From contig NZ_SSMQ01000006.1 in NCBI RefSeq assembly GCF_005144585.1, forward strand, positions 186,001 to 250,000: a DNA stretch of 64,000 nt, written 5' to 3'. Of this stretch, positions 1 through 64,000 are shown one piece after another. The first letter of the stretch is position 1; each line of letters opens with the position of its first letter. A model generated the notes under the pieces. It searched no databases. It saw only the letters and a program-made list of their open reading frames with translations, and was not told where the DNA came from. Source of the stretch: Polyangium fumosum. GTDB taxonomy: Bacteria > Myxococcota_A > Polyangia > Polyangiales > Polyangiaceae. The translations under genes were made by a program, and so were the position numbers.

Positions 1-243
1 ATGGCCCGGCACGTCGATGATGCTGACCTCGATGTTGTCTTCGCTCGGGGGCTTCGCTCCGGCAAGCGGAGCTGCGCCCCCGCCCCCCGCACCCAGGTTC
101 CACGGCGCGAAGCCGAGCTCGATCGTGATGCCGCGGCGTTTTTCCTCGGGCAGGCGATCGGTGTCGATGCCCGTCAGGGCGCGGACCAGGGTGGTCTTGC
201 CGTGATCGACGTGACCCGCAGTGCCGAGGACGAAACGGCGCAC
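1..243 (-). CDS. selB: Selenocysteine-specific elongation factor SelB, N-terminal part (runs off window)
   Basis: SelB is the GTPase that delivers Sec-tRNA to the ribosome at recoded UGA codons. The 81 visible residues begin at a GTG codon (241-243) and contain the P-loop [12 protein letters not shown], the switch I region [10 protein letters not shown] and the G3 motif DVPGH at the very edge of the window. The ELGFA version of switch I and the adjacent tRNA-Sec gene separate it from EF-Tu. A Gly/Ala/Pro-rich insertion of roughly 15 residues lies between switch I and G3 and looks lineage-specific. The gene is cut by the window boundary, not visibly broken. There is no clear Shine-Dalgarno sequence, so the exact start is less certain than the family. 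Confidence 0.9.
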
Positions 244-290
244 GGGCGCGAGGGTAGCCCTGTGCAAAGAATCCCGCTAGAAGGGCAGGT

Positions 291-385
291 GGAAGCGCGC
301 GGTCGGCTGGTGCCACCCCCGGTCTTCAAAATCGGTGCGGGGCAGTTCCGCTGTCCTGGGCAGGTTCGATTCCTGTGCGCTTCCG
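291..385 (+). tRNA. selC: tRNA-Sec (anticodon UCA)
   Basis: Selenocysteine tRNA, 95 nt, CCA not encoded. The 8-bp acceptor stem GGAAGCGC/GCGCTTCC (291-298 with 377-384) and 5-bp T stem around the loop TTCGATT give the 8+5 arrangement typical of bacterial tRNA-Sec. The anticodon stem CCGGT/ATCGG (319-323, 331-335) closes the loop CTTCAAA with anticodon TCA at 326-328. A long G/C-rich variable arm lies between. The discriminator base is G385. It starts 47 bp upstream of selB on the other strand and ends 13 bp from the convergent FHA/sigma-54 regulator. Confidence 0.95.
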
Positions 386-398
386 TCGCTTTTGCCGC

Positions 399-1778
<1,380 letters not shown>

Positions 1779-1794
1779 GGCGTCACCCGATTCG

Positions 1795-2892
1795 TCACCT
1801 GCCGGTCCTGCGTCCTCGCCCCGGCTCCGAGGAGAGGTCGAGCGCTTGCCCGATCAGCGGCGTATCCACCGTCTCCGTGGGGGGATGATCGACCCATGTG
1901 GGCTGATCGTCCTGGCTCACCGCCGCGTCGGCATCGTCCGCGACCGTCGGCGGATCGGGCGGCGCGACGTGCAGCGACGAGGGCTCCGGCGCCCGCACCG
2001 GCGGCGGCGGCTGGATCACGCGCCCGCCCGGCGCGAGCGTGCGCCAGCCGTCGAGCGCCTCGCGCGCCGTGGCGAACCGGTTCTCGCGCTTGCGCTCGAG
2101 CGCGCGCTCCAGGAACCGCTCGATCCCCGCGGGCCAGCGGTCGCCCGTCGCCTCGGCCAGGCTCGGCGCTTGCCGTTCGAGCTTCATCGCCACGAGCAGC
2201 GCCGCCGTCGTCCCCTCGAAGGGCAGCCGCCCCGAGAGCGAGCGAAATGCGACGGCGCCGACCGCGTAGATGTCCGCCCGCTCGTCCGCCCGCGCGGCGC
2301 CGCGCACCTGCTCGGGCGCCATGTATGCGAACGAGCCGAGTGTCGCGTCGAAGGCCGTCAGCGTCGGCTCGTTTTGCTCGCCGTCGCCGCGCTTGAGCTT
2401 CGAGATCCCGAAGTCCAGGATCTTCGCGCGCTCGGGCCGCTCGGGGGACGCCGTGCGCTCGATGAAGATGTTCCCGGGCTTCAGATCCCGATGGATCACG
2501 TCCGCAGCGTGGGCGGCGCAGAGCCCGCAGAGCACGTCCTCGATGATCGGGAAGACCTCGGCGAAGGGCAGGTATTGCTCGCGCTTCAGCCGGTCGGCCA
2601 GGCTCTCGCCGTCGAGCTTTTCGAAGACCAGCAAGTGCGCCCCGTCGGGGGTCAGGCCCACGTCGAGCAGGCTGCAAACGTAGGGGCTCTGAATGGCCGA
2701 GGCGATCTTGGCCTCGCGCTGGAAGCGCTGCACCAAATCGGGCTTCACGGCGGCGCGGGCGAGCAGCACCTTGATGGCTACGTCACGCCCGGTCGTATCG
2801 CTCCGGGCAGCCCACACCTCGCCCATACCGCCGCGGCCGAGGAGGCGGGTCACTCGGTAGCCCGCGAGGATGTCGCCAGGGTGGATCGCCAC
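1795..2892 (-). CDS. Soluble Ser/Thr protein kinase (Pkn2 type)
   Basis: Eukaryote-like kinase of 365 residues. Glycine loop GRGGMGEV (19-26), ATP lysine K41 in VAIKVL, catalytic loop HRDLKPGN (134-141, D136), DFG (160-162) and an APEQ-type activation segment are all present, so it should be active. The kinase domain ends near residue 270. The rest is a Pro/Ala/Asp-rich tail with no membrane helix, so unlike the other two kinases in this window it is predicted to be cytosolic. It is the first gene of a two-gene unit with the FHA sigma-54 activator 16 bp downstream. The start at 2892 places the glycine loop at the usual distance from the N-terminus. Confidence 0.93.
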   Translation of the reverse strand: MAIHPGDILAGYRVTRLLGRGGMGEVWAARSDTTGRDVAIKVLLARAAVKPDLVQRFQREAKIASAIQSPYVCSLLDVGLTPDGAHLLVFEKLDGESLADRLKREQYLPFAEVFPIIEDVLCGLCAAHAADVIHRDLKPGNIFIERTASPERPERAKILDFGISKLKRGDGEQNEPTLTAFDATLGSFAYMAPEQVRGAARADERADIYAVGAVAFRSLSGRLPFEGTTAALLVAMKLERQAPSLAEATGDRWPAGIERFLERALERKRENRFATAREALDGWRTLAPGGRVIQPPPPVRAPEPSSLHVAPPDPPTVADDADAAVSQDDQPTWVDHPPTETVDTPLIGQALDLSSEPGRGRRTGR

Positions 2893-3047
2893 GGACCAGG
2901 TATCAACGACCGTACCAGCGATGGCCCGGGCAGTGGAAGGAAGAAACGCGGCGTGTGTGCCTCGGGGAACGATGCCCGCGCGTGCGCCGGAAAAGTGTTC
3001 GGATCCCCTCGACCCTGCCTTGCACTGCCTGTACGCTCCGGCCGGCC

Positions 3048-3437
3048 ATGCCGCGAACCGCCGAGGACGTAGAGAGCTTCCTCCTGCAACTGAGCCGCCA
3101 CTTCGAGATCGACGGCGGCACTTACCTCGTCTCCGCAGGCGCGGAGATGCCGCCGATCGCGATCCGCGTGGCGCCGCCGATCCTCGCCGTGCGCGTGGCG
3201 ATCGGCCCGCTGCCGAAGGATCCCGAGCACCAGAACAAGCTGTTTCGCCGGTTGCTCGAGTACAACGCGACGGACCTGATGCACGCCGCCTACGGCATCG
3301 ACGATCACACCGTCGTGCTGTCCGCCGCGTTGCCCCTCGACAACCTCGACCTCAACGAGCTCGAGGCCACGCTGAGCGACCTCGATCTCGCGTTGGCGCG
3401 ACACGTGCCGACGCTCCACGATCTCGCCACCACCTAG
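3048..3437 (+). CDS. YbjN/T3SS-chaperone-fold-like protein
   Basis: Small protein of 129 residues starting MPRTAEDVESFL. An open frame extends 31 codons further upstream but lacks coding character, so the ATG at 3048 is preferred. The alternation of a helical N-terminus, a beta-rich centre and a helical C-terminus (NELEATLSDLDLALARH) resembles the YbjN / type III chaperone-like fold. No catalytic motif is visible. It lies 52 bp upstream of a pspA-type gene on the same strand, an arrangement that suggests a joint envelope-stress or membrane-maintenance role. The fold call is by eye and moderate. Confidence 0.6.
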   Translation: MPRTAEDVESFLLQLSRHFEIDGGTYLVSAGAEMPPIAIRVAPPILAVRVAIGPLPKDPEHQNKLFRRLLEYNATDLMHAAYGIDDHTVVLSAALPLDNLDLNELEATLSDLDLALARHVPTLHDLATT

Positions 3438-3489
3438 GTCACGTAGCCGTAGCTCGGGAGACCAGTTCTCGGACGAGAGGCCAATCGAG

Positions 3490-4317
<828 letters not shown>

Positions 4318-4343
4318 GCAGCGTTAGTCGAGTAGTACCTGCC

Positions 4344-7163
4344 ATGAGTGAAGCTGGGACGACGGGCACGGGATCCGTCCGCCCCTCCGAGCTGCGCGCG
4401 CCTGCGAGCAAGGCGCAACCGCCAGCAACCGGAGGGAACGACGGAGCCGTTTACGCAGAGGACATCGACGCCCTCCTGGGTCGGCTCGGCGCGAGCTCGA
4501 GCGGAGGGCTCGACGAAGCCGAGGCCGAGGCGCGGCTCGCGAAGTACGGCAAGAACAGGCTCCCGGATCCGCCGCAGAAGAGCGCGCTCCGGAGGCTGTT
4601 CGAGCAGTTCGCGAACCCGCTCGTCCTGACGCTGCTCGCGGCGGCCGCGATCGCGGTCGTCGTCGGCTTCACGGACCACGAGGGCGGCCTTCTGCATCGC
4701 TTCGGCGACGCGATCGCGATCCTCCTGATCGTCATCCTCAACGCGTTCCTCGGCTACTACCAGGAGCGCCGTGCGGAGGCCGCGCTCGACGCCCTGCAGA
4801 AGCTCAGCGCGCCCTCCGCGCGCGTGCGCCGCGGCGGCAAGGTGAAGGTCATCGCGGCCGAGGAGGTGGTCCCGGGCGATCTCCTGGAGCTCGAAGCGGG
4901 CGACGCGATCGCGGCCGACGCGCGGCTCGTGCAGACGATCGACCTCGCGACCGAGGAAGCGGCGCTGACGGGCGAGAGCACCGCCGCGATGAAGGACGCG
5001 CTCGCGCCTGTCGCGGCGGACGCGCCGCTCGGCGATCGCGTGAACATGATCTTCACGGGGACGATGGTCGTGCGCGGCAAGGCGCGCGCCGTCGTCACCA
5101 CGACGGGCAGCGGCACCGAGCTCGGCAAGATCGGCGAGATGATCCGGTCCGTCGGCGAGACGAAGACGCCGCTCGAAGAGCGCCTCGAATCGTTCGGCAC
5201 GACGATCCTGCGCGCCTGCCTCGTGCTCTCGGCCGTGCTCCTCGGCTGGGGCTTCTTGCGCGGCGGCAGGCCGTGGCACGAGCTCTTGCTGGAGGCCGTG
5301 AGCCTCGCGGTCGCCGCGATCCCCGAGGGCTTGCCGGCGATCACCACGATCACGCTCGCGCTCGGCATGCAGCGCATGGCGAAGCGCGGGGCCATCGTGC
5401 GCAAGCTGCCGGCGGTCGAGACGCTCGGCGCGGCGACGGTCATCGCCTCGGACAAGACCGGCACGCTCACGCAGAACGAGATGACCGTGCGGGTCGTCTA
5501 CGCCGGCGGCAAGCGCTACCAGGTCACGGGCGAGGGCTACGATCCGCACGGCGGATTCCAGCACGAGGGCGAGATCGACCTCGAACTCGACAAGCTCCCT
5601 GCGCCGCTCACGTACACGCTCGCCACGGCCGCGCTCTGCAACAACGCGCACCTCGAGCAGGACAAGGAGACGAAGAAGTGGCGCATCGTCGGGGATCCGA
5701 CGGAAGGCGCGCTGCTCGCGCTCGCGGCCAAGGGCAACCTCGCCCGCGAGTCCGTCGCCCCCTCGCACCAGTTCCTCCACGAGCTGCCCTTCGACAGCGA
5801 CCGCAAGCGCATGACCGTGATCACGCGCGACAAGAACGGCCGCGAGATCGCACACGTGAAGGGCAGCGTCGACGTGCTGCTCCCGCTCTGCGTGAAGTAC
5901 GCGAGCGACGACGGCGTGCGTGGCCTGACCGAGGAGGATCGGCGCACGATCACGCACGTCGCCGAGGAGATGAGCGGCCATGCGCTCCGCGTGCTCGCGA
6001 TCTGCCGCCGCGTGCGCAAGGACGGCGTGGCGGACGACGACGTCGAGCGAGAGCTCACGTTCCTCGGCCTCGTCGGCATGATGGATCCGCCGCGCGCGGG
6101 CGTGAAGGAGGCCGTCGCGACCTGCAAGCGCGCTGGCATCCGCGCGGTGATGATCACCGGCGATCACAAGCTCACGGCGACGGCGATCGCGAAGGAGATC
6201 GGCCTCTGGGACGAGGGCGACGACGCGATCACGGGCTCCGAGCTCGCGAAGATCACGGACGAGGAGCTCACGAAGCGCGTGGAGCACCTGCGCGTCTTCG
6301 CGCGGACGACGGCCGAGCAGAAGCTCCGCATCGTGCGGGCATTCAAGGCGAAGGGGCACGTCGTGGCGATGACGGGCGACGGCGTGAACGACGCGCCGGC
6401 GCTGCGCGAGTCGCACATCGGCGTGGCGATGGGCCTCGGCGGCACGGACGTCGCGCGGCAAGCGGCCGACCTCGTGCTCGCGGACGACAACTTCGCCACG
6501 ATCGTCGAGGCGGTGCGCGAGGGCCGCGCGATCTACCGCAACATCCAGAAGTTCATCTTCTTCTTGCTCTCGTCGAACATGGGCCTGCTCGTGGCCGTGT
6601 TCGTGGTGTCGTTCTTCGGCAAGTGGCCGCCGCTGACGCCGCTCATGATCCTGTGGATCAACCTCGTGACGAACGGCCTGCCGGCCCTGGCGCTGGGCAT
6701 CGATCCGCCGGATCCGCACCTCATGCGCGAGCCGCCGCGCGACACGGGCGAGGGGCTCCTGAACCGCCGCGACTACCTCGGGATCCTCTACGTCGGCGGG
6801 ATCATGGGCGCCGCCGCGATCGCGCTCTACGTGCTCTCGCCGCAGGACGAACAGGGGCTCCTCCAGACGCGAGCCCTCGCCTTCTCGCTGCTCGCGCTCT
6901 CGCCGCTCTTCCACGCGTGGAGCTGCCGGAGCCCGGTCCTCTCGGCGTTCTCCTCGAAGCCGCTGGTGAGCCTCCCGCTCCTGCTCGCGTGCGCCGCGAG
7001 CGCGGCGATCCACCTCGTCGCGATTCTGGTGCCGAGCCTGCGCCCGGTGTTCCGGACCTACGCGATGTCGCCGAACGAGTGGATGATCCTGCTCGTCCTG
7101 TCGGCGCTGGTGGTCCCGGCCGTGGAGATCGCGAAGGCGATCGATCGGGCGATCCGCAAGTAG
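4344..7163 (+). CDS. P2-type cation-transporting ATPase
   Basis: Inner-membrane pump of 939 residues, full family length. It has an N-terminal cation-ATPase domain (LGASSSGGLDEAEAEARLAKYGKN), TGES (209-212), PEGLP in M4 (327-331), the phosphorylation motif DKTGT (370-374), the hinge TGDGVND and a six-helix C-terminal block. PEGLP and the M6 context resemble P2A calcium pumps, but two ligand positions differ: the M5 Glu is Leu (L748 in SSNMGLL) and the M6 Asp is Asn (N777 in NLVTNGLP). The transported ion is therefore uncertain. The ATG at 4344 is chosen over the much longer open frame, which overlaps pspA out of phase. It lies 26 bp after pspA. Confidence 0.92.
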   Translation: MSEAGTTGTGSVRPSELRAPASKAQPPATGGNDGAVYAEDIDALLGRLGASSSGGLDEAEAEARLAKYGKNRLPDPPQKSALRRLFEQFANPLVLTLLAAAAIAVVVGFTDHEGGLLHRFGDAIAILLIVILNAFLGYYQERRAEAALDALQKLSAPSARVRRGGKVKVIAAEEVVPGDLLELEAGDAIAADARLVQTIDLATEEAALTGESTAAMKDALAPVAADAPLGDRVNMIFTGTMVVRGKARAVVTTTGSGTELGKIGEMIRSVGETKTPLEERLESFGTTILRACLVLSAVLLGWGFLRGGRPWHELLLEAVSLAVAAIPEGLPAITTITLALGMQRMAKRGAIVRKLPAVETLGAATVIASDKTGTLTQNEMTVRVVYAGGKRYQVTGEGYDPHGGFQHEGEIDLELDKLPAPLTYTLATAALCNNAHLEQDKETKKWRIVGDPTEGALLALAAKGNLARESVAPSHQFLHELPFDSDRKRMTVITRDKNGREIAHVKGSVDVLLPLCVKYASDDGVRGLTEEDRRTITHVAEEMSGHALRVLAICRRVRKDGVADDDVERELTFLGLVGMMDPPRAGVKEAVATCKRAGIRAVMITGDHKLTATAIAKEIGLWDEGDDAITGSELAKITDEELTKRVEHLRVFARTTAEQKLRIVRAFKAKGHVVAMTGDGVNDAPALRESHIGVAMGLGGTDVARQAADLVLADDNFATIVEAVREGRAIYRNIQKFIFFLLSSNMGLLVAVFVVSFFGKWPPLTPLMILWINLVTNGLPALALGIDPPDPHLMREPPRDTGEGLLNRRDYLGILYVGGIMGAAAIALYVLSPQDEQGLLQTRALAFSLLALSPLFHAWSCRSPVLSAFSSKPLVSLPLLLACAASAAIHLVAILVPSLRPVFRTYAMSPNEWMILLVLSALVVPAVEIAKAIDRAIRK

Positions 7164-7176
7164 ACCGCCCGCTCGT

Positions 7177-8061
7177 TCAAGGAAAGCGACGCTCGCGCCG
7201 CAGGTGCGCGAGCAACGCTTCGAGCCCGGCTGCGTCGAGCGCGGCGAGCCGGGCTCGGCGCTCGTCGTCCATCTCGATGCCGAGCACGTCGCACGTGGCG
7301 ACGATGCCCTGACGGATCCCCTCTTCGAGCCCCTCTCGGCGCGCCAGAGAGAGCGCGCCGCGCTCGTTCTGGATCGCCATGCCCGAGGCGATGTACGCGT
7401 CCCACTCCTCGCGCGTGAAGCTCGCCGTACGCGCGGCCTCCAGCGCCGCGACGAGCGGCGGGTGCTGAAGTGAGGGCGGGATCATCGTCAGGTTGCGCGC
7501 CTCGCGGAAGAAGTACGCCCACTTCTCGACGAGCGACTCGGGCTCGCGCGACGTGTCGTATTTGGGTAGTTCCAAAAAGACGAACTGGAGCTCGGGCAAG
7601 CCACGCACGCCGCTCGTCTGCTCCTGCATGCGCCACCGGCTGAGCATCGGGACCGACGCGCCGTCCTGGCGCGGCCAAAGTTCGAAGTCGCAAATGCTGA
7701 TGCCGATGACGTCGTCGAACTCGGGATAGTCGTCCCCCACTTCGAGCTGGTTCGTGTAGGCCTTCGCGACGTTGTAAACGACGCGCTTCTCGAAGGCCTC
7801 GACGTTGAGCACCTGCATCTCGACGACGTAGGTCGTGCCGCGCGCATCGACGCACTTCACGTCGACGATCGAGTACTTGAGCTCGCTCACCTTGGGACGT
7901 TGCTCGGCCGGCAAGAACGAGACGTCCATGATCCGGTGGGCGTGATCGAGGCCGAGCACGTCGTTCAGGAAGCCGATCAGGGCGGACTTGTGCTCCTCGG
8001 ACCCGAAGATCCGCTGGAAGACGAAGTCGGTCTTGGGGTCGGCGAAGACGGGGCGGCTCAT
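7177..8061 (-). CDS. Rpn family (PD-(D/E)XK) recombination-promoting nuclease/putative transposase
   Basis: Protein of 294 residues of the family long annotated as a PD-(D/E)XK transposase. The N-terminus DPKTDFVFQRIFG and the nuclease core D67 ... E81-M-Q83 (VDVKC then VVEMQ) are conserved. The second half is helical with a charged C-terminal bundle. These proteins often occur in many copies and act as DNases. No inverted repeats or target duplication flank this copy, so it appears as a free-standing gene. It is convergent with the ATPase gene, 13 bp between stop codons. Confidence 0.85.
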   Translation of the reverse strand: MSRPVFADPKTDFVFQRIFGSEEHKSALIGFLNDVLGLDHAHRIMDVSFLPAEQRPKVSELKYSIVDVKCVDARGTTYVVEMQVLNVEAFEKRVVYNVAKAYTNQLEVGDDYPEFDDVIGISICDFELWPRQDGASVPMLSRWRMQEQTSGVRGLPELQFVFLELPKYDTSREPESLVEKWAYFFREARNLTMIPPSLQHPPLVAALEAARTASFTREEWDAYIASGMAIQNERGALSLARREGLEEGIRQGIVATCDVLGIEMDDERRARLAALDAAGLEALLAHLRRERRFP

Positions 8062-8136
8062 GGGGATCTTCTAGCGCGAGGCGGGGACACTGGTGGTTTT
8101 TCAGAAGAATGCGGCCTTGGAGGGTCACCTCGTCGA

Positions 8137-8880
8137 TCACCCCCGCGCGAGCCACGCATCCCATCGGAGCGCTCCAAGCCGCGCCCCCGGCCCGGGCGTC
8201 AACGAGCGATCATCCAGCGCTGCACCAAAGTACCCAGCCGCGGCATCCGTCACGACCTTGCGCTTATCCTTCCTCGCCGCGATCCACCGGCGGCCGAGCT
8301 CGTCGCACCCGATCGCCTCGGGCCCCGCGATCTCGACCATCCCATTCCTGGGCGACTCTTCCACGACGACCGCCAGCGCCGCCGCCACGTCATCGGCCGC
8401 GATCGGCTGCAGGTGGGCCGGCGTCAGCGTGACCGTGTCCCCCTTCGTCCCCGCGTCCACGATCGCGGGGACGAACTCGAAGAACTGCGTCGCGCGCACG
8501 ATCGTGTACGGCACGCTCGCCGCGCGGATCGCCTCCTCCTGCGCCACCTTCGCGCGCATGTACCCGCTCGTCGGCAGGCGCTCGGCGCCCACGACCGAGA
8601 GCGCGATATGATGGCGCACGCCCGCGGCGACCTCGGCCGGCAGGCACACGCGGGCCGCCTGCTGGAAGAAGCTCATCACGGCATCGGCCTCGAACGACGG
8701 CGAATTGACGACGTCCACCACGACCTCGGCGCCGCGCAGGGCCTCGGCGACGCCGGCGCCGCTCAAGATGTCGACGCCCGTCGACGGCGACGCCGGTATA
8801 ACCTCGTGCCCCTTCGCGCGAAGGATCCCGCAAAGCTTCTTGCCGATGAGCCCGCTCCCCCCGAACACGACGACCTTCAT
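8137..8880 (-). CDS. NmrA-like/atypical SDR NAD(P)-binding protein (probable ECF41 target)
   Basis: Protein of 247 residues beginning MKVVVFGGSGLIGKKL, a Rossmann dinucleotide-binding loop. Later it has SGYMRAKVAQEEAIR, resembling the YxxxK region, and VRATQFFEF, typical of NmrA-like proteins. It belongs to the oxidoreductase/epimerase group that commonly neighbours ECF41 sigma factors. It is divergent from such a sigma gene, and a perfect ECF41 -35 element lies in the shared upstream region 50-77 bp before the ATG. The ATG at 8880 is chosen because the Rossmann loop follows at once; the upstream in-frame sequence overlaps the sigma gene. The substrate is unknown. Confidence 0.85.
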   Translation of the reverse strand: MKVVVFGGSGLIGKKLCGILRAKGHEVIPASPSTGVDILSGAGVAEALRGAEVVVDVVNSPSFEADAVMSFFQQAARVCLPAEVAAGVRHHIALSVVGAERLPTSGYMRAKVAQEEAIRAASVPYTIVRATQFFEFVPAIVDAGTKGDTVTLTPAHLQPIAADDVAAALAVVVEESPRNGMVEIAGPEAIGCDELGRRWIAARKDKRKVVTDAAAGYFGAALDDRSLTPGPGARLGALRWDAWLARG

Positions 8881-8930
8881 GACGACCCTCCGGGTTCCTG
8901 CATCCCGATCGGATGCGCTGTTGCGAGGGG

Positions 8931-8957
8931 GACCGGACAGCCCCTCGCCCTGTGACA
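8931..8957 (-). promoter_or_regulatory. Candidate ECF41-dependent promoter
   Basis: Read on the minus strand: TGTCACA (8957-8951), a 16-bp spacer, then GGTC (8934-8931). The published ECF41 consensus is TGTCACA, about 16 bp, CGTC, so the -35 is perfect and the -10 matches 3 of 4. It would give a leader of roughly 45 nt for the SDR gene. Its position between an ECF41-type sigma gene and a classical target class makes chance unlikely. Confidence 0.7.
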
Positions 8958-8973
8958 GGTCCACGCAAAAAAA

Positions 8974-9867
8974 GTGACAGCGCCCCAGAGCCACAAACCT
9001 CCGCCGCCAGCCGCCGACCCGTTCGTCGCGCTCCGGCCGCGGCTCCTCGGCATTGCGTACCGGATGCTCGGCAGCCGGGCCGAGGCGGAAGACGTCGTGC
9101 AAGACACCTGGGTCCGCTGGCAGACGACCGACCGCGCGGCCGTGCAGGACCCGACCGGGTTTTTGGTCACCGCCGCCACGCGCCTCGCGATCAACGTGGC
9201 CCAGTCCGCGCGTGTCCGCCGCGAGGTCTACGTCGGGCCCTGGCTGCCCGAGCCGATCGACACGAGCCCCAGCGCGGAGCTCGGCGCCGAGACGCAGGAA
9301 GGCCTCGCCTTGGCCGTCCTCGTGCTCCTCGAAAAGCTCTCGCCCACGGAGCGCGCGGCGTACGTGCTGCGCGAGGTGTTCGACTACCCGCACGAGGCGA
9401 TCGCCGGGATCCTCCAGCTCACCGAGGCGAACGTCCGACAGCTCGTCAGCCGCGCGCGCAAGCACCTCGCGGGCGAGCGTCGTGCCCCGGTCGACGTCGA
9501 GCAGCAGCGGCGCCTGCTGGAAAACTTCATCGCCGCCGCGCAGACGGGCGACCTCTCCGCGCTCGAGCGCCTCCTCGCGGCCGACGTCGCGTCGTACACG
9601 GACAGCAACGGGCAGGCGCGCATGGCCGCCCGCGTCCCGGTGCATGGCCGCGAGCGCGTCGCGAAGCTCGTCTCCGGCGGCGCGAACGGGTTCTGGTCGG
9701 GCCTCACCCTCACGTGGCTGGAGACGAACGGTCAGCCGTCCGTGCTCCTCTGCCGGGACGGCGCCGCGTTCGCGCTCGCGTCCATCGACGCGTCCGCCGA
9801 GGGCATCGAGCGCATCTACTGGGTGATGAACCCCGAGAAGCTCGTGGCCTTCGGAACGCCACGATGA
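8974..9867 (+). CDS. ECF41-type RNA polymerase sigma factor with SnoaL-like C-terminal extension
   Basis: Sigma-70 family protein of 297 residues. Region 2 includes GSRAEAEDVVQDTWVRW. WLPEP, the ECF41 linker hallmark, is at 90-94, and region 4 is SPTERAAYVLREVFDYPHEAIAGIL. The C-terminal 120 residues are the fused SnoaL-like domain that replaces an anti-sigma factor in this group. The usual NPDKL motif appears as NPEKL (287-291), while the usual DGGGK motif is degraded to DSNGQ (210-214), which may alter self-regulation. The start is GTG at 8974, after a run of seven A and without a clear Shine-Dalgarno. It is divergent from the SDR gene. Confidence 0.9.
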   Translation: MTAPQSHKPPPPAADPFVALRPRLLGIAYRMLGSRAEAEDVVQDTWVRWQTTDRAAVQDPTGFLVTAATRLAINVAQSARVRREVYVGPWLPEPIDTSPSAELGAETQEGLALAVLVLLEKLSPTERAAYVLREVFDYPHEAIAGILQLTEANVRQLVSRARKHLAGERRAPVDVEQQRRLLENFIAAAQTGDLSALERLLAADVASYTDSNGQARMAARVPVHGRERVAKLVSGGANGFWSGLTLTWLETNGQPSVLLCRDGAAFALASIDASAEGIERIYWVMNPEKLVAFGTPR

Positions 9868-9924
9868 ATCCGCCCCTTTTCGCCTCGGGGCCGGCGTAAG
9901 CCACGCGCCTCGCGCTCTCCTCTC

Positions 9925-10216
9925 CGTCTCCAGACGTTCGATCCCCCTCGCGCCACGGGGACGCGCGCGTCTCCAAACGTTCGAGCACCCTCGCGTCACG
10001 CCGACGCGCGCGTCTCCAAAGCTTCGATCCCCTGCGCGTCACGGTGACGCGCGCGTCTCCAAGCCTTCGAACACCCTCGCGTCACGCTGACGCGCGCGTC
10101 TCCCCCCCTCCGAAACACCCTCGCGTCACGGGGACGCGCGCGTCTCCAAACGTTCGAGCACCCTCGCGTCACGCTCTCCCGTCCCCCTTCGAACGTTCGA
10201 GCCCCCTCGCGTCACG
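9925..10216. repeat. 43-bp tandem repeat array, about 6.8 units
   Basis: Units begin with CGTCTCC at 9925, 9968, 10011, 10054, 10098 and 10141, and a degenerate unit starts at 10184, so the period is 43 bp with one 44-bp step. Each unit has CGTCTCC, a variable A-rich triplet, CGTTCGAGCACCC or a variant, then CGCGTCACG and a variable junction to GACGCGCG. CGCGTC and GACGCG form a short hairpin across each junction; at 10035-10051 it is nearly perfect (CGCGTCAC-G-GTGACGCG). The period is not a multiple of three, so the array is not coding. It fills most of the 506-bp gap between the sigma gene and the next secreted protein. The remaining 157 bp hold no recognised signal. Confidence 0.85.
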
Positions 10217-10373
10217 ATTCTGCCGCGCCGGTCGGAACGTTCCGCCCCCTGGGCACACGATTGACCGCCTCCCCGGGGGGACATCGGCCGGGTATCGTTC
10301 GCGGGAACAACCGTCCCCGCGGGGCCTCACACCCGGTGAACAAAGGTCCCCTGCCCCCGTCCATACCCTGCTC

Positions 10374-12302
10374 ATGACGCCCTACCGCGCTCGCCTTGGC
10401 TCTGCCCTCACCGCCCTCGCCGTCCTCGCGGGGGCCACCTTCGCCACCTCGCCCGCGGCCGCCGAAGGGTCGGCCGTGCGCGCCGCGCTCGTCGAGACCA
10501 AGTCCATCAAGCTCGACGGCGTCCCCAAGGAGTGGCCCTCCCTGATGGCGCTCTCGTACGCCACCAAGGGGCAGCCGTCGAAGGCGGACCTCGAAGCCAA
10601 AGCGGCCCTCTCCTACGACGCCACCAGCATCTTCGTCGCCGTCGACGTCACCGACGACGCCCTGCGCGGCGGCGGCGGCGACCACGTCGTCCTCACGCTC
10701 GGCTTCCCGGGCGGCGTCGTGCACGAGGTGCTCCTCTACCCCGGCGACCCCGGCAAATCCCCCGGCGCGGCGAAGACCAAGGACGGCAAGGCCATCACGG
10801 GCGCCAAGGTCATCGAGGCCCCGCGCAGCGGCGGCTGGACGCTCGAAGCGACGATCCCCTGGACCGCCTTCCCCCCCGCCGCGACGACCCGCGTCGGCCT
10901 GCGCGGCGCGATCCACGTGCACGACGCCGACGCCGGCAGCGCGATCGAGTCGTCGATCGGCACCGCGCCCTCGACGAAGTACGAGTCGCTGCCGCCCGTG
11001 TCGATCGAGAGCGAGCAAGCGCTCGCCGAGGGGCTGCTGAAGGAGAAAAACGTCCGCGGCGCGCCCAAGTTCAACCTGATCGCGGACGTCGCGGGCGACC
11101 CGCTGAAGGAGCGCGTGCTCGTGTGGGATCGGTACCTCGTCGTCCTCGGGCCGACGTTCCGCAAAGGCACCGAGTACTACTGGAACGACCTCAGCGTCGA
11201 CGTCTCCGCGGGCATGTTGCCCTCGTTCGAGGCGCGCGATCTGACAGGCGACGGGCAAGCCGAAATCATCCTGCGCAAGCGTCTCGGGACGCCGAAGAAG
11301 TACCGCGAGTATTTGCAGGTCTTGCAGTTCGGGAAGTCGGACGTGCCGACGACGTTGTTCCAGCACGAGATCGCGGTCGTGACGGAGAAGGGCGCGGTCG
11401 AGAACGAGGTTCGCTTCGACAACGACGGCGCGAAGGTGGCGATCACGATCCTGCCCGGCAAGGCAAAGGAGTTCCACGCAGGGAGCTACAACGAGGGGCG
11501 CGAGAACACGATGGATCCCGTGCTCCTGCCCTGGGAGACGATCGCTTCCCAAACGTACAAGTGGAACGGCAAGGCCTTCACGAAGGCCGGCGAGACGACC
11601 CAAGCCGCGACGCCTCCGCCCGCCGCAGCATCCAAGCCGTCCGGCGAGACCGTGAAGCCCGAGGCGCCCAAGCGCCCGAGCGCCGGTGAGCTGCTGGAGC
11701 AGGTCTACGCGCTCTACAAGAAAGAGCGGAGCGTGACAGGCAAGGCGCGGTTCAACGTGTCCGCGGATGTTTCAGGCGACAAACAACCCGAGACGATCCT
11801 GCTGCACGATCGAGACCTCGTGATCTTCGGCAAGGGCTTCAAAGCAGGCACGGGCTACTCGTTCCTCGCGCTCTCGCAGTTCACGAAAGGCACGGACATC
11901 ACCGAAATCAGCGCGATGGATCTGACCGGCGACGGCAAAGCCGAGATCATCGTGCAAGGCACGCTGCACGCAAACGCCTCCCCCGAAGCAGGCGGCGGCA
12001 CGGTCGATCGCGACGTGCTCCTCGTCTACAAGATCGAAGGCGAAGGCCTGAAGCGCGTCTTCGCCGCTGAGATCGGCCGCGCCATCGGCAAGAAAAAGGT
12101 GAGCGGCGCCCACCGCTTCGTAAAGGCTGGCAAGGCCGTCGAGATCGAACTCGCCTCCGGCAAAGCCACCGAGTGGACCGCCGCGACCTACCCCTTCACG
12201 CAAGACACGAGCGCCAACGGCGGCATCGAGCCGTTGCTGCTCCCCTGGAGCAACCTCAACCCCGTTCGGTACCGGTGGACGGGGTCGGCGTTCGGGCGCT
12301 GA
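10374..12302 (+). CDS. Secreted protein with sugar-binding-like and duplicated FG-GAP/VCBS-like modules
   Basis: 642 residues with a Sec signal peptide (MTPYRARLG then a hydrophobic stretch to AAA-EGS). Residues about 30-200 resemble a CBM9/DOMON-like beta sandwich (KLDGVPKEWPS, DATSIFVAVDVTDDALRGG, GWTLEATIPWTAF). Two homologous modules follow, each with ADV(A/S)GD, DR.LV..G and the calcium-loop-like DLTGDG(Q/K)AEIIL/V. A Pro/Ala/Lys linker lies between the modules. No catalytic residues are apparent, so a cell-surface or periplasmic binding role is likely. The ATG at 10374 is chosen for the signal peptide; the open frame further upstream runs through the repeat array. Confidence 0.75.
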   Translation: MTPYRARLGSALTALAVLAGATFATSPAAAEGSAVRAALVETKSIKLDGVPKEWPSLMALSYATKGQPSKADLEAKAALSYDATSIFVAVDVTDDALRGGGGDHVVLTLGFPGGVVHEVLLYPGDPGKSPGAAKTKDGKAITGAKVIEAPRSGGWTLEATIPWTAFPPAATTRVGLRGAIHVHDADAGSAIESSIGTAPSTKYESLPPVSIESEQALAEGLLKEKNVRGAPKFNLIADVAGDPLKERVLVWDRYLVVLGPTFRKGTEYYWNDLSVDVSAGMLPSFEARDLTGDGQAEIILRKRLGTPKKYREYLQVLQFGKSDVPTTLFQHEIAVVTEKGAVENEVRFDNDGAKVAITILPGKAKEFHAGSYNEGRENTMDPVLLPWETIASQTYKWNGKAFTKAGETTQAATPPPAAASKPSGETVKPEAPKRPSAGELLEQVYALYKKERSVTGKARFNVSADVSGDKQPETILLHDRDLVIFGKGFKAGTGYSFLALSQFTKGTDITEISAMDLTGDGKAEIIVQGTLHANASPEAGGGTVDRDVLLVYKIEGEGLKRVFAAEIGRAIGKKKVSGAHRFVKAGKAVEIELASGKATEWTAATYPFTQDTSANGGIEPLLLPWSNLNPVRYRWTGSAFGR

Positions 12303-12315
12303 GCTGAGCTGAGGC

Positions 12316-12551
12316 GTCGCCGCCGGGGCGCTGCCCCGGACCCCGCGGGGGCTGTCCGCCCCTCGACCCGGACCAGGCACAGCCTGGACCGAGGGTGGAA
12401 GAACTGCGCGATGCGCAGTTCTTCCAACGGGCCGGTTCGATGAACTGCGCACCGCGCAGTTCATCGTCCTGGGTCCAGCGCCTCGCTGGTCCGGGTCCAG
12501 GGGTGGACAACCCCTGGTCGGGGTCCGGGGTGAAACCCCGGCGCGACGCTC
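12316..12551. repeat. Dispersed multi-hairpin repeat, copy R1
   Basis: A 236-bp element between two convergent genes, made of nested hairpins. Examples are CCGGGGCGCTGCCCCGG, GAACTGCGCGATGCGCAGTTC split around its centre, CAGGGG-TGGACAA-CCCCTG and CCGGGGTTTCACCCCGG. Its left arm and the reverse complement of its right arm align along about 90 bp, hairpin by hairpin, with loops that differ while stems stay paired. R2 (19796-20133) is nearly identical over both arms. The position suggests a transcription end or a REP/BIME-like mobile repeat. Confidence 0.85.
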
Positions 12552-12553
12552 CT

Positions 12554-13999
12554 CTACAGAGCGATCTTCTTCCAGTCGCCGCTTCGGAACTTGAAGACCA
12601 TCACGGCTGCGAGGAGCAGGGCGTAGACCACGCCGGCGGTCCAGATCCCCATCAGGCCGAAGTCGAGCGTGATGCCGAGCAACCAGGCGAGGGGGACGAG
12701 ACAGAGGAAGTGGAGCACCAGCTCCACGAGCATCACGAAGCGCGTGTTGCCTGCGCCGAAGAGGGCCTGCGTGAGGATCATGCCGATCGCGATGATCGGC
12801 GTGCAGATGCCCATGACGCGCATCGGCCCGAGGGCGACGTCGCGCACCACTTCGCTGTGGGAGACGAAGGCCAGGATTTGCGGGGCGAAGACCGCCTCGC
12901 AGAGACCTACGACGCCGAAGATCAGGAGACCGAGACGCACCGACGTCCAGCCGAAGGTCTCGGCTTTGTCGCCGTTGCGCTCGCCGAGGGACTGCGCGAC
13001 GAGGGTCGCCGTGGACGTGCCGAAGGCGAGGCAGGCGGTGAACGTCAGCTTGAGGACGCCGACGATCACGGTCGTCGCGGCTCCGTTGACGGGCTCGGCT
13101 TTGCCGCCGGGGCACATCGCCGAGACCACGCCCATCGGGTGCACCTCGTCGAGCTTGCCTGCGATCATCGCGAAGAGCGCGAAGCCTGTCATGACGGCGA
13201 TGGTGGCCACGCCGCTCGGGATCGAGAGCCTCAGGATCGACCAGGTCAGCCCGCGGTCGAGGTTCTGAAAGCGGAACGGGGCGTAGAGCTTCCGGAACTG
13301 CGGCAGGAGCGCGTAGCCGACCATGATCGCGAGGCCGACGTACGTGGAGACGAAGCCTGCGATGCCTGCGCCTGCGATGCCCATCTTCGGGATGCCGAGC
13401 GCGGCGTTGCCGAAGATGAGCAGGAAGCAGAGCACGATGTTCAGCGCGTTCATCGCGACGGCCGAGACGAGGTGGATGTGCGTCTTGCCGATGCCGTCGA
13501 AGAAGGCCTTGAAGGCGAACGTCGTCGCCATCGAGGTCACGCCGAGCAGGCGCCAACGCAGGTACTCGTCTGCGGCCGTGCGCGGGCCCTCGACCTTGAT
13601 GATCGCGCCGAGGATGTACGGCGAGGCGAAGTAGCCGATCGCGGAGAAGAGGATGCCGGCGACGAGCGCGAAGAGCGCGGCGTTGAAGAGGACGGCGCCT
13701 GCGTCCTCGTGGTTCTTCTCGGCGAAACGGCGGCCGACGAAGGCCTGCGTGCCGACCGAGATGGAGGAGAGCGAGCCTCCGAAGAGCCAGAGGACGATCA
13801 GCGAGGGCAGGAGCGCGGCTTGCGCGTTCGACGATTCTGGGCAGGGCAGCCGGGCGAAAAAGACGATGTCGATCTCGTTGACGACGCTCTGCGTGAGCAT
13901 CGCGCCGACCGTGGGGAGAGCCAGCTTGAGAATGGCTCGGTGCGGTGGGCCGGAGGTGACCACGTTTTCGCCCACGGCGGGCGGAGCAATCTGGGCCAT
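12554..13999 (-). CDS. MATE family multidrug/toxin efflux transporter
   Basis: Integral inner-membrane protein of 481 residues with about 12 hydrophobic helices in two related halves. It opens with [32 protein letters not shown], where MATE proteins have their first helix. [18 protein letters not shown] and [21 protein letters not shown] are the usual loop signatures of the two halves. It would exchange Na+ or H+ for organic cations or metabolites; the substrate cannot be read. It is convergent with the secreted protein gene, separated by repeat R1. The start at 13999 places helix 1 about 20 residues in. Confidence 0.92.
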
Positions 14000-14069
14000 C
14001 GAGTGTGCGCGGTATACAACGTGACGGCGCGCGATCGAGCAAAATGAGCGGCGCTGGGGCGCCGGGCGG

Positions 14070-16781
<2,712 letters not shown>

Positions 16782-16892
16782 GCCCACACGCTAGAAATGT
16801 AAGACAAGGTGGGCCAATAATTCGGCATCTGGAGGGCTCGACTTGGGTGGAAGACCGCAGGCAATTGCCGCAGGCCCTCCGGTCGGCTATGA

Positions 16893-17405
16893 ATGGGTCG
16901 GATGTTGCGGTTCGCGGTTCTTCGTGCGCTGGCCGTCGCGGCGATCTTCGCCGTGGCTTGGCTCGTGCCGCTCCGCGCACACGCAGCGATCGTGCCGACT
17001 TGTGACGATGGGGGCTCCGCCGCGACAAGCGCGGCTCCCCCAAACCCCCCCGAAGATTGCTCGGCGCCGCTGGATCAAACGGACGAAGTCGATCCGGAGA
17101 TCGCGGCGATGTGTGACGAGCGCGGCGCCACGGCGGTCGCGCCAGGGCGGATCCACCCAGAGACCGACGCGCGCATCGACGCAGGGGTCTCGTGTGACGG
17201 GACGGAGTTCGGTCCGGCCCTCGGTCCTTCCCACGGCGAGCAGAACCCCGTCGCGTCGTTCTTCGCGACCGTACCGGACGCCATGCTTTCGGCGTCCTTC
17301 GATCTCCGACCGGCCTACGCCGTCGAGCTCCCGGCGTACCCGCCGGTGGAGGGCGCCCCGCTTCGGGGTGTTCGCCGAGAGATCGATCGTCCCCCTCGCG
17401 TGTAG
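16893..17405 (+). CDS. Small secreted protein of unknown function
   Basis: 170 residues. The N-terminus MGRMLRFAVLRALAVAAIFAVAW ending RAHA-AIVP is a clear Sec signal peptide. The mature part is acidic and Pro/Ala-rich with four cysteines (PTCDDG, EDCSAP, AAMCDERG, VSCDG), which could form two disulfides. No family was recognised. The triple-DsbA gene lies downstream on the same strand, 331 bp away. An alternative start three codons later would keep the signal peptide. Confidence 0.55.
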   Translation: MGRMLRFAVLRALAVAAIFAVAWLVPLRAHAAIVPTCDDGGSAATSAAPPNPPEDCSAPLDQTDEVDPEIAAMCDERGATAVAPGRIHPETDARIDAGVSCDGTEFGPALGPSHGEQNPVASFFATVPDAMLSASFDLRPAYAVELPAYPPVEGAPLRGVRREIDRPPRV

Positions 17406-17410
17406 TCGTG

Positions 17411-17451
17411 GTCGTCGTCGCGCGGGATCGCGTGACGACGACGGGCCGTTT
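17411..17451 (+). terminator. Possible terminator hairpin
   Basis: GTCGTCGTC (17411-17419) pairs with GACGACGAC (17434-17442), with further G/C pairing in the loop, then GGGCCGTTTT. It follows the small secreted protein stop by 6 bp. The U-tract is short and separated from the stem, so termination is plausible rather than certain. Confidence 0.45.
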
Positions 17452-17596
17452 TGATCGCGCGTGCGTGCCAAGGGCGTGCGCGTGGCGAGCTCCGACGGCC
17501 TTCGAGACGGAACACGAAGAGGAAAACTCGCGCATCGGCCCCGCGCCCCTTCTGGTTAAAGGCGGGGGGGCGCCGCCGGTCCGCACGTGTCACGGC

Positions 17597-17662
17597 AGCG
17601 TCGTTCAAAAGACGACGCTCGAGATCGTGGATTTTCGCCCCGAAGGACATGCGTCGGGGCGA
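17597..17662 (+). promoter_or_regulatory. Two-hairpin leader upstream of the triple-DsbA gene
   Basis: Two perfect inverted repeats lie in the 331-bp gap before the DsbA gene: AGCGTCGT/ACGACGCT (17597-17604 with 17612-17619, 7-nt loop) and TCGCCCCGA/TCGGGGCGA (17635-17643 with 17654-17662, 10-nt loop). Neither is followed by a T-run, so they are not simple terminators. They could be a structured 5' leader or protein operators. No known riboswitch was recognised, and the rest of the gap holds nothing I can name. Confidence 0.4.
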
Positions 17663-17736
17663 TCGGGGTGTCGGCTCTCGCGGCGCGAAAAGGAGCGTCA
17701 CGCGGGCAGCACCGTGTCGAAAGAAAGAGAAGAAAC

Positions 17737-19722
17737 ATGAACAAAGGAACCGCCATCGTCGGCTTCCTTCTCTGCTTCATGGCAGGGATGGCGCTGATGT
17801 GGGGCATCGATCGCGGCGCCGGGGGCCACACGGCCAGCGCCGAGGCGACGCAGGAGTTCGTCGCCGGCGGGACGTGGGATCACAGCGACGCGTCGGTCCC
17901 CGTCTCGTCGAAGGATCCCACGTGGGGCAGCCCGAACGCGCCCGTCACGCTGGTGCTCTTCAGCGACTTCGAGTGCCCCTTCTGCAGCAAGGTGGAGGCG
18001 ACGCTGACGCAGCTCCGCGAGGCATACGGCCCGCAGAAGCTCCGCATCATCTGGAAGTCGAACCCCCTGCCCTTCCACAAGAACGCGCGTCCCGCGTCCG
18101 TCGCGGCCGAGACCGTGTTCCGCATGAAGGGCCCCGAGGCCTTCTGGAAGTTCCACGAGGTGGCGTTCCAGAACCAGCGCGCCCTGACGCCCGAGAACTT
18201 CGAGCAGTGGGCCGCGCAAGCAGGCGTGGACAAGGCCAAGTTCAAGGCCGCCTACGACAAGCAGGAGTTCGCCGCGAAGGTGGACGCCGACCTCGCCGCC
18301 GGCAAGGCCGCGGGCGTCTCCGGTACGCCGGCGTCGTTCATCAACGGCATCCTGCTCAGCGGCGCGCAGCCGATCGACAAGTTCAAGCAGGTGATCGACG
18401 AGCAGCTCAAGGCCGCCGACGCCGCGATCAAGGCCGGCACGAAGCCGGAGAAGGTCTACGCCAAGCTCTCGCAGGAGAACAAGGCGAAGGCGCCCCCGCC
18501 GGCGAACCGCGATCAGGCGCAGCAAGAGGACAAGACCGTCTGGAAGGTGCCCGTCGGCACGTCGCCCGCGAAGGGCCCCGAGACGGCGCTCGTGACGATC
18601 GTCGAGTGGTCCGATTTCCAGTGCCCCTTCTGCAGCCGCGTGGTCCCGACGCTCGACGAGGTCTCCAAGACCTACGGCGACAAGGTCCGCATCGTGTGGA
18701 AGGACAACCCGCTGCCGATGCACCCGCGCGCCGAGCCGGCCGCGGAGCTCGCGCGTGAAGCCCGCGCCCAGAAGGGCGAGGCAGGCTTCTGGGCCGCCTA
18801 CGATCTGCTCTGGAAGAACCAGCAGAAGCTGACCGACGACGATCTGCTCGGCTACGCGAAGGAGCTCGGGCTGAACGTCGACAAGGTGAAGACCGCGATC
18901 CTCGACAAGAAGTACGGCGCCGAGATCACGGCCGACCAGGACCTCGCCGACGAGCTCCAGGCGAGCGGCACGCCGCACTTCTTCATCAACGGTCGCCGTC
19001 TCGTCGGCGCCCAGCCGATCGAGAAGTTCAAGGCCGTCATCGACGAGGAGATCAAGAAGGCGCAAGACCTTCTCTCGAAGGGCGTCGCGGCGAAGGACCT
19101 CTACAACGAGATCATCAAGGACGGCAAGACGCCGCCCCCGCCCGAGAAGAAGACGGTCGACGCGGCCCCCGCCGACTCCGCCTGGAAGGGCAGCGACAAG
19201 GCGAAGGTCGTGATGCAGATCTTCAGCGACTTCGAGTGCCCCTTCTGCAAGCGCGCAGAGGACACGGTCGCCCAGGTCGAGAAGGCCTACGGCGACAAGG
19301 TGAAGATCGTGTGGCGCCACAAGCCGCTGCCGTTCCACAAGAGCGCGATGCCCGCCGCTCTCGCGGCCGAGGAGGCCAAGAAGCAGAAGGGCAACGAGGG
19401 CTTCTGGAAGATGCACACCGCGCTCTTCAAGGGCGCCGGCACGCCGGACGCGTTCGCCCGCACGACGCTCGAGAAGTACGCGGAGGAGCAGGGCCTCGAC
19501 CTCGGGAAGTTCAAGTCCGCCCTCGACTCCGAGGCGCACAAGAAGTTCATCGAGAGCGAGAGCGCCGTGGCCGACAAGGCCGGCATCAGCGGGACGCCCG
19601 GCTTCCACATCGCAGCCGCCGGCAAGACGGAGGGCTACTTCATCAGCGGCGCCCAGCCGTTCCCGAAGTTCAAGAAGCTGATCGATCTCGTCATCAAGGA
19701 GAGCGGCGCCGCAAAGAAGTGA
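17737..19722 (+). CDS. Membrane-anchored protein with three DsbA-like thioredoxin domains
   Basis: 661 residues: an N-terminal signal anchor (GTAIVGFLLCFMAGMALMWG), then three homologous thioredoxin_4/DsbA-type domains. Each has CPFC (80-83, 296-299, 501-504) and a cis-Pro loop, SGTP followed by ASFING, HFFING or GFHIAA. Each begins with F/W-SDF(E/Q)CPFC and has a PLP(F/M)H motif about 30 residues later. Lys/Pro-rich linkers join the domains. It should be a periplasm-facing disulfide oxidase or isomerase. Most relatives have one domain, so the triplication is unusual. AAAGAGAAG precedes the ATG, and a strong terminator follows the stop. Confidence 0.93.
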   Translation: MNKGTAIVGFLLCFMAGMALMWGIDRGAGGHTASAEATQEFVAGGTWDHSDASVPVSSKDPTWGSPNAPVTLVLFSDFECPFCSKVEATLTQLREAYGPQKLRIIWKSNPLPFHKNARPASVAAETVFRMKGPEAFWKFHEVAFQNQRALTPENFEQWAAQAGVDKAKFKAAYDKQEFAAKVDADLAAGKAAGVSGTPASFINGILLSGAQPIDKFKQVIDEQLKAADAAIKAGTKPEKVYAKLSQENKAKAPPPANRDQAQQEDKTVWKVPVGTSPAKGPETALVTIVEWSDFQCPFCSRVVPTLDEVSKTYGDKVRIVWKDNPLPMHPRAEPAAELAREARAQKGEAGFWAAYDLLWKNQQKLTDDDLLGYAKELGLNVDKVKTAILDKKYGAEITADQDLADELQASGTPHFFINGRRLVGAQPIEKFKAVIDEEIKKAQDLLSKGVAAKDLYNEIIKDGKTPPPPEKKTVDAAPADSAWKGSDKAKVVMQIFSDFECPFCKRAEDTVAQVEKAYGDKVKIVWRHKPLPFHKSAMPAALAAEEAKKQKGNEGFWKMHTALFKGAGTPDAFARTTLEKYAEEQGLDLGKFKSALDSEAHKKFIESESAVADKAGISGTPGFHIAAAGKTEGYFISGAQPFPKFKKLIDLVIKESGAAKK

Positions 19723-19753
19723 GCGGTCCGTTTTCCTGACGATCAAGGAACCA

Positions 19754-19789
19754 CCACGAGGGGGCCTCACCGCCCCCTCGTGGCTTTTT
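19754..19789 (+). terminator. Rho-independent terminator of the triple-DsbA gene
   Basis: An 11-bp perfect stem CCACGAGGGGG/CCCCCTCGTGG (19754-19764 with 19773-19783) with an 8-nt loop is followed by CTTTTTG. It begins 31 bp after the stop codon. Confidence 0.9.
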
Positions 19790-19795
19790 GTGGCC

Positions 19796-20133
19796 GTCGC
19801 GCCGGGGCGCTGCCCCGGACCCCGCGGGGGCTGTCCGCCCCTCGACCCGGACCAGGCACGGCCTGGACCGAGGTGGAAGAACTGCGCGATGCGCAGTTCT
19901 TCCAACGGGCCCGTGGCAAGACCGTGGAGGTTGTCTCGCTGGCGACGGGGCGTTGCCCGTCGAGCCGTCAGCGCTGCGGTCTTGGTGGGCAGGGTCGTCG
20001 CCGGTCTTGACCCTGGCTGTTCGATGAACTGCGCGGAGCGCAGTTCATCGACCCCGGGTCCAGCGCCTCGCTGGTCCGGGTCCAGGGGTGGACAACCCCT
20101 GGTCGGGTCCGGGGTGAAACCCCGGCGCAACGC
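19796..20133. repeat. Dispersed multi-hairpin repeat, copy R2
   Basis: Second copy, again between convergent genes. The first about 115 bp and the last about 125 bp match R1 almost base for base, including GAACTGCGCGATGCGCAGTTC-type and GATGAACTGCGC...GCGCAGTTCATC hairpins. R2 has about 100 extra bp in the middle (19912-20015), part of which (GGCAGGGTCG ... GGTCTTGACCC) recurs in R4 at 42609. R1 thus looks like an internal deletion derivative, or R2 an expanded one. Confidence 0.85.
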
Positions 20134-23100
20134 TCAACTGCGCTTCTTGTGGCGGCCTTCTTGTTCCCACCAGAGGACGTAGCGGACTTGCGCGGCTTCG
20201 CGTTCGTCTTCGGGGAGGTCGTCGTAGTAGCCGAGATTTCGGCCGACGATGGGTGCGAGTTCCTCGGCTGCTGCGCGGCGGATTGTGGGCGATCCCGAGA
20301 GGAGTGCGTCGATGAGCCACTCGACGCGGTTGCGTGTGGCGTTTGTGGTCCACCAGTCGTCCCACTTGCGTGCGTCGCGGCGGAAGTCGTGCCGTGTGAT
20401 GTGTACGAGCGCGCGGTGGGCGGCGTCGACCAGCTCGGCGGTCGTCTCGCCGAGCGTTGCGATGAGTACGGGGACTGATTTCGGGATCAAGAGCTCGCCG
20501 AGGGTCTCGATGGCGAGCAGGCGCCGGCCTGCGCGTTCGGTTGAGGTTCGCGCGAGACGCTCGAGGGTCGGGAGGATGGGCGCCTCGGTCGCGGGGCCTG
20601 CGGTGATGAGCGCTGCGGCTGCGCGACGCGCGACGCGACGAACCGGGGCGGCTTCGTCGAAGAGACGCACGGAGACGGCTTGCGCGCTCTCGGGGTACAC
20701 GAGCTCGCCGAGCAGGTGCGTCGCCCAGAACCGCACGTCGGGATCGTTGGCCGTGCTGCGCACGGCGAGGAAAGGCACGGCGGGGCGGCCCATCGCGACG
20801 AGGAGCGCGAGCAGAGGGCCGCTGCGGGAGGCGAGCGGGAGCTCGGCGCCTCGCGAGAGCACGCGCGGGTCGATGCGCAGCGGGCCCGGGAAGCGGGCCA
20901 TGATGGCCTGCATCGCGGCCTCGCCGAGACGGACGAGATCCTTCTGCGCTTCGCCGTCTTCCGTGCCGGCGTCGAGGAACCGCTGCACGAGGGTGACGGG
21001 ATCCAGACCCGCGGCGCGTGCGCGGCTCGGGAGCGTGCTGCCTGCGGGAGCGACGTTCCAGTCGGCGGGCGGAGCTGCGCTGAGCTCGTTCGTGGCCGGA
21101 CGGCGGGTCCACCCATCCTGCGGCGGTCCCGGGATCGTCTCCGGCGGGCCTGGCGTGTACTTGTCGCCACCCGGGGGCGGGACGCGCACGGGCGGCGCGG
21201 GTGTGGCCGGGGTCGGGGGGACGTCGGGCGGGGGCTCGCAGGCGTCGGGCGGGGGCGCGGGCGCAGTGGGCACGACGGGCCGCACCGGGGGCAAGGGAGG
21301 TGTGGGCGGCGCGGCGATGGCGTTCGGCGGCGGCTCCGGGGGCAAGGGCTGCGCGCCGAGGCCCAGGGAGGCCCTGCTGCGGCCGCCGAAGCTCGGCGCG
21401 ACGGCGCGGCGGGCGGCGCGCGGGGGCGGGGCTGCCGCGGGCGCTGGGCCGACCTCCGGAAGCCGGGCGACGTCCGTGAGGGGCGGCGGTGGCGGCGTGG
21501 TGGGGCCGAGGCGCAGGCGGCCCGTGGCGACGACGCCGAGGGGCGTGCGACGGCGACGGGATGCGGGGCCGCCGCGGCGGTTCGAGAGGTCCCAGGTGGT
21601 GTCGGAGTCGGGCGAGCGCTGGGCGAGGGGCTCGACGCGGGGGACGACCGCGTCCGGCGCGGGCGTGGGGCTCTGGAGCGTCTCCACGAGCGCGGGGGAC
21701 GACGGAGCTGGGGCCGGGGGCGCTGGGGCCGCAGACGCCGCGCGCGGGGGCGCGGGGGCGGGCCGGGGCGCGGCGCTCGGCTGGCTCGAAGCGACGCCCG
21801 CGAAGGAGGTCTCGCCCGCGCGCGGCAAGGCCGCCGCCGCCGCTGCCGCCGACGGCGGGCTCGCATGGAGCACGGCCGGCGCCATCGCCGAGGCGGACGG
21901 CAAGGTCACGGCGATCGAGGAGATGGCCGCCGGCGGGGATTTCGGCTCGGCCGCGGGCGATTGTGCAGGATCGGCGGCGTCCGCAGGACGCGCGGGCAGC
22001 TCGAAGGCGCGCGCAAGCGCGACGAGGCCGCCCTGCCGCACCGCGCCCTGGGCCTGCGGCGGAGGCGCGGGCTTCGGCGCGCGCTTCACCGGGGCGTCGT
22101 CACCGCCTGCGCCGCCGCGCTTCTTGCGCAGGATGGCGCGCTCGATCGCCTCGGCGGTCAGCCCCGCGATGGCGATGACGTCCCCGAGCGCCGAGAGCTC
22201 GACATCGACGACGCCGTCGTCGCCGTAGAGCAGCGCGACGGTCCGGTTTCGCACGACGATCGGCAGGACGAGCACGGCCGCGGCGCGTGTGCCGGCTTCG
22301 GTGCGGCCCGATCGACCGAGCTCGGAGACGATCTCGACGTCGAGATCGCCGACGGCGGGCGGCATGATCACGGGCGCCCTGCGTTCGCGTGCGAGGGCGA
22401 GCAGGCTCGGGCGGCCGAGGGGCACGGCGAGGGACATGAGCCGCGCCGCGCCCGCGCCGGGGCCCGCAGCGTCACGCCCGTCGGCGACGTCGCCGTGCAC
22501 GACGAAGAGCGACGTGTACTCGAAGAACTGGTGGGCGAACGCGAAGAAGATGTCGAGGACGGCGTCGGTCGTGGTCGCCTCGCCGAGCTCCTCCTCCGCC
22601 ATCGCCGTGGTGAACGGGCCCTTGCGACGAGGCCGCGCCGCGCGCCGGTCGGGCGCCTCGACGACACGTGTCTTGCGCTCGCCGGTGACCGCGCGGCGGA
22701 GCACGCTCGCGCTCGTGCGGGTGCGGTTCGACTCGCGTCGCACGAGCCGCTCGGGCCGGCGCGAGACGGGCGCCTCTTCCTCGTCGGCCGCTTCCACGAT
22801 CGGCGTGGGCTCCGGCGGCGCGGCGATGGTCTCGGGCATCTCGTCGCTGGTGAGCGGGCGCGGCGCGGGCCCAGGTGCAACGACCGGCTTCGGCTCGATG
22901 ACCTCGACCGTCGGCACGGGCTTCGGGTGATCCGAGCGTGCGGCGCGCGCGGCCATCGGTGTGGCCGAGAGCCTCGTGCGCGTCGGCGCGAGCGGCGGAG
23001 GCGCGCCTGCGACGAGCGTGTCCGGCGTCTGCGTGGGCGGCTGCGGCGTGGCGACGGGAGGCTCCGCGAGGCGCTCGGGCGGCGGGCGAAAGGTGCCGCG

Positions 23101-23613
23101 GGGAGGCTCTGTGCTGCGCGGCGGCGGCACGACCGTCGGGCTCGGATCGGGGCGGCTCTCGAGCTTGGCGACGAGCCGGAGGAAGCGACGATCGAGCGGG
23201 ATCTGGTAGGCCTCGGCGATCGCCTGACGGATCCGCACGAGGGGCGCGACGCTCTGCCGGATCTCGACGGCGAGCGCGAAGGCGAGGTCCCCTTCGACGG
23301 CGGGCGAGAGGGGTTCGGCGGTGGCGATCGTGAGGACCCGCCGCGTGAGCGCGAGCGGGAAGATGCCGTGCCGGATCGCGAGATCCCCGGGCACGAGGCG
23401 CAACACCGGCGCGGCCGGCAGCGGGAGTTTGCCCGAGGGCGCCTCTTCGAGGCCGAGCACCTCGGCGAGCAGCGGCACGAGCATCTCCTCGCGGGCGCCG
23501 CCGACCTCGAGCAGGTTCGTCACGAGGTCACCGCCGTGCACGACCTGCCGCGCGATCGCCTCTTCGAGGGAACGCATCGGCACGCCACGCTCGGCGAGCG
23601 CGGAGCTCAACAT
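20134..23613 (-). CDS. GspE-N / GAF-like / HEAT-repeat multidomain protein
   Basis: 1159 residues, cytosolic. The N-terminal about 130 residues (VVHGGDLVTNLLEVGG, EVLGLEEAP, IRHGIFPLALTRRVLTIATAEPL) match the GspE-N/MshEN domain that binds cyclic di-GMP in secretion and pilus ATPases, but no ATPase follows. A long Pro/Ala-rich linker leads to a GAF-like domain at about 338-494 (TDAVLDIFFAFAHQFFEYTSLFVV ... RTVALLYGDDG). A second, very Pro-rich linker follows. The C-terminal about 290 residues are HEAT repeats ending in WWEQEGRHKKRS. The ATG at 23613 fits the family N-terminus; the upstream open frame overlaps the next gene. Probably a signalling scaffold. Confidence 0.75.
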   Translation of the reverse strand: MLSSALAERGVPMRSLEEAIARQVVHGGDLVTNLLEVGGAREEMLVPLLAEVLGLEEAPSGKLPLPAAPVLRLVPGDLAIRHGIFPLALTRRVLTIATAEPLSPAVEGDLAFALAVEIRQSVAPLVRIRQAIAEAYQIPLDRRFLRLVAKLESRPDPSPTVVPPPRSTEPPRGTFRPPPERLAEPPVATPQPPTQTPDTLVAGAPPPLAPTRTRLSATPMAARAARSDHPKPVPTVEVIEPKPVVAPGPAPRPLTSDEMPETIAAPPEPTPIVEAADEEEAPVSRRPERLVRRESNRTRTSASVLRRAVTGERKTRVVEAPDRRAARPRRKGPFTTAMAEEELGEATTTDAVLDIFFAFAHQFFEYTSLFVVHGDVADGRDAAGPGAGAARLMSLAVPLGRPSLLALARERRAPVIMPPAVGDLDVEIVSELGRSGRTEAGTRAAAVLVLPIVVRNRTVALLYGDDGVVDVELSALGDVIAIAGLTAEAIERAILRKKRGGAGGDDAPVKRAPKPAPPPQAQGAVRQGGLVALARAFELPARPADAADPAQSPAAEPKSPPAAISSIAVTLPSASAMAPAVLHASPPSAAAAAAALPRAGETSFAGVASSQPSAAPRPAPAPPRAASAAPAPPAPAPSSPALVETLQSPTPAPDAVVPRVEPLAQRSPDSDTTWDLSNRRGGPASRRRRTPLGVVATGRLRLGPTTPPPPPLTDVARLPEVGPAPAAAPPPRAARRAVAPSFGGRSRASLGLGAQPLPPEPPPNAIAAPPTPPLPPVRPVVPTAPAPPPDACEPPPDVPPTPATPAPPVRVPPPGGDKYTPGPPETIPGPPQDGWTRRPATNELSAAPPADWNVAPAGSTLPSRARAAGLDPVTLVQRFLDAGTEDGEAQKDLVRLGEAAMQAIMARFPGPLRIDPRVLSRGAELPLASRSGPLLALLVAMGRPAVPFLAVRSTANDPDVRFWATHLLGELVYPESAQAVSVRLFDEAAPVRRVARRAAAALITAGPATEAPILPTLERLARTSTERAGRRLLAIETLGELLIPKSVPVLIATLGETTAELVDAAHRALVHITRHDFRRDARKWDDWWTTNATRNRVEWLIDALLSGSPTIRRAAAEELAPIVGRNLGYYDDLPEDEREAAQVRYVLWWEQEGRHKKRS

Positions 23614-23755
23614 CGATGAAGGGGCGCGGTCAGCCAAGGCGTTTCCAGCGATGGTAAACGAAGTTCGCCCGGGAGGCACAGGGGCGAAAGGGGGCTCGGG
23701 GGCCTGGCGCGGTGCGCCCGCGCCGAGCCCCCACGCGCGGGATGGATGATGACGG

Positions 23756-24919
23756 TCAGGGCACGGGCAAGAGCGACACGGGCGGAAGGCGCTCCGGGAC
23801 GAGGGTGCCGACCTCGCGGCTCGACGCGCGCTCGAAGATGTGGATCGCGGGCGCGCCGTGGGCCTTATCGCCCAAGAAAACGTGGCGCCCCACCACCGCG
23901 AGGCCCCCGTAGTCGTAGTTACCGCCCTGCCCGCCTTCCCGCGTATCGGCCAGGACGATCGGCTCGGTTTTTCCGGACGGATCAAAGCGCACGAGGCGCG
24001 TCGCATTCTCGAGCCCCGTGCCCGCGAGGATCGCATACGCCTCGTCCGGCGCCGCGAGCTCGATTTCGACGATGGAACCTTCGAACGTGCTCTCCTCGGC
24101 GATGCCCGTCACGGCGAGGGTATCGAGATCCACGAGCGCAGCCGCGTACCCATCGTCGATCGCGTAAAAATCGCCCGGCATCGCCAGCGCCATGGTCCGG
24201 CCCGCGGGATCCCACGGCACCGGCCTCATGCGGCCGAACGGGTTTTTCCCGCCGAGGTCGACGGAGCCGACGACGCTGCGCGAGGCCACGTCGATCGCCA
24301 CGAGCGCGCCGTTCTCCGCCGGCTTCCACGTGCGGCGATCGAGGCGCTGCACGGTGACGAACACGCGATCGCCGACGACACGGAGCGCCTCGATCTCGGG
24401 CAGGCCGTCGACGTCGGCGAACATCGAGAGATCCACCGTGCCGCCGAAGCTGCCGTCCGGCTCGATCACCGCGACGCCGGGCTGCTCGTATCGCGCGACC
24501 CACAACCTCCCTTCCGCGTCGAGGTCGGCGTCGTGCGGGTTGTGCGGGCCGCCCGCCTTGCCGCCCGTCGCGAGTTCGAACGTCGTCTCGGATTCGCCAA
24601 ACGCGACCCACGTCCGTGTCAGCGCGAGCGAATCCGGATCGACACGGCGGACGAGCCCCTGGTCGCGCACGCACACGAACGGCCCGCCGAAGCCGGACGA
24701 GAGCAGCGGATCGACGCCGAGCGCGATGTCGGGGATCTCGGTCAAGCAGCCGGCCTCGTCGATGCGCCCGAGGCCGCTCGCTTGCAGGTTCGTCGCGAGC
24801 ATCACGAGGGCGCCGTCGAGCGCGACGCCGCTGCACGTGTGCGCGACCCCGGCAGGCTCGGAGCAGCCCGCGAGGAGCGTGAGCCCAATACCCAGGAAGA
24901 CGACCGCCGCGCGTGCCAT
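23756..24919 (-). CDS. Beta-propeller-like lipoprotein
   Basis: 387 residues with a lipoprotein signal ending LTLLAGC, so the mature N-terminus is lipidated Cys. The body has recurring blade-like segments such as NPHDADLDAEGRLWVARYEQPGVAVI, GALVAIDVASRSVVGSVDL and YGGLAVVGRHVFLGDKAHG, suggesting a 6- or 7-bladed propeller without catalytic motifs. The ATG at 24919 gives a compact signal peptide; an in-frame start 12 codons upstream is possible. It lies 40 bp downstream of a histidine-kinase-like gene and may be co-transcribed with it. Confidence 0.75.
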   Translation of the reverse strand: MARAAVVFLGIGLTLLAGCSEPAGVAHTCSGVALDGALVMLATNLQASGLGRIDEAGCLTEIPDIALGVDPLLSSGFGGPFVCVRDQGLVRRVDPDSLALTRTWVAFGESETTFELATGGKAGGPHNPHDADLDAEGRLWVARYEQPGVAVIEPDGSFGGTVDLSMFADVDGLPEIEALRVVGDRVFVTVQRLDRRTWKPAENGALVAIDVASRSVVGSVDLGGKNPFGRMRPVPWDPAGRTMALAMPGDFYAIDDGYAAALVDLDTLAVTGIAEESTFEGSIVEIELAAPDEAYAILAGTGLENATRLVRFDPSGKTEPIVLADTREGGQGGNYDYGGLAVVGRHVFLGDKAHGAPAIHIFERASSREVGTLVPERLPPVSLLPVP

Positions 24920-24959
24920 GCGGGCGAGCGGAGCATGCCCGTCCGATCGTCGCAAGCGG

Positions 24960-25700
24960 CTACCCGGCGCGCGCCTTCTCGGGCTCGGGCGGGATCTCGG
25001 AGGCCTTGCGCAAGGAGACCACGCCGCGGAGCGTGAGCCCCGCGTCGCTCGGCTCCACGACGAGCGAGCCGCCGTGCGCTTCGAGGATCGCTCGCGCGAT
25101 CGGCAAGCCGATGCCGAGCCGCAGCTTGCGCCGGCCGTGCGTCTCGCGCGGCACGATCTCCCGCTCGACGAAGGGCTCGAAGAGGCGGGCGAGCACGTCC
25201 TTGGGCACGGCGTCCCCCTCGTCCCGCACGCGCATGATCGGCGCGCCGTCCCGGACTTCGACCGTGACGTGCACCGTGCCCGCGGGCGCGCGCAAGGTCG
25301 CCAGATCGACGACCGAGGTGAGCGCCGTGGCGAGCAGATCCACGTCGCCGACGAGCGTGGACGCGGCGTCGGCGTCGTTCAATTCGAGGATGAGCCGCAC
25401 GCCGCGTGTCTTCACGGCCGGCTCGATGCGCGACATCACCTCGTCGACGAGCTCGCCGAAGCGGATCGGCGCGAGCACGAGCGGCTTCTGGGTGTCGAGC
25501 AGCCAGACGGCGTCGTCGAACTCCGCGAGCATCCGCGTGAGCCGCTCGCCGGCGCCGCTCACCCGCTCGAGCATATCGCGCGTCGGAGGCGCGAGATCAC
25601 GGCCGAACCGGAGCAAGTAGTGGACGCCGGCGAGCATCGTCGAGAGCTCGCCACGCAGGTCGTGGGCCACGCGGTCGAAGAAAACCTCGTCGACACTCAT
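24960..25700 (-). CDS. Soluble histidine-kinase-like protein with degenerate catalytic boxes
   Basis: 246 residues, only the dimerisation and ATPase parts of a histidine kinase. The H box is FDRVAHDLRGELSTM (H13), lacking the usual Pro. The N box region (122-136, LLATALTSVVDLATL) lacks the Mg-binding Asn. G1 is DEGDA (160-164) rather than DxGxG, while G2 GIGLPIARAILEAHGG is intact. It may be catalytically weak or act as a phosphotransfer or regulatory partner. The ATG at 25700 is chosen; the upstream frame overlaps the divergent response regulator region. The propeller lipoprotein gene follows after 40 bp. Confidence 0.8.
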   Translation of the reverse strand: MSVDEVFFDRVAHDLRGELSTMLAGVHYLLRFGRDLAPPTRDMLERVSGAGERLTRMLAEFDDAVWLLDTQKPLVLAPIRFGELVDEVMSRIEPAVKTRGVRLILELNDADAASTLVGDVDLLATALTSVVDLATLRAPAGTVHVTVEVRDGAPIMRVRDEGDAVPKDVLARLFEPFVEREIVPRETHGRRKLRLGIGLPIARAILEAHGGSLVVEPSDAGLTLRGVVSLRKASEIPPEPEKARAG

Positions 25701-25969
25701 GAGACACTCTCTAGAGCCCGAGGACGGGCGCGGTAAGCGTTGACCGAGCACACGACGCTCCCTGCGTAGCACGCAGGAGATGCCGAGGAGCGAGGAGATC
25801 GCGAAGAGAGCCGACGGACGGATCGCGCGTCGCGCGGGGACGAAGATCGCAGAGACCGCGCCGCCGCATTGCGCATCGCGAACGCCGGTCCAAGACATGG
25901 GGGAGCGAAGCGTCTCGTCGCGCGTGGTCTCGCGCGGACGTCGAGCTGCGCGCATGCGGAGGGGGCGGG

Positions 25970-26398
25970 ATGGCGGAGATGATGGGCGGGGCGGGCGAGA
26001 TGGAGCAGATGAGCGCGTTTCGCCCGCGGGTGCTCATCGTCGACGACGATCCCGACTTCCTCGCGATCGCCGAGGCCTCGCTCGAAGCGCACGGCTTCCA
26101 GGTCGAGCGGGCGAAAGGCGGCCTGCGCGGCGTCTTCCTCGCCACGCAGGACGTGCCGGACGCCGTCCTGTGTGATCTGCGCATGCCCGGCATCGACGGC
26201 TTCGTCGTCGCCGAAGCGCTGCGCTCCGATCCCGCGACCCAGCGCATGGCGCTCTTCGCGTGCACCGGGCGGCGTGATCTCTCCGCGCGCGCAAAGCTCG
26301 CGAACAGCGCGTTCGACGCCGTGCTCGTCAAGCCAGTCGACTGGGACGAGGCTGCCCGCCTCTTGCGTGACGCCATCCGCGCGCACGCCCACCCGTGA
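25970..26398 (+). CDS. Stand-alone receiver-domain response regulator
   Basis: 142 residues, a single CheY-like domain with no output domain. The acidic cluster DDD is at 25-27, the phosphoacceptor D69 in VLCDLRMPG, the switch residue T99 in ACTG and the conserved K121 in VKPVD. GGAGG about 7 bp before the ATG at 25970 supports this start. It is divergent from the degenerate kinase and convergent with a second receiver gene, so it is probably part of one local signalling cluster. Confidence 0.92.
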   Translation: MAEMMGGAGEMEQMSAFRPRVLIVDDDPDFLAIAEASLEAHGFQVERAKGGLRGVFLATQDVPDAVLCDLRMPGIDGFVVAEALRSDPATQRMALFACTGRRDLSARAKLANSAFDAVLVKPVDWDEAARLLRDAIRAHAHP

Positions 26399-26452
26399 GC
26401 CCTCGGACGCTCTCATGTTCCCCCCCTTTTGCTTCGTCGCCGGTTCGCGCGA

Positions 26453-26875
26453 CTACCGAGCTCGCTTGCCGAGGACACGCTTGATCTCGTTCACCAGCGC
26501 GTCGGGCAAGCACGGCTTCGTCAAGAACGAGTCGCAGCCCGCTTCCTTGGCGTCCTTCGAGTGACCCGCGAGCGCGTGCCCCGTGAGCGCCACGATCGGG
26601 ATGCCCTTCGTGCGCTCGTCGTTCTTCAGGAACCGCGTCGCCTCGAGTCCGTCGAGCTCGGGCAACGACAGATCCATGAGGATCAGATCGGGCAAGAGAG
26701 AAAACGCTTGGTCCAGCGCCTCCCGCCCCGTCGAAGCCTGCGCCACGCGGAACCCGGAGAAGGAAAGAAACTCCGTGAACATCTCGCGGTTGTCATCGAA
26801 GTCGTCGACCACGAGGACGAGCGGCGAGAGGCCGCCGGTTTGTTGCCCGAGCCCAGTTTCGTCTGTCGTCTTCAC
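26453..26875 (-). CDS. Stand-alone receiver-domain response regulator
   Basis: 140 residues, CheY-like: DD at 24-25, phosphoacceptor D68 in LILMDLSLPELDG, ALTGH switch region and LTKPC lysine. It resembles the DivK/CheY-like receivers found next to hybrid kinases. The GTG at 26875, preceded by GGGGG, is chosen because the domain starts about 17 residues later; the longer frame upstream reads through a region shared with the divergent kinase gene. Its divergent neighbour is the intact histidine kinase at 27154. Confidence 0.9.
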   Translation of the reverse strand: MKTTDETGLGQQTGGLSPLVLVVDDFDDNREMFTEFLSFSGFRVAQASTGREALDQAFSLLPDLILMDLSLPELDGLEATRFLKNDERTKGIPIVALTGHALAGHSKDAKEAGCDSFLTKPCLPDALVNEIKRVLGKRAR

Positions 26876-27153
26876 GACGTAAAACCCCCGGTCATTCGAT
26901 GGAGCGCGTCGCCGCCGAGCCCTCACCCGCAGCGCAGCGTGCGTCGCGAGCGAGCGTCGATGATAGCCGCAGGCGAAGAATCTCCGACACGGAATCATGC
27001 CCTTCTTGGGCCGTGGAGACAGGCCTGAGCGGCATATCGGGAGAAACCCGACGCGATGCCTCCGGACATCGCAGCACGGATGGCGGAGTGAGGCGATCTC
27101 CGACTGCATCGGCTGCGCGAGGTCGCGTTACCCTGCCGGTCAAAGAGGCGATC

Positions 27154-28041
27154 GTGGCCGAAGCGAGGAAACGCAAACAAGCAAGCAACCCGGCAAATGG
27201 GACGTCGCGGAGCACGTCGCGCCCCGCGACGAAACGCGCTCGTATGCCCGCCGCGCAAACCAAGGACGCGCGTTACGTGGCCGATCTCGAGCGGCGATGC
27301 CGAGAGCTCGAGCGGCGCGCCAAAGCCTCCGAAGCGCAACGCTCGGAGCTGCTCACCATCGTCTCGCACGACCTGCGCAACCCGCTCGGCGTGGTGATGG
27401 TGACGACGACGCTGCTCGCGCGCGAGCTCGGCGGAGATCCGGCGCATGATCGTCAGCTTCAGACGATCAAGCGCGCCGCGCTGGAGATGAACCAGATCGT
27501 CGAGGATCTCGTCGACGCCGCGCACATCGACGCGGGCAGGCTGCCGATCGGGCAGGAGGTGCACGACGCCGCGTCGATCGTGGAGGCCGCCACGCTGGCC
27601 GCCGCGCTCGCCACGGCGCAACGGCCGATCGCGGTCGTGAAGGAGGTCTCTCCGCACCTGCCGGCGCTCTACGTCGACCGGGCCCGCGTGCTGCAGGTGC
27701 TCTCCCGGCTCGTCAGCAACGCCGCGCGCTTCATGCAGAAGGGCGGGTCGATCACGATCCGCGCCGAGCCCATGCCCTCCGGCGCGCGTTTCTCCGTGAC
27801 GGACACGGGGCCCGGGATCGCCGAGCCCGACCGGCCGATGTTGTTCTCGCGCAGGCCGCCGGAAGGGCGCCGCGCGTGCCAGGGCATGGGCCTCGGCGTC
27901 TACGTCGCCAAGGGCATCGTCGAGGCCCATGGCGGGCGCATCGGCGCGCAGAGCGAGGTGGGGCGTGGGAGCACGATCCACTTCACGATGCCCGCGGCCG
28001 ACAGCGCGGCGCTCTCGAATCAGCACGATCGCAGGGATTGA
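27154..28041 (+). CDS. Soluble histidine kinase
   Basis: 295 residues. A basic N-terminus and a short coiled coil (ADLERRCRELERRAKASEAQ) precede the H box IVSHDLRNPLGV (H72). The ATPase domain has an N box with LSRLVSNAARF, G1 DTGPGI and G2 MGLGVYVAKGIVEAHGG, so it should be active. There is no membrane helix or sensor domain, so input probably comes from a partner protein. The GTG at 27154 is chosen because AAAGAGG lies 6 bp upstream; the frame is open for 85 codons before this but of poor quality. It is divergent from the receiver gene at 26875. Confidence 0.85.
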   Translation: MAEARKRKQASNPANGTSRSTSRPATKRARMPAAQTKDARYVADLERRCRELERRAKASEAQRSELLTIVSHDLRNPLGVVMVTTTLLARELGGDPAHDRQLQTIKRAALEMNQIVEDLVDAAHIDAGRLPIGQEVHDAASIVEAATLAAALATAQRPIAVVKEVSPHLPALYVDRARVLQVLSRLVSNAARFMQKGGSITIRAEPMPSGARFSVTDTGPGIAEPDRPMLFSRRPPEGRRACQGMGLGVYVAKGIVEAHGGRIGAQSEVGRGSTIHFTMPAADSAALSNQHDRRD

Positions 28042-28134
28042 ACGGGCCACGAGGGGCGCGCGAGGGGCGCGCCTTCGTGAGGGGAACGAAGGACCGAGCG
28101 GACGCCGCGCGAGGCGCCCGCTCGATGCGTTTCG

Positions 28135-31100
28135 TCAGCCGGGGTTCTGCGTGAAGCAGCAGCGGAAGCCGAGGTCGAAGAGCTTGAAGTTCTGATCGAC
28201 CGTGTAGAACTGGAACGAGCACGTCGCGCCGCCGGGGTCGCTGGTGTTGAACGCGCCGCCCATGAGCGGGTACGTGTTCGCCGCGCTCTTCGTGATCTCA
28301 CGGAGGTTGCCCGTGATGTCGTAGATCCGGTTCGTCGCGGGCGTGTTGCCCTCCAAGTTCAACCAGTCCGCCCAGCAGTTCTTCAGGCTGTCCGAGCCCG
28401 TGAAGAGCAGGCCGTCCTGATCCCCAGCGATCGACGAGCTGAAGTCGAACTCGGGGCCGAGGTTGCAGAACTTCGCGGCATCGAACGTCGATTTGCACTG
28501 CGCGCCGCGCGGGTTGTAGCCGTAGGTGCAGGTCAGGTTCGTCTGGCACGCCGTCGTCCACGCGGCCGTCGAGCAGATGGTCCCGCCCATCGCGTTGCAC
28601 GTCTGCTCGACCTCGGCCGGCGTGACGTTGAACCACGGCAGCTTGTTGGGCACCGAGCACGCGAGCGTCTTGTCGAGCGTCGTGCCCGGAGGCGCGGTCG
28701 TGTGGTAGCCGTTGCCGTTGCCGGGCGTGATGACGTTGTTCACGAGATCGGTGATGGCGTTCGGCCGGCTCGCCTCGTAGCTGTAGACCCAGAGGTTCGT
28801 CGCGATGCGCGTGACCGCGGGTTTGACGTAGTTCGCCGCGTTCGAGCCCTTCGACACGTACGTCTCGTCGACGAGCCCATCGCAGTCGTTGTCCACGCCG
28901 TCGCACAGCTCGGTGCAGCCGCCGGGCAACGTCGCGCAGTCGGCCTTGACCGCGCTGCACGTCGTGCCGTTCGCGCCGCTGCACACGAAGGTGCCGGTCT
29001 TGCGGCAGGCGCCGTGTCCGGGCGCCTGCAGGCCGTCGTCGCTCGCGCACGCCTTGCCGTAGTTCGGCACGTTCTCGTTGAGGATGCCGTCGCAGTCGTT
29101 GTCGAGGTTGTCGCAGACCTCGGTGGCGCCCGAGCAGTAGTTCGGGGCCGCGCCGTTGCACACGCCCGCCGGGAACGTGCACTTCCACGCGCCCTGCGTG
29201 CAAGCGACCGTGACCTGCGACGTGCACTCCGGCCGAATGGCCGTGACGCTCACGCCGCAGACCTGCACCGGCGTCGGGGCCACGACGCCCTCGTCGATAT
29301 TCCCGTCGCAGTCGTCGTCCTCGCCGTTGCAGATCTCCTGCGCCTGCTTGTACTGGCAGCTGTATTCGCAGGTCTTGTTGCCGTCGAGATCGTAGTAGCC
29401 GTTCTCGCAGCCCTGGAAGGCGCACATGCCCGACGTGCACGACCAGATCGCGTGGACCGCGTTCGCGTAGCAGTTGTTGCCGCACGCGCCGCAGTTCGCG
29501 ATGTCGGTCTGCAAGTTCGGCTGGCCGGTCAGCGTGCCGTCGCAGTTCGAGTCCACGCCGCAGGCGTCGACGCTGCTCGACGGTCCCGTCGAACCCTGAC
29601 ACGTCTGCACGCCGCCCACGCAGGTGAACGTGCCCGCCTTGCAGGGCGACGTCGCGCCCGCGGGGGGCGCAGGCGGCACGTTGCAAGCGCCGAGGTTCAG
29701 GTTGTTGTCGATGACGCCGTCGCAGTCGTCGTCGAGGCTGTTGCACGTCTCCGTGCTCGGCCCGATGTACCCCGTGCACGCGCCGCCGCAGGCCTGCGTG
29801 CCCCTCACGCACCGGCTCAGGCCGCCGTAGACGAGGTTCGGCGGCGCGCCGACGGGCACGCAGGGCTGACTCGAGATGCCCTCGTCGACCTGCCCGTCGC
29901 AGTCGTCGTCGACCATGTTGCAGGTCTCGGCCTTCGGGTCGATGTTCCCGACGCACTGGAGCGCCATGCCCACGCACTGGAGCGTGCCGAGCTTGCAAGG
30001 CAACGTGCTGCTCTGGCCACACGCCGAGCCCGTGCCCGCGACGTCGTCGACGAGCCCGTTGCAGTCGTCGTCTTGGCCGTTGCACGTCTCGGTCTTCGGC
30101 GCGATCTCACCGACGCAGGTCTTCTGGCCGCCGGGCAGGCACTGCTCGACGCCCTTCTGGCACGGACCGACGTCGGTCAAACCGCACGTCGCGCCCACGT
30201 CGACGGGCATGTCGTCGATCGACCCGTTGCAGTTGTCGTCCTGGCCGTTGCAGAGCTCGGCGGAGGGGTTCACCGCGCCGTTGCAGACGAGCTGACCGTT
30301 CTGGCACTGCTGCTTGCCGAACTGGCAGGGGAAGATGTTGCTCTGGCCGCAGGCGTTGCCGGCGTCCGTGGGGTTGTCGTCGACCTGGCCGTCGCAGTCG
30401 TCGTCGAGGCCGTTGCAGATCTCCTGGATCTGCCCCTCGACGACGACGTTCGGCCCGGCGCACACGACCTTGTTCCCGACGCACGCCGTCTTCCCGGCGG
30501 CGGCGAGCAGCCCGCAGATGCCGTCCGGATCACCGAAGCAGTTCTTGCCGATCTGCGGATCCATCGAGAGGTCGTCGGCCTCGTCGATCTTGCCGTCGCA
30601 GTCGTTGTCGAGGCTGTCGCCGCACTTCTCGACGCCGCCGTTCGACGGGGTGCACTGGTACTCGCAGCCCGTCGCGACGGAGTTGTCGAGGTCGTACCAG
30701 CCCACGTCACACTGCTTGATCTTGCACTGCGTGTTCGCTGGGGAGCACGCCTCGCCGGCGCCCGCGGTCGTCGAGCACTCCGACGTGCCGTTGATGACGA
30801 CGCAGTTGTTCCCGCACTTGCCGCAGTCCGTCGTGCTCGTGCAGAGGTTGACGTCCTCGTCCTTCACGCCGTCGCAGTCGTCGTCCTTGTTGTTGCACGA
30901 CGCGTCGTCCTGCGTGTTCTTGATGCAGTAGTACTCGCAGGCCTTGTCGCCATCGAGGTCGTAGTAGCCCGACACGCACGTGCCCGTGCACTCGCCCGGC
31001 ACCGTGCCCGGGTTCGGGCTCGGCACGCAGGTGATGGTCGCGGGATCGTTGTTGAGCAGCTTCGTGAAGCAGTTGTTGTCACACGTGCCGCACGTCGTCT

Positions 31101-31457
31101 TGGCCTCGAGGTTGATGTTCGGACCGTCGTCGACAGCGCCGTTGCAGTCGTTGTCGAGCTTGTCGCAGATCTCGATGCCGCCGTTCGTTGGGACGCACGG
31201 ACCGCTGCCGCCGGCGCCGCCCGATCCCGGGCCGCCGTCGTTGCCGCAGAACGGGAAGCAGTTGTCGCCTCCTTCGCCGCCCTGACCGCCGGCCCCGCCG
31301 GAGCCCGAGCCCGAGCCCGAGCCCGTCGGCGTGTCGCCGGCGCACTTGTCGAAGCAGAACGCGTCCGTCGTGCACCCCGCGGTCCCGAGCGCGAGCGCCG
31401 AGACCACGAGGGCCGAAAGGAGCCCTCCGAAGGGCTTAGCGAGCTTGCCGAGCGAGC

Positions 31458-31461
<4 letters not shown>
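28135..31461 (-). CDS. Giant lipoprotein with MopE-type metal-binding repeats and a sulfatase-modifying-factor-like C-terminus
   Basis: 1108 residues. The lipoprotein signal ends ALGTAGC, followed by a Gly/Ser linker. I count about 12 copies of the putative metal-binding motif CxxxDxDCDGxxDE-like (for example LDNDCDGKIDE and LDDDCDGQVDD), each in a Cys-rich repeat. The last about 230 residues (NLWVYSYEASRP, TICSTAAWTTAC, YDITGNLREI, MGGAFNTSDPG, FDLGFRCC) resemble the formylglycine-generating-enzyme/SUMF1 fold, probably used here as a binding domain. Its ATG overlaps the stop of the upstream gene (ATGA), so the two are translationally coupled. Cell-surface location is inferred. Confidence 0.85.
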
Positions 31462-36131
<4,670 letters not shown>

Positions 36132-36400
36132 GGGTAGCTCCGAAGGGCGCACCGAGATGCACCCGTTCTGCACGCCCTACCCGTCGAAGACTCGACGAAG
36201 GCGAGCATCGTTCGTCAGGATCTCAGAGCCCTCGCCACGCCACAAGCCCCGGACACGGCTCCGGCGCGCCCCTCCCCGCCCATTGCGCTGGACATCAGGC
36301 GCGCCGAATGTGTCGGACGATCGAGCCGGCGATCCTCGCCGCGACGCGTGAGCACGAAGACGCCGCGAACCCCCCCCCTGGGGCGCCCGCGGCGTTCGTT

Positions 36401-38011
36401 TCAGGGCTTGACAGCGAAGAGGAAAGCGTCATCGCCGGCGGCGGTCAGCGGGCCGAGGCCAAAGTCGACCGTGCCCCCGAAGCTGCCGGTCAAAATCACG
36501 TTGCCCGAGACCGGATCAAACACGAGCGACTGCGGCGACTGCACGAGAGGCCCGCCATAGCTGCGGCCCCATACGAGGCAGCCGTCCTTCGCGGCGAGCC
36601 GGCCGAGGAACATGTCGAACCCATCCGCGCTCGGGCTGGCCCCGCCGCCAAGATCGATCGAACCGGTAAACGCGCCCGCGAGCAGCACGTCCCCGTTCGG
36701 CGCGAACGCCACGCCGTCAGCGCGCTGGAAGGTCGGATCGCCGAACGCGCGCGTATACGTCTGCGCGCCGGACGAGGTGAGCACCGAGACGAACGCATCG
36801 TCGACGTCGATGTTCGTCATGGGCTTGCCGCCGAGATCAAACGTGCCCTGGAACTGCCCGGCCACGGCCACCGAGCCCGAAGGCGACACGGCAACCGCGT
36901 TCGCCGAGGCCTTGCCCGCGCCCGAGCTGAGCTTCGCCCAGATCGGAGCGCCCTGCGAATCGAGCTTGGCGACGAACGCGCTCGGGTTGCCCTGGGCCAT
37001 GACCAGCCCCGCGCCGAAATCGATCGCGCCCGACGCCTCGCCCGCGACGTACACATTGCCCGCGCCGTCGACCGCGAGGCTTTTCGCCGACTGATCGGCA
37101 TCGTTACCGTACTTCTTGCTCCAGAGGTGCTGTCCCGTCGCGTTGAACTTGGCGACGAACGCGTCGAAGGCCTGGCCCGCCGCGGTGAGGACGCCGCCGC
37201 CGAAGTCGACCTGCTGCTGGAAGTAGCCCGCGATGACGACGTTGCCGACGCCGTCGACCGCGAGCGCACGCGCGTACTGGATGTTCGAATCACCGAACTT
37301 CTTGCTCCAGACGTGGCTGCCGTCGGGCGCGAACTTCACGAGGAAGACGTCCTGGAAGAAGTTCGTGTCGCTCGTGAGGTTCGAGCCGCCGAAGTTGACG
37401 GTGCCGATGAAGATGCCCGTGACGTAGACGTTGCCCTCGGCGTCAGCGCCGATGCCCGTCGCGCTCTGGTTCTGCCCGTCGCCAAAGCGCTTCGCCCAGA
37501 TCACCTGGCCGGCCGAATTGAGCTTCGCGACGAACGCATCCTCCTTGCCGCCGCTCGTGAGCATGGTCCCGCCGAGGTTCATCGTGCCCTGGAGAGCACC
37601 GGCGAGGAGGATGTTGCCCGTCTTGTCGGTCGAGACGGACACGCCGCTCTGCGTTTGCGCATCGCCATACGCGGCAGCAAACGCGGTGACGCCGCCGTTG
37701 GGATTCGGCGGGTCGCACATCGGCCCAGGATTCTGCCCGCCGGTCCCGGAGGAGCTCGACGACGAGCTGCTCGACGCGCTCGTCACGAAGTCCTGGAGCC
37801 CGTCGCCGCCCTGGCCGCCGCCGGCCGCCCCGGCGCCGCCCGTGCCAGCGCCCGAGCCCCCCGAGCTGCTCGCCCCGCCACCACACGCGGACGCGAGCGC
37901 CACGAGAGCCCCCGCGCAGACGAACGAGGCCAGCAAGGTGCCCGTGCCAAGGAGCTTACCGGCGCCGGAGGACGCCTTGAGGATCGAAGGATGCGCGCGA
38001 CGTGTCCGCAT
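36401..38011 (-). CDS. SBBP-repeat beta-propeller lipoprotein
   Basis: 536 residues. The lipoprotein signal ends VALASAC, then a Gly/Ser-rich spacer with a run of about nine serines. The rest consists of SBBP-type repeats of roughly 50 residues with the pattern AFVAKLNSAGQVIWAKRFGDG ... GNVYVTG, about nine copies, predicting a propeller. No catalytic site is visible. A possible terminator hairpin (ACGCCGCG/CGCGGCGT, about 36360-36398) follows the stop. The ATG at 38011 is chosen for the signal peptide. The gene is flanked upstream by half of repeat R3 and the transposon. Confidence 0.82.
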   Translation of the reverse strand: MRTRRAHPSILKASSGAGKLLGTGTLLASFVCAGALVALASACGGGASSSGGSGAGTGGAGAAGGGQGGDGLQDFVTSASSSSSSSSSGTGGQNPGPMCDPPNPNGGVTAFAAAYGDAQTQSGVSVSTDKTGNILLAGALQGTMNLGGTMLTSGGKEDAFVAKLNSAGQVIWAKRFGDGQNQSATGIGADAEGNVYVTGIFIGTVNFGGSNLTSDTNFFQDVFLVKFAPDGSHVWSKKFGDSNIQYARALAVDGVGNVVIAGYFQQQVDFGGGVLTAAGQAFDAFVAKFNATGQHLWSKKYGNDADQSAKSLAVDGAGNVYVAGEASGAIDFGAGLVMAQGNPSAFVAKLDSQGAPIWAKLSSGAGKASANAVAVSPSGSVAVAGQFQGTFDLGGKPMTNIDVDDAFVSVLTSSGAQTYTRAFGDPTFQRADGVAFAPNGDVLLAGAFTGSIDLGGGASPSADGFDMFLGRLAAKDGCLVWGRSYGGPLVQSPQSLVFDPVSGNVILTGSFGGTVDFGLGPLTAAGDDAFLFAVKP

Positions 38012-38120
38012 GAAGCCATTCCTCCCGCAAAGGGAAAGTTCGCCAGTCCTCGTTGATATCAACGGTCGGCGCGCACGTGTAGAGGGGGCTGCGGGAAAAG
38101 GCGGGCACGTCCTCGGAGCG

Positions 38121-38163
38121 CCGTGCCGGGGCGTTGCCCCGGACCCCAGCAGGGGCGGACAGC
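38121..38163. repeat. Dispersed multi-hairpin repeat, copy R3, left half
   Basis: GCCGGGGCGTTGCCCCGG-type hairpin followed by ACCCCAGCAGGGG and CGGACAGC. The repeat stops exactly where the transposon begins. Joined to 42019 onward it restores an uninterrupted repeat whose closest match is R4. Confidence 0.85.
38156..38163. repeat. Target-site duplication, left copy
   Basis: CGGACAGC, identical to 42011-42018, directly outside the left terminal inverted repeat. Confidence 0.88.
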
Positions 38164-38175
38164 GGTGCTGATCAA
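38164..38175 (+). repeat. Terminal inverted repeat, left
   Basis: GGTGCTGATCAA. It continues into CTGATCAA-AC-TTGATCAG (38168-38185), an 8-bp palindrome that probably forms the transposase-binding region at this end. Confidence 0.88.
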
Positions 38176-38518
38176 ACTTGATCAGCCGGTTCGTCGCGAC
38201 GAACGCGCGGGCCATCCCGTCAAGTCCCCTCCGATGTCTGTCGAGGTGTGCGCATGTCCTTCCTGAACGGACGGCGCGGACCGGCATCGTCAGCCCTCGT
38301 GTATGTCACGCTTGACCCTGGAATCGACGCCCCGATCTCCGCGGGCAAACGGTCCTACATCGGACACTTAATGTCCGATGCCATTGCCGAATAACCACGA
38401 AAACCCGACGAATCGTGATAGATTCATCCCATCGAGTGAGCCGCTGAAACGGTCGAGCCGACGACGCGCATGGGGCGCGACGCGGCGCCCGTGGCGGCCC
38501 TTGCTGGGGTCTCGCGTC
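38176..38518. other. Left non-coding region of the transposon with two operator-like palindromes
   Basis: 343 bp before the transposase. It contains the perfect 16-bp palindrome GTTCGTCGCGACGAAC (38189-38204) and an inverted repeat CATCGGACA-CTTAA-TGTCCGATG (38358-38380). The second lies about 140 bp upstream of the chosen start and could be an operator for one of the element's HTH proteins or a hairpin limiting readthrough. No gene was recognised here. Confidence 0.6.
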
Positions 38519-39664
38519 GTGGCGAACGTCCTGCCCATCGAGAAGCGCACCGACGTGGTGAAGCACCTCGTAGAGGGCGCGAGCGTGCGCTCGACGTCGC
38601 GGCTCACGGACGTCTCCCTTCCGACCGTCCTCTCGACCCTGCTTCGCATGGGCGCGGGGTGCGACCACCTCCACAACCTGCTCGTGAGGGACCTCGACAT
38701 CCACGAGATCGAGTGCGACGAACTGCACGCGTACGTCCAGAAGCGCCAGAAGAACGTGACGCCCGAGGATCCGCCCGAGGTCGGGGAGAGCTACACGTAC
38801 CTCGCACTCGCCCGCACGAAGAAGCTCCTCGTGAGTTACCGCGTGGGGAAGCGCAACGAAGCGGACACGCAAGCGTTCGTTGCCGATCTCCGCGCTCGCC
38901 TCGTGACGATTCCGCAGATTTCGACGGACGGATGGCAGCCGTATCAGGTCGCCGTGGGGCAGAGCTTCGCGGGCGCGGTGGACCACGCCGTGATCCAGAA
39001 GAACTACACGAAGAAGCCTGGACGGCGCGAGCAAGGGTCGGATCGGTTCGACAAGTACGCGCCCGATGACGCACCCAAGTTCATCACGAAGAAGGTCGTG
39101 CACGGTGCACCGAACCTCGACCGCGCGAGCACGTCTCACGTCGAGCGGGCAAACCTCACGGTGCGCATGCACATTCGGCGCTTCATGCGGCGTGGCAACG
39201 CCTTCTCAAAGAAGATCGAGAACCACCGCGCGGCCATGAGCCTGCACGTGGCCTGGTATAATTTCGTTCGCGTGCACGAGTCCCTACGCGTGACGCCGGC
39301 CATGGAGGCGGGCATCACCGATCACGTGTGGTCCGTGCAGGAGCTTGTGGAGCGCGCCCTCGCCGCGGAGCCGTGCGCGCCCCCGGAGCCGAAGAAGCTC
39401 GCGCCGCCCGCTCCGGCCCCGGGCGTGACGACGGGTGCCGCCCGCGAACTGCCAAACGGCAAGGGTTGGCTCCGCGCCCTGCCCGGCGGGAAGGGCAAGC
39501 CCAGCGACACCCCACGGGCGCCTACGCCGCCCGCCGCGCCACCGGCGAGGGTCGGGACGGGGGAGGCTCCGCGCGAGGCCCTACCGCCACCGGGAACTCA
39601 ACTCGACCTGTTCGCGTGGCGTCCGAGGCCACGGCAACTCGGTCTGTTCGACCCGCCGGTGTAG
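38519..39664 (+). CDS. IS1-like DDE transposase with C-terminal clamp-binding motifs
   Basis: 381 residues. It follows the IS1-type transposase pattern: N-terminal MANVLPIEKRTDVVKHLVEG HTH, catalytic D67 (IECDELHAYV), D137 (QISTDGWQPY) and E209 (TSHVERANL), then NHRAAMSLHVAWYNFVRVHESLRVTPAMEAGITDHVW. The common family ends near residue 285. This protein has about 95 further residues, Pro-rich, ending with QLDLF (361-365) and QLGLF (373-377), two sliding-clamp-binding pentapeptides. The GTG at 38519 is chosen because homologous N-termini begin at this NVLPIEK segment; no strong Shine-Dalgarno is present. GTAGGTT-CGA-AACCTAC forms a hairpin over the stop codon. Confidence 0.88.
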   Translation: MANVLPIEKRTDVVKHLVEGASVRSTSRLTDVSLPTVLSTLLRMGAGCDHLHNLLVRDLDIHEIECDELHAYVQKRQKNVTPEDPPEVGESYTYLALARTKKLLVSYRVGKRNEADTQAFVADLRARLVTIPQISTDGWQPYQVAVGQSFAGAVDHAVIQKNYTKKPGRREQGSDRFDKYAPDDAPKFITKKVVHGAPNLDRASTSHVERANLTVRMHIRRFMRRGNAFSKKIENHRAAMSLHVAWYNFVRVHESLRVTPAMEAGITDHVWSVQELVERALAAEPCAPPEPKKLAPPAPAPGVTTGAARELPNGKGWLRALPGGKGKPSDTPRAPTPPAAPPARVGTGEAPREALPPPGTQLDLFAWRPRPRQLGLFDPPV

Positions 39665-39677
39665 GTTCGAAACCTAC
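39661..39677 (+). terminator. Inverted repeat over the transposase stop codon
   Basis: GTAGGTT-CGA-AACCTAC, 7-bp perfect arms with the TAG stop (39662-39664) inside the left arm. There is no T-run, so it may limit transcription or protect the 3' end rather than act as a classical terminator. Confidence 0.35.
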
Positions 39678-40013
39678 TTCGAACCACAAAACCCTTGCCG
39701 CACGTCAAGCGCCATGGCAAACGCTCGGACGGACTCGTCGCGCGTGGGCAGACACCTCGACCGGCCTACCCGATCAAGGTTTGAACTGTTCTAACCCACT
39801 GTGCGCACAGAGTGCAAACGAAATATGGCACTTGTACCATGGGGTACCAAAAGGAAAGGCGAGTAGTAGAGGCGTAACCACCCCGAACCACCCGCCTCTC
39901 ATCCGTTTAGGGATGCCGGATGAGGGTCGACTAGCACACGGGGCGATTCCGTCAATGGATTCGTGCGTCTTCTGCTGCCTCGCGTTCCTTCCGCTTCTGG
40001 AGGGCTACGCAAC
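39678..40013. other. Non-coding region inside the transposon
   Basis: 336 bp of visibly lower GC than the surroundings. It contains the hairpin CTCATCCG/CGGATGAG (39898-39905 with 39917-39924, 11-nt loop) and an A/G-rich stretch near 39850. No ORF with coding character, tRNA or known RNA was recognised. It may hold the promoter of the small gene that follows. Confidence 0.5.
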
Positions 40014-40283
40014 ATGTCGAAATCACACACGAAAACGCCCGTGGTGTCGGGCGTCATCTTCCGGTGGAGCTACCGGCACCACAGCACGGGGCAGACCGTG
40101 CGTCCGAAGCACGGGCGGCCCTTCCCGATCCCGGTCGGTCCTCGCCGCCGGTATCGCCCGCCGCCGCCCGAACAACTGGCCCTGTTCTCGCCCGAGGTGT
40201 TATTTCCACCGAAGGCACCCCGCCCGCCGCGCGCCCCTGGAAAGGTGCGCACGGCGCCGCGGGCGCGAGGACGGCGTAGGTAG
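40014..40283 (+). CDS. Small basic protein with a sliding-clamp-binding motif (transposon cargo)
   Basis: 89 residues, rich in Arg, Pro and His, predicted pI very high. The N-terminus KTPVVSGVIFRWSYRHHSTGQ could be a short beta-rich unit. The centre has QLALF (54-58), the pentapeptide that binds the bacterial beta sliding clamp. The C-terminal 25 residues are a Pro/Arg/Lys tail likely to bind DNA. No family was recognised. GGAGG about 10 bp before the ATG supports the start. Because the transposase carries the same kind of motif, a shared replication-linked role is suggested. Confidence 0.65.
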   Translation: MSKSHTKTPVVSGVIFRWSYRHHSTGQTVRPKHGRPFPIPVGPRRRYRPPPPEQLALFSPEVLFPPKAPRPPRAPGKVRTAPRARGRRR

Positions 40284-40341
40284 GGACTGACGAAAGGGGA
40301 CGACGGGCGCCGTGCTTTGGCTCACGGCGCCCGTCGCCTTT

Positions 40342-40938
40342 TCAGCGCTTGGCCTTGCGGCTCTTCCACGTGGGGCGTGGAGCCTGCTTCGGGGCGGGAG
40401 CCGCACCAACCGCACGAAGGGCGGCGCGGAGCTTCTGGACGTGGCCGTGATGCGTCGTGAGGCTGTGCCCCATGGCCCGCGCGGCGTCGGCCCCGATGAG
40501 CCCGCGGGCGGCGAGGAGCACAATGTAGGCGAGTTTCGGGCGGGACTTCATGACCCACGTGAGCAGGTCACGCGCCTCGATCGCCGGCATCGGATCCGGC
40601 GACACGATGTCAGGCGGCGATCGGATCGCGGACACGGGCGTCTCGTGCCGCGTCGAGCCGCGCCGCGCGTGGTTCATGGCGTGAAACCACGCGGTCTCCC
40701 GGGCGAACCCGCGGAGCGCCACCACGGGCGGCATACCCTCCGCACCGCGCACGCGCCCCTCGTGCAGGGCTTCCCACGTCGTCGCGATCGTCTCCTGCAC
40801 GAGGTCCGGAATGTACAGTTCGTCCACGCCGATCTTTCGCAAGTGATGGGTGAGCATCGAGTGAAGTCGAGTCACCTCGTGCGCGTCGGCGATGACGACC
40901 GGCGCACCACCGCCCGGGGGCCGGTGGTAGCTGCTCAC
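40342..40938 (-). CDS. Sigma-70/ECF-like protein (transposon cargo)
   Basis: 198 residues. Residues about 30-95 resemble sigma region 2 (DELYIPDLVQETIATTWEALHEGRV, FARETAWFHAMNHARR), and about 125-170 resemble region 4 (RPKLAYIVLLAARGLIGADAARAMGHSLTTHHGHVQKLRAAL). The tail is basic. It is the last gene of a four-gene operon. Its GTG overlaps the preceding stop (GTGA) and has a strong GGAGGTGA just upstream. It could direct transcription of the element or be a sigma-derived DNA-binding protein. No anti-sigma gene is adjacent unless one of the HTH-like proteins plays that part. Confidence 0.65.
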   Translation of the reverse strand: MSSYHRPPGGGAPVVIADAHEVTRLHSMLTHHLRKIGVDELYIPDLVQETIATTWEALHEGRVRGAEGMPPVVALRGFARETAWFHAMNHARRGSTRHETPVSAIRSPPDIVSPDPMPAIEARDLLTWVMKSRPKLAYIVLLAARGLIGADAARAMGHSLTTHHGHVQKLRAALRAVGAAPAPKQAPRPTWKSRKAKR

Positions 40939-41210
40939 GGCTCACCTCCGCGGACGAGGGTGTCCACGTCGACGTCGAGCGCGCGTGCGACGCCCGTGGC
41001 GAAGTGCAGCGTGCAGGCGAGCTGCCCGCGGAGAAACGCCTGCACATACATCGGCGCGTAGCCGATCACGTCGGCCATCTTCCACAACGTCCGCGCGGCG
41101 ACGACGGGAGCGAGCGCCTTGCGGACGCGATCCGCCTGCTCCGCGGAGAGCACCGCGGGCAGGCTGTCCGGGGTCTCGTCGGGGCCCTGGTCGTACTCGT
41201 GGTCGCTCAC
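40935..41210 (-). CDS. HTH-like small protein C (transposon cargo)
   Basis: 91 residues starting at GTG 41210, which overlaps the stop of the preceding gene (GTGA); GGGGGTG lies upstream. The core LWKMADVIGYAPMYVQAFLRGQLACTLHFATGVARALDVDVDTLVRG has the layout of a lambda-repressor/XRE-type HTH. It follows the same template as the two upstream genes, W..(V/L)A..(L/M)G and later ARA.(G/D)(L/V).V...L, so the three appear to be diverged paralogues. DNA binding is inferred. Confidence 0.65.
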   Translation of the reverse strand: MSDHEYDQGPDETPDSLPAVLSAEQADRVRKALAPVVAARTLWKMADVIGYAPMYVQAFLRGQLACTLHFATGVARALDVDVDTLVRGGEP

Positions 41211-41512
41211 GATGCACCCCCTTTTCGGCGCGGCGACGCGACAAGCGTGAGGGCGGGCGCCTTGCGGGGCGGCGCCTTCCCGGCGAGGGCATCGTCGACG
41301 GAGAGCCCCACGGCCCGCGCGATGCTCCGCGCAAGCGCCATGTTGCCCGGCTCCGTCCCGTCGAAGAAGCCGACGACGACGGCGCGCCGATAGCCGAGGG
41401 TGTGGGCCACGCGGACCCATGACCCCTGCTCCCGGTGAAGGTGGCGAAGCAGGGCGCGGAGGTTCGCCCGCTGGATCTCGATCAGATCCGAGTGGCGGAA
41501 GTCGGCGGCCAT
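41207..41512 (-). CDS. HTH-like small protein B (transposon cargo)
   Basis: 101 residues. The ATG at 41512 shares its A with the TGA of the preceding gene (TGATG) and is preceded by GAGGAGGG, so it is preferred to the ATG eight codons upstream. The core LRALLRHLHREQGSWVRVAHTLGYRRAVVVGFFDGTEPGNMALARSIARAVGLSVDDAL has an XRE-like helix pattern, followed by a basic tail. It is the second gene of the cargo operon and similar in plan to its neighbours A and C. Confidence 0.65.
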   Translation of the reverse strand: MAADFRHSDLIEIQRANLRALLRHLHREQGSWVRVAHTLGYRRAVVVGFFDGTEPGNMALARSIARAVGLSVDDALAGKAPPRKAPALTLVASPRRKGGAS

Positions 41513-41844
41513 CACGGCGCCCTCCTCGCCCCGCACGTCGGGCAGACGTCAGCCGAGGAGAGGGGCGCGAGGAGACGCTCGACGGACACGCCAGCGGCGC
41601 GCGCGGCGCGGAGGAGCATCCCCGGCGATCCGGGGGCGGCGCCGCGGGCGATCTTCTCGATCGTCTTGCGGTAGACGCCCATCACGGACGCGAGCACGTC
41701 CCATCCGCCGTAGGCTCGACGCAGGTTCCGGAGCGTCGCGCGGAGACGGGCGGCCTCGGCGGGAAGAAGCGAAAGGACGGGGAGCTTGCGGGGCGGACGT
41801 CCGCCCTCTTGGCCCCCGGACGGGGACCGGACTACGGTAAGCAT
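41512..41844 (-). CDS. HTH-like small protein A with C-terminal CPTCG (transposon cargo)
   Basis: 110 residues; ATG at 41844 with GAGG about 9 bp upstream. Core LRNLRRAYGGWDVLASVMGVYRKTIEKIARGAAPGSPGMLLRAARAAGVSVERLL is XRE-like. The C-terminus CPTCGARRAP contains a single CxxC knuckle that could bind zinc as a dimer. It is the first gene of the cargo operon. The 154 bp between it and the right terminal repeat must hold the operon promoter, close to the two subterminal TGATCAAG sites. Confidence 0.65.
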   Translation of the reverse strand: MLTVVRSPSGGQEGGRPPRKLPVLSLLPAEAARLRATLRNLRRAYGGWDVLASVMGVYRKTIEKIARGAAPGSPGMLLRAARAAGVSVERLLAPLSSADVCPTCGARRAP

Positions 41845-41970
41845 GGGTTGCGACCTCGTGGATTCGGGGTTGCGGCCAAGTCGCCTCGGGGGATTTCCAG
41901 GTCCCTCGGGGCGGCGTTTTTTCAGGCACGCCGAACCTACGCGTCGAGATCGCGGCCCGCTACGGCCGAT

Positions 41971-42010
41971 TGCCAAACTTGATCACTCGGGGCCAATCTT
42001 GATCAGCACC
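41971..42010 (-). repeat. Terminal inverted repeat, right, with subterminal direct repeats
   Basis: Read inward on the minus strand: GGTGCTGATCAAGATTGGC, then CCCGAG, then TGATCAAGTTTGGC. The 14-mers TGATCAAGATTGGC and TGATCAAGTTTGGC differ at one base, so this end has two direct transposase-site-like repeats. The left end has a palindromic pair instead. Confidence 0.8.
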
Positions 42011-42062
42011 CGGACAGCCCCCGCTGGGGCCTGGGGCAGCGCCCCGGCGCAACGGCCTGCCC
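42011..42062. repeat. Dispersed multi-hairpin repeat, copy R3, right half (with target duplication)
   Basis: Begins with the second copy of CGGACAGC (42011-42018), then CCCCGCTGGGGCC and CTGGGGCAGCGCCCC. This is the complementary half of the hairpin interrupted by the transposon. Confidence 0.85.
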
Positions 42063-42599
42063 TGAGACGCATGGTCGACCGAGGAGCGGAGAGAGCGGAC
42101 GAAGCTTTGGAGCGGGCCCGACACGTGCCCTCTGCGGTCGACGGTGCGTGTTCGGCGGCGGGAGAGAGGCCTCTGCCGGGCGACGGCACGAGGGACGCGG
42201 CGCATCCTCCGACGCTTGCTTGGACGCTGATGTGTTGCCCCCCGCGACGAGCAACATCGAGCGTTACCGCGTGGTGTCTGGCGGCTCGACATGGACTGTC
42301 GACGGCCTCCGGCTGTGCGTGCTGGCTCGATCTTCTCCACGGGGACGCGCCTCGTTCCGTGTCCGGCGGCGGGACACGTCCCCTGGCGCGTGGACGCGCC
42401 TTGTTCGGCTTCGTGCCCGGTGTCGTCTGGCGCGGACGTGGCGTGCCGCGGCGCAGAACAGACCGACACGAGGGCCGCTCTCGCCTGTCGAGGAGGTTTG
42501 CGTGAGGGGGTGACGAGGAAGGCGGGCTGGTGGCGAGACGCACCTGGATGCGTCTCGATCCGACGACGGGCGTCTTGTGGTGGAACAGCCAACGCCTTG
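42063..42599. other. Non-coding or decayed region
   Basis: About 540 bp. Frames are open on both strands because of high GC, but none has coherent protein character. Composition is mixed with several short C/G palindromes. It may be the expanded middle of the repeat family or a decayed gene; no feature could be supported. Confidence 0.5.
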
Positions 42600-42752
42600 A
42601 CCTTGGCTGGCAGGGTCGCCTGGGGTCTTGACCCGGGTCTGTTCGAGGAACTGCGTGTCGCGCAGTTCCTCGACCCTGGGTCCAGCCCCTGGCTGGTCCG
42701 GGTGCAGGGGCGGACAGCCCCTGCTGGGGCCTGGGGCAACGCCCCAGCTCCG
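42600..42752. repeat. Dispersed multi-hairpin repeat, copy R4
   Basis: Starts with GGCAGGGTCG ... GGTCTTGACCC as in the middle of R2, then GAGGAACTGCGTGTCGCGCAGTTCCTC. It ends with GCAGGGG-CGGACAG-CCCCTGC (42704-42724), the intact version of the hairpin loop used as transposon target in R3. It lies at the 3' end of the acyl-CoA dehydrogenase gene. Confidence 0.85.
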
Positions 42753-42773
42753 CGCCTTCGCGAGGAGCGAGGC

Positions 42774-43916
42774 TCAGCCTCCGAAGAGCTGCTTGGCGAT
42801 CACGATCCGCTGGATCTGGCTCGTGCCTTCGTAGATCTGGAGGACCTTCGCGTCGCGCATGAGCTTCTCCACGGGGTACTCCTTCACGTACCCGTTGCCG
42901 CCGAAGACCTGCACGGCGTCCACGGCCGTCTGCATCGCGCTGTCGGCGCCGTAGGCCTTCGCGAAGCTCGACACGATCGGATCCCGCACGCCGTGGTCGA
43001 GGTTCCAGGCGGCTTTTTGGTAAAGCAGCCGCGTCGCTTCCACGCGGATGGCCATCTCCGCGATCATCCACTGCACGAGCTGGTGGTTCGCGATGGGCGT
43101 GCCGAAGGTCTTGCGCTCCTTCGCGTAGGCCACGCACTCGTCGAGGCAGCGGCGCATCAGGCCCGTCGCGCCTGCGCCGATGTCGGGGCGCGTCTGGTTG
43201 AACGTCTCCATCGCGAGCTTGAAGCCTTTGCCCTCGGGCGCGAGCAGGTTCGCCTTTGGCACGACCACGTCCTCGAGGAAGATCTGCGCCGTGTCGCTCG
43301 CGCGTTGTCCGAGTTTGTCCTCCTTCTTGCCCACGCGGAGCCCGGGCGTGTCGCGATCCACGATGAACGCCGCGATGCCCCGGTGCCGGAGCTCGGTGTT
43401 GCTCGTCGCGAAGATCACGTAGAACCGCGCGTAACTCGCGTTCGTGATCCAGCACTTCTGCCCGTTCAGCACGTAGTCGTCGCCGTGCTGCGCGAAGCGC
43501 GTCTGGATGCCGGCCACGTCGCTGCCTGCGTCGGGCTCGCTCGTCGCGTAGCTCGCCATCACCGGCTCGCTCGTCAGCAGGCCGAGGTACTTCTTCTTCT
43601 GCTCCTCGCTCCCGCCGAGCTTGATGGGCGTCAGCGCGAGGCCGTTCGCGAGCAGGCTCGTCTGGATGCCCGTGCACCCGTACGCGAGCTCCTCCGTGAT
43701 GATCGCGTTCTCCAGCTCGCCCATGCCCGAGCCGCCGTACTCGGCGGGGACCGTCGGGTTCACGAGGCCGATTTCCCACGCCTCTTTGAAGACATCCATC
43801 GGGAAGCGGGACTCGTGATCACACGCGGCCGCGATCGGGGTGATCCGCTCCTTCGTGAAGCGGCGGGCGGTCTCGATGAGACCCTTGTGCTCTTCGGACA
43901 GCGAGAAATCGACCAC
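42774..43916 (-). CDS. Acyl-CoA dehydrogenase
   Basis: Flavoenzyme of 380 residues that oxidises acyl-CoA to enoyl-CoA. It has the N-terminal helical domain, ASYATSEPDAGSDVAGIQT and CWITNAS of the FAD-binding middle domain, and GFKLAMETFNQTRPDIGAGATGLMRRCLDECVAYAKERKTFG. The C-terminal QIYEGTSQIQRIVIAK includes E363, aligned with the catalytic base of medium-chain enzymes. Length and motifs suit short/medium-chain substrates; the true substrate is unknown. It starts 6 bp after the 47-codon gene, so it may be the last gene of the ccmC-ccmD unit. Confidence 0.95.
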   Translation of the reverse strand: MVDFSLSEEHKGLIETARRFTKERITPIAAACDHESRFPMDVFKEAWEIGLVNPTVPAEYGGSGMGELENAIITEELAYGCTGIQTSLLANGLALTPIKLGGSEEQKKKYLGLLTSEPVMASYATSEPDAGSDVAGIQTRFAQHGDDYVLNGQKCWITNASYARFYVIFATSNTELRHRGIAAFIVDRDTPGLRVGKKEDKLGQRASDTAQIFLEDVVVPKANLLAPEGKGFKLAMETFNQTRPDIGAGATGLMRRCLDECVAYAKERKTFGTPIANHQLVQWMIAEMAIRVEATRLLYQKAAWNLDHGVRDPIVSSFAKAYGADSAMQTAVDAVQVFGGNGYVKEYPVEKLMRDAKVLQIYEGTSQIQRIVIAKQLFGG

Positions 43917-43922
43917 GGGCTC

Positions 43923-44066
43923 CTACTCCTTCATCCTGCGCTTGCGCTTCTCGAGCTCCGCGCGCACGGCGCGCGCGCCCAGGGTGTAACCGACGACGAG
44001 CCCGAGGAGAAGAACGCTCGGGATGTAGATCACGTGCTGGGGCGTGATCTGACCGAAGTCCGGCAC
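43923..44066 (-). CDS. 47-residue single-pass membrane protein in the ccm group
   Basis: Too short for routine ORF calling. From GTG at 44066 the frame reads MPDFGQITPQHVIYIPSVLL and continues LGLVVGYTLGARAVRAELEKRKRRMKE to a TAG. One hydrophobic helix is followed by a Lys/Arg-rich end. The GTG is one base after the stop of the CcmD-family gene, and the next gene begins 6 bp after its own stop. Its tight fit between two genes and its membrane-then-basic plan support a real protein, perhaps a small subunit of the heme-handling complex. No family was recognised. Confidence 0.65.
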   Translation of the reverse strand: MPDFGQITPQHVIYIPSVLLLGLVVGYTLGARAVRAELEKRKRRMKE

Positions 44067-44067
44067 G

Positions 44068-44334
44068 TCACTCGCTCCCGGTCTTCGCGCGCGCCTTCTG
44101 GAGTGCTGCCTCCAGCGTCTCGATCCGCCGGTCGAGCCGACGCTGCCGTCGGAACATCGACGCGACGAACACGAGGATCACGATCCAGATGACCGCGTAC
44201 GCCTCGACGAGCAGCTTCTCGCCGCTCTGCATCTGGTTGCCGCCCTCGACCGCGCGAAACGTCGCCCCGCGATCGTCGGCCGTCCCCTGGCCTGCCGTCC
44301 CCGGCGCTTGTTGTCCTGCTTGATCTGCCGACAT
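44068..44334 (-). CDS. CcmD family small membrane protein
   Basis: 88 residues. After a polar N-terminus, GEKLLVEAYAVIWIVILVFVASMFRRQRRLDRRIETLEAAL has the typical CcmD plan: one helix, a cytosolic Arg-rich turn and a coiled coil. CcmD helps release holo-CcmE from the CcmABC complex during cytochrome c maturation. It starts 3 bp after ccmC. The N-terminal 35 residues are longer than usual and low complexity; a start at M35 would also give a normal CcmD. Confidence 0.8.
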   Translation of the reverse strand: MSADQAGQQAPGTAGQGTADDRGATFRAVEGGNQMQSGEKLLVEAYAVIWIVILVFVASMFRRQRRLDRRIETLEAALQKARAKTGSE

Positions 44335-44337
44335 CGT

Positions 44338-45093
44338 CTACTCCTCGCCCACGCCGAGCTCGAGCGCCTCTTCCTCGGCCTCACTCAGCCGCGACGCTGC
44401 GAGCTCGATCCGCACGCGCGTCCAGATCAACACCACCGCGAGCAACGTGAACGTCAAGAACCCGAGCATGAGCGCGAGCTTCATGTCCGGATGCTGGAGC
44501 CCGCCGCCGCCCGACGTGATCACCTTCGGGTGGTTGCCGCCCCACTTCTGCACCGAGTAGTGGATGATCGGCAGGTTCGCCGCGCCGAGCACCCCGAGCG
44601 CCGCCGCGAACTTTCGCTCCGAATCCCCGTCGCCCGCGAACGCCCGCATCACCACGTACGCCACGTAGATCAGCACCGAGAGCAGCGCCGTCGTGAGCCG
44701 CGGATCCCACGTCCAGTACACGCCCCACGCCTTCGCGCCCCAGAGGGCGCCGGTCACGAGCACGAGCACGCCCATCGCCACGGCGCACTCTGCGCCTGCG
44801 CGCGCGAGTGCGTCCCAGCCGCGCGTCCCGCGGGCGAGGTACCCCGCCGAACCGAGGAAACACACGGCGGCCCCGACGTACATCGAGTACGCGATGGGCA
44901 CGTGGAAGTAGAAGATCTTCTGGACGATGCCCATCGTCGACTCGACGGGCGCCTTGAAGAAGATCACCTGGAGCGTGATCAGGAACGCGGCCGCGCAGAG
45001 GGCGAGCACCGTGTAAAAGACAACGTCCCCCCAGGAGCGGGAGCCGGACGTTTCGACTTTCGTTCCGGCTGCCAAAGCCTCGCTCGTCGCCAT
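44338..45093 (-). CDS. ccmC: Heme exporter CcmC (cytochrome c maturation)
   Basis: 251 residues with six membrane helices. It has the tryptophan-rich WWD signature WGAKAWGVYWTWDPRLTT and heme-ligand histidines in YFHVPIAYSMY and IIHYSVQKWGGNHP. CcmC presents heme to CcmE on the periplasmic side. The ATG at 45093 is preferred to a TTG eight codons upstream. The gene heads a minus-strand unit ccmC, ccmD, 47-codon gene and acyl-CoA dehydrogenase. No ccmA, ccmB or ccmE lies beside it, so the rest of the system must be elsewhere. Confidence 0.93.
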   Translation of the reverse strand: MATSEALAAGTKVETSGSRSWGDVVFYTVLALCAAAFLITLQVIFFKAPVESTMGIVQKIFYFHVPIAYSMYVGAAVCFLGSAGYLARGTRGWDALARAGAECAVAMGVLVLVTGALWGAKAWGVYWTWDPRLTTALLSVLIYVAYVVMRAFAGDGDSERKFAAALGVLGAANLPIIHYSVQKWGGNHPKVITSGGGGLQHPDMKLALMLGFLTFTLLAVVLIWTRVRIELAASRLSEAEEEALELGVGEE

Positions 45094-45223
45094 GGTGAGC
45101 GGCAACGGTAGTGGCAAGGTCGCGGGTGTTCAAGGACCCACACCTCCCGCGTCGCGCTTCCCCTCCTGGAAAGTATCCCTCGGCGACGAGCTGATCTAGA
45201 CTCGCGTCCGAGCCGCTATCCCC

Positions 45224-47071
45224 ATGGCCCCCATTCGCCCCGAGCAAGCTCCGGCAGATGTACAGGCCGACGTCCCCGCGTTCCGTCCCGGTACCGTCGT
45301 CGACGGTCGTTACCGCGTCCTTCGGCTCATCGGAGGCGGCGGCAACGGCCTCGTGCACGAGGTCGAGCACGTCCGCACGGGCCAGCGCTTGGCCCTCAAG
45401 TCCCTGCTCGATCCGACGACGTACCAGCGCCTCGAACAAGAGGCGCGCGCAACGAGCCTGCTGAAGAGCCCGCGCGCGGTGAAGATCGTCGACATGGGCA
45501 TGAGCCAGACCGAGGGCCCGTACCTCGTGATGGAGCTGCTCGCCGGGCAGAGCCTGCGCGAGCTCTTGCACGAGGCGGGGCAGCTCCCGCTCGAGCTCAC
45601 GGTCAACGTCGCGCTGCAGGTCGGCGAGTGCCTCGCCGAGGCGCACACGCAGGGCATCGTCCACCGGGATCTCAAGCCCGACAACATTCACCTCGGCCCG
45701 GGCCCGAGCCCCGGCGTCTACGACGTCAAGCTCCTCGACTTCGGCATCGTCAAGATCGCCAGCGACGCGCCCGTCCCCGGCGGCTCGCTCACGCGCACGG
45801 GCTCCACGGTCGGCACGCCGTACTACATGAGCCTCGAGCAGCTCCGGAACCCCTCGGGCGTCGACGGCCGCAGCGATCTCTACTCGCTCGGCGTCGTGCT
45901 CTACGAGTGCTTGACCGGCCGCAAGCCCTACGACGCGGACACCATCGGCGACCTCGTCTTCGCGCTCTGCTCGGGCCCGCCCACGGACATCGCGCGGCTG
46001 CGCCCCGATCTGCCGCAGCCCGTGGGCAAGGCGATCATGCGCGCGCTCGCGCCCGACCGTGACGATCGGCAAGGCGGCGTGCTCGACCTCTGCCGCGACC
46101 TCGCGCCGTTCGGCGATCGTTCCCTCTCCGCGTGGATGCACGAGCCGCAGCGGCCCGCCGCGCCCGAGCCGCCGCGCCCCTCGCACGCAGGGCCTTTCGG
46201 GGGTGCGCCGACGCCCTCGGGCCTGCGGTCGATCCCTTCGAGCGAAGCGACCCAGGCCTTCCCGCTGCCCGACGGTCCCGTGCCGCCGATCGACGAGCTC
46301 ACGCCGTCGTTGCCGTCGAGCCCGGGGCGCGACGACGACGACGAGCCCGGCGAGCGGCGCGACACGCCCACGACGTTCTACGTCAAACCCGAGCTGCCCG
46401 AATCGTCGGGGGCTCCGCACCGCGAGCGGCGCTATGCCCCCGAACCCCCTGAGCGCATGCCCGACAGCGAGAAGACGCGCATGCTCGTCGAGCCGAGCCG
46501 CGGGCAACGCCAGTACGCGATCCCGTCGGAGAACATCGACGATCCGCCGACGGCGCCGGTCAAGCCGGGCGACCTCGCGTTCGGCCCGGGCAACAAGTAC
46601 GCGAAGACGGCGCCGATCGACGCGAGCCAGTTCCCCGAGCTTCAGAACCTGCCGCCGCTCGGCCCGTATGGCGCTCCAAACCCGGGGGGCTTCGGGGCGC
46701 CCACGCCGACGGGGTCCGGCGTCTACGCGGCGCCGCCTCCGGGCATGATGGGCCAGCCTGGGATGCCGCCGGGCATGTTCCGCCCGCCGCCCATGCCGGG
46801 CCAGCTCATGACCTCGCAGAGCAACCTGCCGGCCGTGAACATCCCCGGCACGACGGGCCCCTTGCCCATGGGCCCCGGCGCGCCGCCCCCGTGGATGACG
46901 CGGCCCGGTCAGCCCACGCAGGCGCCTCCGCCGCCCGCGGGCGGCGGCCTCGCGGCGCTCGTGAACTTCTGGCAAAACGCCCCGCCGCGCACGCAGCTCG
47001 CCATTGCGGTGGGCAGCGCGAGTGGCCTCGTCGCGCTCCTGCTCATCCTGCTCTGGATCGTCGTCCGATAA
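45224..47071 (+). CDS. Membrane-anchored Ser/Thr protein kinase
   Basis: 615 residues. The kinase domain (about 28-300) has GGGGNGLV, K59 in LALKSLL, HRDLKPDN (147-154) and DFG (172-174). The activation segment GTPYYMSLEQL has SLEQ in place of the usual APEQ. A long Pro/Gly-rich linker leads to a C-terminal helix (TQLAIAVGSASGLVALLLILLWIVV) ending almost at the last residue, so it is anchored with no periplasmic sensor. It is divergent from ccmC and convergent with the TolC-like gene, 9 bp between stops. Confidence 0.92.
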   Translation: MAPIRPEQAPADVQADVPAFRPGTVVDGRYRVLRLIGGGGNGLVHEVEHVRTGQRLALKSLLDPTTYQRLEQEARATSLLKSPRAVKIVDMGMSQTEGPYLVMELLAGQSLRELLHEAGQLPLELTVNVALQVGECLAEAHTQGIVHRDLKPDNIHLGPGPSPGVYDVKLLDFGIVKIASDAPVPGGSLTRTGSTVGTPYYMSLEQLRNPSGVDGRSDLYSLGVVLYECLTGRKPYDADTIGDLVFALCSGPPTDIARLRPDLPQPVGKAIMRALAPDRDDRQGGVLDLCRDLAPFGDRSLSAWMHEPQRPAAPEPPRPSHAGPFGGAPTPSGLRSIPSSEATQAFPLPDGPVPPIDELTPSLPSSPGRDDDDEPGERRDTPTTFYVKPELPESSGAPHRERRYAPEPPERMPDSEKTRMLVEPSRGQRQYAIPSENIDDPPTAPVKPGDLAFGPGNKYAKTAPIDASQFPELQNLPPLGPYGAPNPGGFGAPTPTGSGVYAAPPPGMMGQPGMPPGMFRPPPMPGQLMTSQSNLPAVNIPGTTGPLPMGPGAPPPWMTRPGQPTQAPPPPAGGGLAALVNFWQNAPPRTQLAIAVGSASGLVALLLILLWIVVR

Positions 47072-47080
47072 CGACGGCGC

Positions 47081-48445
47081 TCAAAGCCCGTCGGGGGCGA
47101 TCGCGTCCCAGCCGGTCGCCTTCGCGAGCCGGCTCATCGCGAGATCGAGCTCCATCATCGCGTTCATCAGGCTGAACCGGTTCGTCGCGAACGCCTTCGC
47201 CGGGTCGAGGACGTCTTTCTCCTCGCGCGTCCCGACGTCGATGCCTTGCTGCACCGTCACCAGCCACTTGCGGGCGTACGACACGGCCTTCGAATACGCG
47301 TCCACGCGCCTCTGCCAGTCGACGACCTCGGCGTAGGCCGTCTCCACCTCGACCCCCGCGCCGCCGAGCGCGAGTTTCTCCGTCGCGCGCATTTCTTCGA
47401 GTTGCGCCTCGGCGTACTCGATGCGGGCCGATTGCGGCAGGAAATCGAGCTTCCAGTTGAACACAACGGCCGCGCCGTACCAGAAGAAGTTCGCCGTATC
47501 CGAGCCGAACGGGTTGATCTGGTTCGCCACCTCGGGCGCCCGCGCATACCCCGCGTTCAAGCCGAGGCCGATATCCGGGAAGAGCTGCGCCCGCGCCACC
47601 TCGACCTGCGCGCGCCGCGCTTGCACGCCGGCCCGCGCCATCGCGAGCTCCGGCCGATGCAGCCGCGCCGCCGTCAGGTACCGCGACACGTGCCCGAGCT
47701 TGTGCGTCGGCGGCTTGAGCGGCGCGTCGGGGATGTCGAGATCCGGGATGCCCGTGAAGAACCTGAGCCCCGAAAGCGCCACCGTCGTGTACCGCGTGAC
47801 CTCGGCCTCGCGCACTTCGAGCTCGGCCGTGTACGTCTGCAGCTTGAAGAGCTCGATCGGGTCGCCCTCGTCCGCCTCGACCGACTCCTTCATCTTGCCG
47901 ATGGCCTTGTCGATCGCCGCGCGCACGTCCTTGAGGAGCAAGGCCCCATCACGCGCGAGCTGCAGGCCGAAATAGGCCCGGCGCACGTCGAGGCGCACGG
48001 CGTCGCGCTCCTTCTCGACGTTCGCCTTGTTCACCTCGACGTTCGCCTCGGCCGCCTCCCACAGGTTCGTGATCTTGCCGAAGGTCCAGAGCGGCACGAC
48101 GCCGTCGACGCTGGCCCTCCAGGCGAGCCCGAGGCTGCTCGTCAGCGACACGTCCGTGTTCGGGCTGAACATGTTGTTGCCGAGCACGGTCGGCGCGAGG
48201 CCGACGCCGCCGCTCATGCGGAATTGACTGAACGGCGCGCGGTGGGCCTCGTCGAGCTGCGCCCGCACCTGCGCGAGCCGCGCCCGGGCCGCGAGCACGT
48301 TCGGGTGGTTTCGCTCGGCGATCTCCAGGATCTTCCGCAGATCGTAGACGACCTTGTCCGCGGCCTCCGCGGGCGCCGGCAAGGCCAGAAGGCCCAGGGA
48401 AAGGGCCGCCCCGAGGAGCCATCGCCGGATCGACCGCTGCGCCAT
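47081..48445 (-). CDS. TolC-family outer-membrane efflux protein
   Basis: 454 residues, signal peptide ending APAEA-ADK. The two long helical repeats of TolC are visible (ILEIAERNHPNVLAARARLAQVRAQLDEA and RPELAMARAGVQARRAQVEVARAQLFPDIGLGLNAGY). It would form the outer-membrane channel of a tripartite exporter or type I secretion system, but no inner-membrane or adaptor gene is adjacent. The ATG at 48445 has AAAGAG upstream; a GTG six codons earlier is possible. It is the last gene of a four-gene envelope operon. Confidence 0.9.
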   Translation of the reverse strand: MAQRSIRRWLLGAALSLGLLALPAPAEAADKVVYDLRKILEIAERNHPNVLAARARLAQVRAQLDEAHRAPFSQFRMSGGVGLAPTVLGNNMFSPNTDVSLTSSLGLAWRASVDGVVPLWTFGKITNLWEAAEANVEVNKANVEKERDAVRLDVRRAYFGLQLARDGALLLKDVRAAIDKAIGKMKESVEADEGDPIELFKLQTYTAELEVREAEVTRYTTVALSGLRFFTGIPDLDIPDAPLKPPTHKLGHVSRYLTAARLHRPELAMARAGVQARRAQVEVARAQLFPDIGLGLNAGYARAPEVANQINPFGSDTANFFWYGAAVVFNWKLDFLPQSARIEYAEAQLEEMRATEKLALGGAGVEVETAYAEVVDWQRRVDAYSKAVSYARKWLVTVQQGIDVGTREEKDVLDPAKAFATNRFSLMNAMMELDLAMSRLAKATGWDAIAPDGL

Positions 48446-48488
48446 GTCCGCGCTCTTTTTCACAGGGGCCCGCTCGCTGCAACCGTTG

Positions 48489-49961
48489 TTAGTCTTCGTC
48501 GTCCTCGCCGGCGCCGTCGTCCGCGGACGCGCGTACTTTTTTCATGAGCCGCCGGAAATTCGAGCGATCCATCCCCGCCTGCCGCGCCGCCTCGCTCACG
48601 TTGTTGCTCGTTCGCTTGAGCAGCCGCTCCACGTAGGCGCGCTCGAACGCGAGCGCCGCCTTCTCCTTTGCCTGCGTGAACGGCAGCTCCGACAGCGTAT
48701 CGCCCCAGAACGCCCGCGTATCGCCCGGCGCCCCGTCCTCCCCCGCGGGCGCCTCGTCGCGCCCGAACGGCAGATCCGAGGGCAGGATCGAGTCGCCGCG
48801 CGTCATCACCACCGCGTGCTCGATCGCGTTCTCGAGCTGCCGCACGTTCCCCGGCCAGGGCTGCTCGCGCAAAAGCCGGAGCGCCTCGACCCCGATCCGC
48901 TTGATGTCCCGGCCGCTGCGGCGCGCGTACTTGTGCAAGAAGTGGTACGCGAGCAGCGGGATGTCCTCTTTCCGTTGCCGGAGCGGCGGCAAATGCACGG
49001 GGATCACGGCGAGCCGATAATAAAGGTCCTCCCGGAAACGCCCCGACGCGATCCGCTCCTTCAGGTCCACGTTCGTCGCGGCGATCACGCGCACGTCGAC
49101 CGTCTTCGGCTCCGTCGCGCCCACGCGCTTGATCTCGCCCTCGGCGAGCGCGCGCAGGAGCTTCGCCTGCGCGCTCAGCGGCAGATCGCCGATCTCGTCG
49201 AGGAAGACCGTCCCCTTGTCGGCGAGCTCGAAGAGCCCCGGCCTGTCTTGCGCGCCGGTGAACGCGCCGCGCATGCTGCCGAAGAGCTCGGTCTCCACGA
49301 GCGTCTCGGGGATCGCGCCGCAGTTGATCGCGCGGAGCGGCCTGTCGCTCCGCAGGCTGTGCTGATGGATCGCGCGCGCGACGAGCTCCTTGCCCGTCCC
49401 GTTCTCTCCGAGGATCAGCACCGTCGACGTCGTCGGCGCCGCGCCGAGCGCGATCCGGTAGACGTCCTGCATCCGTGAGGAGCGGCCGATCAGCTCGCCG
49501 AACCGCTCGTGCTCCACGAGGCGCTGCTCGAGCAGGCGTGTCCGATCGACGAGGCGCTTGTGCTCGGCGGCCTGCATGAGCGCGAGCGCCACGGTCTCCG
49601 TGGGCCCGAACGGCTTCGTCAGGAAGTTGTAGGCGCCTTGCCGCACCGCCGCGACGGCCGTGTCGATGTCGCCGAACGCCGTCATCATGACGACCTCGAC
49701 CTCGGGGTGTTGCTCCTTGATCCGCGCGAGCACTTCCATGCCGCTCGGGCCGGGCATCATCACGTCGAGCAGCACGACGTCGACCGCGCGCGCCGTCGAG
49801 AGCAACGTGAGCGCGGCAGCGCCGTCCTCGGCCGTCATCACGTCGAAGCCCTCGGCGAGGAGCACGCGCGCCAGGCTGCGACGCAGCGCCGGCTCGTCGT
49901 CGACCACCATCACGTGCGCCTTCGGCGCCTTGGTCGCCCCTTGCGTCGTCTCGCTCGGCAC
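48489..49961 (-). CDS. NtrC-type sigma-54-dependent response regulator
   Basis: 490 residues: receiver domain with D66 (VVLLDVMMPGPSG), AAA+ domain with GENGTGKE, GAFTGA, GTVFLDEIGDLP and DVRVIAATN, and a C-terminal Fis-type HTH (NNVSEAARQAGMDRSNFRRLMKK). A complete, canonical enhancer-binding protein. No histidine kinase lies beside it. Its place between an OstA/LptD-like gene (39 bp upstream) and the TolC-like gene (43 bp downstream) suggests it regulates envelope or export genes, possibly its own operon; this is inference. Confidence 0.95.
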   Translation of the reverse strand: MPSETTQGATKAPKAHVMVVDDEPALRRSLARVLLAEGFDVMTAEDGAAALTLLSTARAVDVVLLDVMMPGPSGMEVLARIKEQHPEVEVVMMTAFGDIDTAVAAVRQGAYNFLTKPFGPTETVALALMQAAEHKRLVDRTRLLEQRLVEHERFGELIGRSSRMQDVYRIALGAAPTTSTVLILGENGTGKELVARAIHQHSLRSDRPLRAINCGAIPETLVETELFGSMRGAFTGAQDRPGLFELADKGTVFLDEIGDLPLSAQAKLLRALAEGEIKRVGATEPKTVDVRVIAATNVDLKERIASGRFREDLYYRLAVIPVHLPPLRQRKEDIPLLAYHFLHKYARRSGRDIKRIGVEALRLLREQPWPGNVRQLENAIEHAVVMTRGDSILPSDLPFGRDEAPAGEDGAPGDTRAFWGDTLSELPFTQAKEKAALAFERAYVERLLKRTSNNVSEAARQAGMDRSNFRRLMKKVRASADDGAGEDDED

Positions 49962-50000
49962 GTCGCTGCCATGGTCGCAACCGAATCCCCCGCGCGCAAG

Positions 50001-51890
50001 TCAGCGTGACGCCGCGCGCGCGGGCAGCGGGGGGACGAGGTCGACCGACACCCAGATGTCCGTGCCGGGCCGCCCCGCGCGCCGACTCCCGCCGACCTCG
50101 AGCGCCACGCACCCGTCCGGATGCCGGTACGAAAGTGCGCCGCCAAGACCCACGATCGCCCGCGTCCACAGATCGGTGTCGGCGCGGATGTTCCCCGTGA
50201 TGCCGCTGAAGAGCGGCCTCGAATACCCCAGGCCGAGGAGCAGCCCACGCGCTGCCACGAGCCCGATCGTGTCGCCGAGCAGGAGCCCGCCGCCGAGCGA
50301 ACGCGCGAGCGCGCCCTTGCCCGCCGCGCGCCCGTACACGTCGAGGAGGACCGTCGTCTTGTCCTCGAAACCCACGCGGAGCTCCGCGAGAGCCGAAATT
50401 CCGTCGCCCGCTTCGTCCGGGAGCTCGACGCTCCCCTTGCTCGCGATCGCCTCGATCCGCGCGCTCACGGGCCCACGCGTGCCCTCCGCGCTCGCCCATC
50501 CGACGGCGCTCGTCCCCGTGGTCGTCGCGACGAGCCCGCCTTTGACCTCGGCTTCGAGGGAGCTGCCGAACGCTTGCCCGAGCGAGCTCGATACGCCGAA
50601 CGCCGCGAGCCCGAGCGCGGGCCCGAGCTCCGGCCGTATCGCCTGGAAAAAGGCCCCCGCGCCCTGCGCGACCGCGCCGCGCGCTTCGAGCCGCGGCGAG
50701 ATGCGGTGCACGAGCGGGGCCGCGTCCTTGGCCCCGGCGAACGATTGTTCCAGGGTGACGAACGCATCGGCCCGCGCCTCGGCCACGGCGTCCCAGGCCA
50801 CCGGCGCGCCCTCGGGCCCCGCGAACCGCGCCCGCGTCCCGAGCCGCGCCCGCGTGAAGACCGGCCCGAGGCGCGGCGCGACCTCGATCCCCGCCTCGGC
50901 GCGCGCATACGGCGCATTCGTTTGCCCTGAAAGCATCGCCAGCGCCGCGTTCGCCTCCCAGCTCCCGCGTCGCCCCGCCGCCCCGGAGGCCCCGGCGAAT
51001 GCCGTTGGCCCCCAAACGATCGGCCCTTCCCCACGCCGCGCCCGCGCGACGAGCCCGGTCCCGAGGATCGCGCCCACGCCGCGCCCCGGCGAGACCTGCA
51101 TGGTCACGCTGGCCGCGCCGACGTCGAAGGGCTGCGCGGCCGCCGTGAGCGAGGGCGTCGCCACGAGCCCCCGCGCGCCCCGGATCGCATCGAGATCCCA
51201 GGCGATCCGCACGTCCGGCCGCACGTCCGACCGGACGAACCCGTGTGTATCCGCGACGAACCGATCCTGCCGGAGCCGATCCCACGTGAAGCGCCCCGTC
51301 ATCGTGGGCCCCTCGATCCGCGCGCCGAGCTCCACGCCCCCCTGCACGTACCCCGACGCGAACAGCTCGACCGCGCGCAGCCGCCCGTCCGCGCCGCGCC
51401 AGGGAAACCGCGCCCCCGCGCCGAGGAGCGCGCCATCGTCGCCGCGCATCGCGAACCGCGGCGGCAAGAGCCCCACGCGATCCGCGGGCCGAACGAGGAG
51501 CCACGGCAGCACGAAGATCGGCAAGGCCCCAAAGTAGAGCCGCGGCCATCGCAGCTCGATGTCCCCCTGTCCTGTCGCCCGCGCGCCCGAGACCTCCAGC
51601 GAGACGGGCGAGTCTTTGCAGGGGCAATGCGTGAGCTTTGCCGTCCCGCGCATCTCGACCGCGTTCGGGCCGAGCGTGATCACGAGCTTCCGGCTCGTGA
51701 GCCGGAAGCGATCGTACGTCACGACGACGTCCCCTTCGAGCTCGACCTTCCCGTGCTCGGGATCCGCGTGCGCCTCGTCGGCGCGAAACTGGACCTCGCC
51801 CGCCACGCCGAGTTGGTCCTGCCCGCGCGCCTGCACGCCCGAGATCCACGCGGCGACCCCGATGGCCGCGGCGACCGCCCGTCGGTTCAG
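50001..51890 (-). CDS. OstA/LptD-like outer-membrane protein
   Basis: 629 residues from a CTG codon at 51890. The first residues NRRAVAAAIGVAAWISGVQA form a Sec signal peptide that is lost if the GTG at 51836 is used, and no ATG, GTG or TTG is in frame closer. The CTG overlaps the upstream stop as CTGA. The N-terminal domain (VQFRADEAHADPEHGKVELEGDVVVTYDRFRLTSRKLVI) is OstA-like, and the rest has beta-barrel-like alternation with many Gly/Ala strands (GVELGARIEG, WVSVDLVPPLP). A Cys pair CPC is at the junction. Either an LptD homologue or an LPS-export-like relative. Confidence 0.8.
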   Translation of the reverse strand: MNRRAVAAAIGVAAWISGVQARGQDQLGVAGEVQFRADEAHADPEHGKVELEGDVVVTYDRFRLTSRKLVITLGPNAVEMRGTAKLTHCPCKDSPVSLEVSGARATGQGDIELRWPRLYFGALPIFVLPWLLVRPADRVGLLPPRFAMRGDDGALLGAGARFPWRGADGRLRAVELFASGYVQGGVELGARIEGPTMTGRFTWDRLRQDRFVADTHGFVRSDVRPDVRIAWDLDAIRGARGLVATPSLTAAAQPFDVGAASVTMQVSPGRGVGAILGTGLVARARRGEGPIVWGPTAFAGASGAAGRRGSWEANAALAMLSGQTNAPYARAEAGIEVAPRLGPVFTRARLGTRARFAGPEGAPVAWDAVAEARADAFVTLEQSFAGAKDAAPLVHRISPRLEARGAVAQGAGAFFQAIRPELGPALGLAAFGVSSSLGQAFGSSLEAEVKGGLVATTTGTSAVGWASAEGTRGPVSARIEAIASKGSVELPDEAGDGISALAELRVGFEDKTTVLLDVYGRAAGKGALARSLGGGLLLGDTIGLVAARGLLLGLGYSRPLFSGITGNIRADTDLWTRAIVGLGGALSYRHPDGCVALEVGGSRRAGRPGTDIWVSVDLVPPLPARAASR

Positions 51891-52438
51891 CGCATCGCCC
51901 CTTCGGCTTGCGCTTGCTTCGGCGCGGCCGGTTTCGGCTGGTTCCCTGCGGCGAGCGCCGGGAAATCGACCTGCAACGTCACGCCGCCCTCCGTCTCGAC
52001 GAGCTTGTAGCTCGGCGTGCTCGGCTGCTTGAGCTCGATCACGAGATCCACGTCGCCGTCATCGAGCTCGGCGAGCCGCACGCGACCCACGGGCGTCGGG
52101 AAAAACATCGTCTCCAGCGGCAAGCGATTCGTCCGCGTGGGCACCACGACGCCCTTCATGCGGTACGCGATCCGCCCTTCGGCCTTGTGCTCGGTGATGT
52201 CGACCTTCTGGCTGATCTCGACCGACACGCGGCTCACGCCGCCCGCGAGGAGCTGAAACCCCGGCGAGTTCGCGACGGGCGCCTTCGGATCCCGCTTCTT
52301 CGCCTTCTTCGCCTTCCGGGCCTTCTTCACGGGCGCCTGGGCGGCGGCAGGAGGCGCGGGCTTCGGGGGCGACGCCTCGGCCCAGGCGAACGAGCCGATC
52401 AAAAGGCCGGCGAGCGCGAACGGGAGCGAGCGGCGCAT
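51887..52438 (-). CDS. Secreted AMIN-like domain protein
   Basis: 183 residues with a signal peptide ending AWA-EAS, a Lys/Ala-rich spacer (KKARKAKKAKKRDPKAP) and an AMIN-like beta sandwich (GVSRVSVEISQKVDITEHKAEGRIAYRMKG ... VDLVIELKQPSTPSYKLVETEGGVTLQVDFP). AMIN domains localise envelope proteins to the periplasmic face or peptidoglycan. It is the first gene of the envelope operon. Its stop overlaps the CTG start of the OstA/LptD-like gene by 4 bp. No enzymatic domain follows. Confidence 0.75.
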   Translation of the reverse strand: MRRSLPFALAGLLIGSFAWAEASPPKPAPPAAAQAPVKKARKAKKAKKRDPKAPVANSPGFQLLAGGVSRVSVEISQKVDITEHKAEGRIAYRMKGVVVPTRTNRLPLETMFFPTPVGRVRLAELDDGDVDLVIELKQPSTPSYKLVETEGGVTLQVDFPALAAGNQPKPAAPKQAQAEGAMR

Positions 52439-52751
52439 CCGGCGATTGGAACATGGTCCCGCACCGGGAGCTAGTTTCCCGTCGGGTCAGCGGGAGGACG
52501 AAGCCGAGCGCGACCGGAATGCGAGCCTGAGCGCAGGTCCCCGGGGGTGGAAATTCATTTGGTCCACAAATGATGTCGGCTCGATTCCGACCCTCTCGAA
52601 CTTCCGCGGGGTGACCCACCTTCGGTCTCCGCGAGGGGCGCGGGCCCTGGCCGCCCCGGCGCCGGGGGACGCGCCCGGATCGAAACTTTACGCTTGAGGG
52701 AAAGGCCTCTTGTTTGGTCCAATGCGCGCCGAAGCAAGGAGCGCAGGGTCG
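52439..52751. other. Divergent intergenic region with a repeated TTTGGTCCA motif
   Basis: 313 bp between the envelope operon and the PEGA gene. It contains the hairpin TCATTTG-GTCCA-CAAATGA around 52554-52573. The nonamer TTTGGTCCA occurs here and again about 155 bp further on, just before the PEGA gene; these could be regulator sites. A T-arm-like sequence at 52575-52591 was considered and rejected as a tRNA. No promoter can be assigned with confidence. Confidence 0.35.
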
Positions 52752-53873
52752 ATGACGATGCGACGAGGGCGATGGTGGGCAGCAGGCCTGCTCGTGACGG
52801 GCATTTGGACCAGCACGCCCGCCGCGTGGGCGCAGGGCGCCCCGGGCAAACCGGCGACGCCGGACAAAGGCGCCGCGGCGCCCGCGACCCCGACGCCGGC
52901 CCCGTCGCCGGCGGACGCCGACAAGGAGTCGGTGCGCCTGTTCGAGGACGCGAAGAAGGCGCACAAGGCCTTCCAGTGGGACAAGGCGCGGGACGCGGCG
53001 CTCGCCGCGTTCAAGCTGAAGCCCGATCCCGCCTACGGCCTGATCCTCGGCCAGTCGGAGCTGCAGACGGGCAAGCCGCGCGACGCGGCCGAGCACCTCG
53101 AGCTTTTCGTGCGCGAGGCGAAGTCGGCGACGTCGATCGAGAAGCAGGCGGCGCAGAAGCTGCTCGACGAGGCGAAGGGCAAGCTCGGGACGCTCGTCAT
53201 CCACGCGAACGTCGAGGGTGCGGACGTGGTCGTCGACGGGCGCGCGGTGGGCCGCACGCCGCTCGCGGCGCCGGTCTTCGTCGATCCGGGCAGCCACGAG
53301 ATCGAGGTGAAGAAGTTCGGCTTCGACCCGGGCAAGGAGCTGCTCGCGGTGGCGCCGGCGACCGAGAGCGAGATGGAGTTCGCGCTGGCGCCGCTGGCCG
53401 CCGAGCCGGACAAGCCGGAGCCGGAGAAGAAGCCGAAAGAGGAGCCGAAGCCGCCGCCCCTGCCCTCGCCGAAGTGGCGCACGTACGGGATGATCGGCGG
53501 CGCGGGGCTGACGGTGATCGGGCTCGGGCTCGGCGTGGGTCTGACGATGATGGCGAACAGCAAGAGTGACGAGGCGGATCAGCAGCTCATGATCCTGCGG
53601 CAGACCACGCCGACGACGTCGGGCCTGTGCGGCGCGGGCGGGTTCGTCCCGAATGCGGCGGGATGCGCGAAGCTGAAGGACACGCTCTCGTCGCAGGACG
53701 CGGCCGCAAACGGCGCGATCGCGGGGTACGTGATTGGCGGCGTGGCGGCGATCGGCACGCTGGGGTTGTTTTTGCTGCCGCGCACGCCACTCGGCCGGAA
53801 GCTGATGGGTGTGAACGTCGTCCCGGTCCTCGGCGCAGGCCAGACGGGCGGCATGGTGGTCGGCTCGTTCTGA
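52752..53873 (+). CDS. PEGA-domain secreted/membrane protein
   Basis: 373 residues. Signal peptide (GRWWAAGLLVTGIWTSTPAAWA), a TPR-like helical part (SVRLFEDAKKAHKAFQWDKARDAALAAF ... GKPRDAAEHLELF), and a PEGA domain at about 146-190 (GTLVIHANVEGADVVVDGRAVGRTPL). A Pro/Lys linker leads to two hydrophobic segments (GGAGLTVIGLGLGVGLTMM and GAIAGYVIGGVAAIGTLGLFLLP). A common myxobacterial layout. The ATG at 52752, with AAGGAG upstream, is used. It is first of a probable three-gene operon with two Cys-rich lipoproteins. Confidence 0.83.
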   Translation: MTMRRGRWWAAGLLVTGIWTSTPAAWAQGAPGKPATPDKGAAAPATPTPAPSPADADKESVRLFEDAKKAHKAFQWDKARDAALAAFKLKPDPAYGLILGQSELQTGKPRDAAEHLELFVREAKSATSIEKQAAQKLLDEAKGKLGTLVIHANVEGADVVVDGRAVGRTPLAAPVFVDPGSHEIEVKKFGFDPGKELLAVAPATESEMEFALAPLAAEPDKPEPEKKPKEEPKPPPLPSPKWRTYGMIGGAGLTVIGLGLGVGLTMMANSKSDEADQQLMILRQTTPTTSGLCGAGGFVPNAAGCAKLKDTLSSQDAAANGAIAGYVIGGVAAIGTLGLFLLPRTPLGRKLMGVNVVPVLGAGQTGGMVVGSF

Positions 53874-53892
53874 GGGAATGGAGGACCGGGAC

Positions 53893-55014
53893 ATGCGGCG
53901 AACGAATCGCGCGACGTGGATTTTGCTCGTGCCCATGGCGGTGCTCGGCCTGATGCAGGGCCCAGGCTGCTCGAACGAGGCGGAGGACATCGACCGCAAC
54001 GGCGAGAACACGGCGTTGAAGGGCGAGTGCAAGCTGGCGGCGGACGACGGCGACCCGTGCACGGTGGAGGGCTGCGAGGGCCAACCGAACGCGCACGTGA
54101 AGGTGGCGGGCCTGCCCTGCGGGACGAACAACGCGTTGAAATGCAACGCGAACGGCCAATGCACCGGGTGCACGAGCCCGGATCAATGCGGAGAATCGAC
54201 GGACTGCGCGCCGTACGCGTGCAACAGCGGCGTCTGCACCCTGACGTTCACGCCGTCGGGCACGCCGGTGCCTGCGCAGGTGCCTGGCGATTGCCAGCAG
54301 ATCCAATGCGACGGCAACGGCGAGGAGACGACGGCGAACGACAACAGCGACGTGCCGTCGACGGCGTGTCAGCTCTCGTCGTGCGTGGGCGGGACGCCGA
54401 TGAGCATGCCGGCGGCGCAGGGGACGCCTTGCAGCGTGGGGAACGGGAAGAGCTGCGACGGCGAGGGGAATTGCGTCGAGTGCAATACGGATGCGGATTG
54501 TGGGCAGAACGGCATCTTCTGCGACGTCAAGTCGAATACATGCTTCCGCTGCACCGATGGGATCAAGAACGGGGACGAGACGGATATCGATTGCGGCGGG
54601 ATCCGGTGCGGAAAGTGTGCATTGGGATTGGGCTGCGGGATTGCGGGCGATTGCATCTCGAATTTTTGTGCGGATGAGGTCTGCTGCAGTTCTGCGTGTT
54701 CCGTCGCCTGTTTCGCGTGCGACATTCCCGGTTCCGCGGGCGAATGCACAGCAATCGACAAATACGGCGAGGACTTTTCCTACGGCATGGGGATGTCGTG
54801 CTTGAACTCCAACGGCCAAGCTTGCAGCGCCGGCGCGGCTTGCCTCCAAGCACTTGGAACGTCGTGCATGGGTCCTGACAACTGCGCAAGCCTCCGATGC
54901 GCCGACCCGGATGGAAACGGGCAAAAGACCTGTGTCAAAGCCCCTGGAGACACCTGCGCACAGAATGTCGAATGCGCGAGCAACAATTGCTCGAACGGAA
55001 TGTGCGCCCCGTAA
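53893..55014 (+). CDS. Cys-rich lipoprotein 1
   Basis: 373 residues. The signal peptide ends GPGC, and the mature part is very Cys-rich (over 30 Cys) with repeats such as CNANGQCTGCTSPDQC and NGDETDIDCGGIRCGKC. GGAGGA lies 7 bp before the ATG at 53893. It is 19 bp after the PEGA gene and 30 bp before a paralogue with the same order of segments (GTPCSVGNGKSCDGEGNCVEC, YGEDFSYGMGMSC, DPDGNGQKTCVKAPGD). Extracellular, disulfide-stabilised, function unknown. Confidence 0.82.
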   Translation: MRRTNRATWILLVPMAVLGLMQGPGCSNEAEDIDRNGENTALKGECKLAADDGDPCTVEGCEGQPNAHVKVAGLPCGTNNALKCNANGQCTGCTSPDQCGESTDCAPYACNSGVCTLTFTPSGTPVPAQVPGDCQQIQCDGNGEETTANDNSDVPSTACQLSSCVGGTPMSMPAAQGTPCSVGNGKSCDGEGNCVECNTDADCGQNGIFCDVKSNTCFRCTDGIKNGDETDIDCGGIRCGKCALGLGCGIAGDCISNFCADEVCCSSACSVACFACDIPGSAGECTAIDKYGEDFSYGMGMSCLNSNGQACSAGAACLQALGTSCMGPDNCASLRCADPDGNGQKTCVKAPGDTCAQNVECASNNCSNGMCAP

Positions 55015-55044
55015 AATAAACGACGCCCCTGGAGGGTCCCACCC

Positions 55045-56073
55045 ATGTACCCCATCCGGATCCCGCTGGCCCTTCTCCTCGCCGGCACGATCGTCGGATG
55101 CAGCGTCGCTCTCAGCCTCGACGACTACGAGAAGGTCTGCGACGACGCTGATTGTCGTACGTGCGCCAGTGCCGCAGACTGCGGCGCCCCCCCACTGTGC
55201 ACTGTCTGGACGTGTGAAGCGAACGTCTGCCAGCAACGTCCGGCAGCGCCGCGGAGCCCCTGCCCGCTTGGCGTCTGCGACGGCGACGGCGCGTGTGTGG
55301 GTTGCATCAACGCCGACGACTGTGGCGAATCAACCGAGTGCGGGCAGTGGATCTGCGGCGCTCGGATTTGCACCCGTACGTTCACGGCTGCCGGGACACC
55401 TCTGTCGATGCAGCCCAACGACTGCCAGACCTCGCAGTGTGACGGCAAGGGCAACACTTCCACGGTGTTCGACCTTCAAGGCACCGCGTGCGCGACGAAC
55501 GGCGGCAAAGTCTGCGATGGGACAGGTTCATGCGTCGAGTGTAGGTCGAATGCAGATTGCACGGCGCCCGGCAGTTTCTGTGACGTCCCATCACAGACGT
55601 GCTTTCGCTGCAACGACAGCCAAAAGAACGGCGACGAGACGGACACCGATTGCGGGGGGCAGTACTGCGCTCAGTGCGCGCCAGGGAAAGCCTGCACCAA
55701 AGGCGGCGACTGCGTCTCGAACTTCTGCGTCGACGGCGTCTGCTGCAACAGCTCCTGCACCGAGCCCTGCAAGGCATGCAACCTCATTGGCAGCGTGGGC
55801 TTGTGTGACGCGATTCCGAAGTACGGGGAAGATCTCTCCTACGGCAACGGGCAAACCTGCCTCCACGCGAACAACCTTGCATGCACGGGGTTGGGAAGTT
55901 GTGAGAGCACGCTGGGGTCACCTTGCGTCGTCAACGGCGACTGTGCGAGCATTCACTGCGCGGATCCCGACGAAAACGGCCAGAAGACCTGCGTCAAAGG
56001 TCCCGGCGACCCCTGCATTCAACCCACAGAATGTTACAACAACATGTGCGCCAGCGGAATTTGTCCGCCCTGA
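55045..56073 (+). CDS. Cys-rich lipoprotein 2 (paralogue of the preceding gene)
   Basis: 342 residues. The lipoprotein signal ends LAGTIVGC. The same segments as lipoprotein 1 occur in the same order: ADDCGESTECGQWIC, CDGTGSCVECRSNADC, NGDETDTDCGGQYC, YGEDLSYGNGQTC and DPDENGQKTCVKGPGD. GGAGG lies 9 bp before the ATG. A tandem duplication is the simplest origin. Its stop abuts the stop of the convergent lipase-like gene with no gap. Confidence 0.82.
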   Translation: MYPIRIPLALLLAGTIVGCSVALSLDDYEKVCDDADCRTCASAADCGAPPLCTVWTCEANVCQQRPAAPRSPCPLGVCDGDGACVGCINADDCGESTECGQWICGARICTRTFTAAGTPLSMQPNDCQTSQCDGKGNTSTVFDLQGTACATNGGKVCDGTGSCVECRSNADCTAPGSFCDVPSQTCFRCNDSQKNGDETDTDCGGQYCAQCAPGKACTKGGDCVSNFCVDGVCCNSSCTEPCKACNLIGSVGLCDAIPKYGEDLSYGNGQTCLHANNLACTGLGSCESTLGSPCVVNGDCASIHCADPDENGQKTCVKGPGDPCIQPTECYNNMCASGICPP

Positions 56074-58056
56074 TCACTCCGGATCACACGCCCCCTCGCA
56101 GAACGCCTTGATCACCCCCGTCCGGAAAAACTCATGGCTCTGCGAATAAGCCGCATCGAGCCCCCGCACCTTCCCGTGGGGATCCTCATCCCCCTTCGGC
56201 GGCGTATTCGTCTTCGGCGCCTCGGGCAAACCGAAATCGTACTCCACGATCGCCGCCCCTGACAGCGGCGCGGGTGCCTCGTCCACGCCCCAGATCGTCC
56301 GGTTCACCGGCGTGAGGTTCTTCGCGCCCACCGCCCGCGCCAGGATGTGCGCGCCGAGCGGCGTCACCTGGTAGTCTCCGATCGCCACGTGAATCAAGAG
56401 ATCATGCGCAGGCGTCCCCGGCAGCATGTTTTCGCGGATGTACGGCGCGTATCCGCTCGGCTCCGTCCGATCCCACAACATCTGCATCAGCCCCTCCACG
56501 AGTTGGATGTTCCGGCCCGTCCCGTAGGCGCCCTTCAGGAACAGGAAAAACGGCGCGAAATCGGTGCTCCGATCCAGGAGCATCGTGTAGGGCATTCCCG
56601 GCACGCTCAGGAGCCCACGCGTCACGTCCGTCGAGAGCGCCATGTACGTCGTCCCGAAGATCCCGCCCTGGCTGTCGCCCCGATAGAATCGCTGCGTCGG
56701 GTCGATCACGCTCTCGCCGTTCACCTGCAGGAGCGGCTCGTTCACGAAACGACCCGACATCATTCGCATCGCCAGCAGGCTGTTCAGGATGCCCTGATGC
56801 TGCCGGTCCACGCTCTTCCGGAAGCCCCCTGCGTCCGTCACCAGCGCGTCCGTGATGCTCGGCACGTCCTCGCTGGCCATACCCACGAGATCCACGGAGA
56901 AAGCCACGTAACCGTGCCGATTCGCGAGCTCCCCGAGGTATCCGTCGCCCCCCTCGAACTTCGAGCCGAGCAGGCCGTGCCCATTCTGGATCAGCGCGAG
57001 CTTTTGCCCCTGCTTCGCCGCGTGCGGCACGTGCACCACGAATTCGTATTCGGCAAAGCCGTTCTGCTTCGGCAAACCATCGTCCCCCCGCACGAGCGAC
57101 GACCCCGGCCCCGGCGCCTCCAGGTAAAGCGGCACCGTCATCATGCCCACGAGCCGCTTCCAGATGCGCGGGTTTTCCGCCTCCGTGAACTCCTCCGTGC
57201 TCGTCAGCTTATACTCCGGCCCCTCCGCGCCCACCTTCATGAGCGCGTCGTCCCGCATCGCCACGAGCGCGGCCGTGTTGTTCTCGCGGCTCGCCGTGGT
57301 GAAATCCCACGCGATCTGAAGATCCTTTCGCGAGATCCCCGCTTTCTCCAGCCGCGCGAAGATATCGTCGTATAGCCCGCGCCGCGCATCGACCGAGGGA
57401 TCACACGACGCCGCCCCGTCCCGGAGCGCCTGAAACGCCGGCGACGCTGCGATCGGCTTGCCGCTCGTGTCCACCACGTTTCGAATCGCCACGATGTACC
57501 GCCGCGCGTCCGCGAGGCGCACGACCGGCCGCACCAGGAATGCTCGCTCCTCGTCCGCCTCCGCCACGAGGCTCCGATCGAGCTCCGAGAAATGCGGCAC
57601 CCGCTCGCCCGTCTCCGCATCCAGGATCACGGTCGGCGACGCGTCCGAAAGCGAGAGCTCGATCGAATCCTGCGTCGGCAATCCCGTGATCGTCGCGCCA
57701 GGCAGGTGCGTCAGCGCCGGTTGCCCCGGGGAAAACCCGTCGCTCGACGCCCACCATTCTGGATCCATCGGCCCGCGGCCCGCCGCGACCGGGAGCGTCG
57801 CCGCCCCGAACGCCACGCGTTTTCCCGTCGGTTTGCTCGTTTCGTCCGTGAGCCACACGTTCGAGGGGAACGGATAACCACATTGCGTCGGGACGAGCGG
57901 ATCACAATCGGCCCCGAGCAGCTTCGGCGCGCCCGCGGGCGGCGTGACGGTCTCACAAACGAGCGGATCCTCGGCGTTCGAGGAACATGCGGCCGAGCCG
58001 AGCCCGAGGCCCACGCCGATCACGGCCCGGACGAGGAAGGAGAGCGAGCGCTTCAT
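56074..58056 (-). CDS. Lipoprotein of the alpha/beta-hydrolase (lipase-like) fold
   Basis: 660 residues. The lipoprotein signal ends GSAAC. The body has FVVHVPHAAKQGQKLALIQNGHGLLG, GYVAFSVDLVGMASED and the nucleophile elbow FYRGDSQGGIFG with S462, so the hydrolase fold is clear. A downstream histidine candidate is in HVAIGDYQVTPLGAHILA. The N-terminal about 300 residues resemble the extension of bacterial virulence-factor-lipase-like proteins. Substrate unknown; probably an outer-membrane or surface esterase. It is convergent with lipoprotein 2. Confidence 0.8.
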   Translation of the reverse strand: MKRSLSFLVRAVIGVGLGLGSAACSSNAEDPLVCETVTPPAGAPKLLGADCDPLVPTQCGYPFPSNVWLTDETSKPTGKRVAFGAATLPVAAGRGPMDPEWWASSDGFSPGQPALTHLPGATITGLPTQDSIELSLSDASPTVILDAETGERVPHFSELDRSLVAEADEERAFLVRPVVRLADARRYIVAIRNVVDTSGKPIAASPAFQALRDGAASCDPSVDARRGLYDDIFARLEKAGISRKDLQIAWDFTTASRENNTAALVAMRDDALMKVGAEGPEYKLTSTEEFTEAENPRIWKRLVGMMTVPLYLEAPGPGSSLVRGDDGLPKQNGFAEYEFVVHVPHAAKQGQKLALIQNGHGLLGSKFEGGDGYLGELANRHGYVAFSVDLVGMASEDVPSITDALVTDAGGFRKSVDRQHQGILNSLLAMRMMSGRFVNEPLLQVNGESVIDPTQRFYRGDSQGGIFGTTYMALSTDVTRGLLSVPGMPYTMLLDRSTDFAPFFLFLKGAYGTGRNIQLVEGLMQMLWDRTEPSGYAPYIRENMLPGTPAHDLLIHVAIGDYQVTPLGAHILARAVGAKNLTPVNRTIWGVDEAPAPLSGAAIVEYDFGLPEAPKTNTPPKGDEDPHGKVRGLDAAYSQSHEFFRTGVIKAFCEGACDPE

Positions 58057-58160
58057 CGGCCCTACTCTATCAGGAAATCACGGCGTCTCGGCATTTCCTC
58101 GGCGCCCGCCCTGCGGAGGGCCGTGCCTTCCGTGCGCTCTTCCTGTAGAATTGTCGTATC

Positions 58161-58481
58161 ATGAAGGAAAAGGAGCCGCCCGTCCCCAAAGAGCGCGCCG
58201 AGACCACGCGGCAGGCGCTCCTCGAAGCATTACGATCCGGGCGATCCACGGCGCGCGCGCTCTCCGTCACGCTCGGGCTGCGCGAGAAAGACGTGCTCGC
58301 CCACCTCGAACACGTCGCCCGCTCGCTCGCCGGGCAGGGCAGCGCCCTCGGCGTGAGCCCCGCGACCTGCCTCGGCTGTGGGTATGTCTTCGAGGATCGA
58401 CGCGCGTTCGGGCGCCCGAGCCGCTGCCCCCGTTGCAAAGGCGAGCGAATCGAAGCGCCCAAATTTTTCGTCGAGCCCTGA
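58161..58481 (+). CDS. HTH/zinc-ribbon transcriptional regulator
   Basis: 106 residues. N-terminal winged-helix segment (TTRQALLEALRSGRSTARALSVTLGLREKDVLAHLEHV) and a C-terminal zinc ribbon with CLGCGYVF and CPRCKG. This is the plan of small predicted regulators with HTH and Zn ribbon found in archaea and bacteria. The short gap of 104 bp to the divergent lipoprotein gene may contain its target. It ends one base before the stop of the convergent fusion gene. Confidence 0.8.
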   Translation: MKEKEPPVPKERAETTRQALLEALRSGRSTARALSVTLGLREKDVLAHLEHVARSLAGQGSALGVSPATCLGCGYVFEDRRAFGRPSRCPRCKGERIEAPKFFVEP

Positions 58482-58482
58482 A

Positions 58483-61815
<3,333 letters not shown>

Positions 61816-61821
61816 GGCGGT

Positions 61822-62631
61822 TCACATCTCGAATGTGAGACCCACGGTCCAGGTCGAGGTGCCGACCTTCATCTGATTCGCGCCGAGGCCGAGGTTGTGG
61901 TTCGTCCACTCGCCGAAGATGTGCACATGGTTGATCCCCGACTCTTGATCGAGCGCGGCCATGGAGCGGCGTCCGAGCCAATCGAGCGCGAGCATGCCGC
62001 CGACCGCCCAGTGCACGCCGTAGCTCAATCCGATGCCCTTGATCGCGTCGTCGTCGGTCCCGACCTCAGCCGTCTCCTCGCCGACGTCGACCCACCAGAG
62101 GCCCGTGCCGAAGCCGATCTTGCCATAAGGAATGAGCGGGATCCCCGTGCGGCGAAAGAGCTCGTCGAGGCGGAGCACGGCCGAGACGTGCATCGGGAGG
62201 ATGGTGAGCGAGGTCTCGCCGACGCGCCGATCGTCGTAATAATAGGCGCCATCGGCCGCGTCGTACGTCCCCTCGCGGAACGCCTTGCCCGTCGCGGAGG
62301 TGTAGCCGAGGCCGACCCCGGGGCCGAGGGATCCGACGAAGGGAATGCGCAGCGCTTGCCAATCGAACTCGGCGCCGAAATGGAACCGGCCCTTGTCGCC
62401 GAAGAACTTGCTGTATGGGCCGGTGCCGCCGAACTCCTCGTCGACGGCCGGATAATACAGGCCGAAGCGGATCTCGAGGGCGAACCGCTGGGGGCTGCCT
62501 TGCTGCACGCTGCCGCGTTCGCTTTGCCGCCAGTTCGAATCGCGGATCCGCCTCGTTTGCGCCTCCGCGCCCTCGGCCGCGAAGAGCGCCGCGATCCCGA
62601 CGAGCGCCGATACGAGCATCCTTGTCCGCAT
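61822..62631 (-). CDS. Outer-membrane beta-barrel protein (MXAN_2562-like)
   Basis: 269 residues. Signal peptide ending AEGAEA-QTR. The mature chain has alternating aromatic/hydrophobic strands (RFALEIRFGLYYPAVDEEFGG, RFHFGAEFDWQALRIPF, SYGVHWAVGGMLALDWL) and ends in the short strand WTVGLTFEM with Phe near the C-terminus, suiting BAM recognition. About 10-12 strands are plausible. Its ATG overlaps the upstream stop by one base (TGATG), so it is coupled to the surface protein gene. Confidence 0.8.
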   Translation of the reverse strand: MRTRMLVSALVGIAALFAAEGAEAQTRRIRDSNWRQSERGSVQQGSPQRFALEIRFGLYYPAVDEEFGGTGPYSKFFGDKGRFHFGAEFDWQALRIPFVGSLGPGVGLGYTSATGKAFREGTYDAADGAYYYDDRRVGETSLTILPMHVSAVLRLDELFRRTGIPLIPYGKIGFGTGLWWVDVGEETAEVGTDDDAIKGIGLSYGVHWAVGGMLALDWLGRRSMAALDQESGINHVHIFGEWTNHNLGLGANQMKVGTSTWTVGLTFEM

Positions 62632-63824
62632 CACGACGCCCCCTCGTTCCCCGCGCTGCGCCCGCGTCTCTCCGTTCGCCTGCACCGACGCAGCCCGAGC
62701 GCGACCGCGCAGGCGGCGAGCGCACCGCCGAAGAGCCCCGCGGTTCGGGACGCAGGCAACGCCGAGACGGAGCACAAGCCGCCGCCCGTGCCGCCGAGAT
62801 CACGGTAGACCTCGAAGAAATCGTCGACCGGAATGGGCGCCACGCATTGCACGTCCGACAGCGGCCCGACATTGCCGCGCGTATCCGTCGCCGCCACGGC
62901 GATCGCGTATTCGACGCCATTCTCCAGATCCTTGACGATATTCGATTCGCTGCAAGGCTCCCACGCGGGATCGGGGCGCTGCCCCGCCACGAACGGGCTC
63001 GTGCACGTCGCGCCGCCGCTCCCGCCTGCGCCACCGCTCCCGCCTGCGCCACCGCTCCCGCCCGCGCCGCCGCTCCCGCCTGCGCCACCGCTGCCGGTCT
63101 CCCCTCCAGGGATGAGGACGTTTCCTTTGGCGCAGTACACGGCAACGCCCGCGTAATCGGTGTCCAAGGGGCGCTTGTACACGACTTCAAAACTCCCGTC
63201 GCCCTGCGTCACGGACACCTCCGTGGGCATGCCGGGCCCCCAGAGGTCGAGCTTCGAGCTCGTCCATTTCACGTTGCTGACCACGGATCCGCTGCCGAAG
63301 AGCATGAAAAACACCGTGATCGCCTTCTCCGCCCCCGTGACGTTTTTCTCTGCGCACGCCTTGACGTCGGGGTCCGGATCGACGGCCACCATGTCCCCCG
63401 CCGTCATCACGACCTGCCCCGTGTTGTTCACCGGGTTCGCCTGCGGGATCTCCGATGGATTGAGCTTGAAGCATTGCGCCGTGGGGCCCGTCCGTTGCAT
63501 CGGATCCGTGCAATCGATCCCCGCCGTCGTCGTCCCCCATACCTCGAACGAATACGAGCTCGTGAACCCCGTGAACGTGAGGTTGAAGGTGAAGGTCTCG
63601 TCGGGGTTCAGGCACTCCTCTCGGTTGATGTCCCACTGGGTCGTGAGGCGTAGCGACGCGGGGCTCCGGATGACCGGCTGCTGCGTCTGGAGCGCCACTG
63701 TCTGCGCCTCCGCCGCGCCGCTCGTCAGCCACCCCGCCGCGACCCATAACGCCGTCCATGCGCCTCGCAACACGCGCCGCCTCCCGAACGAAGGTCCCCG
63801 AAGACCCGACGAACCTGTATCCAT
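62631..63824 (-). CDS. Surface protein with MYXO-CTERM-like anchor
   Basis: 397 residues. The basic N-terminus with RRRVLRGAWTALWVAAGW looks like a signal peptide, possibly Tat-like because of the Arg cluster. The body has Ig-like or fibronectin-like strands (FTFNLTFTGFTSSYSFEVWGTT, VEYAIAVAATDTRGNVGPLSDVQC) interrupted by a (GGSGGA)n linker of about 25 residues. The C-terminus GGGLCSVSA, a hydrophobic helix and RRCRRTERRGR form a MYXO-CTERM-type tail. The ATG at 63824 is preferred to an upstream frame extension without signal character. It is co-transcribed with the barrel gene. Confidence 0.75.
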   Translation of the reverse strand: MDTGSSGLRGPSFGRRRVLRGAWTALWVAAGWLTSGAAEAQTVALQTQQPVIRSPASLRLTTQWDINREECLNPDETFTFNLTFTGFTSSYSFEVWGTTTAGIDCTDPMQRTGPTAQCFKLNPSEIPQANPVNNTGQVVMTAGDMVAVDPDPDVKACAEKNVTGAEKAITVFFMLFGSGSVVSNVKWTSSKLDLWGPGMPTEVSVTQGDGSFEVVYKRPLDTDYAGVAVYCAKGNVLIPGGETGSGGAGGSGGAGGSGGAGGSGGAGGSGGATCTSPFVAGQRPDPAWEPCSESNIVKDLENGVEYAIAVAATDTRGNVGPLSDVQCVAPIPVDDFFEVYRDLGGTGGGLCSVSALPASRTAGLFGGALAACAVALGLRRCRRTERRGRSAGNEGAS

Positions 63825-64000
63825 CCTGCGTGTTTGAGCACAGCTCGTGCCACGGGGCAAATCCTGCGGCGCGAGGCCGATTCCATCCGGACGGAGCCCG
63901 CCGCGCGTGACGAGTTGGCCGGACGGATGGGGCGCGCGTGACAAGTTGGCAACGCGCACGAGCGCCTGTGGCGGATGCCGCGGGGGGCGTGTAGGGTCGC
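63825..64000. other. Upstream region of the surface-protein operon
   Basis: 176 bp to the end of the window. GTGACGAGTTGGCCGGACGGATGGGGCGCG and a near copy of GCGTGACAAGTTGGC are separated by about 30 bp; the repeated GCGTGAC(G/A)AGTTGGC may be an operator pair. No promoter or gene start can be assigned. Confidence 0.3.

Follow-up and report, generated by a model that had tools for sequence, protein, structure and literature searches.

Four overlapping genes of an IS1-like element

In a 64,000-nucleotide stretch of Polyangium fumosum DNA, hereafter the window, four short genes (A to D) follow one another on the minus strand, and they raise the question of what three small helix-turn-helix (HTH) proteins and a sigma-like protein are doing together in one operon (Table 1). 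An initial annotation had described these genes as overlapping at TGATG, GTGA and GTGA joints preceded by Shine-Dalgarno sequences. Both descriptions hold: A and B overlap by 1 bp at TGATG, the B/C and C/D junctions overlap by 4 bp each at GTGA, and Shine-Dalgarno-like runs lie 5′ of B (aggagg), C (ggggg) and D (ggagg). The 1/4/4-bp pattern was kept in 11 of the 12 operons measured among the 18 four-gene operons identified, with starts chosen from a candidate list and L099 as the exception. Given these kept overlaps, the 18 operons, the five A-B-C-D copies of the host genome and median dN/dS values below 1 (type-I A, 0.31; B, 0.22; C, 0.35; group 1 D, 0.48), which indicate purifying selection, the cassette is not a chance arrangement.

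Table 1. Features of the window element and its flanks
Feature	Position	Strand	Description
IS1-like transposon	38164-42010		3847 bp; terminal inverted repeats GGTGCTGATCAA
Flanking repeat	38156-38163 and 42011-42018		Exact 8-bp repeat CGGACAGC; target duplication
T-side end	38164-38189	+	Inverted half-sites CTGATCAA-AC-TTGATCAG
A-side end	41974-42010	-	Two direct TGATCAA-type half-sites, 20 bp apart
Operator-like palindrome	38360-38378		TCGGACA-N5-TGTCCGA, upstream of T; window copy scores 10/12
Putative T promoter	38416-38424	+	Extended -10-like TGATAGATT; by-eye conservation upstream of T; putative role
T	38501-39664	+	IS1-type DDE transposase; C-terminal QLDLF and QLGLF
S	40014-40283	+	Small cargo ORF with QLALF; present in 4/23 T-D intervals
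Terminator-like hairpin	40303-40337		Between converging S and D; read from sequence
D	40342-40938	-	198 aa; predicted ECF-type sigma factor, regions 2 and 4 (family profile, model, Foldseek)
C	40935-41210	-	91 aa; predicted XRE-type HTH, paralogue of A and B
B	41207-41512	-	101 aa; predicted XRE-type HTH, paralogue of A
A	41512-41844	-	110 aa; predicted XRE-type HTH, C-terminal CPTCG (model pLDDT 81, Foldseek)
Leader hairpin P2	41880-41915	-	5′ of A
Putative A-operon promoter	41934-41939	-	-10-like TAGGTT; putative role

The description of A, B and C as diverged HTH paralogues was borne out by blastp (A versus B, 36% identity over 69 aa, E=8e-11; B versus C, 29% over 48 aa, E=1e-4; A versus C, 28% over 75 aa, E=0.01) as well as by profile and fold comparison. 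A phylogenetic tree of 45 HTH rows places A, A0 (present in elements without D), B and C each in a group of its own, with low support for the A group (45/56) and long branches that meet. The A model folds as an XRE domain, for which Foldseek gives C.BclI, C.AhdI, SinR and DdrO as near neighbors. Profile A3, containing rows of A, B and C, matched two designed repeat proteins first and XRE structures next (PbsX, 2.5e-5; CylR2, 1.7e-4). A is thus predicted to contain a helical domain of the Cro/CI type, the fold model being that of a single A chain and B and C being covered through the joint profile. Searches for B among plasmids and for A among phages gave no match.

The resemblance of D to sigma regions 2 and 4, also noted initially, is faint in the window protein and much clearer in its family. 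Window D gave matches below the cut-offs to Pfam Sigma70_r2 (E=0.0036) and the NCBIfam SigE family (E=1.9e-5). The profile built from the D family aligns over both domains with ECF sigma factors of solved structure, including CnrH (9.6e-16) and SigE, and the model of window D (pLDDT 76) retrieved ECF sigma factors in Foldseek; the first 15 had E values of 5e-4 to 9e-3, and whole-chain TM scores were low, at about 0.3. Of six D relatives scanned, L104, L122, L097 and L105 exceed a Pfam region 4 cut-off and L095 does not reach it; no sigma match was obtained for L103. All 26 rows of alignment A2, from which L010 was excluded since its frame runs on, share the glutamine of the DLVQET motif. Judged from profile and model, D is a predicted member of the ECF sigma factor family with regions 2 and 4 and without region 3. 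ECF sigma factors commonly, if not universally, have a cognate anti-sigma gene nearby; no anti-sigma match was found among the six window-element proteins scanned.

The operon is a passenger of transposase-bearing elements

All four genes lie within the transposon, as had been presumed, and its borders (38164-42010) are added here. The adjoining gene T, whose true start is probably near position 38519, scores above the cut-off of Pfam DDE_Tnp_IS1 (33.6 bits versus 24.1) and below that of NCBIfam IS1 (62 bits versus 100). IS1 relies on an InsA/InsB frameshift; T is a single open frame in the window, and several relatives have a frame change near residue 45. A target duplication flanks all 14 copies whose ends were set from the repeats, 8 bp long in every copy but L089 (9 bp). 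These copies were picked by eye from end-pattern matches once the duplications flanking the window element and L009 were known. The larger set of 32 elements also includes 18 from a search that required a duplication, so that only the other 14 test it. For L010, a T-side end was looked for and not found. The T C terminus (39600-39664) and S carry sequences that fit QLxLF, which PMC4549789 gives as the sliding-clamp motif of other transposases.

Among 97 genomes, 41 D matches were obtained, and 28 of them were viewed in context; the remaining 13 (E of 5e-7 or weaker) lie outside this count. In 24 of the 28, D shares an operon with HTH genes and adjoins a convergent T. The others are L094, which has T and is cut at the contig end, and L100 to L102, which are without T. 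The gene order, initially described as fixed, is real, but variants in content exist: 18 of the 24 operons are A-B-C-D, and the rest comprise A-C-D (L095 and L096), A-D (L104 and L122), A and D with another small gene between them (L105), and A with a longer B/C-like gene and D (L103). In Sorangium cellulosum, T accompanies A-D in L126 and L128, and in L127 A is next to a weak D match (3e-6). Elements without D carry A0, which in L107, L110, L111, L112 and one L087 element shares a 4-bp overlap with gene E (81 to 85 aa; no Pfam match for the one scanned). A first contig scan of named genomes for D relatives gave no match, and for 72 of 80 T relatives in named genomes (the best 80 of 491 confirmed), T is alone in the stretch examined.

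In the loci examined, the four genes appeared in this order only within transposons. L210 and L211 have a looser T-less trio, in which a C-like gene, an A-like gene (CPLC) and an ECF sigma gene lie on one strand without overlapping, and L213 has a C-like gene and an ECF gene on one strand, again without T. L211 also has, some 3 kb away, a gene whose match to HTH_17 stays under the threshold (26.1 bits; cut-off, 27).

A alleles are exchanged, and one A group changes fastest at the recognition helix

Comparison of the window with the four other copies in its own genome revealed 78 to 84% identity for B and 41 to 45% for A; D is 76% and 59% identical in two of these copies and 29 to 32% in the two others. 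A similar discrepancy separates L095 from L096, which have the same end type and are 95% identical in T, 98% in D and 94% in C, yet only 43% in A. The A of L096 is instead 91% identical to that of an L087 element having another transposase and other ends. Likewise, the cassettes of L010 and L098/L099 accompany transposases 48 to 57% identical to T and other A-side ends. A alleles are thus swapped independently, and the cassettes sit on transposons with different ends.

Rapid change within A is localized. Among type-I A sequences (n=11), pN is 0.41 and pS 0.40 in the recognition-helix window, versus pN of 0.03 to 0.07 in six windows away from the helix; a second variable stretch, at columns 17 to 40, has a pN of 0.24 to 0.27. 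At least three residues occur in 11 of 13 helix columns versus 10 of 98 others (Fisher P=5e-8, for a window chosen after the fact and related rows). In D group 2 (n=5), pN/pS is 0.6 to 1.0 in sigma region 4 and 0.04 to 0.30 through region 2. This contrast is absent from D group 1, to which window D belongs, and neither A0 nor B changes fastest in its recognition helix. A pN close to pS can also be caused by relaxed constraint. Copy-to-copy differences in the DNA-reading parts suggest a private switch for each copy.

A structured leader precedes A and a constant palindrome precedes T

Upstream of A, a -10-like TAnnnT sequence aligned in 33 of 37 leaders, and at least six of the seven outer pairs of hairpin P2 were kept in 32 of 37. 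The leader helices contain 17 cells changed on both sides, a number that none of 500 shuffles reached; sliding the partners by +1 left 12 such cells versus 17 and lowered pairing from 90% to 50%. As the helices were taken from column statistics, this covariation test leans toward them, and related rows inflate the count. RNAalifold predicted no pairs on the MAFFT alignment of the leaders, and Rfam gave only two matches over the region, both far below gathering scores. A short helix with one-sided changes only may cover the Shine-Dalgarno sequence. The leader hairpin was also considered as a DNA operator for A; since, by eye, both A0 helix types are accompanied by identical inner arms, an RNA structure fits better.

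Upstream of T, the palindrome AGGACA-N5-TGTCCT is present at 11 or 12 of 12 positions in 29 of 45 family-locus T genes, centered about 50 bp upstream of the T -10. At 11/12 or better it was found in 0 of 72 other T loci and 0 of 45 shuffles (L123 dropped from the family set and L141 from the others). The palindrome does not vary with the A allele, D or the terminal motif; it is present without an A match in the stretch at L114, L115 and L129 and absent from L131 and L134 though these bear A. Its sharing may reflect common descent within the Polyangiaceae.

Two candidate targets were rejected. Reading of the T or A promoter by D was not supported, as the A promoter has no D-type-specific columns and the T promoter no coherent motif, the columns that differ between D group 1 and group 2 elements being scattered. 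Moreover, both promoters look alike in elements without D. As for a target that changes along with the A helix, k-mers specific to two helix groups, where they could be placed, fell in coding sequence, and no non-coding motif following the A helix groups was found.

The operon as a probable control region of the transposon

We consider the cassette to be, with a probability of roughly 0.55, the transposon's own element-specific control region. A-B-C-D would be the control operon of IS1-like transposons in Polyangium and relatives, transcribed inward from the A-side end through the structured leader. A, B and C would bind DNA as XRE-type regulators, and D would act as an ECF sigma factor. Produced in coupled amounts, these proteins would jointly time transcription of the element's genes, the transposon itself being their target. 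As DNA-reading surfaces diverge and A alleles and D types are exchanged, co-resident transposons would come under separate control. This reading is favored by the terminal repeats, the duplications in 14 of 14 copies and the 24 of 28 D genes in an operon beside T, and further by the predicted folds, the kept overlaps, the A swap between L095 and L096, the fast A helix, region 4 of D group 2 and leader covariation. Counting against it are the lack of a D-type-specific promoter and of a motif tracking the A helix, the constant T palindrome, the look-alike promoters in elements without D, the missing contrast and the dN/dS of 0.48 in D group 1, a helix that is not the fastest part in A0 and B, the second variable A stretch, possible relaxed constraint where pN nears pS, and the C-like, A-like and ECF genes without T. 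The regulatory switch proposed initially is hence the best reading of the operon, put forward as probable rather than observed, with no D-type-specific promoter found; the four proteins may alternatively form one complex, as was also suggested initially. More tentatively, the operon might work as an immunity region, in which swappable repressors are combined with a private sigma factor and diversifying helices free each copy from the others, as in heteroimmune phages; we hold this version to be doubtful.

The same missing promoter can be read differently. D could turn the host RNA polymerase to host genes, with A to C restraining it, so that the transposon gains through its host. Such host-acting cargo would be in keeping with the variable cargo in the intervals beside T and with the T-less loci L210 and L211, as well as with the lack of a D-specific promoter inside the element. 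However, 24 of the 28 D matches seen in context adjoin T, and recognition parts that vary between copies are not what one fixed host target would be expected to produce, which makes this role unlikely.

Targets and ends of the elements bear on a further possibility. The L009 copy sits within a 21-bp tandem repeat, and overall 22 of 32 elements are inserted in tandem repeats (for instance L009:3263 and L096:4267), with periods mostly of 21, 42 to 43, 63 to 65 or 85 bp, versus 3 of 236 control points, which were random points of the same loci, some of the elements being neighbors. The element family therefore has a strong target preference for tandem repeats; the window insertion is outside this group. 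In L087, L091 and L096, two or three family elements are adjacent, and the three of L096 have a common target duplication, CTACGACG. The preference implies some target selection, and an A-type HTH gene accompanies T even where D is missing, so that A, B and C might be accessory transposition proteins, active in the end complex or in target selection, with D only expressing them. Yet the target bias is equally strong with A0 and no D (8/9 by reading), and across the 32 elements the terminal motif co-varies, by eye, with the recognition helix of T rather than with A to C: SLPTVL is paired with TGATCAA, SKPTIL with CGGTCAA, AKSTIL with TGGTCGCG and HRDT with GTCCTAA, among more pairs. This pairing may be a natural recognition code of the transposase, and the accessory role for A to C seems less probable still than action on the host.

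An addiction or defense module, hinted at by a weak match of A to the antitoxin HigA (E=0.0031; 17.3 bits versus a cut-off of 47.7), is very improbable, since no toxin-like match appeared among the six window proteins scanned and PADLOC had no match for any of seven proteins (those of the window element and one gene E).

Insertion sequences are usually regarded as no more than a transposase between two ends. The simple DDE transposon family described here has acquired an operon with as many as four regulators, among them a predicted sigma factor, apparently gathered by gene duplication and recruitment. With graded gene contents and many co-resident copies in one genus, the evolution of private and mutually exclusive regulation in transposons becomes testable.

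Comparison with known systems

We found no description of this cassette or of its IS1-like element in the open-licence full-text literature, which is weak evidence of novelty. IS1 ends begin with GGT and IS1 makes 8- to 9-bp target duplications; the element resembles it in its IS1-type DDE domain, GGT ends and 8-bp duplication. To our knowledge, classical IS1 has no passenger genes, whereas this element group carries several, and T stays below the NCBIfam IS1 cut-off. D resembles the ECF sigma factors CnrH, SigE, SigL and RpoE in having regions 2 and 4 only, a DxxQE-type motif and the predicted fold. It differs from them in its XRE neighbors, in the lack of an anti-sigma match in the window element and in the sub-cut-off Pfam score of window D. 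A is alike in predicted fold to XRE/Cro-CI regulators such as SinR, the C proteins of restriction-modification systems and DdrO, but the proteins here are short, stand three in tandem and include a CxxCG tail in A. The control genes of Tn916 include the sigma-like Orf7 and the repressor Orf9. Compared by description, Tn916 likewise combines a sigma-like protein with an HTH repressor on a mobile element, but that element is conjugative and bears an integrase.
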